This document shows, piece by piece, positions 1 through 64,000 of a DNA stretch of 64,000 bases (position 1 is the first letter of the stretch; every line of letters begins with the position of its first letter). The DNA is from Arctopsyche grandis (lineage: Eukaryota > Arthropoda > Insecta > Trichoptera > Hydropsychidae): the NCBI RefSeq assembly GCF_051622035.1, contig NC_135356.1:6366079-6430078 (forward strand), written 5' to 3'. Both the position numbers and the translations under genes were made by a program. A model generated the notes under the pieces. That model did not search any database, was not told the DNA's origin, and was given only the letters and a program-made list of their open reading frames with translations.

Positions 1-420
1 CGTAACAATGACCTATATATATTATAATTTTTGTTTTTTCCTGCCGCCTAACAACCTATTCTTAAATGAATAGGGTCAACCCTATTCATTTAAGTTAACC
101 TAACTTAACTTTAATTTAACCTAACTTAACCTAACCTAACCTAGCCTAACTTTAACTTAACCTAACCTAGCCTGACCCTTAAATAAATAGGTGTTGGCTG
201 CTAAGATATATTATTTTAAGTTTTATTTCATCAATATTTTCACAAAAAAAAGATTAGATTGTTACGGTCGGTATTATTCAGTCTCACTGTCACACGCGAG
301 AACTGAGACCGCATATTAAAGTAAAAACGTGAAGATCGATCGCATACTAAAGTATGTAGATATGTGAAGGTAGACCGCATACTAAAGTAGATATGTGAAG
401 GTAGACCGCATACTAAAGAG
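1..420. repeat. TAACC-rich interspersed repeat, copy 1
   Basis: Contains runs of CCTAA, CTTAA and CCTAG units (about 85-175), an inverted pair around ATTCATTTAAG, and then about three tandem copies of a roughly 32-bp unit ending in CCGCATACTAAAG (about 330-418). The same order of blocks recurs at 56,935-57,385. CCTAA is the complement of the insect telomeric unit TTAGG, but the run here is short and degenerate, so I read it as part of an interspersed repeat and not a chromosome end. Confidence 0.7.
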
Positions 421-449
421 GCACCCATATGTATCCACCTACATACATA

Positions 450-1946
450 CAGTGGCGGACTGGGACTGAAATTAGTGCATGCCAGGAGTCAAAGGGGGCC
501 CACCCAGGGTTAAAATAATTTGTCCCCCCCCCCATATAACAAAATTTTCTTCTTTCCATCACGCTAAAATTCAAGGGAAATTTTTTTTTTTCAAAATTGG
601 GAATAAACAAATTTAGGTACAAGAAAAATGGCAAAAGCAAAATAGATCCATAAATTATATTGTATATTTCGTTTTAACCCTTGTCCTAGGTAAATAGAAT
701 GCATCATAAAAGAATGCGGCATAAAAGCGGCTTTTACTTTCGGTAGAAAACAATCAGGGACGTCATTTCAGCTTTTTTTTTTGGGGGGCAGGACAGGCAG
801 AGATTGGTCAAATTGAATTTTTTTTCAAAAAATCTTTTTTATATCGGAATAAAAAATGGAAAATATTCTTTACCTTATTGTTATAAAATATGAAAAAAAT
901 AAGCTTATTTTTTAAAAAATATTATGTAAAAAGAGAAAAGCGCCGCAGGCAAATATTTTTTTCCACAAATCTTTACATAGTCAATATTAATCGACCATCA
1001 AACTGAGTCACCAAAAAACTATCAATTAACTTAATTTCTACCGACTGTCTTTTCACTTTATCTATGTACATATGTACGTAATAACATTAGATAAAGTTTT
1101 GTTTTGTTTTTTTTTCAAAGCACATAGCAGCGATTATTTTATTAGTCACCCAAAAGTAACATACATAAGAAATAAACGTAGCATTCATAGATCCATAGTA
1201 TCTCATTAATCATTAAATTCATAATATTTTCTAAATTCACACTATTCCTTAATTTAGGCGAGTGCCCCCCTATGGCCCCCCCAAATTACGTCCCTGGAAA
1301 AATGCATAATATTTTCAATTAATGTTAATCGAAAATTGGGATTTTGGGGAGGGGGCCCCTATCCCATATTTCTATTTACATGGATGTGTCTAGATAAGAA
1401 TAGATTTTATATTCGGAAACTGTTTAAAATTGTGTATTTAAATCTTACTATATCATCGAAGTATAATCAAATGTTATTTTGAAAATATGAAGTAAATTTA
1501 AATCGCTGGATGATGATGAATCGTCCTATCAAAATTGTTTTAAGCAATTCAGTTTATATTATTCACGAAAATTTGTTTATTCCCATTTTTATTTCAGTAG
1601 TTAGTTGTTTATATACATATTATTGGTATATTCATAATCTTGAGGTTGGAATAGGCCCGGTAAAAGGGCCCACGCAAATGTTGAAACTTAGATTTCAAGC
1701 CTAATAAAAAAAGTTAACCGATCCTTGGGCTGTTAAAGCAGGTATTAGTTATTTGTGTATATCGTAAGAAATTTGTTTTGTTGAAATACCCAAACTTTAG
1801 GTCCCAAAGTGCAATATCCTATACATTTTTACACACGTGAAATAGTTAAAAAGTTATTTAATTTTACTGAGGGCCCATATTTTCTAACAGATAGTGGGGC
1901 CCACATGCCATCGGGCATGTTCGCTTGTATGGCCAGTCCGCCACTG
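450..1946 (+). mobile_element. hAT-like non-autonomous transposon, copy 1 (1,497 bp)
   Basis: It starts CAGTGGCGGACTGG and ends with the inverse CCAGTCCGCCACTG. The 8 bp on both outer sides are identical (CATACATA at 442-449 and 1947-1954). An 8-bp target duplication with CAGTG-type ends is the hAT signature. No transposase is visible. The only open frame shared with the second copy (1510-1704 here) resembles no hAT domain I know. An inner element occupies 755-1296. The second copy lies inverted at 25,798-27,488. Confidence 0.85.
755..1296. mobile_element. Inner hAT-like MITE nested in the larger element
   Basis: Ends read CAGGGACGTCATTTCAGC on the left and CAGGGACGTAATTTGG (reverse complement) on the right, followed inward by G/C homopolymer runs. 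The same inner element sits at the corresponding place in the 25.8-kb copy, so it inserted before the outer element was last copied. No coding capacity is visible. Confidence 0.7.
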
Positions 1947-1984
1947 CATACATACATATGTATGTATCCACCATTATAAACTTT

Positions 1985-2215
1985 TCTCGATTTATATTAA
2001 ACTAGTGTCCTGTGTGTACATAATTGTGCATTAGGTAAAATATCGCAATTCGGATCAACCGAATTAATAATATAAAATTTAATCTTGTCGGCCGGTCATG
2101 TGAACGAAGTGATATGTCGCGTCTCTTTCCACCATATACGATTCTAAGGGGAGAAAGAGAGACGGAGCATGGTGTTAACAGCGAGTACTTCGTACACACG
2201 CACGCACGCACGCAT
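1985..2215 (-). repeat. Interspersed repeat, inverted relative to 15,075-15,300
   Basis: Shares with 15,075-15,300, in opposite orientation, the motifs GATCGGCCGACA / TGTCGGCCGGTC, GAAGTGATATGCCGCGTCTC-like sequence, GACGGAGCATGGTGTTAAC and a block around GATCCGAATT. No termini were resolved and no protein is encoded. Confidence 0.6.
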
Positions 2216-2447
2216 TTGACGATTATTATATACGATATATATACCAAAACCATCAATTTTTCTTCATTTTATTAGCTTTGCTATTGTCTTGCTATTTTCT
2301 ACATCCTCTGGAATATCACTATTCCTTTGGCTGCCTGCCATTTATTCGTCTCAATCATATCTGCAAGTCAAACATATATGTATATGTACATATGTATTTA
2401 CAATTTAGTTTACAACCATTATAATCAAATATAAGAAAGATATATAA

Positions 2448-2686
2448 ACTACTTACAATTTATAGCTCACTAGTTGCTTTACCCGGCTTCGCTCAGTATT
2501 TGTAATATAAACAGCGTAAACATGACGAATATAATAGTAAATATTCATTTTTTTTTAATTTATTTGAATCGAAAAAAAGTAATATTCAACCAATCGAATC
2601 ATCGTCGGGTCTACCTGGCGAGTTTATCTTACAAATACTGAGCGAAGCCGGGTAAAGCAACTAGTGAGCTATAAATTGTAAGTAGT
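2448..2686. repeat. Palindromic MITE carrying the GCTTTACCCGGCTTCGCTC motif
   Basis: The two arms (about 2448-2505 and 2626-2686) are near-perfect inverted copies, both containing CTAGTTGCTTTACCCGGC and TTCGCTCAGTATTTG. The spacer is A/T-rich. A degraded relative (ACTAGTGGTTTTACCCG) lies near 25,667. The family is unclassified. Confidence 0.7.
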
Positions 2687-2689
2687 TAT

Positions 2690-3690
2690 GTATGTGACTC
2701 CACAACAATGTGACTCCACAACACTTTTCAAGGTAACCATGGATAGAGAGAAGATATATATATCATGATATTCAACCTCCTACGAGGAGAGGAATAAAAA
2801 GAAGAAGAAGAAGTTATGTATGTAAAAAAATCTGAATTTAATTATTCAGGATGGAATATATCACTGTAATTTTACTACACATCGTATATAATACAGAGAA
2901 ATATTACATTTCTCTGATATAATATACACATTATTCTGTGTATGTAGTACCTTTCAACACTCTTCCTTACAAAGTTTCAAGTGTGGTCTCAAAAACGAAC
3001 CAGAATCTGAAGGGTCAGTCGATATTGGGCAATTCAATGTTGAGTGTTGACAAGTAAATGGGTCGTCTCGTGGTCGACCTGGCTGCCAATCGGATGTAGG
3101 TGCACCATTATTAGCATCAGCTCGATGATGACATTGGTTTCAGATCATCATTGACCCAACAACGGCTGACGTCAAACGCACCTGAATGACCTTACGTCGG
3201 CGTCTGTTGATGGACATCGCATTCCCTTATCAATGTCGAGATGAAATTTCATACGAATTTATTAATACCTGTCACACACCTGGAAGTCGAGTTGCTTTGT
3301 TCGCATTTGGCAACAATAATGGCCACCATTCAATAATATTAATACCAGTCTTGTTATGTATAGTAATAGATCATGTGATTGATCGTTGTCAACATGTTAC
3401 AACTATTTCTCTTATTGCATTCTCCGACATCAGGTGGTAAATTCTTGGATCGCGTTATCAAAACAAAGTTTTTTTCCTGAATTAATTTAGGGTTGATATA
3501 TTTTTATCTTTATCGTTTCGATTCTGAAGGATTACGGAAATTATTTCATACATTATAGAAATATATTAATAACTTGTTTGGGGCTCTACGACATGTTCGA
3601 GTTTGGGTTGCTATCTTGTGAGTTTGGACTGATTCGAGCATGTTGGTGGCTACCACTTTACTTCCTTCCGTCATTTTATTCTTTTCGCCC
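2690..3690. other. Stretch without a recognisable gene
   Basis: Short palindromic AT-rich sequence near 2880-2945 and a higher-GC block at 2950-3440. The block contains an open frame at 3186-3440 with no motif I recognise. It could be an old LTR or transposon fragment; nothing definite is seen. Confidence 0.3.
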
Positions 3691-3698
3691 CCATAAGA

Positions 3699-4125
3699 GC
3701 CAACAGCATAGCTCGGTCGTTAAGCTTCTGCTTAACACCGAGAGGCGCAGGGTTCGACCCCATGAGCTGACCTCGATCGAAAAGAGTGCATCTGTAGTGC
3801 TGCTGGTCAGACTTGGATATTTGTGACTCCAGGTCGATCGTGTCCTATCAGAGCTTGCCAATTTTCTCTGATTTCATTGTTGAAACGGTTCCCGTTTAAA
3901 TTGACTAAAAATCCTTCCTGCCTACTATGTCACCACTATTTGAGTATTATTAATGTACAATAAAATTTATGTACAATTCATAGATGTCTCGTTAGTTTGT
4001 GAGTTTTTCAGTGTCTCGTAATTCAACGAATAAAAATGCTGCATTGTTTGTAATTGGCCAGGAAGGCGCATTGGGGTTTACCTGCAAGGCCTTCTTGGTA
4101 TATATGTAAAAAATAAATAAATAAA
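3699..4125 (+). mobile_element. tRNA-derived SINE, full-length copy
   Basis: The head resembles a tRNA promoter: an A-box-like stretch at TAGCTCGGTCGTTAAG and a B-box-like GGTTCGACCCC about 50 bp downstream. It is followed by a unique body (CTGGTCAGACTTGGATATTT and AATTTTCTCTGATTTCATTG) and a 3' block with GGCCAGGAAGGCGCATTGG, ending in an AAATAAATAAATAAA tail. Other copies: 57,905-58,318 (-), 24,095-24,495 (-), and partial ones near 5.4, 5.6, 13.9, 27.1, 42.0 and 57.7 kb. Confidence 0.85.
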
Positions 4126-5376
4126 CTAATCTAGAAAATGAAATTATTTTTCGCCTTACAAATAATATCTGAACGCGCTATCATTTAGTTGAATATTATC
4201 TACAATTATGTATATCTCGAGTCGTTATGAAACGACTAAGAAAATTGTCGATAATATGTATCAGTGTGTCTCATGGTAAGAATACGCCAAAAAGTGCGGC
4301 ACGGGACGCGAAGGTGGACTCCAGCTGTGAGAGGCGTATCTTCATGTTTCCTACATTTCTCAAAACATGGGAATCAATCATCAATTAGTCAATACAGGGA
4401 TAAAATGTCAACGGAAAAATTCCAGGGGGTGAGGTGTGTGAAAGGGGCGCGACAACCAGTGTTTTTTGTATGTGCGTAACTATCAAGAAAACAAAACCGC
4501 TCTGTTTGCCTCTAGGTGTGTCTTTACCTTAAATACGCATTTACACACACACACATATGTACATATATTGAAGATATTTATTTTATTATATTATCATATC
4601 AAGTCATAACGACATAATACAATAGGAATCCCCTATTCTGAAGATATACATATGTATATGTTTCATTATAAAATTCCTAGGGACGTATTTGATCCATAGA
4701 TATATGTATGTAGAATAATAAGTTATTCTATATCTATGATTTGATCCCATTTTTAACCCCCCACCATTTATTCTTATCAACGTATTTTTCTTATTTTTTT
4801 TTTATTTATAGGAATAGTGTCTGATACTCTCTATGAATTTTAATACACAATAATTAAAATAAAAAGCGGTCATTGATTATTTACCAATCCTTCTGTTACA
4901 TTCCTTATAGAGTCGCGCCCATCAAAACAGACCTCTTAACAAAATTGTATCGGTATTATGGTTTTGAAAAATATGTATACAGGTAGGTGTAGGTACATAT
5001 AATGAACAGAGTCGGCGTTAGAGGGATATTTTTCGCATTATTTTTAATTTCTTAGAAAAACCATGTTTTTTGCTCTCTTTCTTTGAGTACTAATAGAGCG
5101 GTTTATTGGTATTTGAAAATCATTCATCTAACGCTGAAAGTATGTTTGAAATTTTAAATTATGCTAGAAAAAGATCATTTTGTTTCCGTTGATGTAATTT
5201 GAAGTTATTCTATTTGCATAATTATAGTTGGTCCGCTGTAAGAAAAACGTACATGCTGTCCTTCACACCGCCTCTCGATCAATATAATTTCGTACAGATA
5301 ATTGAACATTGTACGTGCAAAATGCAACATCTCACAGCGTGGGTAGCATATTTATATATCAACGAATTTGAAATGC

Positions 5377-5496
5377 TCGGGTGGTTGCGTTGATACTAAG
5401 CACCGAGAGGTTGCCGGGTTCGATCCCGTGAGCTGACCGATTGAAAAATAATCTATTCCGAGTATAATCTTAAATACTACTGGTCAAATTTCGAGA
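5377..5496 (+). mobile_element. Partial SINE (head end)
   Basis: Retains the B-box-like GGTTCGATCCCGTGAGC and the following body up to the TACTACTGGTCA block, then breaks off. It abuts an oppositely oriented partial copy beginning near 5500. Confidence 0.7.
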
Positions 5497-5499
5497 GAC

Positions 5500-5806
5500 A
5501 ATTAAAATAATTAATTAATCCACTGAGACATCTATGCATTTAGACTTGTACATACATTTTTACATATTGTACTTAAATCAAATTCAGATAATAGTAACAG
5601 CGGGTAGGATGATTTTTGATTTTTGCCAATTTAAGGAACCGTTTCAACAATGAAAATCAGATAAATTGGCAAACTCTGATGGGAAAAGATCGACTTGGAG
5701 TCACAAAAATCCAAGTCTAACCAGCAGTATTAAAGATTAGCACGGGATCGAACCCAATAATCTCTCAGTGCTAAACTTATATAAACGCAACCATACTACT
5801 GGTGTA
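5500..5806 (-). mobile_element. Partial SINE, inverted relative to the preceding one
   Basis: Reads on the minus strand from the head (near GCAACCATACTACTGG and CGGGATCGAACCC) through the body GGAACCGTTTCAACAATG to the region of ATCTATGCATTTAGAC. It lacks the GCGCATTGG block and tail. With 5377-5496 it forms a head-out inverted pair. Confidence 0.7.
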
Positions 5807-5809
5807 TAG

Positions 5810-8340
5810 TAAAATAGCAATTCGTACAGACAATAGAACATTGTATGCGCGAATGCTATTGGTCGGGTGGAATGTAAGGGACAGCATGTTCGTTGTTTGG
5901 TTTTGAAGGATCTTGTTCGAAGGACCATGTTTGAGATTGAAGGAGGATTATGTTCGGGATCCAAATTAAAATCGTCTCTCTTGTACTTGTCTCACATTTA
6001 TTGTACTTTAAAATACACTTTCCTTGATTGCTCCATAAGTTGCGTGCCGACGACTGCCATGTGTATGAGTGGGTCTCGTTTCTAACGTGTCTGCTTGACT
6101 GTGCGTGAGCATTGCAACTTATAGAGCATTACAGTGAATGGAAGGGGAAATAGGTCGTAACAATTATAAACAAAAGTCTGTCCCTTCGTTTTACCTAATT
6201 GTCTTCCAACAGCGGATGGACTTAGTTATTTTTAAGTGTTTTTTTTTTCGTTTTGCTGATTTTTTTATTTATTAATAATAGCGTCTTTTGATCTCACTTT
6301 TGCATACTCATTGGAACGATCCGGTGCCAGTTTGAGCGGACACAAAGACGTGCAAATAAATTAAAGATGTCACGGTGGTTTAGCTCATACATTATTTTTT
6401 TGTCCGTTATGCAACTGGGCTTTATTTCGCCGACTGAAACAGATACGTTTTAAAAACAAACATCGTTTTAACGAGAAGATGTGAACTCTAAGCGAGCTAT
6501 TTTTCTGGTCTAAGCACACCAGAAAAAAAACCGAGAAATGATTGACAGTTTTATTTTTTACCTGAGGAAAATTACTTGGATGCGACCTCGTCTTAAATAC
6601 GCGACGAGATGTAAAGGTTTTCCTTCGACCATTTAACTACCAGACATGTTTCCAATATTTGCCAATTTTTTTCATATAGTAGTCGCGTTAATTTTTTAAA
6701 CAATGTAAATAACTTCAGAATTGAACTTCGAAGACGTCACAGTTGACAGCAAATGAGATTTTCGACGTATGACTGATGACACTCGAGGAATCCAAAAGCA
6801 TATTTCAGTCGACTCGTGTCATAAGCAGCTACCGAAAAGAACAATATAATTTTTAAACTGTCAGAGACGTCATTGGTCAAAGATGGTTCAAAATAGTCAA
6901 ACTATGTACAATAAAACCATATCTTAAAAAGAGCAGAGTATAAAAAAGCTTTTAACAAATACCTTCTACATTTTATACTAGAAGCATTGTAACTCTCGTT
7001 GGATAAAAGCATCTTTATAAAGTCTCATAAAATTTTTCTTATCTCTGCCCATTAACCAAAGCCTCATAAAACCTTAATCACAACCAACCTTGTGTTTAAA
7101 AATATCCAATTAGTAAGACAGATAAATAACTGAACAATGGTTTTGTCATATGTAAGTGCTTCTGCTTTGTTCTTTGGTCACTTTCTTCATGAAGTGTACA
7201 TAAACCAGCGGTCCTCCAGTGTTTGTCCCAATTTTGTTGTGGAATGTCGACAATAGGCGTCCCAGATCTTTGATTGTTTAACGATTGGCAGCAGATTGAG
7301 ATGTGCCCGCAATGATTGGCAGCTAATGAGATGGTTTCGGCTGGTTCTGCTCTATTAGCTCATTATTTCCACTGTCCACTTGTGACGAAGAAAGCGACGA
7401 CACAAATAGCGAAACGCACCGTTTTGTTGCCAACCGACCAAAAAGAAGCACTTTGACAATGAGGAGGTCTACCTCGCTCTTTGTCGACCACGTGAATCAT
7501 CATCATCATCATCATCTGAGGTGCAACAACAAACGATGACTTTTAGCTATACATATCTCCAACAGTGCCACAATGGTAGTACACTCGTTAGAACAAAAGC
7601 TGCTTGCTTATGTTTGCAGTCTAAGTAAAAGTCTGAAAAAATTTATTGTTAGATTCAAATACGGCTTAAATGGTGATGATTAAAGATTATCCGTGAATAT
7701 TGGACCATTGTAGCATTACGGGAATTCCTAATGCGCCACAATGGTCAAAAATATAACAGAAAAGAAAAGAAACTAAATAATAACTAAAGAAATTAGACAT
7801 AACAAAAACAAAACAAATACATATATACACAAATAATTAATAATAATTTCAAATTATAAAAAAACAACAAAGAAGGGAATGTCTTATAAAAGAAAAATAA
7901 ATATAAGCATATGTATATACACAGACAATAATACATAATCATAAAAAACAATAGCAATTATAATAGCAGATACGTAAAAATATCAAATATAAAATATAAC
8001 ATAAGGAATGCTTTGCACTAACAGCCAGTTCCAATAAATAAGAAACAAATGCAAATACAAAACATCCCTGTGAGACCCAAATGGAAGAGAGTTAATCAAA
8101 ATTCCACTCATAAATCACAATCAATCATGAAAACAATGATGAGCGCAGACTACCAGATAAATGGGTTAGAGTAATATCCGACAATTGACGCTCACTAAGG
8201 TGTAAAATATCACATTCAGTCTCGGCAGCAACGATTTCATTAAGAAGTCGAATAGCTCTTGGAATAGGAGCCATTCGAAAAAGAACTGTGCGGGCAGAGG
8301 TACAGCCATCAAATGATGATGTCTACCACGCACATAGTTA
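5810..8340. other. Long gene-free stretch
   Basis: No recognisable coding domain or transposon end. There is an ATC trinucleotide run at about 7496-7516 and several A-rich blocks (7740-8060). Some parts (about 6280-6800 and 7200-7500) are less AT-biased than the rest and look unlike the repeats around them. They could hold regulatory or non-coding exons, but nothing in the sequence proves it. Confidence 0.3.
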
Positions 8341-8350
8341 TTAGTAAAGC

Positions 8351-8469
8351 CCGGACCCTGAGGGGGCCGTTTATTGTTCAAATGTTGTAAATGCATTGTT
8401 AAAGGTTTGCCGAACCTTTTTTACAAAGCATTTACAACAATTGAACAATAAACGGCACGCTTCCGGTCC
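8351..8469. repeat. Inverted repeat sharing the leader of the 60-kb piggyBac
   Basis: Arms CGGACCCTGAGGGGGCCG...TTGTAAATGCATTG and their complement ending CTTCCGGTCC flank GGTTTGCCGAACC. The left arm is nearly the same as 60,555-60,615, just upstream of the piggyBac transposase relic. This is probably a short derivative of, or a sequence captured by, the same element family. Confidence 0.6.
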
Positions 8470-9098
8470 TACCTCTAGTTATTAGGGACATAAAGTCCCA
8501 ACTGCTCCAGCAAACAACGGGCATGAAGTATTACCACGTAGTAGCTGGAGAACGAAATGAATTAATGAGAAGTTTCTCTGAAGTTCAAGGGAATTATACC
8601 CAAGTTATACATATTTGAAAGTGGAGATTTTCAATTCCAAAAATATACTTATGTTTTGCGAGATATTTCTCAAAATGAAGAAAAGTGGACTTATGCCACT
8701 TCCAATTATAACGGATCATATGTACATACGTGCAGCTTTCTGATGCTGACTTTTTTCAGAGTGGTGCAGATTCTGAGATGGTACATACATATGTATATAT
8801 ATATGAAGATACGTAGGGATACAAATTTCGAACGAGTTGTTTGCAGTGGTGTCACCCTAATGGTTTCCATGGATTTCCGGAAACCCGTTGTTAAAAATCA
8901 AAAGTTTCCGGAAACCTGTTGTTAGAATTCTAAAAATTCACATATTTTTTGTCAAAAATTATACAAATCTTGAAAATTGTTTTCGACGATTACAACTTCG
9001 AAAAGGTCGCAGTAGATTACGTAGCAGAAAAAGAGAAAATACTTTTTTTCCGTTATGCACAAGCAAAATTAACTGTTAACGGTTAAATGTGTAGCAGC

Positions 9099-9140
9099 AT
9101 AGATATAGAATAACTTATGTTATTCTACATATATCTATGG
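9099..9140. repeat. Short AT palindrome
   Basis: CATAGATATAGAATAACTT and its complement form a near-perfect hairpin. A related hairpin lies at about 4695-4738 (CATAGATATATGTATGTAG ... TTCTATATCTATG). Both resemble terminal pieces of the CATAGATATATAATA MITE at 28.2 kb. Confidence 0.5.
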
Positions 9141-9929
9141 TCTGCAGTCTGCACTCTAATAAAAGTCATAAACTTTATTGTGTCGTTCTGTAAATACCTA
9201 AAGAAAGCCAAAGGGTTTGTTTTTAAAGCACTGCAATCGATTGGGTGATCCTAGTTGTGCTGGTGGCTTTCTTTCAAGGACAAAATACTACTAAACAATA
9301 GATTTGTAAAGTTTTTTTGTTCTAATTCCAAATGAGTTTTAATGATCTCATTTGATTGCTAACGATTAAAAGAGATGATGCTTGCAAGCGAAGTGTATTT
9401 CAACATCATCATCATTTACAGCCATTGGAATAAGGAATGGTGGTCTCGCACGATTTTCCTGTCCGTAAAGTTCAACGAATTTATAGCCAAATTGAGTTCC
9501 CCGTTGTTTTCATACATGAAGAAATTGATAATGTCACTATGACGTAATTTTGATATAAATATCATAAAAAGCGCTTTTTGTTTACAGACAAATGTACTAG
9601 CAAAGTTTTATGCTTAATACATACATACATAGATATGAAGATAGACTGTCTTTAAAGTAGGAATTTGAAAACATTAGAGTTGATGGGCTATAAGAATATG
9701 AAGATTAGGTATTTTAAGCACATACATATGTATAGGTATGTACTTTGGATAGTTTTTCAGGTTTTGATACCAGGATATAAAAAATTCTAAAAGTATATTG
9801 TAAAAAAATCCGTTCACCAAGTACATATGAGTACAAACATACTAACATAAATACGAGTATGTGGTTCATTCTTTAGTCGATATATTGTGTTTATAATATT
9901 TGGATTCAGATCTTCGTATATGTATGTAC

Positions 9930-10190
9930 ATATGTATATTTGAAAGTGGCGGAAGTCCAATTTTCATTTCCGAAAACATTATTTCTGTTTGATTTAATTC
10001 ACAAATTGTCATCACTTCGTTTAATTCGATATGTCCAGAATCTTGGAAAAGCAGAATAAACGTATTACAGGCCACCAGTGTTTTTAAATATTATTAAACG
10101 CAAAAACATAACATGTTTAATGTGTTGCGAGATATTTTTCGAAATGAAGAAAAGTGGACTTATGCCACTTTCAATTATAATTGAAATTAG
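9930..10190. repeat. Interspersed repeat matching 47,395-47,630 in inverse
   Basis: Blocks such as TTCGATATGTCCAGAATCT, CAGAATAAACGTATTACAGG and GAAGAAAAGTGGACTTATGC recur, inverted and diverged, in the RalGPS intron at 47,395-47,630. The GTGGACTTATGCC end recurs again at 8,640-8,710. No coding function is visible. Confidence 0.6.
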
Positions 10191-10454
10191 TGCAGGGATG
10201 AAAAATGGGATGAGTCGAAAATGAATCATCTTTAACTTAGTTTTGTAAAATTTACCCGTATCTTACATACGTACAACGTATGTATGTACCAAGATAAGTG
10301 TGAGAAATATTAAATATCCATACAATTCCATATGGGGTTCAAAGTATTTTTCATCCGTCATAGCATACAACTTGAATCATCAAAGAATTTATCAGAGACG
10401 TATTGGGCCGTCTGAAACATTTTATAAAACCCATCCTAGATATTAGGGCCTAGA

Positions 10455-10975
10455 CGATATCATTATCATTTACAGCCATTCACCATGGATGATGGCCTCT
10501 CCAGCGTCTCTGTTTTCACTTCCATTCGTCTCTGTTTTGCGCAACTCTCATCCATCTCACACATTTTTTAATTTCGTCCAGCTATCTTTTTTGCGGCCTT
10601 CCCTGCACCCTTTTACATCCTCTCGGGTACCTTTCTGGAACTTCTTTTGCCCACTTATCGTTCATTCTTCTAGCTACTTGACCCGCCAATTATCGTTTTA
10701 ATTAATTTACTTTCTCCACTATATCCATTCTCCTTTACATACTTCTCACCCACGTATTCAGTTTCCTATTTCTTCTCGTTTGACGAGCATACAGCGTTCC
10801 ATACTCTTTTGATTGCATTGGAATTTGTGTAACATCTTGACGTTCAATATACAAGTTTCACATCCGTACCTCATCACAAAACACTTGATCGAAGATCTTT
10901 TTTTAAAAACGGCGTTCATTCGCCCAAGATAATAGATATTTTTATATATTACACTGAATTGCAAAATTTTTTCTC
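10455..10975 (-). pseudogene. 3' relic of an RTE-like LINE
   Basis: Minus-strand frames include YGCETCILNVKMLHKFQCN, equivalent to the GCETWTWNAKILHQFQC segment at 23.3 kb that follows the RT domain in RTE-like LINEs. Further frames match the end of that ORF. Frames are broken and no catalytic motif is left. Same family as 23,100-23,725. Confidence 0.65.
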
Positions 10976-11079
10976 TACCATTCTTTCAATTTGTGTATTA
11001 AAGGAATTTTGTTATTTTTTTTTAAAAAACGATCTATAGTCGCACCAACCTATACGACGTAAATTTTTTTCAAATTTTT

Positions 11080-11830
11080 AATTTGACCGGAAATGGTACC
11101 TCCCCTTATACATATGTAGGTGTCTTTTTCTTAAGTTTTTGAATTCAATTTTCTCCCAAACGGTTACTCGAAATGAATTGAAATTTTTTACATGTAATAG
11201 AAATTGTAAGTTTTATATCCCAATATTTTTTAAATATTTTTTCCTGAAACGGAAGTAGTACTTTTACTCTAGAGAATCGAGGTTTTTTATGTTTTTCTCA
11301 GACACCTTTTAATTCATTGAACTATAATTTCATACCCAAAAGTTTAATACCAAGTCATGTATAAAATTTGGTAAGCATTCATCAACCGGAAGTGGCAGTT
11401 TACTCTTGTTCGATTTTTCTTCCACTATTTTTTCAACCCCTTAAACATGTGTGCTCTTCACGAAAAAAATCAAGTACATATAATTATTGTATTTAATGTG
11501 ATGAAAATAAAAAAAATCAGTTAATTTAATGAACCGGATGTGGGATTTTTTCCTCTTAGAAAGGTCAAAAATGTTGTGACCATGATTCTGTCCACACCCC
11601 TGAACATATCAAGCTGAAAATTTATATTTGTATTCTTTATGTACTAACTTAGAACTGATAAGGTTTTGGTCTGAATTCGTAAACCGAAAGTAGTATTTTT
11701 TTTAAAAACAATATTTCATTATTTTATTTTGACCTTAAAAATTATTTTTATATAATAATTATGGTGATTTTAAGTAACATAAAAATTTCAAACAAAATCC
11801 GACAGCCGGAAGTAGAACTTTTGTGTTGTG
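11080..11830 (+). repeat. Diverged tandem repeat with a CCGGAAGT core
   Basis: The core (A)CCGGAAGTRGYAYTTTT or a near variant appears at about 11,088, 11,248, 11,388, 11,532, 11,680 and 11,804, roughly every 125-160 bp. Related sequence lies between the cores (GAAATTT..., AAAATTTGGTA..., ACCCCTTAAACAT versus ACCCCTGAACAT). This is an old tandem array of about five to six units. Confidence 0.6.
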
Positions 11831-11934
11831 TAAGTTTCCCTACATTTGCGCTCAATTTGCATCGAAAATGCTCTCATAATCGGCACGTGTGAACGTGTAT
11901 GGTAAAAATAATTAATGGTAATTGGATTATTAGT

Positions 11935-12122
11935 CACATCACGATCGCCCAAAAGACAATTTTTGCCATGAAAATCGCGAATACGGAATATTTGGCACTC
12001 GAGTTCTCGTTAGTATGATAGTTATCGTTGGTATGATGGACTTTTCGGCTTCCAGATGTTCCGTTATAGAGATTTAGTGGCTTTTAGGCGAGCGCTTTGT
12101 GACCAATAATCACCGAGCCATG
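11935..12122. mobile_element. Foldback MITE, family 'GTGATTATT', copy A
   Basis: One of four copies (also 14,645-14,822, 52,748-52,955 and 59,490-59,655). It has outward ends resembling GGTGATTATTC and internal blocks AACATCTGG, AGTTCTCGTTAGTA and CTCGAGTGCC. Arms are inverted around a short spacer. It encodes no protein. Confidence 0.65.
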
Positions 12123-12878
12123 TTTAATTATTGAATTTTGTTTTGTAACCTTCTTATATTCCTCAAATACAAATAGATAAAGTCATGGGTTGGTGACATC
12201 AGAATTTTTTTTAATTTGATTCTAAAATTGCATTTGACAAAAGATTTTTTTTTTGACATAAAATTTTCAAAGGTGAAATCTGAAGATTTGATCTCATAAG
12301 GTTACGACAAATGTCGTAGCGCTACTAGAGCCCACTTAGCCCACCTTTAGGGTTGCTGATCATCACTCTAGGTCGGCCCTGCATCCCTCCACCGCCGTCT
12401 GGCGATTTTCCCGATCTTCGAATTTCATCGTTGCAACATTGTATACGAATATGTCGCAAGTGGCAGGTAAAGTGGTGATAAATCGGGATGAGAATTGAGG
12501 GAGAGGGAGTAACCATTGTCATCCCGAAACCACCGGACCGCGTCTAAATAAATCAGTCCGATCGCGAAGAGCGCACGGAGCACACAAACATACACACTTA
12601 ACCACATACCTCATCACACAGGTAAAATACTCTATTCCATTATCATTATCAAAATCAATCGCGAGTTTTATTGTCGTTGTGGTTCGTGTCGGTTTTCCAC
12701 CACCAACGCCTGAACCCAAAACTTAAAACATGTGCTTCGATAAAATCTATATCTGCATTTCTTTCTATCTCAAACGTCCTCAAGGTGGCCCTTTTTGAAA
12801 CCTTTTAACAGTGTGATTGCTAGGATTAGTTTAAACCTTGAACTCTTAAAGCCTTGTTGAACCCTTTAATAGTGTGAT

Positions 12879-13490
12879 TTTTTGTGTTAGCGCAATGACT
12901 GTTCCAAACATACATACATAGTTCAAAATGGAAAAGGTAACAAATCGATATGATAAAACTTCTTTATCGTTTGATTTAAATATTGCCACTTTTATTTTTC
13001 TTCTAAATAATCAGTTACGTTACTATCAACTATCAATCTATTAAAAATTGATTATACTATTAAGTTAATAATCAATTAAGTTATTAAGTTAATAATCAAT
13101 TGTTCGAAAGTATAGCTTATAGATTTAACGAGACGGAGCTCAGTTTCTGCTTAATACGGTACATTTTATTTAAACCATGGTTATATAAAAGACTATTTTT
13201 TGTGTTAGCAATGACTGTTCCAAACATACATAGTTCAAAATGGAAAAGGTAACAAATCGATATGATAAAACTTTTTTATCGTTTGATTTAAATATTGCCA
13301 TTTGTATTTTTCTTCTAAATAATCAGTGAAGTTATTATTAATCTATTAAAATTTGATTATACTATTAAGTTAATAAAATCAACTGTTCGAAAGTATATGT
13401 TATAGATTTAACAAGACGGAGCTCAGTTCCGGCTTAATATGGTATATTTTATATAAACCATGGTTCTATAAAAGTAGCATATTTATCAAC
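12879..13490 (+). repeat. Tandem duplication, about 315-bp unit, two copies
   Basis: The block starting TTTTTGTGTTAGC...AATGACTGTTCCAAACATAC at 12,879 is repeated from about 13,195. Shared segments include AAATCGATATGATAAAACT, GTTCGAAAGTATA and GACGGAGCTCAGTT. The copies differ by point changes and small indels. Confidence 0.8.
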
Positions 13491-13917
13491 AGTTTTTCGT
13501 ATAAATTTAAGATTGATTGTTTAATATTTCAATAAAGTATTTAACACAAATATTTCGCGAAAATAATATTAATAATAACAGCCATGAATAATCGTTTAAA
13601 AATACATAAATGTTTTTTTAAACGATTAATTATTTTTTTTTCAAAGAATTGGTTTGGTGTTAATATTTTTTTAAATTACTTGCTATTATTATTATGAAAT
13701 TATAAACGAATTTTGAATAACTTTATGAGCCGAGAATTCAAAGTTTTGTTTAGTTAAACTTTTTAGTCAGATCTAGGAAAAAAATATTTATTATTTTTAG
13801 CATTATTTAATTTATATTTTAGAATGATTCCATTACGAATTGCCCCAGGGCAACACTTATTATATTAAACTTGACTATATATAAATTTTATAGATTGTTA
13901 ATTTGAAATTATATTCA

Positions 13918-14125
13918 AATAGTGGTGACAAATAGTAGGTAGGATAGTGTTTGCCCATTTAACGAGGAACTGTTTCAACAATAAAATCAGATTTGATAGG
14001 AAAGGGTCGACTTGGAGTCACAAATATCCAAATCTGACCAGCAGCACTGCAGATATACTCGGAATAAATTATTTTCAATCGAGGTCAACCCGGGTACCTC
14101 TCGGTGGTTAGCATTAACGAAACTA
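13918..14125 (-). mobile_element. Partial SINE (head and body)
   Basis: Minus-strand copy with the body CTGGTCAGATTTGGATATTTG and CCTGTTTCAACAATAAAATC-like block. It keeps part of the tRNA-like head (GAGAGGTACCCGGGTTGACC) and is truncated before the GCGCATTGG tail block. It lies just upstream of the flightin exon. Confidence 0.75.
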
Positions 14126-14340
14126 TTGAGATAATTTATAATGCGTTGTACGTAATTTAATAAAAACTATTTGACTGAATAGTTAAAGTAAAACTCACAG
14201 TTTCATATAGGCATCATTGAATATTGAGATACATCCATTTTAAATGAATATTATGAGCAATCTTGGGTCTCTGTTAGATTGCATTAAATATGTAGGGTTT
14301 GGCTTGGTTTTTGTCGTTATTTTTATGTTATTTTCTTCAG

Positions 14341-14526
14341 ATAATTCAATATGTTTGATGAACCATGGGAAATCGAGGATCCCAGCCTCTCGGAGGCTCC
14401 AGCTGAGGTTGTCCCTGAGGCTACAGAGGCTGCTCCCGAAGCCCCAGCTCCCGCTCCTGAACCGGAACCCGAACCGGTAGCAACCGAACTCCCGCGAAAG
14501 AAGCTCATCTTCCAACATTGGGTCAG
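14341..14526 (+). CDS. fln: Flightin, coding exon 1
   Basis: Flightin is a myosin-binding protein of insect flight-muscle thick filaments, needed for their length and stiffness. Translation starts at ATG 14,351 and this exon encodes residues 1-58 plus two bases of codon 59. The N-terminal tail is acidic and rich in Ala, Pro and Glu (residues 11-43), then KKLIFQHWV opens the conserved WYR region. The exon ends ...GTC AG, followed by donor GTAAAT at 14,527. The AG left over joins the G opening exon 2 at 20,175 to make Arg, giving HWVRPKFLQYNYMYEYRHN, which is diagnostic of flightin. TTTTCTTCAG directly before 14,341 is a good acceptor, so a 5' untranslated exon probably lies upstream. The total is 160 residues, shorter than the roughly 180 of the Drosophila protein, mostly in the tail. 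The exon is much richer in GC than its surroundings. Confidence 0.93.
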
Positions 14527-14644
14527 GTAAATATTTAAAAAGCGACCAAAAAGTTCCAGTGTCAATTTCAACCGAAAATTCTACGAGGTACATCAAATGT
14601 CACTAAGTAATTAGAATATATGTACATATGAATATTAATATAAT

Positions 14645-14822
14645 ATTTCGATTCGGTGATTATTCCACAAAAAGCGATCTCACTCAAGTCACCAAAATCT
14701 CGATCACGGAACATCTGGCACCCAAAAACTCCATCAACGAGAACTCGAGTGCCAGATGTTCCGTGATCAAGATTTTAGTAATTTGCGCGAGATCGCTTTT
14801 TGCGGAATAATCCGTTTACCAA
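14645..14822. mobile_element. Foldback MITE, family 'GTGATTATT', copy B
   Basis: Near-perfect hairpin. The left arm GGTGATTATTCCACAAAAAG...GATCACGGAACATCTGGCA is mirrored by TGCCAGATGTTCCGTGATC...CTTTTTGCGGAATAATCC. It sits inside the flightin intron. It is the best preserved of the four copies and useful as a family reference. Confidence 0.8.
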
Positions 14823-15074
14823 TATTTCAATAAATTGGAATAATATTAAGCCTAATATTCATACGGTATATTATTATAAAGCTTTATTTTAAAATCAGTG
14901 TGTTATATGTATATGTATGTATACTAGTTGACAATCAACATGGAGTTCTGACTGCAACATATTATTATTTTTATACTCTGCATGATATATTTTTCTTCTC
15001 AATTTTTGGTCAATTTTATTAAGTATATATAATATTAACAATAAATATGGTACTATCAACTGTTTTTACGCTAA

Positions 15075-15300
15075 ATAATCGGTTTATGTGTACGAAGCAC
15101 TCGCTGTTAACACCATGCTCCGTCTCTCGTTCTCCACTTGCAATCGTATATCGTGGAAAGAGACGCGGCATATCACTTCGTTCATATGATCGGCCGACAA
15201 AAACAAAATTTAATTTTTCGAATCAAATTAATTGAATATTAAATTATCAATTCCGTTGATCCGAATTTCGATAATTTATAGAGTGCACAATTATGTGCAC
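15075..15300 (+). repeat. Interspersed repeat (inverse of 1,985-2,215)
   Basis: Same blocks as the 2-kb copy in opposite orientation, including TGTTAACACCATGCTCCGTC, AAAGAGACGCGGCATATCAC and GTTGATCCGAATTTCG. It lies in the flightin intron. No coding content. Confidence 0.6.
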
Positions 15301-18300
15301 ACAGGCTACTACATAGTAATATATAATTTCATATTTTTAAATTGAAAATTCTGAATTTCATCGCCAAGTGTAAGTTTAAATGTAATAAAATTTGGCTCAG
15401 ACTTCTAAAACTTTTTTCACAAACGGAATCTTTATAAGCATAAGAACATACATACATCTTGCTAGAATAGTTTCAAAAATTCGCTTACTTCTCATAAAGC
15501 TCTACATACATATGCACATTCGTAGAACACAATATGTACATATAAAATAAAATAAAATAAAATAAAATATATCTGATATAAAATTTCAACTATATATCGA
15601 GAAGCACTGAATCGTTGATTCATCGCACCAAAATAAAGAAACTTTCAGTGTCAATTCTTACAACACCATTAATTCAAAAGTGCAGAGTCAATCTTCATAA
15701 ATTACACATATTTATAGAAAATGTAAACAAACCAGAGCAATATTTTACATCTTTTCAGTTTGCAAAATATAAAATGTATAACACTTTTAAATTATAAAAT
15801 ATGACTTCGCCGAGTTAACAAATGACCTATCAACTATTGAAAAATAGAATCCTCAAATCTACAATATGCACACACACACACACACACACATAAATAGCAA
15901 TTTCCTCACATGATCTGTATTTCATTTGCTACATGCGCTCAAATCATACATGCCTACAGATAGATAATTAGCAGTTGCGTAATGCGTTTTTGCAATCTTA
16001 TTTGTGTTTGCTATTGCTTCAGTTTGTTTGTTAATCACTCTAATGGCATCTCGGTGCAAAACAAAAGGTGTGCGAGGTGCATAATGTCAACGTTTTGGCA
16101 CCAATATCGACATAGCCAATGTCGATAGTGACATGCGATCATGCCAATTTATATATAAATCATTTATAAATAAAATGTATACACACGAATCTGTCGTTGT
16201 TCGTTGACCCTTCTATTATTGTATAATTAATGAAAATACGATTTATAAAACCTTTGATTTCTTGGGTAAATACGTAGTTAACACCCTTTTAGCTTCGCAT
16301 GAAGCCTGAACTATACACATGCTCATGCTCCTGAACTACTTACATATATGTATGCTCTAATTATTTAATTATTAGTTTATTTTTATAAATGATCCAATAT
16401 TAAGGTTTTTTGCCTTCATTCCTTGATGGAAAACCAATGGACTGTCGTTTCCAAATCAGGATCAGTACGTTGATGTGTGTCTGGGTTTCTTTTGTAACTG
16501 TCATGAGTCGTATGCGTAACGGTGATCCCCAAATTATAACATATCTTTTTTCGCCATTGGTATTTGTTGCCAAGTTACTCATCCACTTGAATCTTTTTCA
16601 AATTTTTTTATGTGTTCTTCATTGTTTGAAAAGCGTGTGCAAATTTTGAATTTTTTTTCGTTATTTATTGCGAATGCTTTTGCGCGAAAATTGCACTCGG
16701 TCGATTTTGCGTATTTGTTTTATCACTAGTGGTGATGCGATGTTGATTTAATTATTTTTTTAACAATACTTATATGCCATTACACGTTCTCATATAACAA
16801 GTACACACTTTTCATATTTTTATGCACAAAGTATGTTTGATCTATTGAATATTGCATAAAAATGTTTTTGCACTGCTTTGCGTTACAGAATTTTGTTACA
16901 AAATCAAAAAAAAACATACATACATAAAAAAAAGAATGAAGATTTAAGCATTTTTATTCTCAAATCACAGAAAACATAATGTAAACGTTTGTTATATCAA
17001 TTTACATATTCCCTAAAATTTTATAATACCATATTATTTTTCTTATTCTATTTTTAATTTTTTTTTATTTAGTCCAATTCATGAGTAATCGCAATCAATT
17101 CAATCCACATACACATGTTTGTATAATAGATCAAAAATCAATTAATATCAAATAATATAGTATGTCCGTCTGTTCGTGACTGGTTTATTAATCTTTTTGG
17201 AAATTAATCTTTTTATACTTGAAATAAGAGAACGTTTTGCATATCATGAAGCAATGCGAAATAAACTGGCAGAGTGAGTGAAACGGCACGAGGCGTGCGC
17301 GCAGTAGGACGTGTTTTGCGTACAGCTGAAAATGTATAAATAATGACTCCTTACCATATATATAAAAGTAAATTTAATTATATTTGAAACAATTAGGAAA
17401 GGATAATTAATCTCCTTTGGTTTCCAGGGATCGAATTATAAAAACTGTCAAGTTAAAAATCAAATTGCATCAGAATGTGTTCATCTTTTGTCAGAAAAAA
17501 TTAGTCGGATCGTTTCGTTTGAAATTAAATATCTACATAGTATTGAGAGACAGTTTTAATATTTTCATTACGTACGTACATATAAACGTCACTGGCAATT
17601 TGTCACATCTGAAGCGTCGAATTAAGATGGCGACAGATATCGCTAACGAGCAAAACGCCTCACCTGGTGAAACAAATATAATAAGAAGAAGATGATGATG
17701 ATATTATAGTAAAATACATCGCGAAAAAGAGCGCGATCGACCAAAGGATGACATGCCGCGTGGCCGAATGCCAGGGTCGCTTATTTCAGGGCCGCCATTG
17801 TCCGCCGAAATCATTAATATTAATTTACAATGACGCGCTAAAGCGTTTTGTGTGTGTGTTTTCTTAAATTTTTATGTAATGACTTGCGTAATTCGGCGCT
17901 AAATTTGCTTGTCGCGCGCGTCACCGAAACTACAAAGCTTTTTTGGCATGCCGAGAGCTTTAAAAGCGCCGAAAATCGAATGGGACCAAATTCTTTTATT
18001 TTTCTTTTTAAATTCTTCCACTTCGAATATTTTAAAATCAATCCTGGTGCTAAATAAATGTCTTCATAAATAAATTTTTGTTTCATTTGTTCGTTCAAAC
18101 TTGGCCTATGACCATTTCAATACAGCCATGATGATCATAGATATGTAAATTGTACTTTATGATATCCCCAACGAACATCTAATAGTAAGGGATGCAAAAG
18201 TGCACTTGCACCCCTCCATTTAAAAATATAAATTCAAGGTAGAAGACAAACGAATAATAAATATTTATACGCCTAAGGAGCAAATTAAATTGTACACAAA

Positions 18301-19169
18301 CGAACAAAAACATAAATTATACCTCAGCGCATGCCTACTGAGTTTCAGTTCACCAGACAGTGTGTGACGAAAAAAGCCTTTTTTTTTATTATTATAAGTT
18401 CTTAGTTTCACTTCGCCAATGGGTCTAACGAAATTCCTACATTATTCCGATCGCTTTGAAACTTTTCAATTGCGTCCGCTAGTTCGATGTTGAATAAACA
18501 AGTTTAAGAATCCAAAAATTTTGGAGAAGGTGACAGCTCACCCACTGCCAATAACCAGTAGTCTTGTTTATTTGACTTTACGCCCCCCACTCGTTTTTTC
18601 AAATTTTATTTATTATCAAAAGCTTTTATCATATATGTATATGTATACAATATCGCTATTATGTGTGTCTGTGTATCTGAGATAATGCTCACCGTACTGT
18701 AATAGTCGTTTCGATTCGACATACGTCAACATGATGACAGATGTACGTCATAGATAAACCACTACCAAGAAAATGTACAGTATAATTACGAAAGAAACAA
18801 AACTTCTATGTATATATACTATTTGCTACCAATGTTTCCTCTAGGCTAATAGACGGCGCTAAGTCTCTGAGCATTTAGCGCCATCTATGAAAAAATATTC
18901 AATTAATTCATTTTTCTATTGGTGTTTTATATTGTTTATATGTAGGTAGGTAGGTAATTTTTACCATTTTCTTTTCATATTAAACAATTAAATATAAATA
19001 TTAAATAAAATATATTTAAAAGGTATTTGAGATTGAACACAGGACCGACACATTTATTTTTATTTAATAGCTTAATATGCCAACACCCATGCGATGATAT
19101 TTCATCGGGTACAACACTAGTAAGAATATGTGTATACATGTAGCAAGATATAAATATATCAATCTAATC

Positions 19170-20143
19170 AAGTGCTACTCAAACTATTTCAGTTGGCGGA
19201 CCAGCATATATTTTTCAGTAATTCTCACGGACCAGCATCATATGTTTAAATAAAAAGGTTATACATATATAAATATGAGTGAAAATTTGTTCATATAACA
19301 AATAAAAATAATATTAAATATAAGTAGCAAAATTTATTTTGTTGAATTAAAAAAAGTACAATATCTATATATCATATATGTATGTACTTGGACAAAGATG
19401 AAAAATGAAAATGAAAAAAAAAACTAATGAGACATGAGCTTGTTTGTTATTAGATAACTTATCCAGTCGTGGTTTTATCGAAGACAATTAATTCCACACG
19501 TAATGGATCATGAATATTTACACTATTACGACAATTTGTCTTTATTAAACTAACGGTTGAGAAACCAGCCTCGTAAAGGTAAAAGAGTTTCAGCGCATAT
19601 TCTTAAATATCTGGGAAGAATTCTGCTTTCAATTTGATCTAAAAGGACGCAAGTGAAGTTGTGGTTTCAAAACACTTTTTTAATTCTTCATTTGTAGTCA
19701 GATAAATTAGTCAATCTTCCAAATTAATTAATATATACGTTATAATAAGCTATTGTTTTAATTTTGTATTTACTTATTTATGCACGGACCGGCTACCGCC
19801 GGTATACGGACAAGTGGTTCGGTGATTACAAGTCAAATGTGAACCGGTCACAGGACAACCGATCACACGTGATCACCCGTCACACTAAAACTGGTCACGA
19901 GAAAACTGGCCACACCCTGAAATCGGTTAACCAGTTTTCTCGTGACCGATTTTAGGGTGTGACCAGTTTTCTCGTGACCAGTTTTAGGGTGTGACCAGTT
20001 TTCTCGTGACCAGTTTTAGTGTGACGGGTGATCACGTGTGACCGATCTAGAGCGACCGGTTGTCCTGTGACTGGTTCACATATGACTAGTAGTCCGTTTA
20101 CCAGACCAGTACTGGGCCGCGGATCATATTTTGAGTAGCACTG
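19170..20143. mobile_element. hAT-like element in the flightin intron (974 bp)
   Basis: Ends are AAGTGCTACTCAAACTAT on the left and, as reverse complement, CAGTGCTACTCAAAATAT on the right. The flanking 8 bp are identical (ATCTAATC at 19,162-19,169 and 20,144-20,151). The right third (19,795-20,105) is a palindrome built from repeated CTGGTCACGAGAAAACTGG units. The element ends 31 bp before flightin exon 2, leaving only the duplicated target and the pyrimidine tract TTTGTTTGTTTCCAG. No intact transposase. Confidence 0.85.
19795..20105. repeat. Palindrome with tandem GTGACCAGTTTTCTC units
   Basis: The left arm (ACCGGTCACAGGACAACCG...CGTGATCACCCGTCACAC) is mirrored by the right arm (GTGTGACGGGTGATCACG...CGGTTGTCCTGTGAC). 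The centre carries about three tandem repeats of GTGACCAGTTTTCTCGTGAC / CAGTTTTAGGGT. Strong cruciform or hairpin potential within a few hundred bp of a splice acceptor. Confidence 0.8.
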
Positions 20144-20174
20144 ATCTAATCTATGCCCATTTGTTTGTTTCCAG

Positions 20175-20481
20175 GCCTAAGTTCCTTCAGTACAACTACA
20201 TGTACGAGTACCGACACAACTATTACGACGATGTGATTGACTTCCTTGATCGACGGCAACGAGGACTTGCACGTGAACTTCCACGTGCTCAGACTTGGGC
20301 CGAGAGGGCTATGCGTACTGCGGCACATCGTCAGCCAGCTTCAGCCGTATCTTGCGCCTCTCGCCAAGATGCTCATCTTCTGTCACACGTCAGCACGGCA
20401 GCACGCTTCCACCGCTACCACAGCAAGTCCCTGATCAGCAGGAAGTACTCTTCACTCGGATTCAACTCAATCGTCATCTAA
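20175..20481 (+). CDS. fln: Flightin, coding exon 2 (terminal)
   Basis: Encodes the rest of flightin from Arg59 to the TAA at 20,479-20,481. It opens with PKFLQYNYMYEYRHNYYDDV and continues IDFLDRRQRGLARELPRAQT and WAERAMRT, the conserved WYR domain that binds the myosin rod. The C-terminal segment RFHRYHSKSLISRKYSS matches the end of known flightins, then eight extra residues (LGFNSIVI) follow. The acceptor is TTTCCAG at 20,168-20,174, immediately after a hAT insertion. A polyadenylation signal candidate AATAAA lies at 21,413; if used, the 3' untranslated region contains a foldback repeat. Exon structure was read by eye; no transcript evidence. Confidence 0.93.
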
Positions 20482-20639
20482 CAACCCCAAACCCAACCTC
20501 AACCCTTTCAGCTTCATAACTCACCTCAAAATTGGCAAAAATACCAGTCATAATTGCCAATTATCCCTCACGCACCTCTCGTTGCTCAGAAATACCGAGC
20601 CCCCGCAGTTACGAAGTTAAATCACCAATCATTAATCGA

Positions 20640-21200
20640 AACGTATGGGATATTAAGGGTACCTTACACGATCACTAATACTGTCGATACTGCACACCAT
20701 AAGTATTATTCTCACTATACACGATTGTCATCATTTTGTTTGGATTTTGGGAGAGAGGGCCGATTTCGTCTTGAACAAACGAATGGATTTGCGATCAAAT
20801 GCCTGTTTTGCTATAATTTGACTTCACATGTTTCAATAATTGCAACACTCAACGAAACTTATCGAAGATTTCAGCTGAAATCTTCGAAACTGATTACAGT
20901 GGCCATATACATACATACCCGAAGGTTTATTCTTTCCAATTACTTCGTAGAAGTGTCTTTTCTGTCTAAAAACGGTTCAATCTTCATTCGGAAGTAGGTT
21001 TTATAATCATCTACTTCCACAGCACCAATAATCATCTTTCAATAAGTTGTTCCAAGAGCAAAACATGCATTTGAACGCAAATCCATTTGTTTACTCAATA
21101 CAAAACCGGCGCCCTCTCCCAAAATCGAAATGAAATGATGACAATAATGATCGGTTGTGGTGAGAATGATACAAATACAACACGAACTTTCGGCTTAACT
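20640..21200. repeat. Foldback repeat downstream of flightin
   Basis: Blocks at 20,700-20,825 (GTCATCATTTTGTTTGGATTTTGGGAG..., AATGGATTTGCGATCAAATGC) recur inverted at 21,050-21,190 (GCATTTGAACGCAAATCC, CCCTCTCCCAAAATCG). The centre contains a second inverted pair, TCTTCGATAAG / CTTATCGAAGA-like sequence. This looks like a MITE. It would lie in the flightin 3' untranslated region if the signal at 21,413 is used. The open frame at 20,554-20,997 is a by-product. Confidence 0.6.
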
Positions 21201-21412
21201 TAGTTATAAAGCTGCTATTCCTAGAATGGGTCATGGAATACTGTAGTCCTACTTAAATTCAACCAATACACAAATTTACCAGGTTTTGAACACAAACCTC
21301 TTAGTATTTGTTGGAATGCATCCACAGACCTCAGTTATCGTGCGATGAAAAGTCCGAATACTGAATCAACCTTGGACTTGCAATTATTTTTATTTTAATG
21401 TACCTACCCAAA

Positions 21413-21418
21413 AATAAA
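21413..21418 (+). terminator. Candidate polyadenylation signal of flightin
   Basis: AATAAA, with a second overlapping match a few bases on, about 930 bp after the stop codon. It is the first canonical hexamer I found after the coding region. AT-rich DNA makes chance matches common. Confidence 0.35.
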
Positions 21419-21419
21419 A

Positions 21420-23095
21420 ATAAAATTGTATAAGTTTGTTTTAAGTCCGAATTCAAGTTTGTTATGTTTAATTTAAAACTGACAGTGGCTCGTGCGTCTT
21501 TATCCGCATTTTAATCCTATCGCCTCATTTGGATTTTTACTTTTTATTTTAATTGTGAAGTACGATATACCATCCTACACGCTTTTCATCACTGAATGAT
21601 TATCGGTGACAAGGATCGCTAAATAATCATGCGTTAAAAGATACATATTGTGGTATGAAATATACACATGTTCGACATTTGGCTTTACAGATGATTTTCT
21701 GCGTCTGGGTTTGATGCAATCTGTTGTTATTGGAGTGTGATTTTGATTGATCATAGATTTCAAGAGACTATTCATAGCAAATGGACAGCCATTTTGCGCA
21801 TCTGGAAGGTGCTAGAAATAATGATCATCGGGAATGCTCTCCTACATGACCAGAATTGAATATATCAATCAGATTAGATGCCAAAATTGGATACATATGT
21901 AAAGCCTCAGCCGTTTCTGGTCTATTATATGTACATGTACATGTGTATGTTTCAAACCTGTATAAAAATATGTTTCAATTATCGATGAAAATTGCTAAAC
22001 ACACCCAAAAGTAATTCTTGGCTTATTAATTTTCTAACTGAAGCGCTTATTTTAATAGAATAATCATTTTTTTACTGCCATTTTGTACTATGAACCGCTA
22101 ATAAAAGCATTTTTCACTGCGAAGAGCTAAAGATTTGCATGGAAATGCTGCTGAAAAGAATTTTGCTTCTTTTTATTTATTTTGATTATATTGTTTAAAA
22201 CATGGCAGTGAATTTATATTTTAATTTTACAGGATTGGGTTAAGTTGAATGCGTTGCACGACAATCGTTCACGAGCCTGCATGAGGCCATTACACACTGA
22301 TGTCTCGGCACCAACACCTTTATTATTATCATCATCATCATCAGTATTATCATCATTTAAATCATCTAAGTTACGTTTTTTTTTTGTTTTGAATATCATT
22401 TTGACCGCCACCCTCCCATCATTACATACTCCGATTTTCGAAATGAATTTAATTGTCTGTACCTAACAGCAAGTAAGTCATTTTGCAAAACCATTTTGAC
22501 ATATTGTATTACATATATGTTGACTTAAATGAGATTCGAAGGAAATTATGTTTAAGATAACTGAATGTTATTTATTGCACGATTGTAAAGATGCAGGTGA
22601 AAACTATACATATGTGTTTGCTGTGTTTTAAACGTACATATTTGCTATGTCCAATTACTTGAAAATTAATATTTACTATGCAAGCCAAATGCCTTTTTCG
22701 TATTGGACGTAGCATATACTGTAACATAAATAACGATGCTACGATCACGAAATACATATTTGTTACACAAAATAAAAGTTTGTTCGAAACATTACCACTT
22801 TTTGTTTTTTTTTTTAATAAACCCTTATTAAAAATGTACATATAGTTCCAAAGACGTCGTATGTAGACCATTTATTGAGCAGAAAATAAGGTAAGGGAAA
22901 GATTTTCATTTTATTTTGGTATCGCATTGTTTTATTAAATTTCAATATGCGTTAATAATATTGCGAACTAAAATCCCATTTATTTGTTGTAAGAAACTGA
23001 GGTATGTATTATATTATTAAATCAATTGAAGACTGACAATTTCAAAAAAAAAAAATCAAAATAATGTATAAATATTTAATAATAAATTTTCTAAA
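21420..23095. other. Gene-free stretch
   Basis: No domain-bearing frame. There is an ATC trinucleotide run around 22,328-22,350, and AT-rich sequence elsewhere. Nothing else recognised. Confidence 0.4.
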
Positions 23096-23099
23096 AGTT

Positions 23100-23725
23100 A
23101 CATGTTGAATAAAATCATATTAAGAAAAACAAAAATTTACAAATGTTTATTTAAAATAGACATATTCGGTTGTAAAAAAGAGGAAATAAAGACACGTATG
23201 AAATTAAGATGGGGCGCATTTGAGCAAATGAACGCTGTTTTTAGATCAAAAATGTCATTTTGCGCGAAGAAAAAAGTTCTTGGATCGATGTATTATGCCA
23301 CTGAAGACGCATGGATGTGAAACTTGGACATGGAACGCCAAAATCTTACATCAATTCCAATGCACTCAAAGGAGTATGGAACCCTGTATACTCGGCATTA
23401 CGAAGAGATATAGGAAACGGAATACATGGGTGAGAAGTATGACAAGGATAGTGGACATAGTGGATAGAGTAAAGAGATTGAAATAGCAATGGGTGGGCCA
23501 CATGGCTAGAAGAATGGACGAAAGGTGGGCAAAAGAAGTGTTAAATGGTACCCGAGAGAATGCAAAGGGTAAAAGGAAGATCGCAGGGAAGATGGGTAGA
23601 TGAAAGTAGGAAAATGTGTGGAGTGAGATGGGTGAGAGTTGCACAAAACAGAGACGAGTGGAAACATGTTGGAGAGGCCTTCATTTATCAGTGATGGTGA
23701 GCGGCTGTAGATGATGATGATATAA
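23100..23725 (+). pseudogene. 3' relic of an RTE-like LINE
   Basis: Carries the C-terminal part of a LINE ORF: GCETWTWNAKILHQFQCTQ and ITKRYRKRNTWVRSMTRIVD, then after an in-frame stop WVGHMARRMDERWAKEVLNG. These are the conserved post-RT blocks of RTE-like elements. The end, GATGATGATG, resembles the short tails of such LINEs. Upstream RT and endonuclease domains are missing (5' truncation). Confidence 0.75.
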
Positions 23726-23819
23726 TACCAAGAAGATCTAACAGGTAAACTACAATGAGCTTTCCTGGTCAGTTAAAAACATCAATAAACAAATAGGCCA
23801 TCATAGAGATATATGTATG

Positions 23820-24062
23820 TACATATATAGCGGATATTATGGAGAGAGTGAAGAGATTGAAATGGCAATAAGCGGGTCACGTAACTAAAATAATGGATAA
23901 AGGGTGTACAAAATAAGTGCTGGAATGGTACCCGAGAAAATGTAAAAGGGTGAAGGGAAGGCCGGAAGGAAGATAGATGGAAGACATTAGAAAATGGGTG
24001 ATATGGATGAGAGTTGCTCAAAACAGAGACGAATGGAAGCGTTATCAGTAGATGGTAAATAG
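23820..24062 (+). pseudogene. Second 3' fragment of the same RTE-like LINE
   Basis: Repeats the last roughly 230 bp of the preceding relic, including GTGAAGAGATTGAAATGGCA, GGTACCCGAGAAAATG and GCTCAAAACAGAGACGAATGG, with independent substitutions. The two fragments lie head to tail about 100 bp apart. Confidence 0.7.
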
Positions 24063-24094
24063 CTATAAAATCTTATTTATTTTATTTTTTACAT

Positions 24095-24495
24095 AGATAT
24101 ATGTATACCAGGAAGCCTAACAGGTAAGCCCCAATGCGCCTTCCTAGACAAATAATTAAAAAAATTATTTCGAGAGGCTTTAACTTAAGAGAAATTAACA
24201 ATTAATTAATCCATAGAGACATCTATAGATTTAGACTTGTACATAATTTTTTATATATTGTACATAAATCAAATTCAGATATTTGTGACATAGCGGGTAG
24301 GATAGTTTTTGCAAATTTGATAGAGGAACTGTTTCAACAATGAAATCAGATAAATTGGCAAACTCTGATAAGAAACGATCGACTTGGAGTCACAAAAATC
24401 CAAGTCTGACCAGCAGTATTAAAGATTAGCATGGGATCGAACCCGGTAACCTCTCGGTGCTAAACAGAAACGCAACCACCGAGTCTTACTGCTGG
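24095..24495 (-). mobile_element. SINE, nearly full length
   Basis: Minus-strand copy running from the tRNA-like head near 24,490 (GTTTAGCACCGAGAGGTTAC; GGGTTCGATCCC) through the body to the 3' block around GGAAGGCGCATTGGGGCTTA at 24,120-24,150. Internal differences from the 3.7-kb copy suggest a subfamily that includes the copies near 5.4-5.8 kb. Confidence 0.8.
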
Positions 24496-24584
24496 CTTAA
24501 ATGATGATGATTAATGAAATGAAGAATTTTATCGACCGATATTTCTTCATTCGAATATGTCTTCATATTCGATATTTCTTCATC

Positions 24585-25488
24585 CAGGGCCGCGCCTAGA
24601 AGTTCACCCGCCTGTGTTCAATCTTAAATCGGCCGCTCTTTAATTTTATCAGCATTTGTATAAATCATATTAATAAAAAAAAATATTAAGTTCATACGAG
24701 TAGTGTAAAAATCTTAACTTGTGATAAATATAGTGCTGAAAATTTTAATCACTAGAAAAATTAATCAGAAATACATCTGGCAGTCGCAAAGATAATTTTT
24801 CTAGGGGGGGGGGGGGGCAAAAAAAAAAGCAATTGATATTTATTCATGGTGCAATTAAAATCCAATAAACATAAAATGAAGATATAAAAACAAAAGTTTG
24901 GATATAATTATTTTAAATTATGCTGTTCTATAAAATTTAATACATGAGGATTCATTTTACCTTGAACTTTATTTGAAAGAAAGGCTTTTAAATTGATAAG
25001 TTCATTGCTAATAATATCAGGTTTTGAATTCGCGGTGAGATTAATTTGAAGATCGGTTCTTTCCAGTAGATTGTTTACAAAATACAAAAAACCCCACATC
25101 TTTAAATATTCGTTTAACTATTCTGAATATAATTGTACGTAATCAGCTAGAATCTTCCAGCGATATATTGAAGCTGAAAATACATAGTGTAAACAATTTT
25201 CGGAGAATATCGAAAAAAGTTTGCCATGTTACAGAAGATTTCACAGCGTCATATAGCACAAGATTTAAATTGTGGTTGCCACAGGGAAACGTTAATTAGA
25301 ATACCGAAGAGAATGCGCATTCACTCAATGAATAGAATTTGCCGAGTACAAATGCTTGAGTTTAGAAAGTAAAAGTTTGTAAGGGCTTTGGCGCTCTAAT
25401 TTTAAATTTGAAAGCGCTTTTGGCGCATCGAATGGCGCCCTAACTTACTTACTAACCCAACCCAGCCCCCCCCCTAAAACCGGCACTG
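24585..25488 (-). mobile_element. hAT transposon relic
   Basis: The left end CAGGGCCGCGCCTAGAAG and the right end (reverse complement CAGTGCCGGTTTTAGGGG) are hAT-like, though no clear 8-bp target duplication remains. A minus-strand frame at about 25,175-25,280 reads NHNLNLVLYDAVKSSVTWQT and continues FFDILRKLFT. This matches the region of hAT/ZMYM-type transposases with the conserved H-x-LNL motif. A further frame lies at 24,908-25,099. Stops and shifts disable it. A G-run at 24,806-24,819 and nearby sequence resemble the element at 48,047. Confidence 0.7.
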
Positions 25489-26458
25489 CTCGTAATTATT
25501 CATTCCGTGACGCACGAGGATATACGTATGTAGATCAAAAATCAATTGAATGCAGGAATTGAAAATTGATAAACATCGAAGACAAAAAATAAAGTGAATG
25601 TCAGGTATCATATTTAAGTATAATGTATTTTTAAAACCAATATTCATATATTATTATTATAGAAAACTAGTGGTTTTACCCGTTTCGTTCAGTGTTTGTT
25701 ATATAATATTAAATATTCATTTGTTTTTTTATTAAATTTATTTGAAGAGTAAAAACTTTGTTTTGTTTACGAAGTCCCAACCAAAGATACTTACATACAG
25801 TGGCGGACTGGCCATACAAGCGTACATGCCCGATGGCATGTGGGCCCCACTATCCGTTAGAAAATATGGGCCCTCAGTAAAATTAAATAACTTTTTAATT
25901 TAACTATTTCACGTGTGTAAAAATTTATAGGATATTGCACTTTGGGACCTAGAGTTTGGGTATTTCAACAAAACAAATTTCTTACGATATAAACAAACAA
26001 CTAATGCCTGCTTTAACAGCCCAAGGATCGGTTAACTTTTTTATTAGGCTCGAAATGTAAGTTTCAACATTTGCGTGGGCCCTTTTACCGGGCCCATTTC
26101 CAACCTCAATATTATGCATATACCAATACCTATGTAACAACTACCTACTGAAATAAAAATGGGAATAAACAAATTTCCCTGAATAATATAAACTGAATTG
26201 CTTAAAACAATTTTGATAGGACGATTCATCATCAACCAGCGATTTAAATTTACTTCATACATACTTTCAAAATAACATTTGATTATACTTCGACGATATA
26301 GTAAGATTTAAATACACAATTTTAAACAGTTTCCGAATATTAAATCTATTCCTAATCTAGACAAATCCATGTATATAGAAACATAGGATAGGGGCCCCCT
26401 CCCCAAAATCCTGATTTTCGATTAACATTAATTGAAAATATTATGCATTTTTTGTTTT

Positions 26459-27071
26459 CAGGGACGTAATTTGGGGGGGCACTCGCCCCCCTAAATTAAG
26501 GAATAGTGTGAATTTAGAAAATATTAAGGATTTAATGATTAATGAGATACTATGGATCTATGAATGCTGCGTTTATTTCATATGTACATATGTTACTTTT
26601 GGGTAACTAATAAAATAAACGCTGCTATGTGCTTTGAAAAAAAAAGATTTTATTATTTTGAAGCAAGTATATTTTGGTTTTTAAGTGGTATGCCATTAGT
26701 AACATTCTTAGAAATTGTTCATCCCATGGAGCGAATCGTTAGAAAGGTCCCCTTTACTTTATTTTGTCTCAAAAACAGATGTGTATCGTTTATTTTTCCG
26801 AATGTTCGTATATTTTTTGATATAGTGATACATTTTGATGGTCGATTTTTGTTAACCATGTGAAGATTTTTGGAAAAAAATTTTCGCCTGCGGCGCTTTT
26901 TTGACTTTTTACATAATATTTTTTTAAAATTATTTTTTCAAAAATAAGCTTAATTTTTTCATATTTTATATTTTCCATTTTTATTCCGATATAAAAAAGA
27001 TTTTTTGAAAAAAACTCAATTTGACCAATCTTTGCCTGCCCCCCCAAGAAAAAGCTGAAATGACGTCCCTG
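26459..27071. mobile_element. Inner hAT-like MITE, second copy
   Basis: Bounded by CAGGGACGTAATTTGG and CTGAAATGACGTCCCTG. The 8 bp outside are TTTGTTTT and ATTGTTTT, a 7/8 match as expected for an aged hAT target duplication. It corresponds to 755-1296 in the other copy. Confidence 0.7.
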
Positions 27072-27130
27072 ATTGTTTTCTACCGAAAGTAAAAGCCGCT
27101 TTTATGCCGCATTCTTTTATGATGCATTAT

Positions 27131-27242
27131 ATTCTTTGGCCAGGAATGTGCATTGGGTTTACCTGTTGGGCCTTCTTGGTGTAAATTAAATAAAAAAATA
27201 AAAAATAAATAAAAAATAAAAAATAAAAATAAATAAATAAAA
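27131..27242 (+). mobile_element. SINE 3' end inserted in the hAT-like element
   Basis: Only the last block is present (TTTGGCCAGGAATGTGCATTGG, GGCCTTCTTGGTGTAA) followed by a long tail of AAATAAAT-type repeats. Copy 1 of the host element lacks it, so it inserted after the two copies diverged. Confidence 0.75.
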
Positions 27243-27980
27243 TATGACAAGGATTAAAACGAAATATACAATCTAATTTATGGATCTATTTTGCTTTTGC
27301 CATTTTTCTTGTACCTAAATTTGTTTATTCCCATTTTTGAAAATTTTATTTATTTTTTGCCCTTGATTTTTAGCGTGATGGAAAGAAGAAAATTTTGTTA
27401 TATGGGGGGGGGACAAATTTTTTTAACCCTGGGTGGGGGCCCCCTTTAACTCCTGGCATGCACTGATTTCAGTCCCAGTCCGCCACTGCTTACATATATA
27501 CATACTTACATATGCACATACAAAATCTCTTTCGAAATTATATATTAGATTATAATAATTATATTGTGTATAAACCAGAGAAATGTTATAATAATAGAAG
27601 CGCCCTTTCGAATACATTTCTTATTTCAATAACACGCGTACCGTTTCCATAGCCATGCAATATTGTACGCATATGCGTATGCTATTGCCGAATGCTTTCA
27701 TGAAAACATTCATATACGATGTTAATTCAAAAATGTGTTACTTAAATGATCAAAAATGTATCCCATGTTGTTTATTGTGTGTTTTTGAATGCATCGTGCA
27801 ATTTTTAACGATGCAATTGCCCAGAGAAGTTTTTATCGGACATACGTCGACCACCAAGCATCAAATACGACTGATGCTTAAATTACTATTTATGAATGTC
27901 TGTGAACAATCGTCACTTGACAGCAATACAACGCCTAAAGCCACTTCTATTATTACGACATTTCTCTGGTATAATTTATA

Positions 27981-28224
27981 CAGGCGCGGCTCGTGCATAG
28001 GAACTGCGGCGCTGCAGCACCCCCAGAAAAAATACAAAAAAACACATTTGTATACTTTTACAACTTGTGAATATAATTTAAATAAGAATGATTAAATATT
28101 TGACATAATCATTATTAATGAGTATGTCAAATATATCTAAATACAAGTTGTAAAAAATGCGATTTTTTTGTAATTTTTCTGGGGGTGCTGCAGCGCCGCA
28201 GTTCCTGTACATGAGCCGCGCCTG
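27981..28224. mobile_element. Foldback MITE with CAGGCGCGGCTC ends
   Basis: The left arm CAGGCGCGGCTCGTGCATAG...CTGCAGCACCCCCAGAAAA is mirrored on the right. The ends resemble hAT termini, but the flanks do not show a clean 8-bp duplication. The open frame at 27,655-28,095 runs across it by chance. Confidence 0.7.
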
Positions 28225-28231
28225 GGTATAA

Positions 28232-28587
28232 ACCATAGATATATAATACATAGATGGACCCTGACACCTGAATTTGGTCGGAGATCATGTCGTCACTAAC
28301 TGAGGGGTGCGGGTGGTTTAACTAGCGGGGAAGTTGGGAAAAAAAACGACGCAGCGGTCGTCGTTTTTTTCACCACTTCCCCGCTAGTTAAACCCCCCAC
28401 ACCCCTCAGTTAGTGACGACAAGATCTCCGCAATATCTATTGACAAGATCTCCGCAATCGACCTTTCCTACTTAGAAGCTAACTAGCTACTGAGAGTTGG
28501 ACCATACACTACTTTGTTTGTGCATGGTCCAAAAGGGTGACCGGTTTAGAGCGTGAAGGCGTATCTATGGTATTATATATCTATGGT
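28232..28587. mobile_element. MITE with CCATAGATATATAATA ends and a strong internal hairpin
   Basis: The outer ends are inverted (CCATAGATATATAATA / TATTATATATCTATGG). The inside holds a near-perfect hairpin, GAGGGGTGCGGGTGGTTTAA...CTAGCGGGGAAGTTGG and complement. A related element without the full hairpin lies at 38,880-39,096. Confidence 0.75.
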
Positions 28588-28612
28588 ATAAACACAAAAA
28601 TTGATGTGGTTT

Positions 28613-29345
28613 ATTATTTTTTTTTCCCCGTGAGAGGGGAAAACCTTGCATAGGCCCCCCCGGCCCGAATCCCAGGGGGAGTGTGAGATTCTTACTCACT
28701 AAAAACCCCTCTCTCTTTCAGCTGCTGCCGGACCCGCACTTAAGCATTACCAGGCAGCAGCTGGCCTTGAGCAATACGCTCACACAGGAGACAGCAGAGA
28801 CCCACCTCAGGTAGCGGTGCTCTTATCGAGTCCTACGACTAAGAAGCGGGCCCCTGGCGTCTCCTTTCCCTTTCGGACTGTAACTTCTCCCCGATCACAG
28901 AGGCAGCAAAGCTCCCTCTGTCGCGGAGCATCGAACCCATCACCATCCCCGTCCACAGCGTTTCCTCCCCGATCGCAGCTTTGAGGACCTCTCTCGGGGC
29001 GTCCCACGCAGGATAGTGAAGCAATGTGTGCTCCGCGTCATCGTCAGCTGCCTCACAGTGGTGGCAGCTTGGTGTTGCTTCTTTCCCTATCTTGTGAAGG
29101 TAGGTTCCGAAGCAATCGTGTCCTGTCAACAACTGGTTGAGGTGGTAGTTCAGGCCACCGTGTTTTCTTCCGCACCATTGCTTCAGGTCCCCGACGAGCC
29201 TTTGCGTCCACCTTCCCCCAGTAGCTGACTCCCACTGTATCATGGTGGCATCCCTCGCTTCGCTCCTTTTCAGCCCACCGTGTGTCGCCTTTCGCTCAGC
29301 CGCAAAGGTGTGCCAGCGAGCACCAGTGAGGCATCTTCCGATACC
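28613..29345 (-). pseudogene. R1-like LINE, 3' end relic of ORF2
   Basis: Minus-strand frame from about 29,336 to 28,840. It contains RWHTFAAERKATHGGLKRSE, then KQWCGRKHGGLNYHLNQLLT and GHDCFGTYLHKIGKEATPSC, then HHCEAADDDAEHTLLHYPAW. This is the conserved C-terminal zinc-binding region of R1-clade LINE ORF2 (Cys-x2-Cys-x8-His-x4, with the usual final Cys replaced by Tyr). The frame ends near RERRRQGPAS. A T-run at 28,613-28,625 is the poly(A) tail in minus-strand orientation. The reverse transcriptase is missing, so it is 5' truncated. GC content is far above the surroundings. Confidence 0.85.
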
Positions 29346-29354
29346 GTGCGGTAC

Positions 29355-29410
29355 GCCGAGAAAATGCCCCCTCCCCCCCCTGGAAAAAGCTGAAATGACG
29401 CCTCCTGTGT
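29355..29410. repeat. Fragment of the CAGGGACGT hAT-like MITE end
   Basis: GGGGG run followed by GGAAAAAGCTGAAATGACGC matches the terminus of the inner MITE at 755 and 27,071. It directly abuts the 5' break of the R1-like relic. Confidence 0.5.
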
Positions 29411-29419
29411 AGAACAGTT

Positions 29420-30028
29420 TTTTAATATCTTTGTCAGACTAATCATCGCCGTCTTCATCATTCCTATTCTTCCACGTATTTTTTCACTTATTAAAATTTA
29501 TTTTTGGTAAAATAGAAAAATAGTGTAGTGCTACCAATTTAAAACCATTTGATAGTAACGAATGATAAATTCCAGTTTATCAAAGTACATATTTAACAAT
29601 CGAAACGACATTTTGTGAAATGAAGCACTCGCATTGCTAATGGTCGCTTTCGAGGCGCTTTGAACCGCGACTGTCATTCACTTCAATTGCAACCGAGACG
29701 CCAAGTCGATAATATCTATCCTCGTCGTTTATCATCCATCAGCGCATGTCACACGAGCTCAGACCCTTGTGAGGATAGACCTTCGTGGTAGGATCCACAC
29801 CAATCGGCAGGTGGAAATCAGCTCGAATTCTGACTATACATGAATATGTATTTTGACGTCTAAACATCTCACCTGTCGTATTCGATAGATTTTTTTTGTG
29901 CTCGATACTCTCTCGCAATGAACATTAGCGAGTGTCCTGCAACGATAGTACCCTGTCGCGTGTCCATCTTCACGATGGCAGCATCAGACGTGCCCCCCTT
30001 CACAGACTGACGTCTACGGACCATTGGG
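29420..30028 (+). other. Possible RalGPS 5' region
   Basis: The stretch 29,620-30,028 is less AT-rich than most non-coding sequence here and carries no repeat I recognise. It lies immediately upstream of the proposed first coding exon, so it could be promoter or 5' untranslated sequence. No TATA box or other element stands out. Confidence 0.3.
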
Positions 30029-30084
30029 ATGATGATGACTGAACTGGACACCTGTAAATTTGCCGAAATCAAAGAAGATGACGA
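30029..30084 (+). CDS. RalGPS-type Ral exchange factor, proposed first coding exon
   Basis: An ATG at 30,029, the first after an in-frame TGA at 30,008, opens MMMTELDTCKFAEIKEDD and leaves two bases (GA) before a strong donor GTGAGT at 30,085. The next recognised exon (46,332) starts with the third base of a codon, C, so the two join in phase as GAC (Asp). The implied intron is about 16 kb and filled with transposons. The fit of phase and donor supports the exon, but the N-terminus of this family is poorly conserved and I cannot confirm it by homology. An intermediate exon could have been missed. Confidence 0.45.
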
Positions 30085-30121
30085 GTGAGTATTCTTTCCA
30101 TTTCACACCTATTATGTACAC

Positions 30122-30877
30122 CGAGGTTTCCCCAACTTTTTGTGCAATGGAACATTTTAACGGAACACTCAGCTTACTTTTAGGTTAGGTAATTCCTACT
30201 AGTAAAAATTTAAAAGAAATGTTATTAAAACACATTGTTTATTTAGTAATTATTTTTAAATATAAAACTGTAATACAATATTAATATAAAAATATGAATA
30301 GATAAAGCACTTAATGACTTTGATAATTTTGAGTCGTCGAATTGCATATCAGTCGCAATATTGATAAGTTGCATTCTAATATCTGGTGTAGCGTTGAGCC
30401 TGTTCCTGAACTTTGACTTCGTTGCAATATAATAAGAAAATCCTGCTTCGCATAAAAAGGATGTAGAAAACAATAATAGCTTGTTTTGAAAAATTGGGAT
30501 ACTCTTCTGGCACAAAATCGAGCAGAAATCATTTAAATTTGATCTTTGTATTTTATTATTATTCGGTTTATGAACTATATTTATCAGTGCGGTTAACCGT
30601 TCTGTCAATCTTGGCAACTGTTGTTAAACTGATAAGATTTGTCAGCCGGTCAGGTAAAAACAATATGCTCCATCTCTTTCACCCGTACAGTGTGATAAAA
30701 GGTGGTTCTCCGTCTGTACCAAGACACTTGCCGTCATAAACATCAGAGGAGATTCATCGTCACTCGCCTTTCTATATGAAGTGGAAGATCTTCAAATGTG
30801 TTGCAATGTATAAAACCTTTCCAAATTGTCGCGACGCATCTATTCAGGAGCCGCAGAACATAGTTTGGGAAACCTCG
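30122..30877 (-). mobile_element. hAT relic (756 bp)
   Basis: Ends CGAGGTTTCCCCAACTTTTT and (reverse complement) CGAGGTTTCCCAAACTATG. Flanks ATGTACAC (30,114-30,121) and ATGTAGAC (30,878-30,885) match 7/8, as expected for a hAT target duplication. It contains a transposase C-terminal fragment on the minus strand. Confidence 0.8.
30243..30540 (-). pseudogene. hAT transposase C-terminal fragment
   Basis: Reads LLLFSTSFLCEAGFSYYIAT followed by KSKFRNRLNATPDIRMQLIN. FLCE-x-GFS and RNRL-x-DIRMQL are the conserved dimerisation-domain motifs of ZBED5/FAM200-like hAT transposases. The DDE core is absent. Confidence 0.75.
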
Positions 30878-31268
30878 ATGTAGACTATTATGATGATGTT
30901 ACTTGTATAACTTTTTCCAATACAAAAGTAATTTTAATATAATATGAGCACAAACTTCAACAAAATGCAGAACCTCAATTGAGACGTAAGAATAAGCTGA
31001 TATTTAATTTGCATTTATATTTTCTCAAAAATGTTTTGAACAAATCGTTTCTGGAATACTTAACACATTGTATGCGGGAAACGGAGATTACAGCATTTAA
31101 TGAATTTTTGCTTAACAACTGGAGACTGTAATCTCTTTTTTTTTTACCCATGCTCTCTGACTCTGATTTCTGTGGACAAGTGTAGATAACTAAACTTTTT
31201 ATATACAAAAAAATTTTTTTATATACAAATGAGTTGAGAAAAAAATTTGATATCATCATTGGGGTATA

Positions 31269-34200
31269 TATTGCTGTCGGTTCCCTCATCACTGAGGATC
31301 GTGACTATGATGTGCGGTCAACCAGCTGCCTCCATTCAGTTCTAAATTCGGCCAGGCGAAGACTTGCTACCGTGGAAGCGCCCGTCGCTGCAGATACTTG
31401 GTCAGTCCAGCGTGCGGGGGATCTGCCTCTGGCTCTTCTGCCTTCGACGCTACCAACCACAACCAACCGCTCCAGGCTCTCCTCACCTCTTCGTGCAATG
31501 TGGCCGAAGAACTGCAATATACGTTTCAGGCATATTGTTGACAATCTATCCTTGATTTTCAATTCTTCAAGAATAGACACATTCGTGCGTTTGTCGGTCC
31601 AAGGCACGCGCAGTAGCCGTCTCCAGGACCACATCTCGAAGGCATCGATTCTCCTTCTATCCGCCGCCTTCATGGTCCACGTCTCGACACCATAAAGGCA
31701 GACAGAAAAAACGAGACTCTTCACGAGACGGATTTTGACAGCAGTTGTAATGGCTCTATTCTTCCAAATCTTCGTTAGTTGTGACATTGCCGATTTTGCT
31801 AATGTAATCCGGCGCCGTATTTCCAATTCGCTGCCGCCGTTGTTAGATATGAGTGACCCCAGATAGACAAAATTATCAACCACATCTATACCGTTTAAAG
31901 CTGAGTTGTTGTTTTGCAGCTGTTGGTGACGGTCAATTATCATAATTTTTGTTTTGGGGCGGTTTATCTGGAGGCCAAGCACATTACTCTCTGTCTCAAC
32001 ACGACGGATCAGTTCGGCCATTTCTTCATGATTATTAGCTATGAGCGTTGTGTCATCCGCATACCGAAGATTGGATAGTTTTTTTCCACCAATGGACACT
32101 CCACCCTTCCAACCATCCAGTGCTCTACGCATTATATACTCTCCATATATATTAAATAGGTCTGGAGATAATATACACCCTTGCCTTACTCCACGTTGTA
32201 CTCGAAAATTTGTCGAGTTTAGCGAATTGATTCGAACTACTGCATTGTTATCATTATACAAGTTATGTATTATCTTTACAAGATGCATGGGGACTCCCAT
32301 GTCCAGTAGAACTTTCCACAGATAGTCCCAGTTCACAAAGTCAAAAGCTTTTTTATAGTCTATAAAACAAAGAACGGCTGGAGTTTGAAACTCCCGACAT
32401 TTTTCAATGAGTTGACGTATATTCAGTATTTGTTCCCTCGTCCCTTTGCCTTTTACAAACCCTGCTTGTTCGTTCGGTATTTGCCATCCAAGGTAACTGC
32501 TCAAACGATCTTTAATTATATACAGCAATACTTTACTAGAGTGCGATATTAAGGCTAAGGTCCTGTAATTCTCGCATCTTTTTGTAGATCCTTTCTTGTG
32601 TAAGGGAATGAATATTGAATTGACCCAATCTTTCGGCCATACTCCGTTTACCCAGATCTTGTTGCACATATTACATAGCGCCTTTATCGCAGTTTCACCA
32701 AGCTCTTTCAGAAGTTCAGCTTGTATACCATCGCTGCCAGGAGACTTTTTACATTTCAGTTTCTTTATGGCATTTACAACTTCAGATGTCAAGATGTCAG
32801 GCTCCCTGACATCATCAATAAGGGAAACAATTGAGGTCGACGAACTACCACTGTACAATTCCGAACAGTATTCTTTCCATCGGTTGAGTATCACATCAAT
32901 ATCTGTAAGCGTGTTTCCAAATTGATCATCTATTGTCCAAGTTTTGGGTGAAAATTTTTGAGTGACGATTTTTACTTTGTGAAAAATATCCCTTGCCTGA
33001 TTCTTTAATGCGTGTTTTTCTATCTCCTCACATATGTCATTTATATATTTAGCTTTATCCCGCCTACAACTCCTTTGAATATCTTTATGTAATATTGCAT
33101 ACCTTTCAAGATATTCTGTCGATGTTATGCCAGTTTGTTTAAGTCTTTTACGTTCTTTTATCTTAACCCAAGTTGAATCAGAGATAAAAGACTTACGATG
33201 TTCATTTTGCGGTGTTTGATGTTTTCTGGCATACCGAATTATGAGATCTTTAAAAATTTTCCAAGACTCTTCTACATCTACATTAGGATTTATTTGGAAT
33301 TCTGCATCTTTTTCTCTGATTACATTGCCAAAATTAATTACATCATCATTGGTGAGTTTAATTGCTTTATTTTGATGTCTTTTAATCATTTTCAATTTCA
33401 GTCGAAATTTAGCAACAAGTAAGTTATGGTCCGATCCGCAATCTGCACCTGGATATGTTTTGACGTTATGTATCGATGATTTCCATCTAGAATTTATTAA
33501 TACATAATCGATTTGGTTGCGGTGACGATCCCCAGGAGATATCCAAGTGTACAATCGCCTAGGATGATGTTGAAACCAAGTATTCATAATGGACATTTTA
33601 TTTTCAATGCAGAAACTTATAAGTTTCTCTCCTCTCTCATTTTGAATACCCAATCCATATTTACCTACTATGTTATCAATGTTGCTATTATTACCGACTT
33701 TGGCATTCACCAACAAATCACCAAGAATGATGGTCATTTCTTTGTTTGAGATATTTGACAATGTATCGAGTAGTGAAGCATAGAACGCATTTATTTTAAT
33801 ATCTTCGGCATCTGCAGTAGGAGCATATATTTGAAGGATGTTTAGTTTATACGGATGCGTGTTGAGTTTTAAGTGTATAAGTCTGTCACTTATGGGGTTG
33901 TAGCCAATTAGTGCACTGGTTAATTTAGATGCTAAGATCACCGCGACACCGCTATGTGACGAATCTTGGTTACCAGAAAAATATATCGTATTTCCATTTG
34001 AAGTTTTATAATGGCCGTTGTTCTTCCAGTGCGTTTCCGAGATTCCGAGTATATCTAGCCCATGACTGTACATCTCTTTCTCAACAACCAGTGTTTTCCC
34101 AGGATTCAGGAGTCCTCTAACGTTCCAAGTACCTATTTTGGATTTGTTCCGTAAAGTTTCTCCAGTCGCATATTTTCCACATGATGCCTGGTGAGTCACA

Positions 34201-34778
34201 TGCATGTGGCCAGTAGCCAATTTCACACCGTGAGACCTGGAACCTCGAAGGCGCCGGGTGTCAGCCGGAGAGTCAGACTTCTTCACACTTTTATTTTTGT
34301 ACATCATAGTTATCTTGGGAGAATACTGCAGTGGATTCCCACTTCCTTCTACAGCGCAGTAAATGTTTTGACATCTTATACTGGCAGAGCTGCTGCCCAC
34401 TACCAGGGATTTATTATAGAGTTTCCTTCTCTGTCAAAGATGATACGGTACCTTTGAAAACCGGGTTGTGCTTTTGTTAAGCGGCGGCACTTACTCGCCG
34501 CTGACCTGAGACCGTCATAGTGTTGTGTGACATTTTATAGAGTGAAACTTACCACGGATTCACTCATCACCACTCTTATCTCAGCGCTCCTTGTCCAGGA
34601 CCACCATGTCGCCATGGCAGTTGACTGCAAGAGTCATTCCCCTATTTGCAACTTGGGGACCTGAGCGGTTGCATGGAGCTCTGCTCTGAGCTTATTAATT
34701 ACTCCGTGCGGACGGACGTGTGTTTCCATTTATGATATATTTACATATATAGACAGTTTATTCACAATCATAATATTT
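31269..34778 (-). mobile_element. RTE-like LINE with 14-bp target duplication
   Basis: A 14-bp direct repeat, ATCATTGGGGTATA, lies on both sides (31,255-31,268 and 34,779-34,792), a typical target-site duplication of LINE retrotransposition. The 3.5-kb insert holds one long minus-strand ORF, about 380 bp of 5' leader and a very short 3' end without a long poly(A). The intact flanks and open frame suggest a recent insertion. Confidence 0.85.
31305..34400 (-). CDS. LINE endonuclease-reverse transcriptase (1,031 aa)
   Basis: Single uninterrupted ORF. Around residues 85-330 is an apurinic-type endonuclease: KIGTWNVRGL, ISETHWKNNG, then RNQIDYVLI and ADCGSDHNLLVAKF. Around 540-830 is the reverse transcriptase: NYRTLALISHSSKVLL, FIDYKKAFD (about residue 682), GVRQGCILSPDLFN and catalytic YADD in LRYADDTTLIAN (about 780). 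The C-terminus has YGVETWTMKAADRRRIDAFE and FGHIARRGEESL, typical of RTE/BovB-like elements. Proteins of this kind are often misnamed craniofacial development protein 2. One oddity: the endonuclease motif that normally reads GDFNAKVG is GDLLVNAKVG, two residues longer (about residue 226), which may impair cleavage. The first ATG is uncertain, since the roughly 80 residues before the endonuclease match nothing I know. Confidence 0.9.
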   Translation of the reverse strand: MGSSSASIRCQNIYCAVEGSGNPLQYSPKITMMYKNKSVKKSDSPADTRRLRGSRSHGVKLATGHMHVTHQASCGKYATGETLRNKSKIGTWNVRGLLNPGKTLVVEKEMYSHGLDILGISETHWKNNGHYKTSNGNTIYFSGNQDSSHSGVAVILASKLTSALIGYNPISDRLIHLKLNTHPYKLNILQIYAPTADAEDIKINAFYASLLDTLSNISNKEMTIILGDLLVNAKVGNNSNIDNIVGKYGLGIQNERGEKLISFCIENKMSIMNTWFQHHPRRLYTWISPGDRHRNQIDYVLINSRWKSSIHNVKTYPGADCGSDHNLLVAKFRLKLKMIKRHQNKAIKLTNDDVINFGNVIREKDAEFQINPNVDVEESWKIFKDLIIRYARKHQTPQNEHRKSFISDSTWVKIKERKRLKQTGITSTEYLERYAILHKDIQRSCRRDKAKYINDICEEIEKHALKNQARDIFHKVKIVTQKFSPKTWTIDDQFGNTLTDIDVILNRWKEYCSELYSGSSSTSIVSLIDDVREPDILTSEVVNAIKKLKCKKSPGSDGIQAELLKELGETAIKALCNMCNKIWVNGVWPKDWVNSIFIPLHKKGSTKRCENYRTLALISHSSKVLLYIIKDRLSSYLGWQIPNEQAGFVKGKGTREQILNIRQLIEKCREFQTPAVLCFIDYKKAFDFVNWDYLWKVLLDMGVPMHLVKIIHNLYNDNNAVVRINSLNSTNFRVQRGVRQGCILSPDLFNIYGEYIMRRALDGWKGGVSIGGKKLSNLRYADDTTLIANNHEEMAELIRRVETESNVLGLQINRPKTKIMIIDRHQQLQNNNSALNGIDVVDNFVYLGSLISNNGGSELEIRRRITLAKSAMSQLTKIWKNRAITTAVKIRLVKSLVFSVCLYGVETWTMKAADRRRIDAFEMWSWRRLLRVPWTDKRTNVSILEELKIKDRLSTICLKRILQFFGHIARRGEESLERLVVVGSVEGRRARGRSPARWTDQVSAATGASTVASLRLAEFRTEWRQLVDRTS

Positions 34779-34819
34779 ATCATTGGGGTATAATGATTGT
34801 AAAATTTAAAATAAAATAT

Positions 34820-35184
34820 TGTTTTGGACTAGGATAACCAACCTTTTTATACAATGAAATTTTTAAAGTGAGAAAAAAATCTAAAAATATTCCCATCAAT
34901 CTTTATGCTAAAAATTATTGCAAAATTTAAAATACTACATTTTTTATACAACAAAATTTTAAAAATGGGAAAAAAAATCAATTAATCCCACTGTCTTAAT
35001 GCTATAAATTATTGTAAAATTTAAAATAAAATAAATTTTTTGACTAGCGTAACCAACCTTTTTTATAAAACGAAATTTTTGAACAGAAAAAAATCTAAAA
35101 ATTTTCTCATCGTTTTTATGCTATAAATGATGGCAAAATTTAAAATTAAATATTTTTTTGGACTAGGCTAACCAACCTTTTTTT
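34820..35184 (+). repeat. Satellite-like tandem array, left part
   Basis: About three units of roughly 105-125 bp. Each has (G)ACTAGGNTAACCAACCTTT, TATACAACGAAATTTTTAAA, ATCTAAAAATNTTCCCATC, TTTATGCTATAAATTATTG and CAAAATTTAAAATA. The array resumes at 38,435 after the MULE; a reversed unit fragment lies at about 39,265-39,340. Confidence 0.8.
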
Positions 35185-35200
35185 AGGCAACAAATTAAAC

Positions 35201-35445
35201 GGTCAGAATTTAAATCATTTTTGGGTCAGAATAAAAATAAAATTTCGGTCAGAATTTTAATAACAACATGGTCAGAATAAATAATCAATGGTTAGAATAA
35301 AAATATAGTTAGATAAATGGTCAGAATAAAAATTATATATGGTCAGAAAAAAGTAATAATTGGTCAGAATGTGAAAATTAATAAATGGTCAGAATGTCGA
35401 AAAATAATGAATGGTCAGAATATTTAAAAATAACAAGTAGTCAGT
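35201..35445 (+). repeat. Iterated GGTCAGAAT motifs, left MULE end
   Basis: About ten copies of GGTCAGAAT (some with one change) at 20-30-bp spacing, separated by A/T-rich sequence. The right end carries the complement ATTCTGACC. Such arrays near transposon ends are usually binding sites for the transposase; that role is inferred. Confidence 0.8.
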
Positions 35446-35682
35446 CAGCCGAAAATACATAAAACTTTATTCCAATTTTCCAATTAATTCAAAATTAATT
35501 TTAAATGTTTAATTAGTTCTTCTATTAAAAAAATAATATGCTTTAATTACAAGTAAACCTTCAAATTTATCGCACATAAATTATTTTATTATATAATAGT
35601 AACACCTGTAGTCATCATATATTACCTAAAAAAGGAAAACAAAAAAAACATTGTATTTATCATTATATCATACACTTTTTTT

Positions 35683-37855
35683 CTAATCGACAATAAGAGC
35701 TTTAGTTGCCAATTTTGGCCTCTCTCTTTTCCTCATCAAACCTATTGGAATTTGTTTGGCTGCCGGTGGAGGTTTTATATACTTTAGAACTATTGCCAGC
35801 CCAATTATGTGTTTACAAATATACTTAGGGCAAGTGCATCGACCACTACTCCAATCCTCTGCAGGCAATTCGATAATCCACCCTTTGAACCCGGTTTCTT
35901 TGAATTCGTCAAATGTGCTCCACTTTATGTCTTTAATTTTGATTAATTCTTCTTTAGCTACCGAGTTTCCTTTGGCCGGGCATAAATATATATTAGATTT
36001 ATCAACAGGAAAAATATTTAACTTCGATTTGGCCAGTTGATAGGCTTTGGTCCATTCATCTAAGTGGATTGTTGTTTTCATATGAAATTCTCTTAATCCA
36101 TGCACATAGTCTATAGACCACTTTTCCAGTGATTTTAATGCTAGTTGCGCAAATATCTCGATAAAGGCAGCCTTTCTCTTAAAGTCTCTTCTTTTTTAAT
36201 GCATAAGTTAAATGACTCCAATGCATTATTTGTAGAAGGTGTGAGCATTGCCACACCTTCATACCAGTTTTGGTGGCTTGTAAGCCACTGTTTCAGCATG
36301 TAGTCTATAAATATAGACACCTCCTTTGTCGGAGACAATTGGAGTGTGTCAATGTCTTCTAATAATTCTGTCCTAGACTCTGCATTTACTAAACTTTCAA
36401 CGTTTTTAACAACATTCCTACGCATATGCGCCCAACACATAATTTGTGTTTTATCTGCACCAAACGCATTCTCAAATGCATTTTTAATCGCATTCGATGC
36501 ATCAGAAATCAAATACTCAACATTGTATTCTTCATTAATATTTTTTAATCCTATTAATAAAGATTGTAAAATGAATTCAAAATCCGACTGGCTTTCACCA
36601 GAACTAACAGCCGTTCCCGTTGGATGGAAATGCCTGTCTAAATCATTAGTTCTGATGATAATTACAGGCATGCCCTCCCACACCAATTTGTATGTTGCAT
36701 CAATGTGGATATTGTTTCTTATCTTCGCATTTTTTAATAGCCTATTTGTCGACATGAAAATGGAAAATCCCTTCTGATTTTCAATTTCATTCTCCTTTTC
36801 TTCATCGGGATATACTATTTTGTGAGACAGAACATATGATGTGTCGTCATCATCAGGAATTTTAGAGTGATCTATGCACCACTGTTCCATCTCTCCCAAA
36901 TTAATTTTATTCGGCCCATATGTTTGGTGTCTTAATTTTGATAAAAAGTTGGACAGCAGAGTTTTTTTTATCATTAATCCCTGTGAGGCTAACATCTCCA
37001 TTATTCTCTTGGGCTTAATTTTTAAATCAAAGTATGATTTAATTTTTTCTTTAATTTCATCGTTCAATTTACTTGTATTGACTTCCAGCTCTTCATGAGA
37101 GTGTCCTTCTTCAGTTTTGAATAAGATTATTTTTGTGTCATCGGAACAATATAAAATATATAATCCAGCATCACATTGCTGCCCTCTTCTTTTGACCGTT
37201 TGCCCGCGGCCCTCTTCTATGGAACCTTTGGGCGACAAGTATGTAGCGCAGCTGTCTTCCATAGAATTTCTAAACTTTGCACGGGATTTTGAGGTTTATA
37301 TGCGCCTATTTCAACTGTTTTATGGTTCAAAATTGGTTGAATATATTACTGAGAGTTGAATGCCATCTATTCAATTTGCTTAAAATGAATATACCAGTCA
37401 AAAATTAGTTTTTTGTGGAACCATACTGAAACCTCGTTTATGTGACGTCACGTCTTCATACAATTATGAAGAATGATTATTTGACAATTAATCCAAAACT
37501 ACGAGATATATTATGTGTTTTATTGTTTAAAATAATAATGTATGTGCTAATTAACATATCTGGTTACTTGAGTAAATATTAAAATCTGTATTTAAGGTCG
37601 AAAACTCGATTGCCATTCGCGAAAAAGGTGCCGCGTACAGGGCTTATTCGCTATATTTATTGCCGCGGGCAAAGGGTTAATTGCGTTGCAGCGATAATAA
37701 TCTTTTCTACCTTTATCAGTAACACTGTTGTAGTGGTAACTCCTTACATTTTCTTTTTTCACTGCATCAACCACTTCTTCTTTTGTATTACATGTCCACG
37801 CTCTTTGACTGAACTCACCATTCTCGACTAAAGTCGAGGATGTGGGTGGTGGGTG
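35683..37855 (-). pseudogene. MULE transposase, one frameshift and one nested insertion
   Basis: Reading on the minus strand, 37,855-37,681 encodes AWTCNTKEEVVDAVKKENV and KGRKDYYRCNA. After the nested element, 37,191-36,170 continues RRGQQCDAGLYILYCSDD and EEGHSHEE, completing a FLYWCH-like finger. The DDE core follows: NNIHIDATYKLVWEG (first Asp), YLISDASNAIKNAF (second Asp), CWAHMRRNV, and TNNALESFN (Glu). Near 36,176 one base appears to be missing; the shifted frame continues EIFAQLALKSLEKWS into 36,105-35,683. That part ends with a SWIM finger, CTCPKYICKH (CxCx5CxH), and a basic tail. All domains of a MULE transposase are present, so the copy decayed recently. The true start codon is not identified. 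Confidence 0.85.
37196..37676. mobile_element. Nested TTAA-type (piggyBac-like) element, 481 bp
   Basis: Ends CCGTTTGCCCGCGGC and GCCGCGGGCAAAGGG are inverted repeats. The target duplication is TTGA (37,192-37,195) and TTAA (37,677-37,680), one base changed. It lies inside the FLYWCH-like coding region of the MULE. Joining the flanks with one copy of the target gives RCNAIKRRGQQCDAG in one frame. No coding capacity; assignment to piggyBac rests on TTAA and the CCCTTTG-type end. Confidence 0.8.
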
Positions 37856-38434
37856 TTAGCTAAGGTCTGATATATGTTTTGTTGAAGAGGGTTGTATATA
37901 GTGCGCGAGCGCGTACCACGAATGATCCTCTTGAGTCCTCTTGACCACTTGTACCAATCTTCAACGTTACACGCACTAGTAATGATACGAGTGCCAACTG
38001 ACAAAAAAGGAATCTGACCGTTTAATACAAATTATGACCAATCCAGTTTAAATTCTGACCATTCAACACGTTCAACCCGTCGTGTACCACCGGTGGTCAC
38101 GCGGATAGTGCTGCAGCAGACTATAATTTTACGGTTCCACTTCATTGAGCACCCCAAACACTAAAATTCCTATAAAATCCTAAAGATTTAGGGACAACTC
38201 ATTATATAAAGTGATTTAATGCCGTCACGCGTAATTGGGTGTCGATACGCGTGACAGTGTCGCCACATGGGCTAATGTATGAAATCATGCGCCAGGCTGA
38301 ATGTTTTAATATTTATTTTAGTTCTAGTATTCTGACCGTTTAATATTTATTCTGACTAATGTTATATAAATTCTCACCCATGTCATATAAATTCTGACCA
38401 AAAACGGATTAAAATTCTGACCCGAAAAATACGA

Positions 38435-38630
38435 GCCCTTTTTTATACAACGAAATTTTTAAAGTGAGTAATAAATATTCCCATCCTCTTTATGCTGCAA
38501 ATTATTGCAAAATTTAAAATACTACATTTTTTGACTAGGGTGACTAGTCTTTTTTAATACAACAAAATTTTACAAATGGGAAAAAAAATCTGAAAATAAT
38601 CTCATCGTCTTTATGCTATAAACTAGTGTT
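38435..38630 (+). repeat. Satellite-like tandem array, right part
   Basis: Continues the units of 34,820-35,184: TATACAACGAAATTTTTAAA, ATTCCCATCCTCTTTATGCT, GACTAGGGTGACTAGTC, then a second unit to about 38,627 (TTTATGCTATAAACTAG). Confidence 0.75.
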
Positions 38631-38636
38631 GGGCCC

Positions 38637-38885
38637 ATTGATGTATAATACGGTGACACGACAACTCGTTCACAGATTTTCCGTAAACCGATGATGCGCA
38701 ACCATTTTTTCACCGATAACAGACGGTCTGTGAAAGAGATGGCCGCATACGTAATGGCATAGTAAACAAGATCATGGTGAACAGATGGGGTGAGAAAGAG
38801 ATGGCCGTATACGTAATGCCTGGAGCGCATCATCGGTTTACGGAAAATCTGTGAACGAGTTGTCAGGTAACCGTATAATACACAT
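38637..38885. repeat. Foldback MITE
   Basis: The arms CGACAACTCGTTCACAGATT...TCCGTAAACCGATGATGCGC and complement are near perfect over about 55 bp. The spacer holds a partial direct repeat (AGAGATGGCCGYATACGTAA twice). It directly abuts the next MITE. Confidence 0.75.
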
Positions 38886-39096
38886 AGATGGGCCCTGACG
38901 TGTGCTTTTGGTCGGAGATCTTGTGAGGGGTGCGGGGGGTTTAACTAGCGGGGAAGTTGGGAAAAAATGGTTTTTTCCCTACTACGCAGCGGTACCTACT
39001 AAGAGAAACTGTGCATGCGCCATGTATTTTGCACGCGCCAAAAGGGAGACCAGTATAACACGTGAGGGCGGATCTAGTGTATTATACATCAATGGT
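38880..39096. mobile_element. MITE related to 28,232-28,587
   Basis: Shares ACATAGATGGGCCCTGAC, GGTCGGAGATCTTGTGAG, GTTTAACTAGCGGGGAAGTT and CGCGCCAAAAGGGAGACC-like sequence with the 28-kb element, but only one arm of its hairpin is kept. Confidence 0.65.
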
Positions 39097-39099
39097 TGG

Positions 39100-40010
39100 G
39101 TTCGTTGATTTCAATGGGTGGTTTCGAAAAGGAATTGAAACTAGAATAAAAATAAAGTTAAAGATATTGAATCGACTGGTTTCGGAAAGAAATTGATGCA
39201 CGAATTATAAATTACGAATGACAAATTACGAAGTGATGACGAATTACGAATTATTTATATCATAAAGATGATTGGGAATTTTTTAGATTTTTTTCTCAGT
39301 TTAAAATATTTGTTTTTAAAAAATGGTTGGTTACCCCTTTTTTAAAATATTAATGGTTGTGGCTTTTTGCAGGTACTTTATCTGCGAATTATTGGCTATT
39401 TGTAGGTACTATTCTGCGACAGGCGCAAAGCCTTCTGCACATGTGCGTGAACTGTCAAATTTGTTGAACTGTTAAAATCTTGCCCTTAACCTCTTAAAGT
39501 TTTCTTCGAACTTGTGAAGTGACATAGAGTAAAAAATGTAATCCAAATTAGTTATTATTAACTCTTAGAGAAGTATTATCATATACAACGTATAATACCT
39601 ACGGGTCTACCTCACGGGCCCCGAATGCGAAACGCCCGAAAACGCAAATATCGGAAGGTAAAGATTGAAAATCTAAAGATCTTAAGTCGAAATATAAAAA
39701 AAGGGTGCATGGTAAACGGTACATACTCACTTAATTGGCGCGAGCAGGATACAACAGGAACAAGAGAAACAGGCTTTTCCTCCCGTATACTGTGCGCGCA
39801 CATTAATTGTAATAGATTTCACATAAATACTATTTCATAGCTATTATTTTTACCAAAATATAAAATTACATCACCTGTTAATGGTCTGTTTTGTACTTTA
39901 TGTATGTAGCGTATATTTGCATCCAAAAAAAATATTGTATGATCGGATATATAAATATATACATCCAATAGTCAGTTCTTTGATCTGACTATTGGATGTA
40001 TTGGACTATT
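39100..40010. other. Gene-free stretch
   Basis: Contains a reversed fragment of the satellite unit (39,265-39,340), an inverted GTCAGTTCTTTGATCTGAC-type motif at about 39,970-40,000 and otherwise unique AT-rich sequence. No coding domain. Confidence 0.4.
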
Positions 40011-40019
40011 GGATGTATA

Positions 40020-40990
40020 TAGTCAGTTCTTTGATCTGATCCAACCATCTCTTGGAAGACCGTCTTCTCGAACGCTGATTACTAGTCTCTCCAGGCTCTC
40101 GACATGCTTTGTATGTTTGGAATTTGAATTCTCCTCCCGGTTCTGTGCCAAGTTGAAGGTAGCGTTAAGGAACGATCCCGTCAGTTCTTTGATCTGGTCC
40201 AACCATCTATGGGAGGCCGTCCTCTCGACCGGTGACTTCTAGCCTCTCCAGACTCTCGACATTTTTCCTGGCCGTATGGCCAAAGTAGGAAAGAACCCTT
40301 TTCCTATATGTTGTGGAAAGTCTTTCTTAGACTACCAGCTCTTTGAGAATGGTGATGTTTGTGCATCTTGCGGTCCATGGTATGGGCAGCATCTAGTTCC
40401 AAATTTTAGAAGCATCTAGAATGTCCCTTTCTCTCTTTTTCGGGGTCCATGTCTCGACTCCATACAATGTAATGGGGAATACAAAAATCAAAATACAATG
40501 TAATGGGGAACACCAGAGATCGCACCAGACGGATTTTCGTTCTTCTCGTATTAGAACGGTTTTTCCATATTTTTATTAGTCTGAACATCGCTGCTTTCGC
40601 CGTTCCTACTCTTCTGCGGATTTCTAATTGGCATCCTCCTTCCATCGAGATCAAAGTGCTTAGGTAGATAAATTCATCGACTTCTTCATAGTCTTTTAGA
40701 GCTTTGGACTTTATGAGAGTCTCAAATTTGTCAACGAATAGTGTTTTTGTTTATTTTTAGAACCAGGAATCGACCCTCTATCACTATTCCACAAAGTAGT
40801 TCATCTTCATTGTTCGCCATTATGGTCGTGTCGTCTGCGAATCTAATGTTAGAAATCTTTCTGCCCCCTATTGTTATTCCACCTTCCCATTCGTCGAGTA
40901 CTCTTCTCATTATGCATTCCACACAGGGACCCAAATCGTTCAAACCAATTATCGGTTCAGTTCTGGTTTTTGGTTCTCTTGTATTTAAAT
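40020..40990 (-). pseudogene. Decayed RTE-like LINE fragment
   Basis: Minus-strand frames carry VECIMRRVLDEWEGGITIGG and NIRFADDTTIMANNEDELL (FADD in place of YADD), then GGCQLEIRRRVGTAKAAMF and LIKIWKNRS. These parallel the RT and C-terminal part of the intact LINE at 31-34 kb. A 155-bp segment near the 3' end is tandemly duplicated (TCAGTTCTTTGATCTGRTCC at 40,024 and 40,181). Several frameshifts. Confidence 0.8.
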
Positions 40991-41279
40991 ATTAGCAAGT
41001 TAATATAAATACACTCACACTGTCATACCTCTCTTTATACGACTTTGTGATCATATATATAATTAAAGTGTCAAAGGAGAATATTTCCTAGCGTGTGCAG
41101 CTTACCGCTGGTGCACCGCAGAGTAGAGGGTGGATTCTGATGTTGCTAAAATGCAGTAAAAATATATATTTTAGATTTTCTCTAGCCTGACAAACTTTTC
41201 ATTGGGCCCTGCTTTTAGGAACAAAAGTGCAACAACAGTTTAAAAAGAATCTAGTAGTTTGTTTTATTCTATGTAAAAG

Positions 41280-41851
41280 TTAGTTTTTACAGGTACGCGT
41301 GTATTTACTCTTGCTGTTCCATTCACAGGTGTTTGAATCGCGCACTTTTGAAAGCCAATCTATAATGTGTTCATTGATATCGATATATAGTGAGTTCATT
41401 GACAACTCGCCGGCTTTACATATATTTGTATTTAAATCGGAATCGTTAATAGAATCTTTGATTGCTAATTGTAAATTATGTACCACACATTTTATTCCGA
41501 TGAGATGAGGGAAAGAACACTTCTCAATGGAAGATAGCATATTTTCTACATAATCTCTTTCTTAATTAATATTCTGGTTTTCTTTGTCTATTTCGGTTTC
41601 TAACAAGTTGACAAATTTGATCATATTAGCTTCATTATCTGTTGTAACAGTTTGATATAGATATTATATTTTTTTTAAAGTTTCAAAAACATATTTTCAA
41701 TATACATTCCTGTTTGTTTGTCCATTAATTCTATCATTCCCAAAGTTTATATTTTAATTTTACCGATCCGAAAAAAAAAATCGGTTCGGTTTCAGTTTTC
41801 GTTCTGGCAAAAATAACGGTTTATTCGGTTTTCGGTTCTTGTCCCTGATTC
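41280..41851 (-). mobile_element. hAT relic with partial transposase
   Basis: The minus-strand 5' end, CAGGGACAAGAACCGAAAAC at 41,851, has the form of a hAT terminus rich in CGGTT/AACCG. Downstream, the frame at 41,540-41,280 contains HLIGIKCVVHNLQLAIKDSI, the C-x2-H-x-LQLA motif of hAT transposases. The C-terminal part and the other terminus are missing. Confidence 0.65.
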
Positions 41852-41877
41852 CATATATATGTACGTTTGTATATTTA

Positions 41878-41960
41878 AAATATCAGGAGACAGTGTGCAT
41901 CCCTGTCGGACGCCTTTTGTTGGACTTGAAATTATTCCAAAATAGAGTAATCTGATCTTA
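41878..41960 (-). pseudogene. LINE reverse transcriptase scrap
   Basis: The reverse complement reads GVRQGCTLSPDIF, the RT motif before the YADD box in RTE/jockey-type LINEs. The fragment is about 80 bp long and nothing else of the element is recognisable. Confidence 0.65.
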
Positions 41961-41989
41961 CTGTTGCCGTATTATGTGTATATATTGTG

Positions 41990-42172
41990 CTATTGTAGTG
42001 ACTAATAATAGGTAGGATGGTTTTCGGCAATTTGATGAGTAACCGATTCAACAGTGAAACCATATAAATTGATAAACTTTGATAGGAAAAGATCGACTTG
42101 GGTCACACATACTAAAGTCTGACCAGCATCACTGCAGAAATATTCAGTTCGAGAGGGCTCGAACTCAAGACC
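41990..42172 (-). mobile_element. Partial SINE
   Basis: Diverged minus-strand copy with the TGACCAGCATCACTGCAG block, the GGAAAAGATCGACTTGG block and a tRNA-like B box (GGTCTTGAGTTCGAGCCC). It lacks the tail block. Confidence 0.65.
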
Positions 42173-42734
42173 CAGTTCCATAGCAAGGCTATGGCAAATG
42201 GGCGAGTGCCAAGGGCGCTCGAAGCGAGGGGCGCGATAGGCACCCTTCGTCTATTTAATTTTTTTAATAAATGATTTCTGTGTTTTTTTTAAATATCCAT
42301 TTGTATGTGTATACCTACGTACATACATATTATTTATTTTGTTCTAGGCAGCATTATGCATGTTTTACTTTTAATACTTTTGAGTTCTGAGAAATTGATC
42401 GAACGATTGAAAACGAAATTTTTGAAACCTTACAAACTCCGTTTTTTAATTTTTTTTCGTATCAAAATAAAATAAATCTAAACATAAAAAGATGTCAGAT
42501 GAAATGGTCGAAGTCAAATCACAAACTTTAAATTTAATAAAAAAAATCATGTTAGAATAGCACTGATAACATTATAATGCAATTTTATAAGAAATATTTC
42601 AATGTATTCAACAAGTGGCAAAAGAATTTTATTTTTTAACTGGTGAGGGCTTATTGACTTTATCTGAACAAAATTTAGAAAAATAAGGGATAACACTTTC
42701 TCAAAAATATTTGGAAATATGTAGATTATGATCA

Positions 42735-43045
42735 ATGTTTTTTTTTTTGTTATTTTATTTTAAAATGTTTGATTTATATGTACATATATGTATGTATATG
42801 AAAATGAATGTCTGTTTGTCTGTCTGTCTGTCTCGTATAGGCTCCTAAATCACCCAATTACGATTACGATGGAATTTTCAGGATTTGTTGTATGCATGTC
42901 CGGGAAGCTTACTGTAAAAAAATCGAAACGAAAATGGGAAAAACGGGAATGAGTAGCATTGCAACGCAATAATTTCAAATGTTTTCGCGTCGCGACCTGC
43001 GTTGTTAGGGTAAAATAAACAAATTGAATAATTTCAAATTGGTGG
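42735..43045. repeat. Interspersed repeat with GTCT microsatellite
   Basis: A GTCTGT(CT) run at 42,811-42,834 is followed by CTCGTATAGGCTCCTAAATC, TGCATGTCCGGGAAGC and GCATTGCAACGCAATAATTT. I have an impression that this arrangement is common in animal interspersed repeats, but I cannot name the family. Confidence 0.5.
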
Positions 43046-43317
43046 CCTTATTTCCAAGGACTCCCAAGGAAAATTTCTGCCCCCCCCTCCCTTATGTGTT
43101 GCACGTCCTAAATTTTTATAATTTTTCCCTCAACCATTAATTGGAATTTTTTCAGAATGTACAATTCTCGTGTGCAAGAAATATAATATGCTATGAATAA
43201 CAAGATACAAAAATAAATATAACATAATGTTGTACGTAACAGTTATTTAAAAATAATTATGATGAAAAAGGGTCCACCTTACGGCTCTTGAGTTGATGAG
43301 GACTCTTGTATGAGTAA

Positions 43318-43813
43318 GGGCGAAATCAAACAGCGGTGAATGTGAAACGTGGTTTTTTTTTTTAGACAGTTTTAAACATATAGAAAAAATGTGGCGTTCA
43401 TGGGATGCGTACATGGGATAGTCCTTTCAAAACCATATATGTCGTTGAAGTTGTATGGTAGTATTTATCCTTGCTTGACTGTGATCTATACCAAAACGAC
43501 CCTTTGGACTATTTTCGGTAAAATTATATCCTTGCTTGACTTGACAGTGATCGATAACGAATATGGGATACACTGTTAGCGATCACTGTCAAGCAATACA
43601 GTTTTACCGAACATTGTTCAAAGGGTCGTTTTCGTATAGATCACTATCAAGCAAGGATAAATACTACCATACAATTTCAACGACATAAGTCGAACGTATC
43701 GTTTTGAAAGGACTATCCCATGTACGCGTCCCATGAACGCCACATTTTTTCTATATGTTTAAAACTATTTAAATAAAACCACGTCCCACATTCACCGCTG
43801 TCTGATTTCGCCC
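43318..43813. mobile_element. Foldback MITE of PIF/Harbinger type (496 bp)
   Basis: The two halves are inverted copies over almost their whole length (about 230 bp each). Ends are GGGCGAAATCAAACAGCGG / CCGCTGTCTGATTTCGCCC, and the flanks are TAA on both sides (43,315-43,317 and 43,814-43,816). The TAA duplication and GGGC end suggest PIF/Harbinger. Related arms occur at 59,214-59,405 and 62,150-62,230. Confidence 0.8.
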
Positions 43814-43839
43814 TAAATCTCATGCATACAAACTTGTCC

Positions 43840-45218
43840 CGTATTACCTTCCAGCCTGAGATGTTCTCCCGTTTAGTCTTCATCAATTATTTAGGTCCCG
43901 TATTCTTTTTACTCTATATTAATGATATCTCATACATCTTCAAACATTCCTTTATACTTCTTTACGCTGATGATTTAAAAATTTACAAACCAATATACAC
44001 CATAGACGATTGTCATAAGATACAAGAAGATCTAGATAGATTCTCTATATATTGTTTAAATAATGATCTTTTTATTAATCTAGAAAAATGCTCTATTTTA
44101 AATTTCACTAGAAATAAGTCAATTATTACCAATCACTATCAATTAAATCATTCAATCCTTAACACGTCATCTTCTATTAAGGATCTTGGTGTAATACTCA
44201 ATAATAAACTAGATTTCTCTGAACATATTTCTTTTATTACCAACAAAGCATTTAAATCTCTTGGATTCCTACTCCGCTCAACAAAACCCTTTAATGATCC
44301 TTATGTACTTAAATTACTTTATTTTTCCTTTGTAAGGTCTCACCTTGAATTTGCCTCAATTATCTGGTCACCTTTTTATTTATCCCATATTAATTGTATT
44401 GAGAAAGTTCGACTTAAATTTATTAAATCCTTACGCTACCTTTTTCCTACCTATACCCATTCTACTGTTTCCGACATTTTAAAAATCCTTTCTTTTAACA
44501 ATCTTTCTGTCAGGCGACGACATACTGATGCTATATTCTTCTTTAAGCTCATAAATGGTTTCCTTGATTGTTCTGATTTACTGAATAAGGTTAATTTCAG
44601 AATCCCAGTTCGGTACTCTAGACGCGTTGCACTCTTTTCACTTGATCCTTTAAATACTAATTCCCAAAAATATTCTTATCTGCAGCGCGTTTATCGTATG
44701 TTTAACGGAGAGCTGAATGAGATTGATCTATTTGGTATTTCCCTACATCAATTCAGGTCTAACATCAAGAGATTGATTCATTTCTGCTCCTATTCTATTT
44801 TTCCAATATTTCCAATATTTTTATACTTTAGTTTAGTTATGTAATGTGCTATTTAATCATATTATAGCTTTCATTCTTTTCTTTTTCATTTGTTTATTTT
44901 GTATTTACCTTTTTCATTTGTTTTATATTTGTAAATTTCAATTTCTTCTTATATTCTATTTTATAACCTTTTCCCAATATTTTAATACTATAGTTTAATT
45001 ATGCAATGTTCTACATATTTTGTCATGCCTTTATTCTTTACTTTTTAATTTGTTTTCCTTATATTTATCTTTTTCATTTTTGTAAAAATCTGTTATTCGA
45101 CTCGGATGTTTCATATATTATTTATTTACTATTTGTTTTTTTATACATATCTATGTACATCCTGTCTGTTGATTTTTCAATAAATAAAATAAAATAAAAA
45201 TAAAATAAAATAAAATTA
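43840..45218 (+). mobile_element. 5'-truncated CR1/jockey-group LINE with ATAAA tail
   Basis: Contains the second half of a reverse transcriptase ORF, about 330 bp of 3' untranslated sequence and a terminal (AAAAT)n tail at 45,178-45,218. The 5' break lies just right of the Harbinger-type MITE. Confidence 0.8.
43882..44844 (+). pseudogene. LINE reverse transcriptase, C-terminal half
   Basis: The open frame reads LGPVFFLLYINDISYIFKHS, then the catalytic box LLYADDLKIYKPI, then SIKDLGVILNNKLDFSEHIS and LKLLYFSFVRSHLEFASIIW, with the thumb region ending near FRSNIKRLIHF. The motif order is that of CR1/L2/jockey-type LINEs. The catalytic YADD is intact, but the first RT motifs and the endonuclease are lost by 5' truncation, so it cannot be autonomous. 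The upstream ATG at 43,822 is not a true start. Confidence 0.85.
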
Positions 45219-45459
45219 TGCCGTAATGGCGACCGGATGAAAAAAAAAGCACAAAGCGATTGTATTTTCAAAAGTATTCTTCTGTATAACAGTGGTCGGA
45301 TAAAATGGGACACTAACTTCTACTAAGAATACCTTATCGTTTTTGACACATCGAAAATTTAAAATGTATGGAACTTTTGTACGTCACGCAAAGTTAAAGA
45401 ATATTTAAGTAATCTTCCAGATCGTCTATTTGGCTCACCTCGGCTTTCTTATGGAAAAT

Positions 45460-45749
45460 GCTTTGATGCTATGAGATTAAAAAGTGAATTGATTTGCATG
45501 CACTTGACACTTGACTCGCATTTAAAGACATTTTTAGCAGAAAAATTTTGTTTAGTACAATTAATTTGCATTATTCTTTACACGAGCGCGTCGGTTGAAC
45601 AATCATTTTCGACTATGAAAAGAATTGAAACGTTCGCCAGGAGTAGCCAAAGTGTAGTTCGTCAAAGACTGTCCGCTCCGTTGTATATAAAACTGATTGA
45701 CTGACAAACTGTTTTCATCCCCTGGTTGAAAAGTCACCGTCCGCCACTG
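45460..45749 (+). pseudogene. hAT transposase C-terminus with terminal repeat
   Basis: The frame 45,471-45,704 ends ASVEQSFSTMKRIETFARSS, QSVVRQRLSAPLYIKLID. ASVEQSFS-x-MKRI is the hAT dimerisation motif. It is followed 45 bp later by CCGTCCGCCACTG, a hAT-type terminus. A possible left end, CAGTGGTCGGAT, lies near 45,290, but no target duplication is evident. Confidence 0.75.
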
Positions 45750-46331
45750 GTATATATATAGGTGTGCTGTAGTTCTCGGATCACTTGACTTACCTTTGCC
45801 GGTCGAGGAGTAAGCATCTCACTATTATCTCTTTCACTTGCATATTTCACCAAACTCTTGCCGCAATAATATTACCCGTTTTCAGTCTTGAAGACGGTCT
45901 GGTCTTTTGCTAGATATCTATGCTACTTTGTAGAGAGACATTGCCCGGCATGTTTCATTTAAGTAGCGGACACGAAGCGTTCATTTCACTTGTCACAATT
46001 GTATATTTTTTCAACAAACGAACTCTTTCTAAAGCCGAATCGATTCATGGGATATTTATGCGTCGACTGTTTACAAAGTGTCTTATGAAATCGACCGTCA
46101 AATTAATTACACACACTTGTGTCCCCTTAAAACAGGGACAGGTCTCTTTTTTTATGTCGATAATTAATCGTAAACACTATAATCTCAAGATAAAGAGAAG
46201 AGACTCCACCATTGATTCGCCGTTGATGAGCAATTCGATCGATGGGGGGGTTCTCATTCTGTCGGTGCACTTCCTCCCGGGCTGACACTCGGTGTTGGAC
46301 ACGTTTGCTTATCGTTATTGACTTTTTTCAG
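45750..46331 (+). other. Sequence just upstream of the first clear RalGPS exon
   Basis: Part of the proposed large intron. The frame at 45,920-46,285 has no recognised domain. It ends in GACTTTTTTCAG, the acceptor for the exon at 46,332. Confidence 0.4.
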
Positions 46332-46617
46332 CTTCAACATCTACGCGACCGCTTTCAACGGCATCGAGAACTGCGCCTACAGCATCGGCAAAACGAACAG
46401 TCTGCCGGCGAACGCTAAAATGGAGTCTTGGGACGACGATTCGATCCAGTTCGCGGTGCAAGTGTCTCCGGAAGTGCTCGCCTCGCAGATCACCCTGCTC
46501 GACTTTCCGGTGTTCTGCAGCATCCAGCCGGAGGAGCTCAGTTCGTGCGCTTGGACGAAGAAGAACAAGTCCATCATAGCGCCGAACGTAGTCAACTTCA
46601 CCAAGCGTTTCAATCAA
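46332..46617 (+). CDS. RalGPS-type Ral exchange factor, exon A
   Basis: RalGPS proteins load GTP on Ral GTPases through a RasGEF domain and have a C-terminal PH domain. This exon, 95 codons after a split first codon, encodes [20 protein letters not shown], then the start of the RasGEF domain: [37 protein letters not shown] and [15 protein letters not shown]. The order ([20 protein letters not shown]-x-FT+RFNQ) is that of RALGPS1/2 rather than other RasGEFs. The acceptor is TTTTTTCAG and the donor GTACTG at 46,618; the exon ends in phase 0. It is strongly GC-enriched against its surroundings. The upstream exon is only a proposal (30,029-30,084). Confidence 0.9.
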
Positions 46618-47394
46618 GTACTGTTTATTCATTTATTTATTTATTTATGTGTGTTTTTGCGTTTATCTATTGCTATTATGCGCGATTATTTATATCCTGG
46701 AATATATTTTGCGTTATCGCTACGTGCCGGTTCAGAAATTTGCGGCGTCGGATTCAAAACTCTTAGCCTTTTTGCTTCTTTTTATCTAATATCAAAGAAA
46801 TTTCATCCACTTGATTGAGCCAACTCCCATATGACTAATTGGATTTTTTTGTACAAAAATAAAAAGTTGCAGATTTTTATATGTTATTTATGTGATTGGG
46901 TTCCATTAAGCTAAACTGCATTGATTATATATGTATATTTTTATGTATGTGCTACATTACTGCAATTCGCGTTTATTATATAATAAATTTCTTTCTGTTA
47001 TAAATAATTTTTCATGTGTGTGTGTGTGTGCATAATATAATATGTAGCAATTGCGTAAAATCAATAATTGAAATCTTTTATCATGCATGTATATAATATG
47101 AATATCGTTTTTATAAAAGTTGTTATACGTATGTGAAGTAAATTTAAAACAACAAGCTCATATTTATCTCCGTCAATATGAATCATTATGAATCATTAAC
47201 CATAATCTGTCGATTATGGAGAGTTTTTCCCCCATTCTGAATGTATTTTGATAAAATCATTTGCAAATTTTACATTTAGATATAATATCTGCAAATATTT
47301 AGAACGATTTGAAATGTTTTTTTAAGAAAATTTGACTAATTATTGAAAATTAGTTGGTAAATTTTTCAATAACGTGTTAATTTTCTTAAATTCT

Positions 47395-47630
47395 ACTTTT
47401 GAAAATGGTATAAGTTCACTTTTCTCCATTTCGAGAAATATCTCGTGAAATATTGCATATAATGTTTTGCAATTTACAATATTTATAAATAATGCCGGCC
47501 TGTAATATGTACGTTTATTCTACTTTTCCGAGATTCTGGACATATCGAATTAAAATAAGTGATAACCATTTGTGAATTAAGCCAAACAGAAATCGTAATT
47601 TTAGAAATCACTTTCAAATATGTATAACGG
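47395..47630. repeat. Interspersed repeat (inverse of 9,930-10,190)
   Basis: Shares, in opposite orientation, GAGATTCTGGACATATCGAA, CGAGAAATATCTCG and CCTGTAATATGTACGTTTAT with the 10-kb copy. Termini not resolved. Confidence 0.55.
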
Positions 47631-48046
47631 CTCATATGTTCTTTGAGACTTTTAATTTATCTGTTTCGTTAGCCTTTAGTTAGTTAGGTATACTGCGTAT
47701 TATTAAAATCGGAAGATATTAAGTATAAAGTAGTTCACTCGATATTAAGTGCTTTATTATACATATATATATTTTCAATTTCATAGCTTCTGCTAAATTA
47801 TTATGGAGGTTTCATTTAAATTTTATGAAAAAGCGAAAATTTTTGCCGTCCTTTGTTCTGTCTGGTAATGGTTGTGATGAACTTTGATTGTAGAAAATTA
47901 GTAACAAATTTAGTATTTGCCATATAATGCTTTTGAACTTGGTTTTAAAATGTGACATTTTTATTTTGTTCAGGACCAAATTAATTCAATGCGATTGATA
48001 ATATATTAGTCTACTTATATATGTTTTTAGCGATTGCATAAACTGC

Positions 48047-48696
48047 CAAGGACGGATCCAAGATTTTTTCTAGGTGGGGCGATAAAAAAGAAATGCAATT
48101 AATATCCAATAAACAATGGAAATATAAAAATAAAAATTAATATTAAAAACAATGTACCGATACACTTTTTTAATACTATTGAGAATCCGTCTCCGTCTCC
48201 GTCCTTGTCGCTCTTATTTTCTAGAATTTGGGAATCACTAGCTGTAGGTAACAAAAGGACAACCATTTTGTACGCAGCGACAAAAAAAAAGAGACGAGAT
48301 ATGACTTTTCTTATAGATCTATGCCCAGTAAACACGAATCTGGTAATAAAAAATGTCGATTGGCTCGAGATTCGGAGATGTGTGTTTTTTAAATCGTGCG
48401 ATTTTTCTATATCTTGGTTTTGTTCGGTCGATGTCTCAAAATCTGTCAATTTCCTGTTCAAAATGAATATTGGAATATATAGTCGGGTATTTTATCTTTC
48501 ATTTGTAGTACTTTTCAGCTTTCAAAACTCTCTAAGTAGTCATCCAGTTCAAATCAAAAGTCAAAAGTATGTATTTTCACTTGGGTTTATTCCCACTGTT
48601 AATACTATTTTATATTGAGTATTTTCTATTGAAACAGTGTATTTTAAATCAATATATAATTTTCAAACGGCAAAGAAATTTCTGGATCCGTCCTTG
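48047..48696. mobile_element. hAT-like element (650 bp) in the RalGPS intron
   Basis: Ends CAAGGACGGATCCAAG and (reverse complement) CAAGGACGGATCCAG; flanks TAAACTGC and TAAATTGA match 6/8. Internal sequence CAATTAATATCCAATAAACA resembles the hAT relic near 24,850. The minus-strand frame 48,461-48,099 begins MNRKLTDFET, which may be a worn transposase N-terminus. Confidence 0.65.
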
Positions 48697-50349
48697 TAAA
48701 TTGATTCTTCATCCATTTTACTTCAATCTGAAATATTGAATTGAAAATTCCATCTCCGACTAAATTAACTCGTTATGGACTGTAAATATATACTCTGTGT
48801 TTTTTTTATAAAACTTCATTCAAAGACCGTCAATACAGCGTGTGTTTTTAAATCCTCCAAATTTCATACGAAAAAAAAATTATTTAGTTTCAAACTTTCA
48901 TTCATACCAGCATAGCTTTATCCAAAAAACTAATTTAAAAAAATATATGAATTTATCTATAATATTCAGAGAAGATTTCAAATCCTCAGCTATCGAAATT
49001 CACTGGTTTTTTCCAGCTTATCAAATTCAAATGAATTACACAATATGTAGATATCGCTTATTTCGTGAAATTGTATTGAAATGTATATACATTTTATACA
49101 AAATTGAATACGGCAATCATTTCTACTTGAGAAATAATGATCTGAACATTTATACGGTCGAAGAAACTGTTAAGAAGCTGTGTTCAAATTTTCAATTCAA
49201 TTGATAGAAAGGTTTAATTTGCAAAACCTACTATTTTTTACAGTTACTTTGCGAAAAATATATACATTGAGAATTTTTGGAATATTCCAGCTGTTCATAA
49301 TGAGTTGATATAAATATAGTCTCGACAGTCAATATCTACCACACTATCAAAATATAATACGTTCTCGAAGAAAACAATCACAAGGATTCATCAGAAGTTA
49401 TGAAACGTATGCGACAAACTCATTGTCATTTTTTGCAATTATACGGCTTCACTATATTACTCAATATGTATAATGAACAGTTCTAATATAAACAAGCAAG
49501 CTTTCTTACATATTACGCATGCATACTGGTATTTATATGCTTACATTGATACTGATTGAATTTTTATGTCTTTTCAATGCCATATTTATCCAATGTTATT
49601 CTAATCCAACGAATACATATGCATTTCAGTTATCTGTCAATGTTAACCAAAGCTTTGTAGATTAATCACCGTTCGTGTATACATTTGTATATTTATGATT
49701 TTTCACCGGCAAGATATTTATCGGGCGTCCCGAATTTTGTTTATTTAAACTGGATACGTTAATCAATAGCCACTCTACAACACTTCAAATATGACTAATG
49801 TTAATCATGTACCTAATGCATACAATGTATGCACTTGTTCTTTGTGTGTGTGTGCTTGCACCGGTGTATTGCACAACACTATGCATCATCCCGAATGAAT
49901 TTTTTATCAAAGTAATCTGGAGTGTGTAAAGCTATTACACCGGCTCACTCTATATTGTTGTTTATCATTTTTTACATACTTCCTTTACGTTTCACTTACG
50001 ATTACAATTCGGGAAAAAGTTTGCCTCTTATCCGATCGTTTTAATACTTTTTTTTACCCTTTCTGAAGTAATTCGAGTTGATGAATTGTCGCTACTTTTA
50101 ATCAAAGTATGCGTATTGTAAACATTGTGTGTTATTTCAATAAGTTAATACCAAACGATACATTCTAGTGAAAATGTGCAAAATTTAACCAACACTGAGA
50201 TCGGCTTAGATTTTTTGTATTCGGTAATAGTATATAATTTTTGTATATGTTTGTGTTACAGTGAAAGTATATTTCAAGTGAAAATGTATCAAACAATGAA
50301 TTTACAACGTTTAACTCCCATAAATTTAACCCTAAAAACCCAATCTTAA

Positions 50350-50664
50350 CACAATGGCGGCCGCTGACTCATATTTGTATCATGTTGGGTGCACGACGCT
50401 TAGTGGCCGCTGGTACATACATACATATGTACATATGTATCAGTCGGCTGATATATTTTTGTATCACGTTTGCGTCAATCGTTTGTGGCCGATGATACAA
50501 TTTTGTATCACGTTTTCGTCATAAACAAATATATATCAGCGGACTGAAAAATATATTCTGCACGTAAAAAATATTCGCGCAGTCGTGAATCATATATGTA
50601 TCAGCGGCCAGGAAGCGTTGTGCACCCAACATGATACAAATATGAGTCAGCGGCCACCATAGTG
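50350..50664. mobile_element. TTAA-flanked MITE (315 bp)
   Basis: Flanked by TTAA on both sides (50,346-50,349 and 50,665-50,668). The inverted ends are CACAATGGCGGCCGCTGACT and complement CACTATGGTGGCCGCTGACT, continuing for about 55 bp (CATATTTGTATCATGTTGGG, TGCACRACGCTT). Internal short repeats of TGATAC...TTTTGTATCACGTTT add more hairpins. TTAA duplication suggests mobilisation by a piggyBac-type transposase, although these ends differ from the CCCTTTG type. Confidence 0.85.
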
Positions 50665-50836
50665 TTAACCTAACCCAATAAATAGGGCCAACCCTTACTT
50701 AACCTAACCTATCCTAGCCCTTAAATAATACCCACCCTAACAATCTAATCTTAAATTAATAAAACCAACCCTTAAAATGTATCTGGTTATTATTTCACTG
50801 AAACGTCATTGAAAATATATTTTCACTTGAAATATA

Positions 50837-51046
50837 TATTTTTTTTTTGATTTTTAAATGCTTTTTATTATTACGAAATTATGTTCACAATACTTCTTAT
50901 ATCTATTTTAATAGCTACTGATCCACTGATCATTTTCTATTTTACAATTTAATTTAATTTGGTTAGTAATCATAATATTATATTATTCTAATGTTAATCT
51001 ACAGCATAATAGGAAAAAGAGCTCAAAAACCTATTTACAATCCTAG
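50837..51046 (-). mobile_element. Jockey-type LINE 3' end with poly(A)
   Basis: A T-run then TTTTTAAATGCTTTTTATTA...GGAAAAAGAGCTCAAAAACC, which recurs almost identically at 59,897-60,055, where it follows a jockey RT C-terminus. On the minus strand it is a 3' untranslated region with poly(A) tail. This copy has no coding part. Confidence 0.75.
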
Positions 51047-51339
51047 CACTTGAAATATAATTTCTCTGTGATATATGGACTTTCTCTAATTTCCGAAAAA
51101 AATTGATGGTTGCTTTGTTAGCAGTCAAATCATGCGAGAATATTTATAATGGAAAGAAGTTTTACTTTTCAAAAATTCCAACCGTCATCAGTCAAGCGAT
51201 CCAAATTATACATTTGAACTTTAAAAGCAATATGTGTGTTCTTTGAAATTTCGAAATAAATACCTAAACGTATCGACGAAGTTTATATTTATGAACATTC
51301 AGTAACTTGTATGTGACATTGCATTCTCTATCATATCAG

Positions 51340-51503
51340 GTGAGCTTTTGGACCGTGGAGGAAATTTTAACCGGTTCAACGGCCAAACGGCGGTCTGAGA
51401 TATTATCCCACTTCATAAAGGTGGCCCAAAAGCTACTCGAAATGAAGAACATTCATTCTCTGTTTGCCGTCGTGTCCGGGCTACACAGTGCCAGCATTTA
51501 CAG
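51340..51503 (+). CDS. RalGPS-type Ral exchange factor, exon B
   Basis: Continues the RasGEF domain directly from [61 protein letters not shown]-x-VREIL, KR-x-EIL-x-HFIKIAK and NLHSLM-x-VVS are the core catalytic helices of Cdc25-type exchange factors. The acceptor is ATATCAG. The exon holds 54 codons plus two bases (AG) before GTACCT; the split Arg codon is completed by A at 51,584. Phase matches both neighbours. Confidence 0.95.
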
Positions 51504-51583
51504 GTACCTATTAACACTTTCATTCCAACCGTACACGTGTCTTTGCCATAGTTATTGAACCCGATGTTTGACCTTTCGTCTAG

Positions 51584-51726
51584 ATTGACGTCTACTTGGG
51601 CGCACGTGCCGAAGAAGGAACGGCAAATTCTAGATCGCTTACAGGAGCTGTTCAGCACCACAAACAACTGGTGCAATCTGAGAGATTTCATCTCCAATGC
51701 TGAACTGCCGTGCATTCCCTACATCG
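51584..51726 (+). CDS. RalGPS-type Ral exchange factor, exon C
   Basis: Encodes LTSTWAHVPKKERQILDRLQ, ELFSTTNNWCNLRDFISNAE, LPCIPYIG. This is the RasGEF segment around the conserved L-x-x-TW and P-x-IP(Y/F)-x-G motifs. The intron before it is 80 bp (GTACCT...TCGTCTAG) and the one after is 80 bp. It leaves one base (G) before GTACGA and continues in phase. Confidence 0.95.
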
Positions 51727-51806
51727 GTACGAAAACACCGTTCATATTCTGAATATTGTCCTGAAAGTGCGTTTTCAGTTGGTCACTGACTCGGTTTGAT
51801 TTTCAG

Positions 51807-52017
51807 GAGTGTTCCTGACCGATTTGGTGTATCTGGATATGGCGAATAGCGAATTGGAACCACCCAATCCTAAAATGGACGCTATCCTCACTTGCATCAC
51901 GTACTTTAAAAAGAGCAACTATTTTGTTCTCAAGCCGGAGCTCGCCGTGCAAGACTATCTCAGGAGCTTGCGTTACATCGAAGAGCTGCAAAAATTCCAT
52001 GAAGACGATCAATATAA
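51807..52017 (+). CDS. RalGPS-type Ral exchange factor, exon D
   Basis: Encodes VFLTDLVYLDMANSELEPPN, PKMDAILTCITYFKKSNYFV, LKPELAVQDYLRSLRYIEEL and QKFHEDDQYK. GVFLTDL-x-Y-D and YLRSLRYIEELQKF close the RasGEF domain and follow the RALGPS pattern closely. The acceptor is TTTTCAG and the donor GTAAGT at 52,018, leaving two bases (AA) completed by G at 53,871 to give Lys. Confidence 0.95.
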
Positions 52018-52073
52018 GTAAGTTGTTGTCGGTAGATTGCCTACAAGAGTCCTTTCTATCCATTTGATCTCAA

Positions 52074-52646
52074 CCCCTTGAATGCTGACCAACGCCGATC
52101 GGCGTCTTGCCAACAATTCCATTAGCCTGAAATACGCCGATAGGCGTTGTTTTTTGAGTATGTAAAAAATAAACATGAATACCACCCCCTTAACCTTTCC
52201 AGGTAGCATTGAAAAAAAAATGCATTGAACATGGGTCGTGTAATCCCTTGTCAATATTTATGAAGACAGGTTTACACATGGAATTTCTGAATTTATAACC
52301 ATAGCAGAATTTCCCAATGGAAATCTCTAGCTGCTGAGTATTTTAGATTGTGCCTTGGCATTTAGATTGTGAGCATTACATTTTAACAACAATGAAGAAG
52401 ATGGAACTAGTTTTGGAAAAATACATTCATTAATAGGCTTCTTTTGTTTATTTTATATAAGATATATTAGAGAGTCTAAACACTTGAAATCCGGGTAATA
52501 TAGGGTAGTGATCTAGGGTTTTTTTGGATTGGCTACAATTTTTAAACCTGCTTTAAATTGGATTTCTAAATAATTCTAGTTGGAAATGTTGGCGAAATTT
52601 TCAGCGTGGCGGGCTTTCAACAGAATAGACGTCAGCACTCAAAGGG
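52074..52646 (+). mobile_element. Internally deleted piggyBac (573 bp)
   Basis: Ends CCCCTTGAATGCTGAC and (reverse complement) CCCTTTGAGTGCTGACG. Flanks TCAA (52,070-52,073) and TTAA (52,647-52,650) represent a TTAA target with one change. At about 52,376-52,430 it still encodes HFNNNEEDGTSFGKI, matching HFNNNEEDDTSMGKI in the piggyBac relic at 60.8 kb. It is therefore a deletion derivative of that family or a near relative. Confidence 0.85.
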
Positions 52647-52747
52647 TTAAGTCACATTCCAAAGTTTCTTTTGAACAATCGTAGTGTTGCGTAGGGGTGG
52701 GTTCAGGATCCCAATGAAAGACCAAAGTCGCTTCACAGCATTTATTC

Positions 52748-52955
52748 AACGGCTCGGATTATTCCGCAAAAAGCGATCTCGCACAAGTCACTAAAATCTC
52801 GATCACGGAACATCTAGCACTTGAGCCCTCGTTAGTACAAAATTTCGCGTGGCCAGTTTTCGATTGATGGAGATTTTGGGTGTCAGATGTTCCGTGATCG
52901 AGATTTTAGTGACTTGCTCGAGATTGCTTTTTGCGGAACAATCACCGAACCCAAC
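52748..52955. mobile_element. Foldback MITE, family 'GTGATTATT', copy C
   Basis: The left arm GGATTATTCCGCAAAAAGCG...GATCACGGAACATCTAGCA is mirrored by TGTCAGATGTTCCGTGATC...GCTTTTTGCGGAACAATC. Located in the RalGPS intron. Confidence 0.8.
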
Positions 52956-53545
52956 GATTCAGGAGGTCCACACCAGATACTTGATCTACCGTGTGTACCT
53001 CCTTATAAAGGACGAGTTGCCCAGCATAGCATCCCCGATCCGTTTGTGTGTCTATTGTCTAGGCACGTAGCACTCGCCCGGGCTAATGAGAACTCCAGCG
53101 TATCCTTTGTTCGGGCAATTACCGAGTCCGGGGGTCTCTAGTGTTCACCCACGAATCCACTTAGACAGTGGATACTCTCTCTCTCATGCTCTCACATTAC
53201 AGTAATATTGCATAGTAAGCGATTAATTAATTTATAAATTTATATGCACTGTCCTTCACAAAGGTGTCTCCTGGCACCTCGCAAGAATGCATCCACTGTC
53301 TTAGGGACGGGCCGCACCGCTCAACTCTCGAACAACTTGGTTGAGGGCGACCAGACCAATGCATGCAGGTAGATGGGACATGCCACACTCGTCAACTTGT
53401 TTGTCGCACACATTTCCATACATTTTTTCGTGTCGCGCAACAAGTCGGCCGACAAAGTTGCACGGTGCGGCCCGGCACTTAGAAGACCTGACGCACTCAG
53501 GGAGGGCATTGCACACGAGCACACCCCTGTGATAAACACCACCAG
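52956..53545. other. GC-enriched segment of unknown origin
   Basis: Clearly less AT-rich than the rest of the intron, with overlapping frames on both strands but no domain I recognise. Several short inverted motifs (GGTGCGGCCCGGC / GGGCCGCACCG) are present. It could be a solo LTR or the body of another transposon. Confidence 0.35.
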
Positions 53546-53679
53546 CTGTCTTCTTTTTTTCTTACTCTACCTACAACTAAATTGTTATTATTTCTAGTAT
53601 AATAACTGTGTATATATCTATTTCTTATTGTATAATCCTTAAAATACTTACAATCTAACTTATAAACAAAAGACAATGT

Positions 53680-53862
53680 ACTAAGATTTAAACCGACTCA
53701 TCCATCCCGATTCATCCGACATACTTTTAATACTTTTTAATCTACCCACATTCAAAATACCTCTCATGGCTTTATTTTGTAATTTTTGTACACCATCGTA
53801 TTCGTGAATTCGACTCCAGATACATGTTGGATTTTGATATTTCTTCAATAAAATTGGTGCCG
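53680..53862 (-). pseudogene. Antisense LINE RT C-terminal scrap beside a splice acceptor
   Basis: The minus strand reads KYQNPTCIWSRIHEYDGVQK, then LQNKAMRGILNVGRLKSIKS. IWSP-x-Q-x-LQNKAMR is the pattern after the RT core of jockey/CR1-type LINEs. It ends within about 10 bp of the RalGPS acceptor CGTGTTCCAG. A TACGATGGTGTACAAAA match to its YDGVQK codons lies at about 54,178-54,194. Confidence 0.7.
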
Positions 53863-53870
53863 TGTTCCAG

Positions 53871-54062
53871 GATATCTTTGAAATTGGAGCCGCCGTCGAA
53901 CGCCAACAGTCCCAGCAGCTCGAAGGACTCGGTCGAGAAACCTGGACGGTCCAGCGGCGTGTCACCGTCGCACCGAAGCATCACCGGTTCGTTTAAAATA
54001 TCGGCCATCTCGTTGCAGGCCAAGCTGATGGGTCATCGCCGTTGCCAATCGCTTGGCAATAG
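53871..54062 (+). CDS. RalGPS-type Ral exchange factor, exon E (last one seen)
   Basis: Completes YK and continues ISLKLEPPSNANSPSSSKDS, VEKPGRSSGVSPSHRSITGS, FKISAISLQAKLMGHRRCQS, LGN. The YKLSL+IEP-type start and the Ser/Pro-rich linker with a HR+SQSLGN motif fit the region between the RasGEF and PH domains of RALGPS. The acceptor is GTGTTCCAG and the donor GTAAGA at 54,063, leaving AG. No PH-domain exon was recognised in the remaining 10 kb, so the gene presumably continues beyond the window. With the proposed first exon, 350 residues are visible. Confidence 0.9.
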
Positions 54063-55130
54063 GTAAGAATTTCACGCCACTTTATATCGTACATATATTT
54101 GTATTTGTTTGTTAAAATGTTTACGTTGTTATACTTGTGTTGTTTTTGTGTTCCGTTTATTATTTTTTGTTTACTTTTTGTACACCATCGTAACCACTGA
54201 TTCTTTCCATTCTTCAATCTGCGGCTTGATTTTAGACGGAACATTTTTTATATGGTTTCAACATAGGTAGTTTTAAAGTGTTATTTAGTATGTGTATTTG
54301 ATTAATATGAAATAATGAGATTGAAGATTTTAAATATATACCGCTAGAAATTACAATATTGTTGAAGCATAAGTTCTGCAAATGTTTATTATAATTATTG
54401 TTTCGTTTACATCGATTGCATAACGCATCGAATTCGTATTGTCCTTTTTGCAAAATGGTTTGGATCGATTGCCAATTTGCACAAAGGATTTAGGAGATTT
54501 TATGACATTACAACTGGGCTATCATCATTGGTGATAAGAACTGCACAGGAAGACCTCGAAAATGATATCACGAGTAGAATTGATAATGGAAAACATACAT
54601 ATAGTGCACTTTATATTCGACCCACATAATGACTCAAATTTAGCTGATATAATTTTTCGTACATTACATAACTATGTATAGTCGTTCCGATGAGCGTGAG
54701 ACTTACAAGAACCAAGCATGCTGTCGCATTCGTGCAATGTATTGTAACATTGTAAGGACGTAAAATTAATTCTCTATTTTTATTTAATTATTTTTTATTC
54801 AACTATATAATATTATTACAATATAATTCAATGCAAGGTCTTTAATAATATTACTGTAAATTTTGCAGTCCATAACATGACGTTGACAATTACTTTTATC
54901 GTCTAAAAAATACAAATTTCCATCAATATAAAATATATACGTATTCCATAAATAAATTAATAATATCAACAACTTACGTATTTTATATTAAAATTTTATT
55001 AATGTAAATATTTCAAAATACCAAAGATCAAAATTCAATGCGAAACTGAAACGAAATGTAATTGGTCAATGCGGGTCGAGTGGGAGGTGAATGCGATAGA
55101 ATGTACATTTAACGTAAGTCTCTAATTGGG
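54063..55130. other. Start of a further RalGPS intron
   Basis: Contains a short antisense LINE match (about 54,178-54,194), a frame at 54,232-54,453 (minus) with Cys pairs (CNRC) but no named domain, and AT-rich sequence. No exon recognised. Confidence 0.4.
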
Positions 55131-55133
55131 TTT

Positions 55134-55514
55134 GGTGCATCCGCTCTAAAATCGCCAGATTAACAGAACGGCAGCTTTAAACGTAATTCTCGTTTTCTCG
55201 AATGATAGATAGCACATCAGATGACGAGTAACCTTTCGATGTGCACAGATGCAATTATTAAAATTGAGTTGGATCTTTCCTTAAGTTCAATAAGGCAAGA
55301 TTCGGAACTTATCGAATCTTGCCTTATTAAACTCGCCTGAAAGATCCAACTCAATTTTAATAATTACCATTTTAATAATTGCATCTGTGCACATCGAAAG
55401 GCTATCCGTCATCTGATGTGCAATCTATCATTCGAGAAGACGAGAATTGCATTTAAAGCAGCTGTCCGTTAATCTGTCGTTCAATTTGTCTGGCGATTTT
55501 AGAGCGGATGCACC
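55134..55514. mobile_element. Large foldback MITE (381 bp)
   Basis: Ends GGTGCATCCGCTCTAAAATC and its inverse. The arms are complementary over about 170 bp each, including CATCAGATGACG / CGTCATCTGATG and AGATCCAACTCAATTTTAAT. The extreme length of pairing gives a very stable hairpin. No clear target duplication was found. Confidence 0.85.
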
Positions 55515-55519
55515 GCATC

Positions 55520-56930
55520 CCTCTAATTTGTAAACGTCATAAATTCAAAAGTATATTTTTTGATAGAGATAATTGAATCCCTTAATGGTTGACTTTTGTT
55601 TTGTATCACTTTTATCGAACTTTTTCAACTTTTTTTACACTTATGGTTATAATTTTTTTTTAAATGGCTTCACCAGTTCAGGCAACGATATGTTACAATA
55701 TCATAGAGAGTCAAATATCACCAGGACATAGCCAAGTAAGTACCAAGTGATGTGCACGAACAAACTACATACATACATAGTTCGTTTGTCAATTTTTTCT
55801 TTTGGTGCACTAAAACTGGCCTGATTGGTTAGTGTATGTACGAAATGTACACTTGGACCGCAACATATAATTCATCTATGTTCATATAAAAAGTAGATGG
55901 TATGTCATTTCCTCGACAAAGAATCTTCAATCAAAAATTTAACAGATTCTCATTATTTGAAAACACAACTCGGAGAATCTAAATTATATATCAAATCTTC
56001 TTCAAATACTACAAATTATTCACAAGCGAAAATCTATTTCGATATATACATATAAATGGATGTGTTAAAATTGCTACTCCTAAGTCATATCATTTCGATA
56101 GTCTCGGACAGCTGTGTTGGCGGTTGCGTGTTTCCGTTTAAGATATCCCCATTTAACAGCATGCATTTTACTTTTAGTATTTAAAAAAAAATACACAGTG
56201 GTTAATTCGCATTCATAACAGGATATATGTATATATAATTCATATTTATCGTTATGTTATGTTCATACAATTGTCTCATTGACCCCCCCCCCCCCCCCTC
56301 CGCTTTATCTGTTGACTTCTATGCCCTTTAAATAATACACATCCACTACGTTGAAAATCTTTGATACGAATCGTGAAACTAATTGATGCATTGAAACGTA
56401 TGTATACGAGCTAGAACTTATGCTTCAAATAATGTATTCGAAAATCACAGATCTTTAGACATTTGAAATGGAAAGAGTTACGCTAGGCTAAATCTCCTTC
56501 ATTGTTATAACCATTTTGATTAATTTTAACTGTCGCATTCAAACTACAAAGTTTCGTCACCGCAAAGTTCACTTTTTCTATTCATATGTTGTATCATTTA
56601 TAATGATAAGAGCAGGATGACAATATTCAATGGCTTTTTTTTTCAATGCACAAAACAATAAGAGATAATAATAATCACTTAATCAATGGCTCCGCAACAA
56701 ACTTTCTTTGCTGAATCGTTTTGCTTGTTTTTAAACAGAATATAATTACACTTGACACTCTTCGACGGACTTTCACGCTGTTAACCCTTACCAGTTTAAT
56801 ATATGTATATGTATATTTTTAATACAAACAAGTTTTTATTACTTTTATGTTGAAAATTTTGCTTTTTGTTTACTCTTTAGTTGAAAATAATTTTGAACAT
56901 TAAAATTGTGGTGCTACTTTAATATGCGAT
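55520..56930. other. Gene-free stretch
   Basis: A C-run at 56,282-56,299 and AT-rich sequence. No domain, transposon end or exon recognised. Confidence 0.4.
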
Positions 56931-56934
56931 CTAC

Positions 56935-57385
56935 CTTTGATTCGCAGACGACTATTTTATTTTATTTGTATCGTAGCAACGACCTGTTTATTAAAATTTT
57001 TGTTTTTTCCTGCCGCCCCATAATGTTGTCGAAGCATTTCAATCAAAATATCGTTAGCAGAGAAGAAAATACCGACCCTAGCAACCTAATCTTAAATAAA
57101 TAATGCCAACCCTAACTTAACCTAACCTAACCGTTAAATAAATAGGTGTTAAAAAACATATCTTAGCAGCCAACACCTATTTATTTAAGGGTCAGGTTAG
57201 GTTAGGTTAAGTTAGTGTTGGGGCTATTCATTTAAGATTATGTTGTTAGGGTCGGTGTTATTCAGTCTCAGTGTCACACGCGAGAACTGAGACAGTGAGA
57301 CCGCATATTAAAGTAAAAACGTGAAGGTAGATCGCATACTAAAGTAGATATGTGAAGGCATACTAAAGTAGCACCAAAAGTTACT
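56935..57385. repeat. TAACC-rich interspersed repeat, copy 2
   Basis: Same block order as 1-420: TGTTTTTTCCTGCCGCC, CTAACTTAACCTAACCTAAC, a hairpin around AGCCAACACCTATTTATTTA, GTCTCAGTGTCACACGCGAG, and CCGCATATTAAAG-type units. Confidence 0.75.
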
Positions 57386-57689
57386 TGCTAATTTCTGCGA
57401 CATGTTATGATGCCCTCAAAATCTTGTATATTTCTTTACCATTACGATAAAATGACTGTCAGCGCATCATCAATGATGTAAGAAGGCCAAAAACGGATGA
57501 GACATTTTTTTATTTATTTACCTTTGAAGTGGTAAAGCATTCATCAGATATTTGTTTATTCGTAAGTTGTTTCAAAAGAAAATATTAGGTCGATGCATAT
57601 GTAGTGGAGTATTTTTTTTTTATTTCTTCTCAAAACTAACTGAAGACACGTGTTTTAAATTTTTATTTTTACTTACTTATATATATGTA

Positions 57690-57810
57690 TATACCAGGAA
57701 GGCCTAGAAAGTAAACCCTAATTTTCGTTCCTGGCCAATTACAAACATCGATATACAATTTTTAGAATAATTTTAACAAAGCATCATAGAGACATCTGTC
57801 GATAAATACG
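57690..57810 (-). mobile_element. Partial SINE (tail end)
   Basis: Minus-strand 3' part only, with TATATACCAGGAAGGCC and TCCTGGCCAATTACAAAC and the GAGACATCTGTCGA segment. Confidence 0.65.
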
Positions 57811-57904
57811 ACTGGCAGCATCGCTTTCCTGATTAGGGATTGGTATACCGGTAAATCGCTAAAATTTTGCCATCGGTAAATTTCAAAATTTTGGCATATT
57901 ATTT

Positions 57905-58318
57905 TTTACATATATACCGGGAAGGCCTTACAGGTAAACCCCAATGCGCCTTCCTGGCCAATTACAATGCAGCATTTTTATTACAAGTCGTCGAATTACG
58001 AGACACTGAAAAACTCGCAAATTAACGAGACATCTATGAATTGTACATTAATCAAATAGTGGTGACATAGTAGGTAGGAAGGATTTTTAGCCAATTTTCT
58101 TTTCCCGGGAACCGTTTCAACAATGAAATCAGAGAAAATTGGCAAACTCTGATAGGAAACGATCGACCTGGAGTCACAAATATCCAAGTCTGACCAGCAG
58201 CACTACAGATGTACTCAGAAAAATACTTTTCAATCGAGGTCAGCTCATGGGATCTAACCCGGCGCCTCTCGACGCTAAGCAGAAGCTTAACGACCGAGCT
58301 ATGCTGCTGGCTATGTCG
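57905..58318 (-). mobile_element. SINE, full-length copy
   Basis: Minus-strand counterpart of the 3.7-kb copy, from the tRNA-like head (AGCATAGCTCGGTCGTTAAG, with a changed B box) to the 3' block GGAAGGCGCATTGGGG and TATATGTAAAAAATA. These two copies are the most similar in the window. Confidence 0.85.
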
Positions 58319-58319
58319 T

Positions 58320-59210
58320 TAATTCGCGATAAAATAGGTTACGGTAATTACCGGTAAATTTTGCTATTTGCGTACAATGCTTACATATGTACCGGTATAG
58401 GTTACAGCATGAATTCGTCCATATCACTTTTCCTTTTACTGTTTCGAAAGTCAGTGGGTCTAAATGGAGTGGGTCGAATGTTGTTTTACCATGCTCATTG
58501 ATCACGTTATTTTTGGTGACAGATTTCGTAGTTCAAGCTTACCGCGAAACTTTCACAAGGTGACCTGCATCGTAGGGTGAGTTTTGATGCACCCCAATTG
58601 ACATCAGTTTTAACGCTTAGGCTTTTCGAGCTAACGAAAAACCAATTCGCTCGTCTTGAACATATGTACTATTACTTTTGTGTCTCGATAGTTAGTTGGT
58701 TTGTGCATATCTTGATTTTGTTTTTTCTCCTGTCGCTTTTAATCACCACGGTAGTAAAACGTTCGCACAGGCACTCCACCGTGTTTGCATTTTTTGTTTG
58801 TTTATATCTCTGCATGTGTACTCGTGCTTTGCAATCGATCGATTTTACGTTTGAAAGTTTATCATTAGGAGAACTTGCGTCGAGATAATTAAAGCTAGCA
58901 TGTTTTTCTTGTCTGCCATATTTGTAATGTTATGTTGTGTCGGCATGTACGTACATATGTACATATATGATTTATTTTTTTAACGTGTTTTATATTCGTG
59001 TAGTCGTAGTGTTAGTCATGATTTGACTCCATCTTTATTTTCGTTCGCGAGGCGTTTCGTTACAGTACATACATACATTAATTTTGTATAAATGCAATGT
59101 TATTAGTGAATTACATACATGCATATATCGGTTAGAATTTATCATTTTGTACAACAGTGCATGTGTTATGGTTATTATAGTATGTGCATATTTACATATA
59201 TTCTGATCTG
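58320..59210. other. Gene-free stretch
   Basis: Frame 58,577-58,888 (+) contains a hydrophobic run (VSWFVHILILFFLLSLLITT) but no conserved domain, and codon context does not support a gene. Otherwise AT-rich, with ACATACAT-type repeats. Confidence 0.35.
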
Positions 59211-59213
59211 TGA

Positions 59214-59480
59214 GGGCGAAAACACACAGCGATGAACCGCACGTCGTGTGCAGGGCTCCCCGCTATGGGTGGTCTCCTACATTTATTCAAATATGGGATA
59301 CACCGCTGTCGATCACTGTCAAGCAAGGATAAATACAAGGCTATAATTTTACCGAAAACACCCCAGAGGGTCATTTTGGGGCGGGGCGTTCCATGAATAT
59401 GTGCATGTTTAAAAGTATCTAAAAAAACCACGTGCCACGTGGTACATGAGTGGTACGTGGTACATGTTTTTTTTTTTAGG
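59214..59480 (-). mobile_element. Harbinger-type MITE fragment
   Basis: Begins GGGCGAAAACACACAGCG and carries CGATCACTGTCAAGCAAGGA and TTTACCGAAAACACCCC. These correspond to the arm of the 43,318-43,813 MITE and to 62,150-62,230 in inverse. The right portion is a palindrome around GTGGTACATGAGTGGTACG. Confidence 0.6.
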
Positions 59481-59489
59481 TACTTTTAA

Positions 59490-59655
59490 ACGGTTCGGTG
59501 ATTATTGTCCACAAAGCGCTCACCCCAGAGGTCACTAAAATCTCTGTATCGGAACATCTGGCAGCCGAAAAGTCATACTAACGAGAACTCGAGTGCCAAA
59601 TAAGAAAATTGTCTTTTGGGCGATCGCAATGTGCGTAATAATCCAATTACCCTTT
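59490..59655. mobile_element. Foldback MITE, family 'GTGATTATT', copy D
   Basis: Starts CGGTGATTATTGTCCACAAA, contains GGAACATCTGGCAGCCGAAA and GAGAACTCGAGTGCC, and ends GCGTAATAATCC. It is most like copy A at 11,935 (shared TTGTCTTTTGGGCGATCG). Confidence 0.65.
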
Positions 59656-59896
59656 TAACCCGTTGGGTGCTCACGACGCGCCTGTCGTGTTCAGAAAATT
59701 TCCGTAGACTCGACGATCGCGCTTTGTCCCTTTCCAAAAGAAAGGTTCAAAAAAAAAAAAACCGCACTTGCTGTAGTAACGCAAGAAGCATTCAATTTAT
59801 TCGCCTAAAGGTCTCTATTTTAAAATTTAAATTAATTGTATATAAGCTTAGTAAATGTAAGTGAATATACTAAAATGTCTAATGGGTGATCCAAAT

Positions 59897-60400
59897 ATTT
59901 TTTTTTTTTGATTTTTAAATGCTTTTTATTATTACGAAATTATGTTCACAATACATCTTATTTAATTTGGTTAGTAATCACAGTATTATATTATTCTAAT
60001 GTTAATCTAAAGCATAATAGGAAAAAGAGCTCAAAAACCTATTTACAATCCTTATAAATGTTCATAAATACATCTAATACATAATATTAATTAAAGACTC
60101 TCTAAAGTCGAAGACCTAAAGCAGATTGTGTTTAGGTAATCTGTGTGTTATACCTGAAGGGTATAGACATTTTGTTGTAATCACCGAGACTCTTCACAAG
60201 TGTGTTAGTATGGTTATTAGTGATTCTGTCATAGAATCTACTGGTTAGTTTGTTAGTAATGTCTGTAACAAACGGAATATTATATATGGCATGCAGTGTT
60301 TTCAGGTTAGTATATATGGGTGTATTCCACACAGGTGAAGCATAGGTTAATAATGGTAATATGAGCGCGCGATATAATTTTATTTTATTTAGCGTTGATA
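59897..60400 (-). pseudogene. Jockey-type LINE 3' relic
   Basis: The minus strand from about 60,400 reads LTYASPVWNTPIYTNLKTLH, AIYNIPFVTDITNKLTSRFY and NNHTNTLVKSLGDYN. LTYA-x-PVW, a later FYDRI and H-x-NxLV are the hallmark C-terminal blocks of jockey-clade LINEs. It is followed by a 3' untranslated region and poly(A) (T-run at 59,897) shared with 50,837-51,046. The catalytic part is gone. Confidence 0.8.
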
Positions 60401-60548
60401 AAGAACTATGAGATATATAAAGAAAGAACCAAATATGATGCTATCACTTTATATGTAAAAATGCAATTTTTTTTTCGATTTACGTGCTTACACGATAATG
60501 GTGAGTCGTGAGCATAGCCGTATAGCACCCTGGAAAGATATAACTAGT

Positions 60549-61824
60549 CACCGGAGCCTGAGGGGGCCGTGTATTGTTCAAAGGTTGTAAATGCATTGTT
60601 AAAGGTTTGCCGAACAATGGATAGCACTGTGACTATCCTACCTCTAGATATAACAGTCGACGAATTTAAAATTTGGCTAGGACTTTTGCTGCACATGGGG
60701 ACCATACGATTGAATCGTCAAAGTGATTATTGGAAAAAACATTATTTATTCAATCTCACCACATTCTCCCAATTTATGTCTCGTGATAGATTTTTTTTTG
60801 ATTCAGAGGGCTTTGCATTTTAATAATAATGAAGAAGACGATACTAGCATGGGTAAAATAAAGCCACTTATACAATTTTTTAATTCCAAAATGACGGAAA
60901 TATATGCTCCCAGTAGAGAATTGACGATTGATGAGTCATTAGTTTTGTGGAGGGGTAGACTTCTCATTCGTCAATACATGAAAGGGAAAAAGGCGAAATA
61001 TGGAATTAAATTATATATGTTGGGACAATCTAATGGTCTAGCATTAAAAATTATTGTATATGGTGGTTCTACTGATACAGAATTGGGTGGCAAAGACCAC
61101 ACTGATGGAGGAAAAAGCTGGACAAGGCCATTCACTGTTTATGGACAACTATTACAACAGTATTCCATTGACGGAATCATTGTTAAAACAAAAAACCTAT
61201 GTTACTGGAACACTGAGGGCGAATCGGAAATATAATCCGATAGCGGTTCTAAATAAAAAATTTAAAAAAAATGAATCCGTGATGCAATATACTCCAGAAG
61301 GAATATGCAATACCGAATGGAAAGATCGTCGAGAGATTTTGACGATTTCCTAGGAATTTAATGGGGTGTCCAATCGCCGAGGCAATGTTGTAGAAAAACC
61401 GAATATGATAATTCAATATAACAAATTTATGGGGGGAGTAGATTACCACGATCAGATGCTAGCCTACTACCCATGTAGGAGAAAAACTCTAAGATGGTAC
61501 AAAAAATTGGGCATACATCTATTTCAGACAATGTTATTAAATTCTTATTACATGTATATTACGCACAATACCAAGAAAATGTATTTGTACGATTTTAGGC
61601 TGCAAATAATAGCGCCTCCCCCAAAACAAAATCTTCATCGCCTGCATCTTCCCAGTTTTTGTGACAAAGACCAGTGGGGAAAAACGAAAAGAAGACGGTG
61701 CCACTATTGCTGGAGGGAACGAAAGGAGAGAACATCCACTTTCTTTTATTGTATGAAATGTGCAAAGGGTTTGTGTCTATACCCGTGCTTTAAATCTTAT
61801 CACGACGAAAATTTTTATTAAAAA
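60549..61824 (+). pseudogene. piggyBac transposase relic
   Basis: Spread over three frames. First: ILPLDITVDEFKIWLGLLLH and GTIRLNRQSDYWKK. Then ALHFNNNEEDDTSMGKIKPL and the first catalytic region, SRELTIDESLVLWRGRLLIR. Then, after a shift, SLFMDNYYNSIPLTESLLKQ (second catalytic Asp in MDNYY). Then QYNKFMGGVDYHDQMLAYYP (third Asp region) and a C-terminal Cys-rich finger, RCHYCWRERKERTSTFFYCM. All three catalytic Asp residues survive, but at least two frameshifts and an in-frame TAG at 61,351 disable the copy. The leader (60,549-60,615) matches 8351-8415. Clear terminal repeats with TTAA were not found beside it. Confidence 0.9.
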
Positions 61825-62149
61825 TAAGTTTTTTATCATCATTTTATGCAATTTTTATTTAAATATATTTGTTAGAAAATAAATTAAAGTGTTTTATTAT
61901 TTTTAAATATCGTAATATTATTTGCTATTTCTACGAACAAAAAATTACGAAAATAATGAATAAATATAGGTACTGCATAGCGTGCTTTACGCAAGATGCA
62001 GGTAGACGCCCCTTCCAAGAACCTCCACACTGTCAAAACATTTGTGAGACAGAGCTATTTTATAAAATATCAGCATAGCATGGATTCTAGCTCAGAATTG
62101 AAAGTGTTAAACATGCGAAAAAAACGCAGCACCCCTAACCCATATACAT
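61825..62149. other. Sequence after the piggyBac relic
   Basis: AT-rich, no coding domain. The string AAACATGCGAAAAAAACGC near 62,110 may be a degraded GGGCGAAAACAC-type end. The expected CCCTTTG-type piggyBac terminus is not seen. Confidence 0.35.
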
Positions 62150-63398
62150 TGGTGCAAACATCACCCCCTGGAGTGTTTTCGGTGATATTTTATCCTCGCT
62201 TGACAGTGATCGATAACGGCGATTCCCATACTTGAAGAAATATAGGAGAAACTTTTCGGGCGCATATGGATATGCATACACGTATGACCTCCCAAACATA
62301 TGCATTCTGCACGTGCAACTACACCCGAATTCGGTTTGGGTAATGGTCCGTACGCACCAAACCAACGACGATTTTGGGCCAACTTTTAAAACCAGTAACG
62401 TACAAAATATTGAAATAAAAATTAAATAAAAAAATTGAAATTAAATTTCAAAATTAAGCTAACGAGCGAGATTGAGCTAAAATTAGATCATCGTTGATGT
62501 TTTGAATTACAACAATGTTTTGAATTACGACGACACGCATTACAACCAGAGAAATATTATAATTACGAGTGAAAAAAACCTTGTTATTGTTTCTTATAAG
62601 TCGTCACGATACACTAATGTGTTTCGCCGTCGATGAAATATTTAACAAAAAAAATGTCGGTGATTTGTCAAAGGGTTTTTTTTTTCTTTCGTCGAAATAA
62701 AATTAATAATCACACATTATCCGATAAATTTTATCTCTGAGATGGATTTAATTATTTGATTTATTTCGACGAGAGAAACAATTGAAGACATTATCCGATA
62801 AAATTTACCTCTGAAATGATTTAATTAATTGATTTATTTCGACGAGAGAAACAATTGAAGACTAAAAAAATTTCGTTTGATAAAGCGACAACGTGTCGGG
62901 TTGGGACCATCACTCGGTCACCCATACTAACACATGATATATTCTCAGTAACTGCGCATTACGGGGAAGTAAAAATAATAATTCTTTGATTTTTTTTTCG
63001 ATCTTAGTGCGTATCTACGTAAGTCAAAACATCTTCGACAAACAAAAGTCGAGGATTACCTGTATGTGATTGTTGATGATCTAATTTTAGGTCAATCTCG
63101 AAAATTTATTTAAATTGGACATGTTCTGTTTTATCTTTCAATATTTTATTTTAAATTTAATATATTGATTATAATTTTATTTTGTTATTTGAATTTAATT
63201 TTAAAATAATAATAATATTTTTAATTTTGATATTTGATTTCAATTTTTAAATTTAATTTTTATTTCGATATTTTGTACGCTACTGGTTTTAAAAGTTGGC
63301 CTGTGGGCCGTTCGTTGGCTTGGTGCGTACGCACCATAACACCCACTGTTTACGAGCCAGGGATATTACGTCCCATACCACTCAGTGTGTTTTCGCCC
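62150..63398. mobile_element. Foldback element with GGGCGAAAACACAC end
   Basis: Inverted arms: 62,340-62,430 (GGTCCGTACGCACCAAACCA, TTTTAAAACCAGTAACGTAC) against 63,240-63,345 (GTACGCTACTGGTTTTAAAA, TTGGTGCGTACGCACC). The right terminus is GTGTGTTTTCGCCC at 63,398. Inside the left end, TCGCTTGACAGTGATCGATAA matches the 43.3-kb Harbinger-type MITE. The middle (62,690-62,870) has a direct repeat of ATTTCGACGAGAGAAACAAT, about 90 bp apart. The left terminus is not resolved. Confidence 0.6.
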
Positions 63399-63500
63399 TC
63401 ATTTGCATGACAGTTGCATCTCGTTTCCTCTCCTTACCCAATTTTGCACATTAGTGAGTACGTCATTCAAATTGCATTACATTTTAATGATTTTTTTTAA

Positions 63501-64000
63501 CCCTTTGAATGCTAAAGAACTTTGATATATCGTTGTTTATGAAAACGGCGAGAATTGTTAACAAATATCGTTGTTGATGTCATAGTGGTCGTATTTGAAT
63601 ACATACTTGTGAGCAAGTGCATCATTTTTATGAAAAATTTTATATATATGATATATATCTATATATACGTACATATATATATTTATATAAACGCAAACTT
63701 TCAGTTTGCGCTCGGGTGGTTTTCTAATTCCATTATTTTGTATCTATAATAATATGGAATATGGAATAGTACAACAAAAATAATAGAAAATCGTTTTCTA
63801 TTATAGAGGTCATGAGCCGTCGTGCAATTAAATGCGAACTAAAATGCACATCAAATTTTTACGATAGCAAAATCATAAACTGTCAATCCCTAGTGGAAGT
63901 GTAACAATAGTAACAATACTTAATATTTTTCTTCAAAAATATTATAAATGTTAGCATTTCTCGCTAGGATTTTGAAAAACATCGTAGCAACCAAAGGGTT
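63501..64000. mobile_element. Possible TTAA-type MITE running to the window edge
   Basis: Starts with TTAA then CCCTTTGAATGCTAAAG, like the 52,074 piggyBac end. The window ends AACCAAAGGGTT, which could be the opposite terminus followed by an incomplete TTAA. About 500 bp between, no coding domain. Confidence 0.45.

Follow-up and report, generated by a model that had tools for sequence, protein, structure and literature searches.

A decayed MULE with two nested TTAA MITEs, one of them in its transposase gene, in the genome of Arctopsyche grandis

MITEs of the piggyBac type are non-coding, occur in high copy number, and have short inverted ends and TTAA target duplications; both the duplication of TTAA and the inverted ends are what piggyBac-type transposases give. 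Among MULEs, the Muta elements of Aedes aegypti have target duplications of 8–9 bp, arrays of short subterminal repeats, an N-terminal finger, and non-autonomous derivatives. Muta1 is 3,198 bp long and Muta5 3,496 bp, and a SWIM finger is reported for Muta6 only (PMC5225508).

We analysed a window (the whole stretch of 64,000 nucleotides, contig NC_135356.1, positions 6,366,079–6,430,078) of the trichopteran A. grandis. It holds a MULE relic whose family resembles the Aedes Muta elements in having 9-bp duplications, subterminal arrays, an N-terminal finger, and non-autonomous derivatives (PMC5225508). Unlike Muta1 and Muta5, the element measures only about 2.5 kb without its inserts; and unlike Muta as described, it has degenerate terminal inverted repeats (arms of 43–48 nt at 75–79%), a finger that Pfam does not recognise as FLYWCH, and a SWIM finger besides, which within Muta is reported for Muta6 only (PMC5225508). 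We are almost certain that the locus is a decayed MULE in which two TTAA MITEs are nested, one of them in the transposase gene. The two MITEs, called MITE 1 and MITE 2 below, share with piggyBac-type TTAA MITEs their non-coding nature, high copy number, short inverted ends, and TTAA duplications. The titles and abstract openings of the open-access literature gave no description of these MULE and MITE families, which are perhaps new, of known kinds. The locus is a clean but ordinary nested-transposon relic. As a clean three-element stack with empty sites for both inserts, it is useful for annotating the repeats of this genome and helps to define one MULE and two MITE families; it brings no change to the known workings of MULE or MITE elements.

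The anatomy of the host element is directly observed, and its main features are as follows.

35,186–38,437, minus strand: MULE relic of about 2.5 kb (both inserts excluded), its transposase encoded on the minus strand; terminal sequences GGCAACAAATT...ACGAGCC (from PF10551 and the flanks of relatives)
35,177–35,185, no strand: left copy of the MULE target duplication, CTTTTTTTA (from the sequence)
38,438–38,446, no strand: right copy of the MULE target duplication, CTTTTTTAT (from the sequence)
35,201–35,421, plus strand: left subterminal repeat array of the GGTCAGAAT type, made of 10 units, of which 8 are exact and 2 have one mismatch
38,011–38,422, minus strand: right subterminal repeat array of the GGTCAGAAT type, split by MITE 2, 8 units (4 exact, 4 with one mismatch)

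The element has what defines a MULE: the MULE transposase domain, a target duplication of 8–10 bp, and long terminal inverted repeats (degenerate here), accompanied, as is often the case, by subterminal ones. Its ends were refined to 35,186–38,437 by projection onto relatives, which were taken from 29 MULE-related loci, the best 40 of 219 candidates having been scored. Fourteen of these 29 loci were left out of the counts of ends and duplications, as their two ends could not be placed on the same strand. In the other 15, whose ends were projected from local alignments, the 9-bp flanks are identical in 9, agree at 8 of 9 bases in 2, and do not match in 4; two of the nine with identical flanks (L082 and L087) have flanks in common and look like duplicates. 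The projected start is GGCAA in 15/15 relatives, and the end is CC, like that of the window, in 12/15. The window's own duplication pair is identical at 7 of 9 positions when compared ungapped, with a poly-T of unequal length. Relatives of 0.76–1.25 kb resemble the element at its ends alone and show that the family has moved copies lacking a full transposase gene. To the left of the MULE lies an AT-rich repeat (34,844–35,028, unit of about 94 bp), with similar sequence on the right (about 38,438–38,630), which is the landing site of the MULE; in the neighbouring AT-rich units, around 34,838 and 35,050, the target is unbroken by eye.

The transposase is now found in three pieces.

37,679–37,855, minus strand: N-terminal piece to YYRCNAI, first half of the finger, no ATG (PF23674 RYYR-CCHC, E 0.002, 18.5 bits, below the 27-bit cut-off)
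36,141–37,193, minus strand: middle piece, beginning with KRRGQQCD, which holds the rest of the finger and the MULE catalytic domain (PF10551, E 5.6e-10 over 36,141–37,190)
35,683–36,195, minus strand: C-terminal piece, read in a different frame, whose SWIM-type finger is four residues shorter than those of relatives (SWIM, E 0.00057)

The match to the MULE domain PF10551 (E 6.9e-10) reaches 39.7 bits for a cut-off of 27.6, and the middle piece is 39% identical to a 599-aa ORF of a distant relative (L101, contig C3). A search of PDB sequences with the middle piece returned three matches (E 0.054–0.7), none of them a transposase. The SWIM finger of the window is barely a member of its family, at 19.8 bits vs a cut-off of 19.6, and that of L101 scores 21.6 bits (E 0.00016). 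Over the two window pieces the N-terminal finger has the spacing C-x9-C-x23-H-x-H, and in L101 C-x9-C-x23-H-x-C. The first-pass annotation had called this finger FLYWCH-like: a Cys/His finger is indeed present, but the FLYWCH model of Pfam matched neither the window pieces with their split finger nor the uninterrupted L101 at E up to 0.5, and the nearest model is RYYR-CCHC, below its cut-off. 'FLYWCH-like' is thus a description and not a membership. In another SWIM-bearing MULE transposase, a 598-aa open frame at L102:188–1984 (G000:C12:22699800–22701900), C2H2 fingers (zf-H2C2_2, E 1.7e-17) replace the N-terminal finger, a possible finger-transposase fusion.

The first of the two inserts lies in this gene.

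37,196–37,676, no strand: MITE 1, a 481-bp copy of a TTAA MITE family with a 485-bp consensus, inverted ends CCGTTTGCCCGCGGC / CCCTTTGCCCGCGGC
37,192–37,195, no strand: left TTAA duplication of MITE 1, now TTGA (from the sequence, the family flanks, and the empty site)
37,677–37,680, no strand: right TTAA duplication of MITE 1 (from the sequence, the family flanks, and the empty site)

MITE 1 reads CCGTTTGCCCGCGGC...GCCGCGGGCAAAGGG between TTGA and TTAA, so that the insert of 481 bp, its ends, and its flanks are all as the first-pass annotation had given them. The inverted ends are 15 bases long with one mismatch, and arms of 19 bases, flanks included, are 89% complementary. When the 475.7-Mb assembly was searched, the best 40 of 1,323 candidates scored were the window copy and 39 others at 94–96% identity, nearly all full length and spread over 12 of the 13 large contigs. 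Flanks were read for 27 of these 39: TTAA borders both ends in 23 and a single end in 4. The window copy differs from the consensus of the 27 (485 bp) at 13 of 481 bases (2.7%) and by 4 deleted bases, a consensus built from the copies nearest to the query, so that the distance from the whole family may be larger. TTAA followed by CCSTTTGCCCGC, the 12-base end of MITE 1, has 1,231 exact occurrences in the genome (580 on the plus and 651 on the minus strand) vs 0 occurrences of the reversed control. Within the window the only exact matches to the end are the two of MITE 1 itself; with two mismatches allowed there are 4 matches vs 2.17 expected, a number reached by 12 of 100 shuffles. Judged from its sequence, MITE 1 is a member of a high-copy, non-coding TTAA MITE family.

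The empty counterpart of this site was directly observed. In a MULE copy on contig C10 (L060), the alignment to the window stops at 37,196 and restarts at 37,677, the two parts being joined on one TTAA. This is the copy without insert, with a single TTAA, that the first-pass annotation had suggested looking for. It is itself a relic, with broken frames and a stop at the MITE 1 site, so its evidence concerns the site in DNA and not an intact gene. MITE 1 was found in 0/29 MULE-related loci, among which only this one place (L060, L069, and L079 being the same) covers the site in DNA. The distant relative L101 has one uninterrupted ORF across the finger, with YYRCNKVQSRGVQCD at the position of the window's YYRCNAI / KRRGQQCD, although its N-terminal side resembles that of the window only weakly (22% over 54 residues, E 0.002). 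In the window, the minus-strand pieces end in YYRCNAI and resume with KRRGQQCD in compatible phase, as expected from the earlier proposal that the insert splits the gene between YYRCNA and KRRGQQCD and that its removal restores one frame. One could take the 481 bp for an intron of the transposase gene or for an ancestral segment of it, since they lie inside it and both halves are open around them. We rejected this on the empty C10 site and the continuous 599-aa relative, and we consider it very improbable, the more so as copies of the insert are dispersed over the genome as a family, which has ends and TTAA duplications of its own. The first-pass annotation had itself named the presence of the 481 bp in all MULE copies, with splice sites used in transcripts, as what would speak for such an origin, and the insert is found in 0/29. 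The TTAA-flanked family, the empty site, and the uninterrupted relative all agree with its claim of a TTAA-type element nested in a MULE transposase.

The insert falls between two cysteines of the finger, and the occupied TTAA is the only one within the two finger segments. Since the MULE segments without inserts hold 38 TTAA in all (right-hand target copies of both inserts included), the position of MITE 1 in the finger is best seen as chance and is unremarkable after the fact.

Because MITE 1 splits the reading frame, the window copy should make no intact transposase. Other damage is visible as well. The pieces 36,141–37,295 and 35,683–36,195 overlap but lie in different frames, with a break at about 36,150–36,183. 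One missing base near 36,176 had been proposed here; the frame break is real, and the length differs there from that of the C10 copy twice, by 2 bases each time. Compared with C10, the window transposase also misses 51 bases near 36,317 and 12 near 35,826, both in frame, and L101 has residues at both positions; the C10 copy in turn is without other stretches that are present in the window. The N-terminal open piece (37,679–37,855) offers no ATG as a start for the transposase. The first-pass annotation, for which the insert and one missing base accounted for every coding break it could see, had not mentioned the two in-frame gaps and the lack of an ATG before the finger. The MULE pair of window and C10 differs at 60 of 1,255 positions (4.8%), and no other MULE copy at ≥80% identity spans the protein. 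Over 848 aligned coding bases, the differences by codon position are 8/282, 13/283, and 12/283, an even divergence of the kind expected of unselected relics, although the numbers are small. This evenness bears on the idea that MITE 1 serves the split gene by lending it an ATG and an open frame that continue into the catalytic piece, the predicted product then missing the finger's first half. An ORF (36,141–37,295, minus strand) does start inside MITE 1 and stays open as far as the MULE domain, but it meets the frame break before the SWIM finger and lies in copies that diverge about evenly over codon positions, so that we would give such a role hardly any credence.

The first-pass annotation named one TTAA insert only. 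The second surfaced as another repeat family, at about 38,065–38,310, in a search with the right part of the MULE.

38,067–38,305, no strand: MITE 2, a 239-bp member of another TTAA MITE family, unrelated to the first (family ends CACGTTCAACCC / CACATTCAGCCC)
38,063–38,066, no strand: left TTAA duplication of MITE 2, now TCAA (from the sequence, the family flanks, and the empty sites)
38,306–38,309, no strand: right TTAA duplication of MITE 2 (from the sequence, the family flanks, and the empty sites)

Its family gave 40 matching rows beyond the window's own, at 91–96% identity (40 scored of 353 candidates), and of 29 other copies whose flanks were read, 24 have TTAA on both sides and 5 on one. 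The window copy differs from a consensus of its nearest copies at 10 of 238 bases (4.2%), and exact end sites number 246 in the genome vs 0 for the control. The site is empty, with a single TTAA, in all nine relatives printed, which were chosen from the 29 MULE-related loci and some of which look like duplicates. In L065 (contig C3), the sole carrier of MITE 2 among the 29, the site used in the window is likewise empty and a MITE 2 with an internal gap (L065:2612–2808) occupies the next TTAA of the same array. Since this copy sits at a different TTAA, and the window's site is empty there, the MITE 2 family has entered MULE subterminal arrays twice independently: in the right array of two MULE copies, at the TTAA at 38,306 in the window and at about 2,612 in L065. 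The repeat units often contain TTAA, and for this reason one might see in these arrays a recurrent foothold for TTAA MITEs, the ends of one family being the landing pad for another; we think this generalisation unlikely.

Taken together, these observations suggest the following history. A MULE inserted into an AT-rich repeat; its transposase carried a Cys/His finger at the N-terminus, a DDE domain of the MULE type, and a SWIM finger at the C-terminus. Two non-coding MITEs from separate families then each entered MULE sequence at a TTAA, which was duplicated: for MITE 1 this was the only TTAA of the counted finger segments, and for MITE 2 it was one within the right subterminal array. Both were presumably moved in trans by piggyBac-type transposases. 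The MULE copy has also drifted, acquiring the frame break and the in-frame gaps. We infer that the nesting took place at this locus. The order given by the first-pass annotation, MULE insertion first and TTAA transposon second, is shown for the MULE sequence, which is older than the entry of the MITEs into it; for this locus it is likely rather than strictly shown, as a loaded MULE could have moved here. The composite might thus have formed elsewhere, MITE 1, MITE 2, or both entering the MULE at another locus and the loaded element moving here by a transposase made elsewhere. Such a transfer is compatible with the MULE ends and the 7-of-9 target duplication present here, and the end-only relatives of 0.76–1.25 kb show that copies moved without the full gene. 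We nevertheless find it unlikely: no second composite was seen among the 29 related loci (from 40 candidates scored, the best of 219), and the MULE and MITE divergences are too similar to order. Substitution distances (13/481 for MITE 1, 10/238 for MITE 2, 60/1,255 for the MULE pair) do not place the events in sequence, and we retain nesting in place as the preferred account.

Regarding the enzyme, we scored 116 piggyBac-type (PF13843) matches among 605 candidates in the genome, many of them with open frames. Thirteen tie at the top score of 306.3 bits, with open frames of 541–566 aa, which suggests recent activity of this set. Among eight piggyBac-type stretches fetched, L095 has two ends beginning CCCTTTG and L089 one such end, to be compared with CCCTTTG/CCGTTTG in MITE 1. 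The ends of MITE 1 are close to those of L095, from the same genome; the exact ends of either MITE, and hence a same-ended autonomous partner, were found in 0/8 of the stretches examined (of the 116 scored). Seven of the eight hold some TTAA-flanked inverted pair with at least 10 of 13 bases matching, a count that has no chance control. Longer candidates were also fetched, three TTAACCSTTTGCCCGC-ended stretches and one MITE 2-ended stretch, with ORFs listed for two; tblastn of the eight longest piggyBac-type ORFs and of a piggyBac relic of the window against these four longer MITE-ended stretches (CCSTTTGCCCGC-type and MITE 2) gave no match at 1e-3. The end sites listed were the first 100, which for MITE 1 all lie on contig C1. 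Both MITEs were presumably mobilised in trans by piggyBac-type transposases.

The relic just mentioned, at 59,655–61,821 (plus strand), is a broken piggyBac-type element with two transposase pieces (PF13843, E 3.4e-21 and 4.6e-11; zf-Tnp_2, E 9.8e-6) and, by eye, a left-end-like sequence, TTAACCCGTTGGGTG. It was rejected as the source of the MITEs: neither MITE end pattern occurs near 59–62 kb, and the left-end-like sequence differs by eye. Several clustered or nested MITE 1 relatives occur in L098:1–4101, one of the four longer stretches (matches at 4–131, 347–752, and 3572–4075); next to the second of these lies a short segment that looks similar to the relic by eye, with no match by tblastn.

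Two open frames of the window lie outside the stack. A 355-aa frame at 43,777–44,844 (plus strand) matches no Pfam model at E up to 0.5 and contains a YADD motif, which is typical of reverse transcriptases. Less than 1 kb from the MULE, at 31,305–34,433 (minus strand), there is an open retrotransposon ORF of 1,042 aa that encodes an endonuclease domain and a reverse transcriptase domain (RVT_1, E 1.5e-34).
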